A stretch of 20,710 nt of DNA, taken from positions 1 to 20,710 of the IMG/VR virus record IMGVR_UViG_3300020177_000917; one strand, 5' to 3'. Origin of the DNA: a virus. Position 1 is the first letter of the stretch. Each line of letters starts with the position of its first letter. Made by a program: the position numbers and the translations under genes. Positions 1 to 20,710 of the stretch are shown here, piece after piece. Under the pieces are notes generated by a model. The model was given only the letters and a program-made list of their open reading frames with translations. It was not told the DNA's origin and made no database searches.

Positions 1-514
1 CATCTTTAAATGATATACTTAAAATAATTCTATCTTTATTTCCTTTATTTGTAACACCATGAGGCATTGATGTATTAAGACATATGGCCTGTTTTAAATA
101 AACTGTTTCTAAAATTTCTCCTTTAATAAACTTTTTTGCATTAACATTTTGCGTTTTATTTCCCACTGTTATAGTAGGTGTTTCAAATTCATCTTTTTGT
201 TTATAAAAAGAAGTGTAACTATTATCATCAACAATTACAGGTATGTTAATTGCCACATTTCTTTTGTCTGTGTGTGGAGTAACTTCACCATTTGATAACG
301 TTTTAAAAAATTTTATATTTTCAATAATAGATTGATCTTTAAATTGTTTTATTATATTTTTAATAACATCATTATCTAGTGAAACGTATTGAGTATGTAA
401 TGATTTGTCTTTATGTGTTCCATATACAGCCCACCCATTCTGATTATTTTCAAAAACAGATTGAAGTTGTTTTTGATTAAAGGTGAGTTCAGGTATTTCA
501 AAATAATTTTTCAT
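1..514 (-). CDS. Fe(II)/2-oxoglutarate dioxygenase-like protein, 3' end cut by window edge
   Basis: I translated this frame from the minus strand: it starts at the ATG complementary to 512-514 and stays open for 171 codons to the left edge, so the C-terminus is missing. The visible protein has the pattern of a small Fe(II)/2OG oxygenase (double-stranded beta-helix fold): His81-Thr-Asp83 in 'PHTDKRN' as the first two metal ligands, His152 in 'MPHGVTNKG' as the distal ligand, and Arg162 ten residues later as the likely 2-oxoglutarate carboxylate binder. It most resembles prolyl/aspartyl-hydroxylase-like phage oxygenases; the substrate is unknown. The start overlaps the end of the preceding dioxygenase gene by 17 bases, which suggests one transcript and coupled translation. 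No Shine-Dalgarno sequence is seen. The family call is fairly secure; the substrate cannot be inferred. Confidence 0.75.
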   Translation of the reverse strand, partial: MKNYFEIPELTFNQKQLQSVFENNQNGWAVYGTHKDKSLHTQYVSLDNDVIKNIIKQFKDQSIIENIKFFKTLSNGEVTPHTDKRNVAINIPVIVDDNSYTSFYKQKDEFETPTITVGNKTQNVNAKKFIKGEILETVYLKQAICLNTSMPHGVTNKGNKDRIILSISFKD

Positions 515-1313
515 AATCAAAAGCAATTCTATGTAAAACTCTTTTATCCATTTCTTCAAAGTGCCATCTTTTATGAATACTTAACCATTGTTCACTTAAT
601 ACAACATCACCATCATTCCATAAATGATCATATCTAAAACGATCTTCTAAAACAAATTCTTTTAATTCAGACATTAGAGATTCAAATTCTTTTTCTGTTT
701 TTCCTACCATACCAAATATTTGCAAAAATGGAAAATATAATCCAGTTTTACCGCCATCATTTGTATGAACAAGATTAAATGGTACATCAGTATGATGATG
801 TTCTTTGAAAAATTTACTGTGACTGTAACTACCTACTTTATAACCAAGTGTAATTTGAATATCTTTAATTTTTTCTTTTAGAGTATCTGACATATTATTA
901 TATGCTTCAATCATACTTATCCAACTTGTTTTACTTCCTTCAGTACCTTCTTTTGCATATAACCAAATAAGAGGTTTTCTTTGTCTATTACTTGCTTGAT
1001 TAGCGTGCCAGTCTAATGCACTTGTGTGTCCAAATAGACCTTCTTCGCCGTGTTGATTTTTTTTACCTGTAACTCTTAAAACACCATCTCTAACATTAAT
1101 GTGTTTTGCCCGTTCATTGTCTGTGGATTGATAATGGCCTATTTTAGAACAAAAGTTAATCTCGTCATCTGGTGTTAATTTTTGATTTTTAATAACTACG
1201 ACCATATTTGATATGATCATTTTAGCTATTTGATGTGCTTGATTTTCTGTTAATGTTTTTAGATCAATATCTTTGACTTCTACTGCCCAATTATTTAATA
1301 ATTCAAATTTCAT
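498..1313 (-). CDS. TauD/TfdA-like Fe(II)/2-oxoglutarate dioxygenase with an H-x-N metal motif
   Basis: A 271-residue protein starting MKFELLNNWA. The frame stays open to an ATG at 1460, but that longer start would cross the divergent promoter block and overlap the plus-strand gene at 1396, so the ATG at 1313 is chosen. The late-promoter motif on the same strand (1333-1340) lies about 20 bases before it. The TauD-family layout is recognisable: an N-terminal segment with 'VVVIKNQKLTPDDEI' (residues 38-52), a metal site at 'LDWHANQAS' (His103, Asn105), and a C-terminal segment with His247 in 'SIHKRWHF' and Arg258/Arg262 before 'HRIAFDYEKLF'. In the family the first motif is usually H-x-D/E; here the codon clearly reads Asn, which may alter or abolish iron binding. 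It is followed on the same strand by a second oxygenase gene. The substrate is unknown; a modification of a small metabolite, amino acid or glycan is possible. Confidence 0.8.
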   Translation of the reverse strand: MKFELLNNWAVEVKDIDLKTLTENQAHQIAKMIISNMVVVIKNQKLTPDDEINFCSKIGHYQSTDNERAKHINVRDGVLRVTGKKNQHGEEGLFGHTSALDWHANQASNRQRKPLIWLYAKEGTEGSKTSWISMIEAYNNMSDTLKEKIKDIQITLGYKVGSYSHSKFFKEHHHTDVPFNLVHTNDGGKTGLYFPFLQIFGMVGKTEKEFESLMSELKEFVLEDRFRYDHLWNDGDVVLSEQWLSIHKRWHFEEMDKRVLHRIAFDYEKLF

Positions 1314-1332
1314 AATAACATCAATTTTTTTA

Positions 1333-1340
1333 TATTTATA
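1333..1340 (-). promoter_or_regulatory. T4-type late promoter motif (TATAAATA), leftward
   Basis: The plus strand reads TATTTATA, which is TATAAATA on the minus strand, the exact T4 late promoter -10 element. It ends about 20 bases before the dioxygenase ATG at 1313 and lies in an 82-base divergent gap. Assignment rests on motif and position only. Confidence 0.6.
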
Positions 1341-1344
1341 ACAG

Positions 1345-1352
1345 TATAAATA
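1345..1352 (+). promoter_or_regulatory. T4-type late promoter motif (TATAAATA), rightward, first copy
   Basis: Exact TATAAATA in the divergent gap, about 44 bases before the ATG at 1396. It sits five bases from the oppositely oriented copy at 1333-1340, so the two promoters are back to back. Confidence 0.6.
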
Positions 1353-1357
1353 AGTGA

Positions 1358-1365
1358 TATAAATA
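1358..1365 (+). promoter_or_regulatory. T4-type late promoter motif (TATAAATA), rightward, second copy
   Basis: A second exact TATAAATA, 13 bases downstream of the first copy and 30 bases before the ATG at 1396. An AAGGAG ribosome-binding site at 1385-1390 follows. The pair could give two nearby transcription starts. Confidence 0.6.
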
Positions 1366-1395
1366 ATATTAGTATTATAACACAAAGGAGATATT

Positions 1396-1614
1396 ATGTC
1401 AATAACCATAAATGGAAAACAATATGATGAACAAAGTTTGAGTCCTGATTTGAAAAACACAATAATTGCAAGACAGGAAATTTTAAACTCTAAAGCAAGA
1501 CATCAAGTAGAATTAGAAAAAATTGATGTTTTGACAGACTTTTATAACAAAAAGATAGAGAAATTAGTTAAAGAACAAGAACCTAAAGAGATTGTTGAAG
1601 AAAAAGAGGAATAA
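1396..1614 (+). CDS. Small acidic/basic helical phage protein (DUF6447-like)
   Basis: A 72-residue protein. A strong AAGGAG lies five bases before the ATG. The N-terminus 'MSITINGKQYDEQSLSPDLK' looks like a short beta-strand 'I-x-I-x-G-K-x-Y' unit, followed by a long charged helix (residues about 18-60) with heptad-like hydrophobic spacing and a Glu/Lys-rich tail. This resembles the short phage proteins grouped as DUF6447, recalled from memory and not searched. The role is unknown. It is the first gene of the rightward late block and is followed eight bases later by a structural gene without its own ribosome-binding site, so co-translation is likely. Confidence 0.65.
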   Translation: MSITINGKQYDEQSLSPDLKNTIIARQEILNSKARHQVELEKIDVLTDFYNKKIEKLVKEQEPKEIVEEKEE

Positions 1615-1622
1615 AAAATTAA

Positions 1623-1967
1623 ATGGCTGCGACGGCTAACCTAATCATTGAACAAGGTGCTACATTTACTTCAGACGTAACTGTTAAAGATACAGATGGA
1701 AGTGCATTTGACTTAACAGGATATAGTGCTTCTGCTAAAATGGCATTAGGTTATGCCTCGACCAGAACAAGAACAACAATAAATACCTCAATTAATGGTG
1801 ATCCTACCACAGGTATAATCACATTATCTTTATCTCCAACTGAAACAAGTAATTTAGAAGCACCTGCTAGATACGTTTATGATGTTGAGTTATTGAAAGC
1901 ATCTGATAATTCTGTAATTCGAGTAATACAAGGAATTATAACTGTCAGTCCAAATGTAACTATTTAA
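1623..1967 (+). CDS. Small beta-rich virion structural protein (BppU N-domain-like)
   Basis: A 114-residue protein with no signal peptide or membrane segment. It alternates short hydrophobic strands with Ser/Thr/Gly turns: 'LIIEQGATFTSDVTV' at residues 7-21, 'DLTGYSASAKM' at 30-40, 'GIITLSLSPTET' near 64-75, and 'YVYDVELL' with 'VIQGIITVSPNV' at the end. The order of a strand pair, 'D-L-T-G-Y', then a closing 'G-x-I-x-V-S-P' is like the N-terminal beta-sandwich of siphophage upper baseplate proteins (BppU) and small structural proteins of marine myoviruses. I infer a virion connector or decoration role from the fold impression and the fibre-gene neighbourhood. Confidence 0.6.
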   Translation: MAATANLIIEQGATFTSDVTVKDTDGSAFDLTGYSASAKMALGYASTRTRTTINTSINGDPTTGIITLSLSPTETSNLEAPARYVYDVELLKASDNSVIRVIQGIITVSPNVTI

Positions 1968-1986
1968 TTATTAAGTAATATTTTAT

Positions 1987-1994
1987 TATAAATA
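1987..1994 (+). promoter_or_regulatory. T4-type late promoter motif (TATAAATA), upstream of the fibre genes
   Basis: Exact TATAAATA in the 81-base gap between the genes ending at 1967 and starting at 2049. It is 54 bases before the ATG and likely drives the 2049-4886 fibre block. Confidence 0.6.
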
Positions 1995-1997
1995 TTA

Positions 1998-2005
1998 CAT
2001 AAATA
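1998..2005 (+). promoter_or_regulatory. Second late promoter-like motif (CATAAATA)
   Basis: CATAAATA fits the NATAAATA form described for marine T4-like phages. It lies 11 bases downstream of the exact TATAAATA copy, repeating the tandem arrangement seen at 1345-1365. Confidence 0.4.
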
Positions 2006-2048
2006 TTGTGAGTAGTACACAATAATATTATAAAAGAGAGAACTACAA

Positions 2049-2273
2049 ATGGCAGTTACAGCTAGAATCAATTCACCAGGTACTCAAAAAGTATCCGTTA
2101 CTGTTCCTAGTGCAAGCCAAAAATCAAAATTAACAAGTTTAACTGATGTTAATGCAACAACATTAGAAGATGGTTCTATTCTTCAATATGATGCTACGAG
2201 TGATAAATTTATAACTAGAACAAATATTAAAACAGAGAGAGGTACACTAAAATTAAACGGTGGTAACTTTTAG
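2049..2273 (+). CDS. Short fibre-associated protein
   Basis: A 74-residue protein. Residues 27-55 contain 'KLTSLTDVNATTLEDGSILQ' followed by 'YDATSDKFI', a motif common in phage tail-fibre proteins (L-x-D-V...D-G-x-x-L-x-Y-D...). There is no adaptor N-terminus of the kind seen in the next gene and no transmembrane segment. It is preceded by GAGAGAA about six bases before the ATG. Its stop codon TAG overlaps the AGGAGAG that serves the 866-residue fibre 12 bases downstream, so the two are almost certainly co-transcribed and translated together. It may be a small fibre connector or chaperone-like partner; that role is inferred only from motif and position. Confidence 0.6.
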   Translation: MAVTARINSPGTQKVSVTVPSASQKSKLTSLTDVNATTLEDGSILQYDATSDKFITRTNIKTERGTLKLNGGNF

Positions 2274-2285
2274 GAGAGAAAAAAA

Positions 2286-4886
2286 ATGGCAACAATATTA
2301 CAAATTAAACGTTCAGGTGTAGTTGGTTCACCTTCAGAACTAGCACAAGGTGAACTGGCCTATTCATATTATAATGGTACGGGTGGTGATCGTCTTTATA
2401 TAGGAACAGGTACAGAAACTAACGGCGTAGCCGCTAATATAGAAGTAATTGGTGGTAAATATTTTACATCAAAATATCCAACAACTTTTGGTACGTTAGA
2501 AGCATCAAAACTTTTATCTACAGATTCAAATAGTGCAATTAGCACATTAAATATTGGTAACTCTACAACTATTGGTGGTACAATTAAATTTAATGAAGGA
2601 ACTAATAACGGTGCTCATTTCGTTGCCTTAAAAGCACCTAATAGTGTTACTTCAGATATCACTTACACACTACCAGGAAGTTTTAGTAATGGACAATTCT
2701 TAACAGTTGACGGTTCAGGTAATTTAAGTTTTGCTGCTGTACCATCTGGTTCATTTACAATTGCTGGTGATAGTGGTACTGACACATTTACTACTGGTCA
2801 AACTTTAACGTTTACTGGTGATACAGGAATTACTACATCTATTGATACAGATAACGAAATTAAAATAGACTTAGATGATACTGCTGTAACTCCAGGTAGT
2901 TATGGTTCTTCAACTGCAATTCCAACATTTACTGTTGATCAACAAGGTCGTTTAACAGCGGCTGGTACGGCTACAATATCAACAACTTTAGATATTGCTG
3001 CTGATAGTGGTACAGACGATGGTGTTGCATTAGGAACAGATACATTAACATTTACTGGTGGTACAAACATTGATACTTCAGTTTCGGGTGATACAATTAC
3101 AATTAGTACACACGCTGACGTATTAACAGCTTCATCAACTCACATTTTAACAAACAAAACAATTGATACCGCAAACAACACGATAACAATTGTTGAGGCA
3201 GATATATCTGATTTACAATCATACCTAACATCAGAAACAAATGATTTAACTGCTTCTGTTACTTGGGCAAACGTACCCGATGCTAACATTACAGAATCAA
3301 GTGTAACACAACACGAGGCTGCATTAAGTATTACTGAATCACAAATTTCTGATTTAGGTTCTTACATAACAGCTTCAAGTACAGATACATTAACAAACAA
3401 AACTTTTGACGCTAACGGTACTGGTAACTCAATATCAAATATTGAAGTTGCTGATTTTGCTGGTTCAGCTATTGTAATAGAGTCTGAAGGAATTGGTTCA
3501 AACGATAACGATACAACTATTCCTACTTCTGCTGCTGTTAAAGATTATGTTGATAACTCGGTTACAGCACAAGTCTTAGACTTTCAAGGTGATACAGGCG
3601 GTGCTCTTACTGTTGATTTAGATTCACAGGCATTAACTATTGCAGGTGGAACTGGAATTGATACTGCGGGTTCAGGACAAACACTAACAATCAATATTGA
3701 TTCTTCAGTTGCTACATTAACTGATTCACAAACTTTATCAAATAAAGTTTTAACATCTCCAGATATTAATGGCGGTACTATTGATGGTGCTACAATTAAT
3801 GGTGGTTCTATAGGTGCTACAAGTGCTGTTACTGAATTACAAGTAGATAATATTAATATTAACGGTAACGATATTACCGCAACTAATACTGATGGTAATA
3901 TTTCATTAAGTCCAAATGGTGCTGGTACTGTAGATGTTAATAGTGCAAAAATTACATCACTAGGAACTCCTACAGATGGAACAGACGCTGCTACAAAAGC
4001 ATACGTTGATACAATTGCTGCTGCTGGTATTCATTACCATGATCCAGTAAGAGTTGAAGCTCCTTCAAACTTAAACGCAACTTATAATAACGGTACTTCA
4101 GGTGTAGGTGCAACGTTAACAAACGCTGGCACACAGGCTGCACTTAGTATTGACGGTGTTACTTTAAGTTTAAATGATAGAGTTTTAGTTTACAATCAAA
4201 CTAACGCTGCTCATAACGGTATTTACTACGTATCAGATGTAGGTAGTGGTGCAACAAATTGGGAATTAACAAGAGCAACTGATACTGATAGTTATGGTGT
4301 TTCTGATCCAGACGCACTTGGTCAAGGTGATGCTTTCTTCGTTAAAGAAGGAGATACAGGTGCTGGTGAATTATATGTAATGAATACTGAAGGTACTATT
4401 ACTTTTGGTACTACAAATATTACATTTTCACAAATTGCTGAAACAGCAGTTTATAGTGCTGCTTCTGCTGGTGCATTAACATTAACTGGTACAGAATTTT
4501 CTGCTAACGTTGATGACTCAACAATTGAAATTAGTTCAAATGCTTTACAAGTTAAGTCAGGTGGAATTACAGATAATGAATTAGCATCAAATTCAGTAAC
4601 AACTGCAAAAATTACAGATGGTGATGTTACAAATGCAAAACTTGCTAATTCTACATTTACAATTGCTGGTGGAGACTCTTCTACAGATGCAATAGCATTA
4701 GGAGAAACACTAACTATAACAGACGGTGAAGGTATTGACACAAGCATATTAGCAAACACTTTAACGATTGCTGCTGAATTGGCAACAACATCAAATAAAG
4801 GTGTTGCTTCATTTAGTTCAGATAACTTTACAGTTACAAGTGGTACTGTTACAGTTACAAGTATTGACGGCGGAACGTATAGTTAA
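2286..4886 (+). CDS. Long tail-fibre protein
   Basis: An 866-residue protein, almost entirely Gly/Ser/Thr/Asn/Asp, as in trimeric phage fibres. The N-terminal 60 residues (MATILQIKRSGVVGSP, then 'LAQGELAYSYYNGTGGDRLY') match the virion-anchoring adaptor of phage fibres and tropism determinants: an I-Q-I-K-R-S/G start, E-G-E/Q-G-E-L-A-Y, then an 'L-Y-I-G-T-G' strand. The shaft has repeated units 'TLTNKT-(I/F)-D' (near residues 290 and 370), 'T-P-G-S-Y-G-S-S-T-A-I-P-x-F-T-V-D-Q-Q-G-R-L' (about 200-225) and 'I-x-D-L-x-S-Y-(L/I)-T'. A distinct block at about 567-720, starting 'AATKAYVDTIAAAGIHYHDP', is a recurrent fibre module in marine phages. No S74 chaperone is present. It binds the host surface or links the baseplate to distal fibres (inference). 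The AGGAGAG before the start overlaps the upstream stop. Confidence 0.85.
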   Translation: MATILQIKRSGVVGSPSELAQGELAYSYYNGTGGDRLYIGTGTETNGVAANIEVIGGKYFTSKYPTTFGTLEASKLLSTDSNSAISTLNIGNSTTIGGTIKFNEGTNNGAHFVALKAPNSVTSDITYTLPGSFSNGQFLTVDGSGNLSFAAVPSGSFTIAGDSGTDTFTTGQTLTFTGDTGITTSIDTDNEIKIDLDDTAVTPGSYGSSTAIPTFTVDQQGRLTAAGTATISTTLDIAADSGTDDGVALGTDTLTFTGGTNIDTSVSGDTITISTHADVLTASSTHILTNKTIDTANNTITIVEADISDLQSYLTSETNDLTASVTWANVPDANITESSVTQHEAALSITESQISDLGSYITASSTDTLTNKTFDANGTGNSISNIEVADFAGSAIVIESEGIGSNDNDTTIPTSAAVKDYVDNSVTAQVLDFQGDTGGALTVDLDSQALTIAGGTGIDTAGSGQTLTINIDSSVATLTDSQTLSNKVLTSPDINGGTIDGATINGGSIGATSAVTELQVDNININGNDITATNTDGNISLSPNGAGTVDVNSAKITSLGTPTDGTDAATKAYVDTIAAAGIHYHDPVRVEAPSNLNATYNNGTSGVGATLTNAGTQAALSIDGVTLSLNDRVLVYNQTNAAHNGIYYVSDVGSGATNWELTRATDTDSYGVSDPDALGQGDAFFVKEGDTGAGELYVMNTEGTITFGTTNITFSQIAETAVYSAASAGALTLTGTEFSANVDDSTIEISSNALQVKSGGITDNELASNSVTTAKITDGDVTNAKLANSTFTIAGGDSSTDAIALGETLTITDGEGIDTSILANTLTIAAELATTSNKGVASFSSDNFTVTSGTVTVTSIDGGTYS

Positions 4887-4892
4887 ATCGTA

Positions 4893-4900
4893 AATAAATA
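4893..4900 (+). promoter_or_regulatory. Possible late promoter motif (AATAAATA)
   Basis: AATAAATA in the 23-base gap between the long fibre and the next gene, ten bases before the ATG at 4910. It fits NATAAATA, but the leader would be very short and no Shine-Dalgarno sequence follows. Confidence 0.3.
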
Positions 4901-4909
4901 GAAAAAAAT

Positions 4910-5362
4910 ATGGCGACTGTTATAAAATTAAAACGAGGTACTGCCACTCCAACTACGAGTAATATCGTAAATGGTGAGGTTGCAATTGATACCTCGGCAC
5001 AAAAATTTTATATTAATGATAATGGCACCATAAAGGAAATTGGTGGTGGTAGTGGTGGTGGTAGTAGTGGTAATTCTTTTACAACTATATCTGTATCTGG
5101 TCAATCTGATATTTCAGCAGACTCAAGTACAGATACATTAACAGTTGTTGGTGGCGGATTAAATGTTGTTACAACTGATGCATCAACTGATACGTTAACC
5201 GTTGGCACATCAAGTGGTATAACATTTGTAAAAAGAAATGGAACATCTACCTATATAGATCCTAGTACAACAGGATCCACATTAGGTACAGCTGTTACAA
5301 GTCTTTATATACCATTTACAACAAGAGGAGGAACATCAAAAACAACTTTGGTGTTAGCATAA
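4910..5362 (+). CDS. Short fibre-like protein with adaptor N-terminus
   Basis: A 150-residue protein. Residues 1-45 (MATVIKLKRGTATPTTSN, then 'VNGEVAIDTSAQKFYIND') repeat the adaptor pattern of the 2286 and 6529 fibres. A flexible Gly/Ser linker 'GGGSGGGSSG' follows at about 46-55, then a short Thr/Ser-rich beta region containing two similar strands, 'DSSTDTLTVVGGG' and 'DASTDTLTVGTSS', and a C-terminus ending 'TSKTTLVLA'. It is far shorter than the two long fibres and looks like an adaptor plus a minimal distal domain: a short fibre, or a fibre whose shaft is supplied by another protein. The next ATG begins two bases after the stop (TAATATG), so translation is probably coupled. Confidence 0.7.
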   Translation: MATVIKLKRGTATPTTSNIVNGEVAIDTSAQKFYINDNGTIKEIGGGSGGGSSGNSFTTISVSGQSDISADSSTDTLTVVGGGLNVVTTDASTDTLTVGTSSGITFVKRNGTSTYIDPSTTGSTLGTAVTSLYIPFTTRGGTSKTTLVLA

Positions 5363-5363
5363 T

Positions 5364-5837
5364 ATGGCAGATCAAGTACCTATAAAAGGAATATTTAACG
5401 GCAGTGGTGATCCCACAGGCCTTGCTGAATTTACAACATCAGATACAATTGGTTATGCTGATGGTGGTACAGGTCTTAATACACTTGGTACTGCTGGACA
5501 AATATTAAAAGTAAACTCTGGTGCTACAGCATTAGAGTGGGGTGAAGTCGAGGCTATTTTAAATATTGATGGCATGACTGATGGTTCTAGTATCACAATT
5601 GCTGATACAGATAAGTTTGCTATTTCAGATGGCGGTGTTGAAAAATATATAGAAGCAAGTCAAATTACCTCTTATGTACAATCGGGTATTTCAGCACTAG
5701 ATGCAACTCAAATAGCAGATGGATCAGTTTCAAATACAGAATTTCAGTATTTAAATGGAGTAACAAGTAATTTACAAACACAATTAGACAACAAAGCGTC
5801 AACGGGATTTGCTATTGCAATGGCGATTGCATTATAA
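5364..5837 (+). CDS. Fibre-like structural protein with conserved AIAMAI tail
   Basis: A 157-residue protein without the K/R-R-G adaptor. It contains 'GGTGLNTLGTAGQILKVNSG' with 'ALEWGE' (residues about 34-61), a motif also present in the 798-residue fibre as 'GTAGQVLKSTGTGVEWG'. Then come 'DGSVSNTEFQYLNGVTSNLQ' and 'TQLDNKASTG' (about 120-149), a short helical unit widespread in phage fibres. It ends in a hydrophobic 'FAIAMAIAL', like the K-A-S-T-G-x-A-I-A-M-A-I tails of fibre proteins in marine T4-like phages (recalled, not searched). It is probably a distal or accessory fibre part. The upstream stop is separated from this ATG by one base, and it is a natural M-A-D start, so I do not read it as a frameshifted end of the upstream gene. 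Confidence 0.65.
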   Translation: MADQVPIKGIFNGSGDPTGLAEFTTSDTIGYADGGTGLNTLGTAGQILKVNSGATALEWGEVEAILNIDGMTDGSSITIADTDKFAISDGGVEKYIEASQITSYVQSGISALDATQIADGSVSNTEFQYLNGVTSNLQTQLDNKASTGFAIAMAIAL

Positions 5838-5840
5838 ATA
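5833..5840 (+). promoter_or_regulatory. Possible late promoter motif (TATAAATA) overlapping a stop codon
   Basis: Exact TATAAATA whose TAA is the stop codon of the gene ending at 5837. The ATG at 5856 is only 16 bases downstream, so a transcript from here would have a leader of roughly ten bases. It could also be chance, arising from a Leu-stop-AT sequence. Confidence 0.35.
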
Positions 5841-5855
5841 AAAGAGAAAGAAAAT

Positions 5856-6188
5856 ATGGCACAAAATTTTAGAAGATATACAGCAAGAAATGTTGGAACT
5901 TCAGCTGAAACAGTATTTACGGCTGACAGTTACGACACAATAATTGGTATAGGATGCGCTAATACTACAACAACTGAAATAAAAGTTGATGTAATATTAA
6001 ATGATGCTGATTCTTCAAATGACGTGTACCTTGTTAAAGGTGCACCAATTCAAAATGGAGGTGCTTTACAAGTAATAGATGGTGGAGCTAAATACGTAGT
6101 AAAAAATGGAGACGTTTTAAAAGTCGTTTCTAATACAGCTAGTTCACTTGATGTCATTGTAAGTACAGTAGATGATATTTCAACATAG
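5856..6188 (+). CDS. Small virion structural protein
   Basis: A 110-residue protein starting 'MAQNFRRYTARNVGTSAETV', then 'FTADSYDTIIGIGCANTTTT'. This matches, from memory, a small structural protein found beside fibre genes in T4-like cyanophages. Visible features are a first beta segment (residues 20-35), a Thr-rich turn, 'EIKVDVILND', 'VYLVKGAPIQNGGALQVIDG' and 'YVVKNGDVLKVVS'. This strand-rich arrangement suggests a small jelly-roll or Ig-like domain. 'P-I-x-x-G-G-x-L-x-V' and 'V-x-x-G-D-V-L' recur in phage head and tail decoration proteins. GAGAAAG lies before the ATG. The exact location in the virion is unknown. Confidence 0.6.
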   Translation: MAQNFRRYTARNVGTSAETVFTADSYDTIIGIGCANTTTTEIKVDVILNDADSSNDVYLVKGAPIQNGGALQVIDGGAKYVVKNGDVLKVVSNTASSLDVIVSTVDDIST

Positions 6189-6197
6189 GAACAATAA

Positions 6198-6446
6198 ATG
6201 GCTTATATAGGAAATAACACAAACGCTGGTGATATTATAAAACAAGAATTATATTTAACAAGCACTGATAAAAGAGGTACTATTTATTATGATATGGGCG
6301 GTGGAGAAACTGAAGTTAATAATTCTCCTACAGACGCCTTTAATATTTCATTATACAACACAATAACAGATTGCAACAGTAAAAACTATTATGTTATAAA
6401 TCTTGGAACTTTTACAGATACCGTAGATTTAGGAACGGTTGCATAA
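6198..6446 (+). CDS. Small hypothetical protein in the fibre block
   Basis: An 82-residue protein of unknown function. A weak AGGAACA, directly after the upstream stop, lies before the ATG. The sequence is Asn/Thr/Tyr-rich with 'MAYIGNNTNAGDIIKQELYL' at the start and two Tyr pairs, 'GTIYYDMGG' and 'KNYYVINLG'. It has one cysteine and no signal peptide or membrane segment. Composition and the 9-base spacing from the preceding structural gene suggest a minor virion component. It is the last gene before the late promoter at 6476, so it probably ends one transcription block. Confidence 0.5.
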   Translation: MAYIGNNTNAGDIIKQELYLTSTDKRGTIYYDMGGGETEVNNSPTDAFNISLYNTITDCNSKNYYVINLGTFTDTVDLGTVA

Positions 6447-6475
6447 AAAATAAAAGGAGTTAAACAATTTTTTAT

Positions 6476-6483
6476 TATAAATA
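6476..6483 (+). promoter_or_regulatory. T4-type late promoter motif (TATAAATA) for the S74 fibre and propeller genes
   Basis: Exact TATAAATA in an 82-base gap, 46 bases before the fibre ATG at 6529, whose AGAGAGG ribosome-binding site is at 6514-6520. I saw no further motif before 12604, so this promoter may serve the S74 fibre and all three propeller genes. The gap also holds an unused AAAAGGAGT at 6452-6460. Confidence 0.6.
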
Positions 6484-6528
6484 GTGTTAGAGTTATTTGT
6501 TAAAAAAAAGTTTAGAGAGGTTAGATAA

Positions 6529-8925
6529 ATGCCAACAATATTACAATTAAGAAGAGGTTCCACTGCTGAAAATGATGCCTATACAGGTTCAGTTGGTGAG
6601 ATAACTGTAGATACAACTCTTAGCACCGTAAGATTACATGATGGAAGTACAGCAGGTGGTTCGTTAGTTGGTAATCTACAAAAAAATATTCAATTAGGTA
6701 TAACAGGAGACAATGAAATTGATACGTCTTCAGGAAATCTTACAATAGATTCAGCTGGCGGTACAGTTACTATTGATGATAATTTAAATATTTCAGGAAC
6801 AACAACTGTTTCTGGCCATATATTACCAGATACAGATGTAACTTACGATCTAGGTAGTTCATCATTTAAATTTAGAGATATATATTTAAGTGGTACTTCT
6901 ATTAATTTAGGAGATGCTACTATTACTGCTTCAGGTAGTTCAATTGTTCTTCCATCTGGTTCAACAATTTCAGGTGGTACAGGAAATTTAGCTACAGAAA
7001 ACTATGTTGATACAGCAGTTGCAAATGTAATTGACTCAGCACCAGGTGCTTTAGATACTTTAAACGAATTAGCTGCTGCTTTAGGTGATGATGCTAATTA
7101 TGCTTCAACAACTACAACTGCATTATCTAACAGATTAAGAATTGATACAAATGCTCAAGGATTAACATCTACTCAAAAATCAAATGCGATTACAAATTTA
7201 GGATTATCTACTGTTGCAACAAGTGGTTCTTATACAGATTTATCTAATACAAGTAGTGTTGTAACTTTATCTGGATCTCAAACATTAACAAATAAAACTT
7301 TAGATGACGCTACTTTAACAGGTACTTTAACTGCTGGCGGCGGTGTTGGTACTGCAGGCCAAGTTTTAAAATCTACAGGTACAGGTGTTGAGTGGGGAAC
7401 AGCTGCAGCTGCTGACACTAACACAACTTATACTGTTTCTGCTGTAGATTCAGGTGATGATGCCATTATAAGATTAACAGGATCAGATGCTTCTACAGAT
7501 GACGTAACGTTGGCTGCTGGTTCAAATATTACAATTACTCCATCAGGAGATACAATTACAATTGCTTCAACAGCAAGTGGTAGTGCATTAACAATCCAAG
7601 ATGAAGGATCTACTTTATCTACGGCTGCTACAACTTTAAACTTTGTAGGTTCTGGAGTTACTGCTTCAGGTACAGGTTCAACAAAAACTATTACGATTTC
7701 AGGTGGTGGTGGTGGATCTGCCGATCTTTCTGCTGTTTCTGAAGACATATTACCGTCATTTGACGAAGTTTACGATATTGGTTCTTCAACATACAAATGG
7801 TACGATGGTTTCTTTACAAACAGTATTAATTTAGATACAATTGCTCTTACAAATTCATCTGGTACACTTTCAATTAATTCAGATGTAACAGTAGGTTCAC
7901 TTTTAGTAGATAGTTTATTACTTTCAGAAAACACAATTACTGCTGATGCTTCAACTGCTCTTCAATATCTTGGAGATAAAGGTGTTGTTGAAATCAATAG
8001 TAGTAACTTAGATGTAAGAGAAGGTGATTGGATTGGTGTTCCAGTTGTAGAAACTACAACAACTAATACAATAACCGTTAACGTGTCTGATGGTGATGCA
8101 TTTTCTCAGATATCAGCAAATACTGTAAAATATTACGATGGTACAACAGATTTTGGGGGGCCAGTTGAAGGTAATTATCATTATTTTAACTTCCAAAACT
8201 CGAACGGCGCAAATAATTTTTTAGCACTTTTAAATCAAACTGATATTGGTTCTTTTACCGCTGTTGACTCAAATGGTGATGACACTACAGTTTTTACATT
8301 TAATGGCACTGACGTAGATGCTCAAATATACATTCACTCAAGCGGCAGAACTGTTCAATGGAAAAAATCAAGTGGTACATTTACATCACTTGAACCAAGT
8401 GATGATTCTAACATAGCCAACAGCGCTCTGATTGCTGAATTTACGTCAACCATTAATACAACTACATCATCATCAACCACAACAACTCCACTTACAACAG
8501 GTGCTGAAGGTATTATACGTTACAACAAAGACGAAGGCCGATTTGAAGGTTACAATGCAGAAGGTTGGGCTTCACTTGGTGGTTTAGAAACTAATGAGGC
8601 TGGTGATAATATCATTACAGGAAATTTAGTCGTATCAGGCGACATTACATCTACTTCAGATGAAACACTAAAAGATAACATTAAATCAATCGAAGGTGCG
8701 TTAGATATCGTAACAAAACTTTCTGGTAAAATGTTTACAATGAAATCCGATGAAACTCAAAAAGAAAAAGTTGGTTTTATTGCACAAGAAATTGAACAAC
8801 ATTTACCTCAAGTTGTGTCAACAGACTCTAACGGCATCAAATCCGTATCTTATGGTAATGTGGCTGCGTTATTAGTTGAGGCTATCAAAGAGTTGAACCA
8901 GAAGATAGAAGATTTAAAGAAATAG
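6529..8925 (+). CDS. Long tail fibre with C-terminal peptidase S74 intramolecular chaperone
   Basis: A 798-residue protein. The N-terminal adaptor (MPTILQLRRGSTAENDA, 'GSVGEITVDTTLSTVRLHDG') anchors it to the virion, as in the 2286 and 4910 proteins. Two copies of a shaft unit 'I-L-P-x-x-D-x-x-Y-D-(L/I)-G-S-S-x-x-K' followed by 'S-I-N-L' lie near residues 97-135 and 405-440. At about 654-685 there is a 'G-I-I-R-Y-N-K-D-E-G-R-F-E-G-Y' then 'W-A-S-L-G-G' unit. The last 89 residues are a peptidase S74 chaperone: 'SDETLKDNIKSIEGALDIV' starts at Ser710-Asp711 with Lys715, and 'KVGFIAQEIEQHLPQVV' and 'VSYGNVAALLVEAIKELNQK' follow, ending in a coiled coil. In this family the chaperone trimerises the fibre and cuts itself off at the Ser, so the mature fibre would be about 709 residues. 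Strong fibre call. Confidence 0.88.
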   Translation: MPTILQLRRGSTAENDAYTGSVGEITVDTTLSTVRLHDGSTAGGSLVGNLQKNIQLGITGDNEIDTSSGNLTIDSAGGTVTIDDNLNISGTTTVSGHILPDTDVTYDLGSSSFKFRDIYLSGTSINLGDATITASGSSIVLPSGSTISGGTGNLATENYVDTAVANVIDSAPGALDTLNELAAALGDDANYASTTTTALSNRLRIDTNAQGLTSTQKSNAITNLGLSTVATSGSYTDLSNTSSVVTLSGSQTLTNKTLDDATLTGTLTAGGGVGTAGQVLKSTGTGVEWGTAAAADTNTTYTVSAVDSGDDAIIRLTGSDASTDDVTLAAGSNITITPSGDTITIASTASGSALTIQDEGSTLSTAATTLNFVGSGVTASGTGSTKTITISGGGGGSADLSAVSEDILPSFDEVYDIGSSTYKWYDGFFTNSINLDTIALTNSSGTLSINSDVTVGSLLVDSLLLSENTITADASTALQYLGDKGVVEINSSNLDVREGDWIGVPVVETTTTNTITVNVSDGDAFSQISANTVKYYDGTTDFGGPVEGNYHYFNFQNSNGANNFLALLNQTDIGSFTAVDSNGDDTTVFTFNGTDVDAQIYIHSSGRTVQWKKSSGTFTSLEPSDDSNIANSALIAEFTSTINTTTSSSTTTTPLTTGAEGIIRYNKDEGRFEGYNAEGWASLGGLETNEAGDNIITGNLVVSGDITSTSDETLKDNIKSIEGALDIVTKLSGKMFTMKSDETQKEKVGFIAQEIEQHLPQVVSTDSNGIKSVSYGNVAALLVEAIKELNQKIEDLKK

Positions 8926-8937
8926 GAGGTCAGGTCA

Positions 8938-10146
8938 ATGGCCTTTAAAATATCAACTTACAACAAAAACCATACAACAAAGTACGGTGAACCTTATCTA
9001 TGGGGTTCAGGTGATGTTACAACACTCCCTTCAAACGAAACCAAGATCACGGCTTCAGATGGGGCTGCTGATGATTCCTTTGGCGGGTCAGTTGCTGTAG
9101 GGTGCGGTAGAATAGTGGTAGGGGCTTACCAAGATGACGACAATGGTTCTGCTTCAGGCTCAGCCTACATCTTTGACCTTGATGGAAACCAATTGACCAA
9201 GATCACGGCTTCCGATGGGGTTCTTAATGATTTCTTTGGCGAGTCAGTTGCTATAGGCTCTGGTCGAATAGTGGTAGGGGCTTATGGAGATGACGACAAT
9301 GGTTCTCAATCAGGCTCGGCCTACATCTTTGACCTAGATGGTACTCAATTAGCCAAGATCACGGCTTCCGATGGGGATACACAAGATAGATTTGGCGGGT
9401 CAGTTGCTGTAGGGTGCGGTAGAATAGTGGTAGGTGCTGAACAAAATAGCGACAATGGTTCTTATACAGGCTCAGCCTACATCTTTGACCTAGATGGTAC
9501 TCAATTAGCCAAGATCATGCCTTCCGATGCTGCTGGTGGTAAGTTATTTGGCCGATCAGTTGCTGTAGGTTCAGGTAGAATAGTGGTGGGAGCTTCTGGA
9601 GATAGCACCGCCTATATCTTTGACCTAGATGGTACCCAATTGGCCAAGATCACGGCTTCCGATGGTCCAACTAATAATTTTTTTGGCAATTCAGTTGCTG
9701 TAGGTAACGGTAGAATAGTGGTAGGGGCTGATGATGATGACGACAATGGTTCCAATTCAGGCGCTGCCTACATCTTTGACATAAATGGAACTCAATTAGC
9801 CAAAATCACGGCTTCCGATGGTGCTGATGGTGATAGATTTGGGGAAGCAGTTGCTGTAGGTAACGGTAGAATAGTGGTAGGGGCTTGGGCAGATGACGAC
9901 AATGCTTCTGCTTCAGGCTCAGCTTATGTCTTTGACCTAGATGGAAATCAATTGGCCAAGATCACGGCTTCTGATGGTGATGTTGCTGATCTATTTAGCA
10001 AATCAGCAGTCGCTATAGGTAACGGTAGAATAGTGGTAGGGGCTTACCAAGATGACGTAGGTGCTAACGAAAATCAAGGCTCAGCCTACATCTACGAAAC
10101 ACCAAGAGTTTATACACCATACGATTTAATATACAACGAGGTTTAA
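8938..10146 (+). CDS. Seven-bladed FG-GAP beta-propeller protein 1, probable adhesin
   Basis: A 402-residue protein. After a 35-residue leader (MAFKISTYNKNHTTKYGEPY...) the whole protein is seven FG-GAP_2-type repeats starting at residues 36, 88, 140, 192, 237, 289 and 341. The unit is 52 residues: 'K-I-T-A-S-D-G-x4-F-G-x-S-V-A-V-G-x-G-R-I-V-V-G-A-x-x-D-D-D-N-G-S-x-S-G-S-A-Y-I-F-D-L-D-G'. Seven such units predict one seven-bladed propeller, as in integrin alpha heads. Blade 4 is short (45 residues) and lacks the DDDNG loop; blade 7 has an inserted Ala (F-S-K-S-A-V). No signal peptide, anchor or enzyme domain is seen. A strong AGGAGGT at 8924-8930 sits seven bases before the ATG, 12 bases after the S74 fibre. 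The role as a distal receptor-binding head is inferred from fold and fibre context. Confidence 0.82.
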   Translation: MAFKISTYNKNHTTKYGEPYLWGSGDVTTLPSNETKITASDGAADDSFGGSVAVGCGRIVVGAYQDDDNGSASGSAYIFDLDGNQLTKITASDGVLNDFFGESVAIGSGRIVVGAYGDDDNGSQSGSAYIFDLDGTQLAKITASDGDTQDRFGGSVAVGCGRIVVGAEQNSDNGSYTGSAYIFDLDGTQLAKIMPSDAAGGKLFGRSVAVGSGRIVVGASGDSTAYIFDLDGTQLAKITASDGPTNNFFGNSVAVGNGRIVVGADDDDDNGSNSGAAYIFDINGTQLAKITASDGADGDRFGEAVAVGNGRIVVGAWADDDNASASGSAYVFDLDGNQLAKITASDGDVADLFSKSAVAIGNGRIVVGAYQDDVGANENQGSAYIYETPRVYTPYDLIYNEV

Positions 10147-12571
10147 CACATGGCATTTTATTCAGGATCAAAAACAAATCAAAATTTAGTCTTTGGAGAT
10201 AAAGGTGAGATAAGCAATAGTTCATTTGCTTATAGTGAGGCCGCTACAGTTGCAAGCACAGAAAACAAGATCACACCTTCAGATGGTGCTTCTGCTGATG
10301 AATTTGGCTATTCAGTTGCTGTAGGTTCAGGTAGAATAGTGGTAGGGGCTTATTTAGATGACGACAATGGATCTGCTTCAGGCTCAGCCTACATCTTTGA
10401 CCTTGATGGCACCCAATTAGCCAAGATAACAGCTTCCGATGGTGCTGCTGATGATCGTTTTGGCCGATCAGTTGCTGTAGGTAACGGTAGAATAGTGGTA
10501 GGGGCTAGGGGAGATGCCGACAATGGTTCTGGTTCAGGCTCAGCCTACATCTACGACCTAGATGGAACCAATGAAACCAAGATTACAGCTTCCGATGGTG
10601 CTGCTGATGATACCTTTGGCTCTTCAGTTGCTATAGGTAACGGTAGAATAGTGGTAGGGGCTTCTTCAGATGACGACAATGGTTCCAATTCAGGCTCAGC
10701 CTACATCTTTGACCTAGATGGAACCCAATTGGCCAAGATCACAGCTTCTGATGCTGCTGCTTTTGATTCCTTTGGCCAATCAGTTGCTGTAGGTTCAGGT
10801 AGAATAGTGGTAGGGGCTTACCAAGATGACGACAATGGTAGTGCTTCAGGTTCAGCCTATATCTTTGACCTAGATGGAAATCAACTGGCCAAGATCACGG
10901 CTTCAGATGGAGCTTCTGGTGATTATTTTAGCGATTCAGCAGTTGCTGTGGGTTGTGGTAGAATAGTGGTAGGGGCTTATGGAGATGACGACAATGGTAG
11001 CGATACAGGCGCAGCCTACATCTTTGACCTAGATGGTACCCAATTGGCCAAGATCACACGTTCAGATGCTGCTGCTGAAGATAAATTTGGCTCTTCAGTT
11101 GCTATAGGTAACGGTAGAATAGTGGTGGGGGCTAATAGAGATGCCGACAATGGTTATGGAACAGGCTCGGCCTATATTTTTGATTTAGACGGAAACCAAT
11201 TGGCCAAGATCACTGCTTCAGATGGTGCTGCTCTTGATAACTTTGGCATATCAGTTGCTGTGGGTAACGGTAGAATAGTGGTAGGGGCTTATTTAGATGA
11301 CGACAATGCTTCTTCTTCAGGATCAGCCTACATCTACAACACCAACGAATACTACGACGATTATGTAGAAAAAATTGCTGATAATAGAATTGGCCAATAC
11401 ACAAGATTAACAGGATAAAACTATGGCATTTAAAACAACATATTCACAATACGACAATAAAACAGGCCTATTTTCAACAGAAGGTGCTTTAGATTTAACG
11501 ACAACCCCTTCAAATGAAACTGTAATACAATCCTCAGATGCTGCATATAATGATAGCTTTGGCTCTTCAGTTGCTATAGGTAACAGTAGAATAGTGGTTG
11601 GGGCTGAAGGAGATGACGACAATGGTGATGAATCAGGCTCAGCCTACATCTTTGACCTAGATGGCACTCAATTAGCCAAGATCACCGCTTCAGATGGTGC
11701 TGCTAATGATAGATTTGGCAAATCAGTTGCTGTAGGCTCTGGAAGAATAGTGGTGGGGGCTGTATATGGAAATAACGACATTGGTGCTGTATCAGGCGCA
11801 GCTTACATCTTTAACCTTGATGGTACCCAATTGGCCAAGATCACCGCTTCAGATGGTGCTGCTGATGATCAATTTGGCTGGTCAGTTGCTGTAGGCTCTG
11901 GTAGAATAGTGGTGGGGGCTTATAGAGATGACGACAATAGTACTGATTCAGGCTCAGCCTACATCTTTGACCTTGATGGAACCCAATTAGCCAAAATCAC
12001 ACCTTCAGATGGTGCTGCTAATGATTACTTTGGCCGATCAGTTGCTATAGGTAACGGTAGAATAGTGGTAGGGGCTGAGAGAGATGACGACAATGGTGGT
12101 TCTTCAGGCTCAGCCTACATCTTTGACCTAGATGGCACCCAATTGGCCAAGATAACAGCTTCAGATGGTGCTTCTAGTGATGAATTTGGCCAATCAGTTG
12201 CTGTAGGTAATGGCCGTATAGTGGTAGGGGCTCTTTATGATGACGACAATGGTACTGATTCAGGCTCAGCTTACATTTTTGACCTAGATGGTACCCAATT
12301 GTCCAAGATCACGGCCTCCGATGGTGTTGCTTATGATAGATTTGGCCGATCAGTTGCTGTAGGCTCTGGTAGAATAGTGGTGGGGTCAGATGATGAATCA
12401 GCTTACATCTTTGACCTTGACGGTAACGAATTAAAAAAGATAACACCCACATCAACAAATGGTACTAATTTTGGTAATAAAGTTTTCATAGGAGACGGTA
12501 AAATATTAATATCACGTAGTGGAAATGGTGGTGGTAACGGTGCTGGATATGTCTATATCTATGAAACACCA
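9043..12571 (+). repeat. Tract of 21 FG-GAP blade repeats (about 156 bp each) across three genes
   Basis: The blade unit is 156 bp (52 codons), with lengths of 132-159 bp for the short and inserted variants. It recurs seven times in each of three consecutive genes, interrupted only by leaders, C-terminal tails and short gaps. The framework is conserved even at synonymous positions: 'GGTAGAATAGTGGTAGGGG' recurs nearly unchanged in most units. The codons before F-G, after F-G and after V-V-G-A differ in almost every unit. The tract is locally G+C-rich: 33 of 60 bases at 9061-9120 against 12 of 60 at 14461-14520. Confidence 0.85.
10150..11418 (+). CDS. Seven-bladed FG-GAP beta-propeller protein 2, probable adhesin
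   Basis: A 422-residue paralogue of the upstream gene, starting three bases after its stop and with no clear Shine-Dalgarno sequence, so translation is probably coupled. The leader is different and longer (39 residues, MAFYSGSKTNQNLVFGDKGE...). Blades begin at residues 40, 92, 144, 196, 248, 301 and 353. Blade 2 ends 'DLDGTNET', unlike the usual 'DLDG-(T/N)-QLA'. Blade 5 carries the F-S-x-S-A-V insertion also found in blade 7 of protein 1. The C-terminal 25 residues after the last strand (YYDDYVEKIADNRIGQYTRL...) are unique and charged, and could contact another virion protein. All seven blades keep the acidic loop, so this may be the most calcium-dependent of the three (inference from integrin-type propellers). 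Confidence 0.82.
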   Translation: MAFYSGSKTNQNLVFGDKGEISNSSFAYSEAATVASTENKITPSDGASADEFGYSVAVGSGRIVVGAYLDDDNGSASGSAYIFDLDGTQLAKITASDGAADDRFGRSVAVGNGRIVVGARGDADNGSGSGSAYIYDLDGTNETKITASDGAADDTFGSSVAIGNGRIVVGASSDDDNGSNSGSAYIFDLDGTQLAKITASDAAAFDSFGQSVAVGSGRIVVGAYQDDDNGSASGSAYIFDLDGNQLAKITASDGASGDYFSDSAVAVGCGRIVVGAYGDDDNGSDTGAAYIFDLDGTQLAKITRSDAAAEDKFGSSVAIGNGRIVVGANRDADNGYGTGSAYIFDLDGNQLAKITASDGAALDNFGISVAVGNGRIVVGAYLDDDNASSSGSAYIYNTNEYYDDYVEKIADNRIGQYTRLTG

Positions 12572-12604
12572 AATATAAAAGACATCTTTTCAATTGTTGA
12601 CTAA
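11423..12604 (+). CDS. Seven-bladed FG-GAP beta-propeller protein 3, probable adhesin
   Basis: A 393-residue protein, third of the tandem paralogues, four bases after the previous stop. The 33-residue leader (MAFKTTYSQYDNKTGLFSTE...) ends 'TTTPSNET', close to 'TTLPSNET' in protein 1, so these two share a leader type that protein 2 lacks. Blades start at residues 34, 86, 139, 191, 243, 295 and 339. Blade 1 begins 'VIQSSDAAYNDSFG'. Blade 6 is short and lacks the acidic loop (G-S-D-D-E-S-A-Y). Blade 7 is the most divergent of all 21 (FGNKVFIGDGKILISRSGN...) but still ends 'YVYIYETP', like protein 1. The C-terminus 'NIKDIFSIVD' and the stop codon lie inside a perfect 19-bp tandem duplication. The adhesin role is inferred; an unrelated structural role is possible. 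Confidence 0.82.
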   Translation: MAFKTTYSQYDNKTGLFSTEGALDLTTTPSNETVIQSSDAAYNDSFGSSVAIGNSRIVVGAEGDDDNGDESGSAYIFDLDGTQLAKITASDGAANDRFGKSVAVGSGRIVVGAVYGNNDIGAVSGAAYIFNLDGTQLAKITASDGAADDQFGWSVAVGSGRIVVGAYRDDDNSTDSGSAYIFDLDGTQLAKITPSDGAANDYFGRSVAIGNGRIVVGAERDDDNGGSSGSAYIFDLDGTQLAKITASDGASSDEFGQSVAVGNGRIVVGALYDDDNGTDSGSAYIFDLDGTQLSKITASDGVAYDRFGRSVAVGSGRIVVGSDDESAYIFDLDGNELKKITPTSTNGTNFGNKVFIGDGKILISRSGNGGGNGAGYVYIYETPNIKDIFSIVD

Positions 12605-12623
12605 CTTTTCAATTGTTGACTAA
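12586..12623 (+). repeat. Perfect 19-bp tandem duplication spanning a stop codon
   Basis: CTTTTCAATTGTTGACTAA occurs at 12586-12604 and again, immediately adjacent, at 12605-12623. The first copy encodes the last residues and TAA stop of propeller protein 3; the second is untranslated. It lies at the boundary between the G+C-rich propeller tract and the AT-rich glycan cassette. Confidence 0.9.
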
Positions 12624-12635
12624 ATAGTATGATAT

Positions 12636-14168
12636 ATGATACCAAATATATTATGGCAAACTTGGAAAACTAAAACTTTACCAACTTTACTTAAAAAACA
12701 ATCAGAGTCTTGGAACTATAGTAATCCTCAACTTAAAAAAGAGTTTATGGATGATCAGCAATGTTCTGATTTTATTTTAAATCATTTTGGCCAAGACGTT
12801 CATTTAAAATATCATCAACTTCCTCAACCGATTAATCGTGCTGATTTTTGGAGATTAGCTGTTGTTTATATACATGGTGGTTATTATTCAGATTTAGATA
12901 TCACTTGTAAAATGAATTTAAATTATTTTATCAAATCAGGTGTGGATGCTGTTTTTATACGAGAAATTAATAACATAGGTAATTATTTTTTTGGTGCCGT
13001 ACCTAAACATCCTGTTATCAAAATGGCCATTGATCGTATGTTATCAGAAACAGGTAATATTAATAAAAAAGAATCACAATCGTGGGGAATGCACGGCCTA
13101 CACCAATCTGTACGAGATTATTATAAAGTCATAGGCACAAATTATATTCCTAATGATGAAGTTGATTTTATATTAGATAGTAAAGTCAGACAAGATAAAT
13201 ATATTATACATACTATGGCTAGTTTAGATGATCAAAAAGATTATGAATCATGGAGAAAAAGAGAAAAGTTAATGATAGAAGAAAGACAACAATCAAACGA
13301 TATTTTATTTTTTACAACATTTAATAAAAATGGTTATGACCTTTATGGTAAAACATGGGTAGATAGTTTTACTAAAGTTGCTAATTATTATAATAAATTT
13401 AGAGCAAAAATATACTACGAAGGTTTTACTCCAAAACAAAATCATTCTAATATACAATGGGTTGATTTTAAAAAAGAAATACCTCAGCATGAACAATGGA
13501 AAAAAGAATACTTAGAAAAAAACAAGCACACTGATTATGTAAAAACAATGTGTGTTCGTTTTAGTCATAAAGGATTTGTTATACAAGACGTATTAGACAA
13601 ACATAACAATAATTATCTTATATGGTTGGATGGTGATTGTGTATATCAAAATGAGAATTTTACGGAATTTCCTAAAAACATTTTACAAGACAAATTTATG
13701 GCTTGTCAATTAGAACACGCACAGGACTTAAATCATGTGGAAAGTGGTATATTAATATTTGATGGCAATCACCCTAATACAAAGATATTTAATAAACACT
13801 TTAAAGAAAATTATAAAATAGATAATGTTATAAAAATGAGTGAACCTTATGATGGTTTTATTGTTTCAAAATCTCTTATTACATCTAAATTAGATTATTT
13901 TAATTTAAATGAGAATTTTGGTAAAGGTGGTATTCAATCTGATCCATCTTTAACATTTTTACATCCAGAAATTAAAAAAAGATTTGTGCATAATATAGGT
14001 TGGACAGGTAAAAATCAATATAAAGGATTTGAATTAATTAAAAGCAGAGATGACATTTTAACTAAACTTGAAAACACACTTTTTGGCAATAAAAAAGAAA
14101 AACAAGAAAAACGAAAAAGACTTTTTAATAAACTTGAAAAATTAAGACGATTAAAATCAAAAAGTTAA
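12636..14168 (+). CDS. Two-domain glycosyltransferase (GT32/DXD-sugar type plus second GT-like domain)
   Basis: A 510-residue protein. The first half is a GT32-type 'DXD sugar-binding' transferase: 'IPNILWQTWKTKTLP' at residues 2-16, 'NRADFWRLAVVYIHGGYYSD' at 68-87, then Asp86-Leu-Asp88 (D-L-D-I-T) as the metal/nucleotide-sugar site, and 'H-P-V-I-K-M-A-I' at 125-132. From about residue 222 a second domain begins, 'NDILFFTTFNKNGYDLYGKT'. It contains 'YLIWLDGDCVYQN' with Asp332-Gly-Asp334, again the acidic signature of a GT-A metal site, and ends in a Lys/Arg/Glu-rich coil (485-510). One protein may therefore add two sugars in sequence; sugars and acceptor are unknown. No Shine-Dalgarno sequence is seen. 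It opens the cassette that follows the propeller genes. Confidence 0.75.
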   Translation: MIPNILWQTWKTKTLPTLLKKQSESWNYSNPQLKKEFMDDQQCSDFILNHFGQDVHLKYHQLPQPINRADFWRLAVVYIHGGYYSDLDITCKMNLNYFIKSGVDAVFIREINNIGNYFFGAVPKHPVIKMAIDRMLSETGNINKKESQSWGMHGLHQSVRDYYKVIGTNYIPNDEVDFILDSKVRQDKYIIHTMASLDDQKDYESWRKREKLMIEERQQSNDILFFTTFNKNGYDLYGKTWVDSFTKVANYYNKFRAKIYYEGFTPKQNHSNIQWVDFKKEIPQHEQWKKEYLEKNKHTDYVKTMCVRFSHKGFVIQDVLDKHNNNYLIWLDGDCVYQNENFTEFPKNILQDKFMACQLEHAQDLNHVESGILIFDGNHPNTKIFNKHFKENYKIDNVIKMSEPYDGFIVSKSLITSKLDYFNLNENFGKGGIQSDPSLTFLHPEIKKRFVHNIGWTGKNQYKGFELIKSRDDILTKLENTLFGNKKEKQEKRKRLFNKLEKLRRLKSKS

Positions 14169-14185
14169 AGGAAAAATTAAGAGAA

Positions 14186-15001
14186 ATGAAAGATATATAT
14201 AATAACATTTCCTTTGCAATAGCTACTAATGGTAAGCGATACGATTTAACAAAAAAAACAATCAAATCTATTCAAAATGTAACAAATTATAAATGCGATA
14301 TCCATATAGGAGGAAATATTTCAAAATTTTCATTTTTAAAAGACGAGAACATTTTTTTGCATAATTTTAAAGAGGAAGCTAATAATGGATTTGTGGGTAA
14401 ATTAAGAAATAAAATAATCGAAAAATGTAATACTGAAATAGTGGTTTATTGTGATGATGATGTTTTGATGCCAAAAAATTGGTTAAATAAGTTTTTAGAA
14501 TACAATAATAATAATGATTGGAATTTTTTAACTAATAAAATTTTATTACCAAATGGTGGCAGGTATTGGGATAGGTCAATTATTAACGATACTATACATA
14601 CAATGGTTGATTATGAACACGATAAATATGATAAAAGATTATATTTTTGTTCTACATTTTTTGTTACTAAGCGAGATTTTTTTAAAAAATTTAAATTTGA
14701 TGAAACCTTAAAGTATTATGGAGGAGTAAAAAATAAAAACTTAGATTTAAAAAACTGGAAATCAGCTGAAGACCATGAATTAAGTTATAGAATATATCAA
14801 CAAGGATATTGTATAGATTTTGATTATAATAATTGTGTTTTTCATATTAATAATGAATTTACACAGGTTATCAGAAAAAGAAGTTTATCAAAAAACGTAT
14901 GTGTTAAAAATATTTTTTTAAATGGTGAAGAACCAGACTCTATTTTTGTTAAAGATAGAAGTGTAATCGAAATGTTAAGAAACGAGTTTAAAAATTTATG
15001 A
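14186..15001 (+). CDS. GT2-like (GT-A fold) glycosyltransferase
   Basis: A 271-residue protein. The start 'ISFAIATNGKRYDLTKKTIK' is the usual first strand and helix of a GT-A fold. 'LRNKIIEKCNTEIVVYCDDD' brings Asp90-Asp91-Asp92, the metal-binding acidic cluster, followed by 'VLMPKNWL'. Later, 'SAEDHELSYRIYQQGY' (Glu195-Asp196-His197) matches the E-D-x-E-L catalytic-base region of GT2 enzymes. There is no membrane helix, so it is cytosolic or peripheral. The upstream gap is 17 bases with AAAGGA after the previous stop. The downstream methyltransferase starts inside its stop (ATGA), which implies coupled translation and probably work on the same glycan. Donor and acceptor are unknown. Base composition is very AT-rich, like the rest of the cassette. 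Confidence 0.78.
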   Translation: MKDIYNNISFAIATNGKRYDLTKKTIKSIQNVTNYKCDIHIGGNISKFSFLKDENIFLHNFKEEANNGFVGKLRNKIIEKCNTEIVVYCDDDVLMPKNWLNKFLEYNNNNDWNFLTNKILLPNGGRYWDRSIINDTIHTMVDYEHDKYDKRLYFCSTFFVTKRDFFKKFKFDETLKYYGGVKNKNLDLKNWKSAEDHELSYRIYQQGYCIDFDYNNCVFHINNEFTQVIRKRSLSKNVCVKNIFLNGEEPDSIFVKDRSVIEMLRNEFKNL

Positions 15002-15645
15002 AATATAAATTTATAGACATTGGATGTGGTTGTAATTCAGTATCGTCTGATGATCATTTTTTTGGCACAAAAGTAAAAGGTTTACTTGTTGAACCAATAG
15101 AAGAATATTGTAAGATACTACCTCAATCAGATACAGTGCTTGTTGAATGTGCGGCTGTTGGTGAATATGATGGATTTAAAGATTTAAATACAGTTATTGA
15201 GGGTGATATTATAGAATATATACCTTATAAACTTTACTCAAATCAAAGTAAAATGTCTAGGTATATGAAAAATCATGGTATTCAGCATTGTGGCACATCT
15301 TCATTATGTGATCCAGATTTAATAGTTCATAAAAACACTACTGAACCAAGATTAGTTAAGTTAATTACACTTAATACATTAATTAAAAAATATAAAATAA
15401 CGGAAGTTGACCAAATAAAAATAGATGTGGAGGGATATGAAGCGATTGTTTTATCTCAACTAATAGAACTTATGGATTCTGAAAAATTGAAAGTAAATGA
15501 AAGAATTATATTTGAATATGTAAAAGAATTTGGAAATAATGAAGAATTAGATAGGCTAAAAGATGAGATATGTTCTAAGTTTGGATTTAGTGCCTCTCAT
15601 ATTATTTCTAATTGGGATTCTGATATAGTAATGGTAAAACAATGA
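14998..15645 (+). CDS. FkbM-family SAM-dependent methyltransferase
   Basis: A 215-residue protein. 'KYKFIDIGCGCNSVSSDDHF' (residues 2-21) is the glycine-rich SAM-binding loop, 'LLVEPIEEY' (about 29-37) is the acidic strand-2 motif, and 'VECAAVGEYDG' is the FkbM-type post-strand segment. The family hallmark 'DQIKIDVEGYEAIVLSQL' lies near residues 138-155. Members O-methylate sugars or small molecules, and in glycan clusters they cap or mark sugars; that role here is inferred from the glycosyltransferases on both sides. The ATG overlaps the previous stop and the TGA overlaps the next ATG, so it is the middle of a coupled set. A remnant with the same N-terminus occurs at 16435-16509. Confidence 0.85.
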   Translation: MKYKFIDIGCGCNSVSSDDHFFGTKVKGLLVEPIEEYCKILPQSDTVLVECAAVGEYDGFKDLNTVIEGDIIEYIPYKLYSNQSKMSRYMKNHGIQHCGTSSLCDPDLIVHKNTTEPRLVKLITLNTLIKKYKITEVDQIKIDVEGYEAIVLSQLIELMDSEKLKVNERIIFEYVKEFGNNEELDRLKDEICSKFGFSASHIISNWDSDIVMVKQ

Positions 15646-16430
15646 AACCCTCATTAAATTTATATATGTTCACTAATCTCACTAATATTATAAGAGAAAA
15701 ACAAACAATATTTGAAACATTTAATTCATTTAGAAATACTTTTAGTGAATATTCTGATATTAGGCCAACTTGTGTTTATATTGACAGGTATCCTTTAAAT
15801 GACAATAAAGTGTTAAAGGAATATACATCAAAAATAAAAGAATATATAAACCCTTATAATATAAAAATAATGAATAGTTACTATGATGCGTTTGTAGATG
15901 CTGTTGAGAGTTCAAATTCTATGTTTAATTTTATGTTAGAACATGACTTCATTTTTTTTAAAGATAGAATTCAACACAATTTACATACCTGTATGAAACA
16001 AATGATATATGATAATATACATCACTTACGATTTAATGTACAATCTAATTTTAAAAATTTTGATCAACGAATAGAAAAATATAATTGTTACCAAGAAGTT
16101 AAAGGTAAGTTTTTAAATTACTGTACTACTAAAAATCCATCTAATCAACCAAATTTAATTAGGCTTGATATATATAGAAAAGATATGCTTCCTATATTAA
16201 AAAAATATTCTGGTAAAAAAATTAATACATGGGGTACAGAAGACCATTATTATTATAGTGATATGAGTCATACAGTATTGGCTGTATATGGTGATAAAAA
16301 TTGTTTGGAAACTATTGGACATACTGAAGGACGATTTCTTAATGTAGAACTAAAAGATAAAGTAAATGGGTTTGAGGATAGTTTTTACATGACTGAAGAA
16401 TATTTTAATTATTTAAAAACTAAAAATTAA
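15642..16430 (+). CDS. Probable GT-A-like glycosyltransferase, family uncertain
   Basis: A 262-residue protein. I do not recognise the family with certainty. Features are a beta-strand start 'LNLYMFTNLTNIIREKQTIF', then 'P-T-C-V-Y-I-D-R-Y-P-L', then 'MFNFMLEHDFIFFKDRI' (about residues 94-110), where Glu-His-Asp after a hydrophobic strand occupies the place of a GT-A metal motif. 'NQPNLIRLDIYRKDMLP' and 'INTWGTEDHYYYSDM' (acidic Glu-Asp-His) look like the acceptor/catalytic half. It has Tyr/Asn-rich AT-driven composition and no membrane segment. The ATGA overlap with the upstream methyltransferase and the position among sugar genes support a sugar-transfer role, which remains inference. It could instead be another nucleotide-sugar-binding enzyme. 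Confidence 0.55.
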   Translation: MKPSLNLYMFTNLTNIIREKQTIFETFNSFRNTFSEYSDIRPTCVYIDRYPLNDNKVLKEYTSKIKEYINPYNIKIMNSYYDAFVDAVESSNSMFNFMLEHDFIFFKDRIQHNLHTCMKQMIYDNIHHLRFNVQSNFKNFDQRIEKYNCYQEVKGKFLNYCTTKNPSNQPNLIRLDIYRKDMLPILKKYSGKKINTWGTEDHYYYSDMSHTVLAVYGDKNCLETIGHTEGRFLNVELKDKVNGFEDSFYMTEEYFNYLKTKN

Positions 16431-16434
16431 TTTT

Positions 16435-16509
16435 ATGAAATATAAATTTGTAGATATAGGTTGTGGTCAACATTATGTTTCATCAGATAAAGATATTATT
16501 CGTAAGTGA
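16435..16509 (+). pseudogene. Remnant of a second FkbM methyltransferase N-terminus
   Basis: A 24-codon frame encodes MKYKFVDIGCGQHYVSSDKD followed by IIRK and TGA. It matches the first 18 residues of the intact methyltransferase at 14998 (MKYKFIDIGCGCNSVSSD) at 14 positions and retains the SAM-loop 'D-I-G-C-G', but nothing of the rest of the enzyme. The fragment starts four bases after the previous stop and its stop overlaps the GTG start of the next gene. It is most simply the leftover of a duplicated or replaced fkbM-type gene, though it may now act as a short leader peptide coupling translation. Confidence 0.75.
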
Positions 16510-17189
16510 AATCAGCAATTGTATTCATAGTATATAATAGACCTGAATATTTTCAACAAGTATTAGATTCTGTTTCTAAAACTTTATATTTAGAAAAATA
16601 TGATTTGTTTTTTAATTTTGATTCTCGTAATAATAATGTTATTAAAATTGCTACCAAATTTTTAAAAAATATTAATTATCCTTTAACTTCTGATACAATA
16701 AAAATTAATGACACACATTTAGGTTGTGGTGCAAATCATAGAGATGGGATAGATAGAATTTTTAGTCTAGGCTATGATCAAGTTGTGTGTATAGAAGAAG
16801 ATGTACTTATTGCTAATGACACATTAAAATATTTTTATCAGACATATGATTTGAATTTAATAACTTGTGCATTTTCACATAAGTTTGATTTAAGTGTACA
16901 AGAAAATATTTTTGAATGTAATTGGTTTACTCCATGGGTATGGTCAGTTAATAAGACAATATGGAATAGTCTCAAAAAAAATATTAAATGGAATAGAACT
17001 TGGGATATGAATATTACCAATTATGTTAAAAATAATAATATTATGTGTTTATATCCTTCTTCTACTCGGTCTGAAAATATAGGAAAATATGGTTTAAACC
17101 AACAAAATGGAAATACTCATAATTTTACATTTACGATATCAATCAATGGTAATTATGATGAAAATATAGAATACAAAATGTATAAATAA
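16506..17189 (+). CDS. GT-A fold glycosyltransferase
   Basis: A 227-residue protein starting with GTG at 16506, which overlaps the stop of the methyltransferase remnant (GTGA). The first residues 'KSAIVFIVYNRPEYFQQVLD' fit a classical GT-A first strand and helix, so this start is convincing. 'THLGCGANHRDGIDRIFSLG' and then 'YDQVVCIEEDVLIANDTLKY' (Glu-Glu-Asp at about 99-101) give the helix and metal-binding acidic motif; the 'E-E/D-D-x-x-x-x' form is like GT13 (GnT-I)-type and related transferases. 'CNWFTPWVWSVNKTIWNSL' (about 139-157) is the region following the metal site. No membrane helix is seen. The stop lies inside a TATAAATA motif. Donor and acceptor are unknown. Confidence 0.72.
   Translation: MKSAIVFIVYNRPEYFQQVLDSVSKTLYLEKYDLFFNFDSRNNNVIKIATKFLKNINYPLTSDTIKINDTHLGCGANHRDGIDRIFSLGYDQVVCIEEDVLIANDTLKYFYQTYDLNLITCAFSHKFDLSVQENIFECNWFTPWVWSVNKTIWNSLKKNIKWNRTWDMNITNYVKNNNIMCLYPSSTRSENIGKYGLNQQNGNTHNFTFTISINGNYDENIEYKMYK
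17181..17188 (+). promoter_or_regulatory. Possible T4-type late promoter motif (TATAAATA) inside the glycan cassette
   Basis: Exact TATAAATA formed by the last codons and stop (Tyr-Lys-TAA) of the preceding gene. It is 39 bases before the ATG of the epimerase gene, a spacing like the other late promoters here. It could make at least the epimerase a late gene. Confidence 0.45.
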
Positions 17190-17219
17190 AATTATTAAAA
17201 GTTTAATAGTGAATAAAAT

Positions 17220-18122
17220 ATGAAAAAAGTATTGGTAACAGGCGGGGCTGGATTTATAGGATCAAACTTAGTGGATAAGTTAATTCATACAAATCATAAA
17301 GTTACTGTAATAGATAATGAGAGTGCAGAATCAGCAGAACAATTTTACTACAATGATGATGCTGAAAATTTAAATTTAGATATAATAAATTTTGAGCAAA
17401 TCAAACCACACTTTAAAGATGTAGATGTAGTATTTCATTTAGCCGCTGAAGCAAGAATACAACCGTCTATCATCAATCCATTAAAATCAATATATGCAAA
17501 TGTTATGGGCACTTGTTCAGTTCTACAAGCCGCAAGAGAAATGGGTGTTAAACGAGTTGTTTATTCATCTACATCATCAGGTTATGGATTAAATTCTACA
17601 CCGAATGTAGAAGATCAACCTGATGATTGTTTAAATCCTTATTCTGTAGGAAAAGTTACTGGTGAAAAACTTTGTAAAATGTATAGTAATTTATTTGATT
17701 TAGAAACAATTGTGTTTAGATATTTTAATATTTATGGTGATAAACAACCTATGAAAGGGCAATATAGTACCGTTGTCGGTATCTTTGAAAGACAAATGAG
17801 AAATAATGAACCTCTTACAATCGTAGGTGATGGAGAACAAACTAGAGATTTTACAAACGTAGAAGATGCTGTTCAAGCAAATATATTGGCTGCAACTAAA
17901 GAAATTGACAAAAAATATTTTGGTACTGTATTTAATATTGGTAGAGGGCAAAATTATTCTATTAATGAATTAGCAAAAATGTATAATCATACTACTACAT
18001 ACATACCGCCTAGAAAAGGTGAGGCAAGAGCAACACTTGCAAATATAGATAAAGCAAAAACTATATTAGGTTATAATCCTACTATTAATATAGAGGATTG
18101 GTTAAAAGAAAGATTAAGATAA
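17220..18122 (+). CDS. NAD-dependent nucleotide-sugar epimerase/dehydratase (extended SDR)
   Basis: A 300-residue protein with all the marks of an extended short-chain dehydrogenase/reductase acting on nucleotide sugars. These are 'VLVTGGAGFIGSNLVDKL' with the G-x-x-G-x-x-G NAD loop at residues 8-14, 'DVVFHLAAEARIQPS' at 69-83, 'VVYSSTSSGYG' at 113-123 with the catalytic Ser/Thr region, and the catalytic pair Tyr141-x-x-x-Lys145 in 'PYSVGKVTGEKL'. The C-terminal half has 'VFRYFNIYGDKQPMKGQYST' and 'DGEQTRDFTNVEDAVQANIL', the substrate-binding segment of UDP-glucose/UDP-GlcNAc 4-epimerases and GDP-sugar dehydratases. It makes an activated sugar in the cytosol, probably for the transferases upstream. 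The exact sugar cannot be told. Its end overlaps the convergent sulfotransferase-like gene by nine bases. Confidence 0.87.
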   Translation: MKKVLVTGGAGFIGSNLVDKLIHTNHKVTVIDNESAESAEQFYYNDDAENLNLDIINFEQIKPHFKDVDVVFHLAAEARIQPSIINPLKSIYANVMGTCSVLQAAREMGVKRVVYSSTSSGYGLNSTPNVEDQPDDCLNPYSVGKVTGEKLCKMYSNLFDLETIVFRYFNIYGDKQPMKGQYSTVVGIFERQMRNNEPLTIVGDGEQTRDFTNVEDAVQANILAATKEIDKKYFGTVFNIGRGQNYSINELAKMYNHTTTYIPPRKGEARATLANIDKAKTILGYNPTINIEDWLKERLR

Positions 18123-18731
18123 TCTATATTTAATACGATTAAGAAAATCTTTTGATAAACACTCTTTAATAATTTGTTTTTGAGAATCATTTAGATGTTG
18201 TGTTCTATAGTTACGGTAGATTTCTTTTCTTTCATACACAAAGTCATCGGATTGAGGTATTGTCTTAGGTAATGTTATTTGTTTAGGTTTAATGTTAAAG
18301 AGTTTAAATATTTCTCTTTGTATATCTTTTTGAGTTAATGTTCTTTCATATTGTATTAAAGTAATTTGTTGTGTTTTTAACCATGTATCATAAAAGTCAT
18401 AGTATAATTTACATAGATTTTTTAAATTGATCTGAAATGGACCACAGTAATCTTGTGTATTATGTAGGTAATAATTAGGAAACCATCTTTTAATATCTAC
18501 ACAATTACGAAAACAAATACTTTCTACCCAACTATAAGGGTGTTTTATAATGGTGAGTATTTTATCTGGATATTTGTCTGTAAAAGGATTTTTAAAATTA
18601 TATAAATTATGTTTATGATAATAAGGATGATGAGTGTCGTCTTTAAATTCTACGTTAGGTAAGTTTTGTCTAAACAATTTTAAGACGTAGTTGGTGCCTG
18701 TTCTTTGTAACCCATTTAAAAACACTTTCAT
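18114..18731 (-). CDS. Sulfotransferase-like P-loop protein
   Basis: A 205-residue protein on the opposite strand to its neighbours. The N-terminus 'KVFLNGLQRTGTNYVLKLF' (residues 2-20, G-x-x-R-T-G-T-N) is a 5'-phosphosulfate-binding-type loop, and 'ILTIIKHPYSWVESICF' (about 58-74, with Lys-His-Pro...Ser) is the second, 3'-phosphate-binding signature, with Lys where Arg is usual. Both are typical of PAPS-dependent sulfotransferases. Such an enzyme would transfer sulfate to a glycan or other acceptor. Length is at the short end for the family. It converges with the epimerase (nine-base overlap) and its start lies 55 bases from the start of gp13, with which it is divergent. I found no exact late promoter motif for it. 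It may be a separately acquired gene. Confidence 0.7.
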   Translation of the reverse strand: MKVFLNGLQRTGTNYVLKLFRQNLPNVEFKDDTHHPYYHKHNLYNFKNPFTDKYPDKILTIIKHPYSWVESICFRNCVDIKRWFPNYYLHNTQDYCGPFQINLKNLCKLYYDFYDTWLKTQQITLIQYERTLTQKDIQREIFKLFNIKPKQITLPKTIPQSDDFVYERKEIYRNYRTQHLNDSQKQIIKECLSKDFLNRIKYRLS

Positions 18732-18754
18732 AGCATTATTTAGTTGTTAACTAT

Positions 18755-18762
18755 TATAAATA
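18755..18762 (+). promoter_or_regulatory. T4-type late promoter motif (TATAAATA) for neck genes
   Basis: Exact TATAAATA in the 55-base gap between the divergent sulfotransferase-like gene and gp13, 25 bases before the gp13 ATG at 18787. An AAAGGA ribosome-binding site follows at 18776-18781. Confidence 0.6.
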
Positions 18763-18786
18763 TACATAGAATTATAAAGGAATACT

Positions 18787-19599
18787 ATGGCAGAACCAGC
18801 TACAAGAGAATCACTAAAACAATATGCTTTAAGAGCATTAGGTAAGCCAGTCATTGAAATTAACGTAGATGACGACCAATTAGAAGACAGAATAGATGAA
18901 GCAGTACAGTTTTTTCAACAATATCACTACGATGGTATTAAAAGAACATATTTAAAGTACAAGTTAACTGCTGCTGATAAAACAAGACTTTCGGCTACTA
19001 ATCCTTCAAGTGAAACAGCAACTCAAAGTTCTGTATCTACAACTTGGTATGAAGATAATAATTATCTTGTAGTGCCTTCAAGTATTATTTCTGTAATTAA
19101 TATTTTTCCTTTTTCGGATAAAGGTAATCTAAACCTATTTGATGTAAGATATCAATTAAGATTAAATGACTTGTATGATTTTTCTTCAACGTCTGTAATC
19201 AATTATGATATTGTATTAAGACACTTAGACTTTTTAGATCACATATTAGTAGGTGAAAAACCATTAAGATTTAATCAACACGAAAATAGATTATACATTG
19301 ATATGGATTGGACAAACGATTTGCAAACAGATGAATGGTTAGTTATAGAAGCATATCGTAAACTTGATCCCGCAACATATACAGATGTATGGAATGATAT
19401 CTATTTAAAGAGATATACAACACAATTATTTAAAAAACAATGGGGTGCTAATCTATCTAAGTTTAATGGAGTTACAATGGTTGGTGGTGTAACTTTAAAT
19501 GGTCAACAAATTTACAGCGAAGCACAAGCAGATTTAGATAAACTAGAAAAAGAAATTAGAGAATCATACGAATTGAATCCAACTTTTATGATAGGATAA
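18787..19599 (+). CDS. 13: Neck protein gp13 homologue (T4-like)
   Basis: A 270-residue protein. The opening 'ATRESLKQYALRALGKPVIE' and 'INVDDDQLEDRIDEAVQFFQ' followed by 'QYHYDGIKRTYLKYKLT' is characteristic of gp13 head-completion/neck proteins of T4-like phages, where the acidic 'D-x-Q-x-E-D-R-I-D-E-A' helix is strongly conserved. T4 gp13 is about 309 residues, so this is slightly short, as in marine relatives (recalled). gp13 and gp14 close the filled capsid and provide the tail-docking platform, so it is a virion part made late. Later segments, 'NYDIVLRHLDFLDHILVGEK' and 'EKEIRESYELNPTFMIG', give a helical core and C-terminus. It has its own late promoter and AAAGGA, and gp14 starts four bases after its stop. 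Confidence 0.85.
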   Translation: MAEPATRESLKQYALRALGKPVIEINVDDDQLEDRIDEAVQFFQQYHYDGIKRTYLKYKLTAADKTRLSATNPSSETATQSSVSTTWYEDNNYLVVPSSIISVINIFPFSDKGNLNLFDVRYQLRLNDLYDFSSTSVINYDIVLRHLDFLDHILVGEKPLRFNQHENRLYIDMDWTNDLQTDEWLVIEAYRKLDPATYTDVWNDIYLKRYTTQLFKKQWGANLSKFNGVTMVGGVTLNGQQIYSEAQADLDKLEKEIRESYELNPTFMIG

Positions 19600-19603
19600 T
19601 GAT

Positions 19604-20710
19604 ATGCCAGTTAATCATTACTTTCAAGGTGGCAACGGCATTGGTGATCAAAACGAAAAAAGATTATACGAAGATTTAATTGTTGAAGGCCTAAAGATAT
19701 ATGGCCACGATGTTTATTACCTGCCACGTACACTAGTCAATAGAGATTTAATACTAGGAGAAGATACTACTTCTAGGTTTGATGACTCTTGGTTAATTGA
19801 AATGTATATTGAAACGTCTGAAGGATTTGCAGGTTCACAAGAATTAATATCTAAATTTGGATTAGAGATTAGAGAAGACACTACATTTATGGTGTCTAAA
19901 AGAAGTTGGGAATATCAAGTAGGTCAAAAAGCAAGCTTAATTGCTTCTGGAAGACCAAACGAAGGTGATATTATTTTTTATCCATTAATGAATTCCTTTT
20001 TTGAAATTCAATTTGTTGAAGATCAGGAACCTTTCTTTGCATTAGGACAATTACCAGTTTACAAATTAAGAGTAACACGTTGGGAATACAGTTCAGAACA
20101 ATTAAATACAGGCAATTCTCAAATTGATGATAATGAAACTGCTTATTCACTAGACAGATTAGCATATCAATCTGCTTTAGAAAATGGAACATTTGGTGCT
20201 GTTTTAGGAAATCCAGTTGTAACAGGAGATCAAGTTACCTCGATACCGGTTATATCAGGTGGAGAGGGATATATTACAGCCCCAACCATTACTATATCTA
20301 GTCCTTCTGCTACAATAAATGCTGTAGCATCAGCAAATGTAACTGGAAATACATTAACCTCATTTAATATTGATAATATAGGTCGTGGATATAGTTCAGT
20401 TCCTATTTTAACATTAACTTATGTGTCAACAGATACTTCAACTAAAACAGATGAAACAGCGGTTATAACGTTAACAGATGGACAAGTAACTGCAATTTCT
20501 GTGCCAACAATTAATGATATTTTGTCTGTAACAAGTGTATCTATATCCAGTCCTGGTGGTGCTGTTACTGCAGCTGCTCAGGCGATTTTAACAAACGGAG
20601 TTATTGAAAGAATTGGTATTACGGTAGACGGCTCAAGTTATTTAGGATTGTCACCTACAGTTACTATATCAGAAAACACAGATGCTACAGGATCATTATT
20701 ATTAGAAAAT
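19604..20710 (+). CDS. 14: Neck protein gp14 homologue with beta-repeat extension, 3' end cut by window edge
   Basis: An open frame of 369 codons runs in phase from the ATG at 19604 to the right edge without a stop. Residues 1-180 are a recognisable T4-like gp14: 'RLYEDLIVEGLKIYGHDVYY' and 'LPRTLVNRDLILGEDTTSRF', then 'ISKFGLEIREDTTFMVSKRS', 'RPNEGDIIFYPL', 'FEIQFVED' and 'WEYSSEQLNTGNSQID'. gp14 is the second neck protein that, with gp13, prepares the head for tail attachment. T4 gp14 is about 256 residues; this one already exceeds that. From about residue 203 it enters a beta-rich repeat region with 'I-S-G-G-E-G-Y-I-T-A-P-T-I-T-I' and 'N-I-G-R-G-Y-S-S-V-P-I-L-T-L', a fold-like unit not expected in a canonical gp14. 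Whether the core resumes afterwards cannot be seen. Confidence 0.85.
   Translation, partial: MPVNHYFQGGNGIGDQNEKRLYEDLIVEGLKIYGHDVYYLPRTLVNRDLILGEDTTSRFDDSWLIEMYIETSEGFAGSQELISKFGLEIREDTTFMVSKRSWEYQVGQKASLIASGRPNEGDIIFYPLMNSFFEIQFVEDQEPFFALGQLPVYKLRVTRWEYSSEQLNTGNSQIDDNETAYSLDRLAYQSALENGTFGAVLGNPVVTGDQVTSIPVISGGEGYITAPTITISSPSATINAVASANVTGNTLTSFNIDNIGRGYSSVPILTLTYVSTDTSTKTDETAVITLTDGQVTAISVPTINDILSVTSVSISSPGGAVTAAAQAILTNGVIERIGITVDGSSYLGLSPTVTISENTDATGSLLLEN

Follow-up and report, generated by a model that had tools for sequence, protein, structure and literature searches.

The window, a 20,710-nucleotide stretch of a Pelagibacter-phage-like genome, carries three tandem genes encoding FG-GAP propellers (alpha, beta and gamma), which constitute a recurrent matched set of three classes with class-specific termini that is new here. 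The 20–21 blades of one genome evolve in concert, and about ten positions of each blade are hypervariable. With moderate confidence, we interpret the proteins as virion receptor-binding heads which are diversified by blade-to-blade recombination and diversifying selection. The sequence-only reading of this DNA missed what is most informative here, namely the division into three classes, the homogenisation of the blades and the hypervariability of one face.

The propeller genes and their locus

The genes of the trio (Table 1) are separated by gaps of 3 and 4 bases, and the end of the S74 fibre gene is located 12 bases upstream of the first of them. Pfam identified 7, 7, and 6 stretches of FG-GAP_2 (PF14312) in alpha, beta, and gamma, with E-values of 3e-105, 6e-121, and 7e-101 and scores of 345, 395, and 331 bits, respectively, as compared to a curated cut-off of 23. 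The blades have a period of 52 residues and are preceded by leaders of 35, 39, and 34 residues, respectively. Blade 4 of alpha has a shortened loop, and the seventh blade of gamma (KITPTSTNGTNFGNKVFIGDGKILIS...) is divergent and falls below the thresholds of Pfam and of the blade HMM; the earlier description of three tandem stand-alone propeller genes is upheld, except that "exactly seven repeats" does not apply to gamma at the Pfam threshold. The proteins had also been described as devoid of any enzyme or anchor domain. Pfam indeed found no recognisable domain besides the propeller, but the lack of an anchor needs qualifying, because conserved leaders and tails, specific to each class, are present and may serve for docking. 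With NCBIfam, all matches scored far below the cut-off except one to Por_Secre_tail, which covers repeat stretches and was considered spurious. As a check of the assembly, three further contigs of IMG/VR, whose IMG sample identifiers differ, were found to carry the trio without a single base change.

Table 1. Features of the propeller trio and its surroundings in the window
Feature	Position	Strand	Remarks
T4-type late promoter word TATAAATA	6476..6483	+	Upstream of the S74 fibre gene; last such word before the trio
S74-ended fibre protein	6529..8925	+	N-terminal Mtd_N (PF18454, E 3e-9); C-terminal intramolecular chaperone S74 (PF13884, E 9e-14)
Propeller gene alpha (gene 1)	8938..10146	+	402 aa; seven FG-GAP_2 blades; class by leader and tail
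Alpha leader MAFKISTYNKNHTTKYGEPYLWGSGDVTTLPSNET	8938..9042	+	Class-specific motif G-x-P-[YF]-[ML]-[WY]..GD..T.PSNE
Propeller gene beta (gene 2)	10150..11418	+	422 aa; seven blades; Pfam and predicted structure
Beta C-terminal tail	11344..11415	+	Predicted helix H402-420, low confidence (pLDDT <50)
Propeller gene gamma (gene 3)	11423..12604	+	393 aa; blades 1–6 canonical, blade 7 divergent; assigned by gene order, tail and termini tree, the gamma leader being weakly conserved
Divergent seventh blade of gamma	12434..12565	+	No Pfam or blade HMM match; strands present in the model
Glycosyltransferase/FkbM methyltransferase genes	12636..16430	+	Directly downstream of the trio; PF04488, PF00535, PF05050
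Neck proteins gp13 and gp14	18787..20710	+	gp14 cut by the window end

Late promoter words TATAAATA are located just upstream of the genes at 1396, 2049, 5856, 6529 (S74 fibre), 17220, and 18787 (gp13), while none occurs between 6476 and 17181. Since the word occurs only slightly more often in the window than expected (8 vs 5.0), the argument rests on its positions, which support the earlier proposal of one late operon; the trio apparently belongs to the late transcript of the S74 fibre. Downstream of the trio, an ORF at 15642 had no Pfam match. From the neck proteins gp13 and gp14 nearby, the trio can be assigned to the host recognition cluster of pelagimyophages, which has been defined between VrlC and gp14 (PMC7029224). 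The locus resembles that cluster in its genome position (up to gp14) and in containing fibre and glycosyltransferase genes; the consulted part of its description differs in reporting no propeller trio or repeat homogenisation, and "FG-GAP" has zero occurrences in the text of PMC7029224.

Recurrence of the three classes

Six further marine phage loci outside the lineage of the window encode three stand-alone propellers of the three classes, in the order alpha-beta-gamma or beta-gamma-alpha, and a tree of the termini required 2 class changes, which is the minimum, vs 11.4 in shuffles. The sequence-only reading had proposed to look for the trio next to gp13/gp14 in marine phage contigs, and it is present in the fibre or gp13/gp14 locus of other marine phages. 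All seven trio loci tested (the window, L016, L019, L023, L029, L031, and L043) contain an S74 fibre gene. The gp13 protein of one trio phage is only 41% identical to that of the window. Some near relatives lack the trio, namely contigs in which the fibre gene is directly beside gp13 and the isolates Mosig and HTVC008M, whose whole records gave no FG-GAP match, indicating that it is dispensable for this type of phage.

A gene of about 200 residues (PHROG 2618/1604) is located between the trio genes in L019, L023, and L029; it had no Pfam match and two weak phage matches, named hypothetical. Kinship of the propeller leaders with fibre N-termini is not claimed, since the leader HMMs convincingly find only propellers (best fibre match, E 0.11). 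A host or bacterial origin of the trio was likewise discarded, as a scan of genome contigs gave two loci only: a 37816-bp record that agrees in length and match with a viral contig of IMG/VR and is thus viral sequence within a MAG, and a weak match of 31%.

Predicted fold

The structural models of beta and gamma (mean pLDDT 83.3 and 83.2, pTM 0.84 and 0.85, respectively) each contain 28 ring strands, corresponding in gamma to seven four-stranded blades despite the divergent blade 7. A PDB comparison of the beta model gave integrin alpha heads as the top matches. Both proteins are thus predicted to be closed seven-bladed propellers, as the sequence-only reading had proposed, with ring closure deduced from strand order and fold match. 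The integrin alpha FG-GAP propeller, the closest solved fold, shares the seven blades and the FG and GA motifs at 16–19% identity. Propellers of the integrin type are defined by a calcium loop DxDxDG between strands 1 and 2 and a conserved proline of the Cage/GAP motif (PMC3192720). The blades of the trio differ in both respects: they lack the calcium loop, having an A-B turn of about 2 residues (G-S/N/C-G) while a DDDNG sequence sits in the B-C loop, and the position of the proline (column 29) is hypervariable, being occupied by P in 18 of 157 blades.

Concerted evolution of the blades

Four-fold sites differ at frequencies of 0.08–0.28 among the blades of one gene and 0.09–0.30 between the genes of one genome. 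Between genomes the value is 0.573, or 0.568 for blades of the same class and position, and 0.56–0.68 is expected from the codon usage of each locus. In the blade tree, repeats cluster according to genome rather than orthologue: one group holds all 21 blades of L019, another the 21 of L023, and a third the complete 40 of the window and L016, and there is no class signal within genomes (69 changes vs 71.0 in shuffles). The 20–21 blades of a genome evolve in concert, and recombination is probably the homogenising process. Blade pairs sharing many variable residues occur in excess in L019, L023, and L029, and in L029 one 10-residue variable string is identical in three blades of two genes; linkage of blade variants was not significant in the window or L016. 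Between L023 and L028, two near-identical contigs, one blade codon is changed from TGT to GTG, and the GTG version is present in 12 other blades; this conversion-like difference could be an assembly error among repeats. Within the trio, the four near-identical contigs of the window group are invariant, and the population of the window thus gave no example of diversification in progress. Shuffling of intact blades between the window and L016 was rejected: the best non-orthologous match comprised 7 of 10 variable residues, and non-orthologous blades agree no better than background at the variable positions.

A hypervariable face

Columns 9, 10, 12, 15, 29, 30, 33, 35, 37, and 38 of the 52 are hypervariable, and all of them are located inside or bordering the D-A and B-C loops, i.e., on one face, with faces assigned from strand order rather than from coordinates. 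In every genome, 65–86% of blade comparisons show amino-acid differences at these columns. Codon positions 1 and 2 of the hypervariable columns differ 2.0–6.0 times as often as scaffold four-fold sites in eight genomes. Comparing the window with its nearest relative L016, orthologous blades match at 24% and non-orthologous blades at 21% of variable positions, vs 85% for the scaffold, while the genes neighbouring the trio are 87–98% identical; the variable positions have been fully turned over between the two. At columns 12, 15, and 29, the residues Y, W, F, R, and H account for 55–58%, as compared to 14% in the background. Together with the confinement of the hypervariability to one face, this composition suggests a binding surface. 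Of the "exchangeable receptor-binding heads" postulated earlier, the exchange is backed by concerted evolution, blade-variant linkage and the one conversion-like difference, whereas binding is deduced from the variable face and its aromatic and arginine-rich make-up.

Proposed function and alternative explanations

Under the explanation we favour, alpha, beta, and gamma would be three paralogous virion adhesins, made late together with the S74 fibre. Each would be a closed seven-bladed propeller whose top face, formed by the D-A and B-C loops of every blade, binds the receptor, while the class-specific leader and tail may dock it to its own place on fibre or baseplate, or to its two partners. 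Recombination would overwrite blades with copies of other blades, both inside each of the three genes and from one gene to another, resulting in near-identical DNA across 20–21 blades, and selection would keep altering about ten top-face positions per blade. The outcome would be three heads presenting up to 21 non-identical blade faces, a set whose turnover outpaces that of the remaining genome and needs no reverse transcriptase. Virion location, docking, receptor binding and ligand are inferred; the location is suggested by gene context, by the annotation of the nearest isolate homologue (from cyanophage S-TIM5) as virion structural, a label we read as annotation, and by the occurrence of FG-GAP_2 between laminin-G domains in a protein of a virion-structural family. 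A further step, which we put forward tentatively as possible, is that the three co-evolved propellers form one heteromeric adhesin, with the 21 blades serving as a shared gene-conversion pool that would keep reshuffling top-face variants and pass new ones among the heads, free of reverse transcriptase.

The best of the alternatives, unlikely in our view, is that carbohydrate-binding propellers decorate the head or tail tube and keep the virion near cells or particles but do not determine host range, and that the variable face tracks glycan variety, not a host receptor. Related phages possess a giant structural protein in which FG-GAP_2 propellers adjoin laminin-G domains, a different protein encoded in the locus matches a PHROG of head decoration, and polysaccharide-modifying genes adjoin the trio, but in the loci examined the trio accompanies S74 fibres, lies in the fibre/neck locus and is not linked to capsid genes. 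Somewhat less probable again are soluble non-virion proteins, intracellular or released at lysis, acting as receptor-masking decoys or as binders that block competing phages. The trio proteins stand alone with the propeller as their sole recognisable domain, near relatives live without them, and the adjoining glycosyltransferases are thought to alter the host surface against co-infection (PMC7029224). Leaders that do not resemble signal peptides, the late transcript shared with the fibre and the virion-structural annotation of the nearest isolate homologue argue against such a role, and the match to a defence family is limited to a marginal fragment; a defence system was also rejected as PADLOC gave nothing meaningful.

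Ordinary recent tandem duplication, in which the similarity of the blades reflects their young age and the loops simply lack constraint, is improbable. Highly repetitive propellers arise via blade amplification, and the blades of one gene are alike at the DNA level; however, the three classes with their own termini are common to distant phages and so are older than the blade similarity, and unconstrained loops would neither exceed four-fold sites at codon positions 1 and 2 nor show the enrichment in Y, W, F, R, and H at three columns. Targeted hypermutation by a diversity-generating retroelement or a similar system, which could explain that codons of variable columns change at all three positions on a fixed scaffold and that the adjoining fibre contains an Mtd_N domain, is the least probable, since no reverse transcriptase (RVT_1) was found in eight contig records (including ones of 151, 132, and 95 kb, though contigs may be incomplete), variable codons end mostly in T or A with spectra that, judged from codons only, do not look adenine-templated, and variation extends across 20–21 blades rather than one variable region.

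Related systems and implications

The receptor-binding protein of Staphylococcus phage phi11 reportedly contains a five-bladed beta-propeller, from which the trio differs in propeller family and blade number. F417_gp054 of cyanophage S-TIM5 (H6WG31) is a stand-alone FG-GAP_2 propeller, 51% identical and of the same predicted fold; however, it is a single copy beside metabolic and hypothetical genes, with no trio and no class-specific leaders seen. Targets of diversity-generating retroelements (Mtd of Bordetella phage; tentaclins, PMC10743442) resemble the trio as rapidly varied phage binding proteins, whereas the trio was found without a reverse transcriptase and varies over repeat blades. The WD40 propellers of HET-D and HET-E (NWD family) of Podospora anserina likewise have homogenised repeats, exchanged within and between paralogues, and a conserved scaffold, their hypervariable codons lying exclusively in the d-a and b-c loops on the top face (PMC1805685). 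These belong to an unrelated family, with four variable columns, and are encoded by fungal incompatibility genes fused to NACHT, whereas the phage set consists of three stand-alone seven-bladed paralogues in a fibre locus with about ten variable columns; Pfam detected FG-GAP_2 only and no NACHT in the trio.

Large marine phages must somehow follow receptor change in hosts that are very abundant and grow slowly, an open problem for which retroelements are the answer usually given. The trio provides a propeller family diversified by nature, whose variable positions can be told directly from the scaffold. If the favoured explanation is true, repeat conversion on a fixed scaffold of seven blades would offer these phages an alternative to retroelements, convergent with the allorecognition propellers of fungi.

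Three tandem propeller genes with a predicted integrin-like fold

Directly behind an S74-ended fibre gene, the window encodes three stand-alone FG-GAP_2 proteins of classes alpha, beta and gamma (ORFs 1, 2 and 3; see table), the gaps from the fibre gene through the three ORFs being 12, 3 and 4 bases. Pfam recognized 7, 7 and 6 FG-GAP_2 stretches in ORFs 1, 2 and 3, respectively (E < 1e-100); the last blade of ORF 3 is divergent, yet its strands are present in the predicted model. AlphaFold2 models, built for beta and gamma from 21-sequence alignments, comprise 28 ring strands (mean pLDDT 83, pTM 0.84-0.85). Judging from strand order, blade 7 seems to be completed, and the ring thereby closed, by the last strand of the leader. 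The top matches of the beta model in the PDB were integrin alpha heads (E 8.5e-18); the best viral match was a protein of cyanophage S-TIM5 (51% identity). Two hallmarks of integrin-type propellers, a calcium loop joining strands 1 and 2 and a conserved proline, are not seen here; the trio therefore shares the fold of these proteins but not their family.

Coordinates of the propeller genes and of neighboring or related features
Feature	Locus	Position	Strand	Remark
Aspartyl/asparaginyl hydroxylase-like and TauD-like dioxygenase genes	window	2-1460	-	upstream of fibre genes
S74-ended fibre gene	window	6529-8925	same as trio	just 5' of trio; 798 aa
Propeller ORF 1 (alpha)	window	8938-10146	same as S74 fibre	402 aa
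Propeller ORF 2 (beta)	window	10150-11418	same as S74 fibre	422 aa
Propeller ORF 3 (gamma)	window	11423-12604	same as S74 fibre	393 aa
Perfect 19-base tandem duplication	window	12586-12623		CTTTTCAATTGTTGACTAA twice
FkbM-type methyltransferase gene	window	14998-15645		Pfam match
S74 fibre gene	L016	7064-8764		566 aa
FkbM-type methyltransferase genes	L016	14799-15485; 18869-19543		two genes
PHROG 2618/1604 gene	L019	12373-12963		~200 codons
PHROG 2618/1604 gene	L023	9281-9901		~200 codons
PHROG 2618/1604 gene	L029	8108-8707		~200 codons
Large propeller protein	L043	2-3493		1163 residues
Four tandem propeller genes	L180	5419-10289		stand-alone, seven-bladed

Recurrence of sets of three

Scans of IMG/VR, whose metagenome contigs are redundant, returned 43 and 70 loci, many of them overlapping or near-duplicate. 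Stand-alone propellers occur in threes in the window, its near relative L016, and loci L019, L023, L029, L031, L041 and L043; counting the window and L016 as one, and with L023 and L041 mutually related, these represent about six or seven independent lineages. The blade number of complete propellers is almost always exactly seven, and PF14312 counts are 20-23 per trio record and 28 in L043, where a large protein holds a fourth, more divergent FG-GAP_2 propeller beside BNR/sortilin-like repeats. In L180, which belongs to a different phage lineage, the termini of the four propellers alternate between two types (1 like 3, 2 like 4).

Class alpha is marked by the leader G-x-P-[YF]-[ML]-[WY]..GD..T.PSNE and the tail TP.V.T[PL]YD, class beta by a leader often containing HESF or HK[ST]F and a tail with aromatic and acidic residues, and class gamma by the tail TP....LD[IQ]LD; the gamma leader of the window is weakly conserved. 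The termini tree can be explained by the minimum of two class changes (11.4 in shuffles), a figure that is partly circular because the termini themselves had served for the initial, by-eye assignment of classes. Not circular is the presence of one alpha, one beta and one gamma in each complete genome. An S74 fibre is present at the locus in the window and in 6/6 other trio genomes tested. Neck genes of the gp13/gp14 type lie close to the propellers in L023, L041, L042 and L047, and 7-12 kb off in L014, L016 and the window. No member of the neck family was detected in the records of L019, L029, L031 and L043, which may be incomplete or more distantly related. Between the propeller genes of three loci lies a PHROG 2618/1604 gene, perhaps an assembly chaperone, which is absent from the window.

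Concerted evolution of the blades

At four-fold degenerate sites of scaffold residues, blades of one gene differ by 0.08-0.28 and blades of different genes in the same genome by 0.09-0.30, as compared to 0.573 between genomes and 0.568 for the same class and blade position. The codon usage of the surrounding genes predicts 0.56-0.68; codon bias therefore does not explain the likeness of the blades. In a tree of 144 blades, based on scaffold DNA, single groups were formed by L019 (21/21, support 91), L023 (21/21, support 99), and the window with L016 (40/40, support 99), and no class signal was detected within genomes (69 changes, 71.0 when shuffled). The three genes therefore predate the similarity among their blades.

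A hypervariable face

Entropy exceeds 2.3 bits in 10 of the 52 blade columns (9, 10, 12, 15, 29, 30, 33, 35, 37 and 38). All ten fall inside the D-A and B-C loops or one to two residues outside them. These loops occupy a common face in propellers; the face assignment follows the strand order of the two modelled chains, not coordinates. On the opposite face, the turns vary less, with a mean entropy of 1.0-1.3 vs 1.5 and 2.6. The variable columns differ in 65-86% of comparisons, with the same pattern in every genome, and tyrosine, tryptophan, phenylalanine, arginine and histidine make up 55-58% of columns 12, 15 and 29 vs 14% of the other proteins of the loci. At codon positions 1 and 2, the variable columns differ at 2.0-6.0 times the rate of scaffold four-fold sites in eight genomes, an excess in the direction of diversifying selection, as judged by ratio rather than by a formal site test.

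Between the window and L016, variable positions match in 24% of cases in orthologous and 21% in non-orthologous blades, as compared to 85% for the scaffold; the neighboring genes compared are 87-98% identical. Within the time separating the two genomes, the variable face has been wholly turned over.

Proposed exchange between blades

L019 and L029 contain an excess of blade pairs with at least six variable residues in common, and L023 an excess of pairs with at least five; no such excess of shared variable residues was seen in the window or L016. One whole ten-residue variable string recurs in beta blade 4, alpha blade 1 and alpha blade 4 of L029. L023 and L028 differ at only a few places over 12.4 kb, among them a blade codon changed from TGT to GTG, i.e., at three adjacent bases, GTG being present at 12 other places in L023. 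Such a change is what one would expect of a conversion tract, but short-read assembly of repeats could imitate it.

The Podospora WD40 propellers HET-D and HET-E swap repeats within and between paralogues, and the selected codons sit in the top-face d-a and b-c loops (PMC1805685). The trio blades show the same pattern and may likewise be exchanged within and between paralogues; diversification by a retroelement is disfavoured. Because the two families are unrelated, the trio would work like HET-D/HET-E by convergence, not as a member.

Genomic context, acquisition and putative role

The gp13 of the window shares 80% identity with its counterpart in Pelagibacter phage Mosig and is followed by gp14. 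These genes therefore place the window inside the pelagimyophage host recognition cluster, which is located between VrlC and gp14 and includes fibres and glycosyltransferases (PMC7029224).

Words matching the T4 late promoter word, TATAAATA, precede the genes at 1396, 2049, 5856, 6529, 17220 and 18787. Since there is none between 6476 and 17181, the simplest reading is that the trio is co-transcribed late with the S74 fibre.

The GC content of the trio is 0.43-0.47 vs 0.23-0.36 in nearby DNA, and its GC3 is 0.28-0.34 vs 0.14 in the other genes of the window. In trio genomes outside the lineage of the window, the GC3 of the trio is similar to, or somewhat lower than, that of its surroundings. 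From this contrast, we infer that the lineage of the window acquired the propeller cassette. In the near relatives L072-L076, the same fibre gene directly adjoins gp13 and the propellers are absent; the whole records of the isolates Mosig and HTVC008M gave no FG-GAP match.

The S74 fibres of the window and L016 share a 289-residue stretch with 99% identity and differ in length, which is a mosaic exchange of fibres beside the trio. The 19-base duplication spans the stop codon of gamma. The gene after it begins 31 bases downstream in the window and 12 bases downstream in L016, which would fit a duplication confined to the lineage of the window. The FkbM-type methyltransferases of these near relatives are strongly divergent (30-34% identity). 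Mosig carries hydroxylase/dioxygenase annotations similar to those of the window, but oriented as its fibres.

A literature search, with most subscription papers outside its reach, found no other published description of these propeller proteins. The simplest role for them would be that of virion heads which bind a receptor or surface glycan, consistent with the annotation of the S-TIM5 homologue as 'virion structural protein', with a virion-structural PHROG family in which propeller domains are flanked by laminin-G domains, and with the fibre-gene context of the trio.
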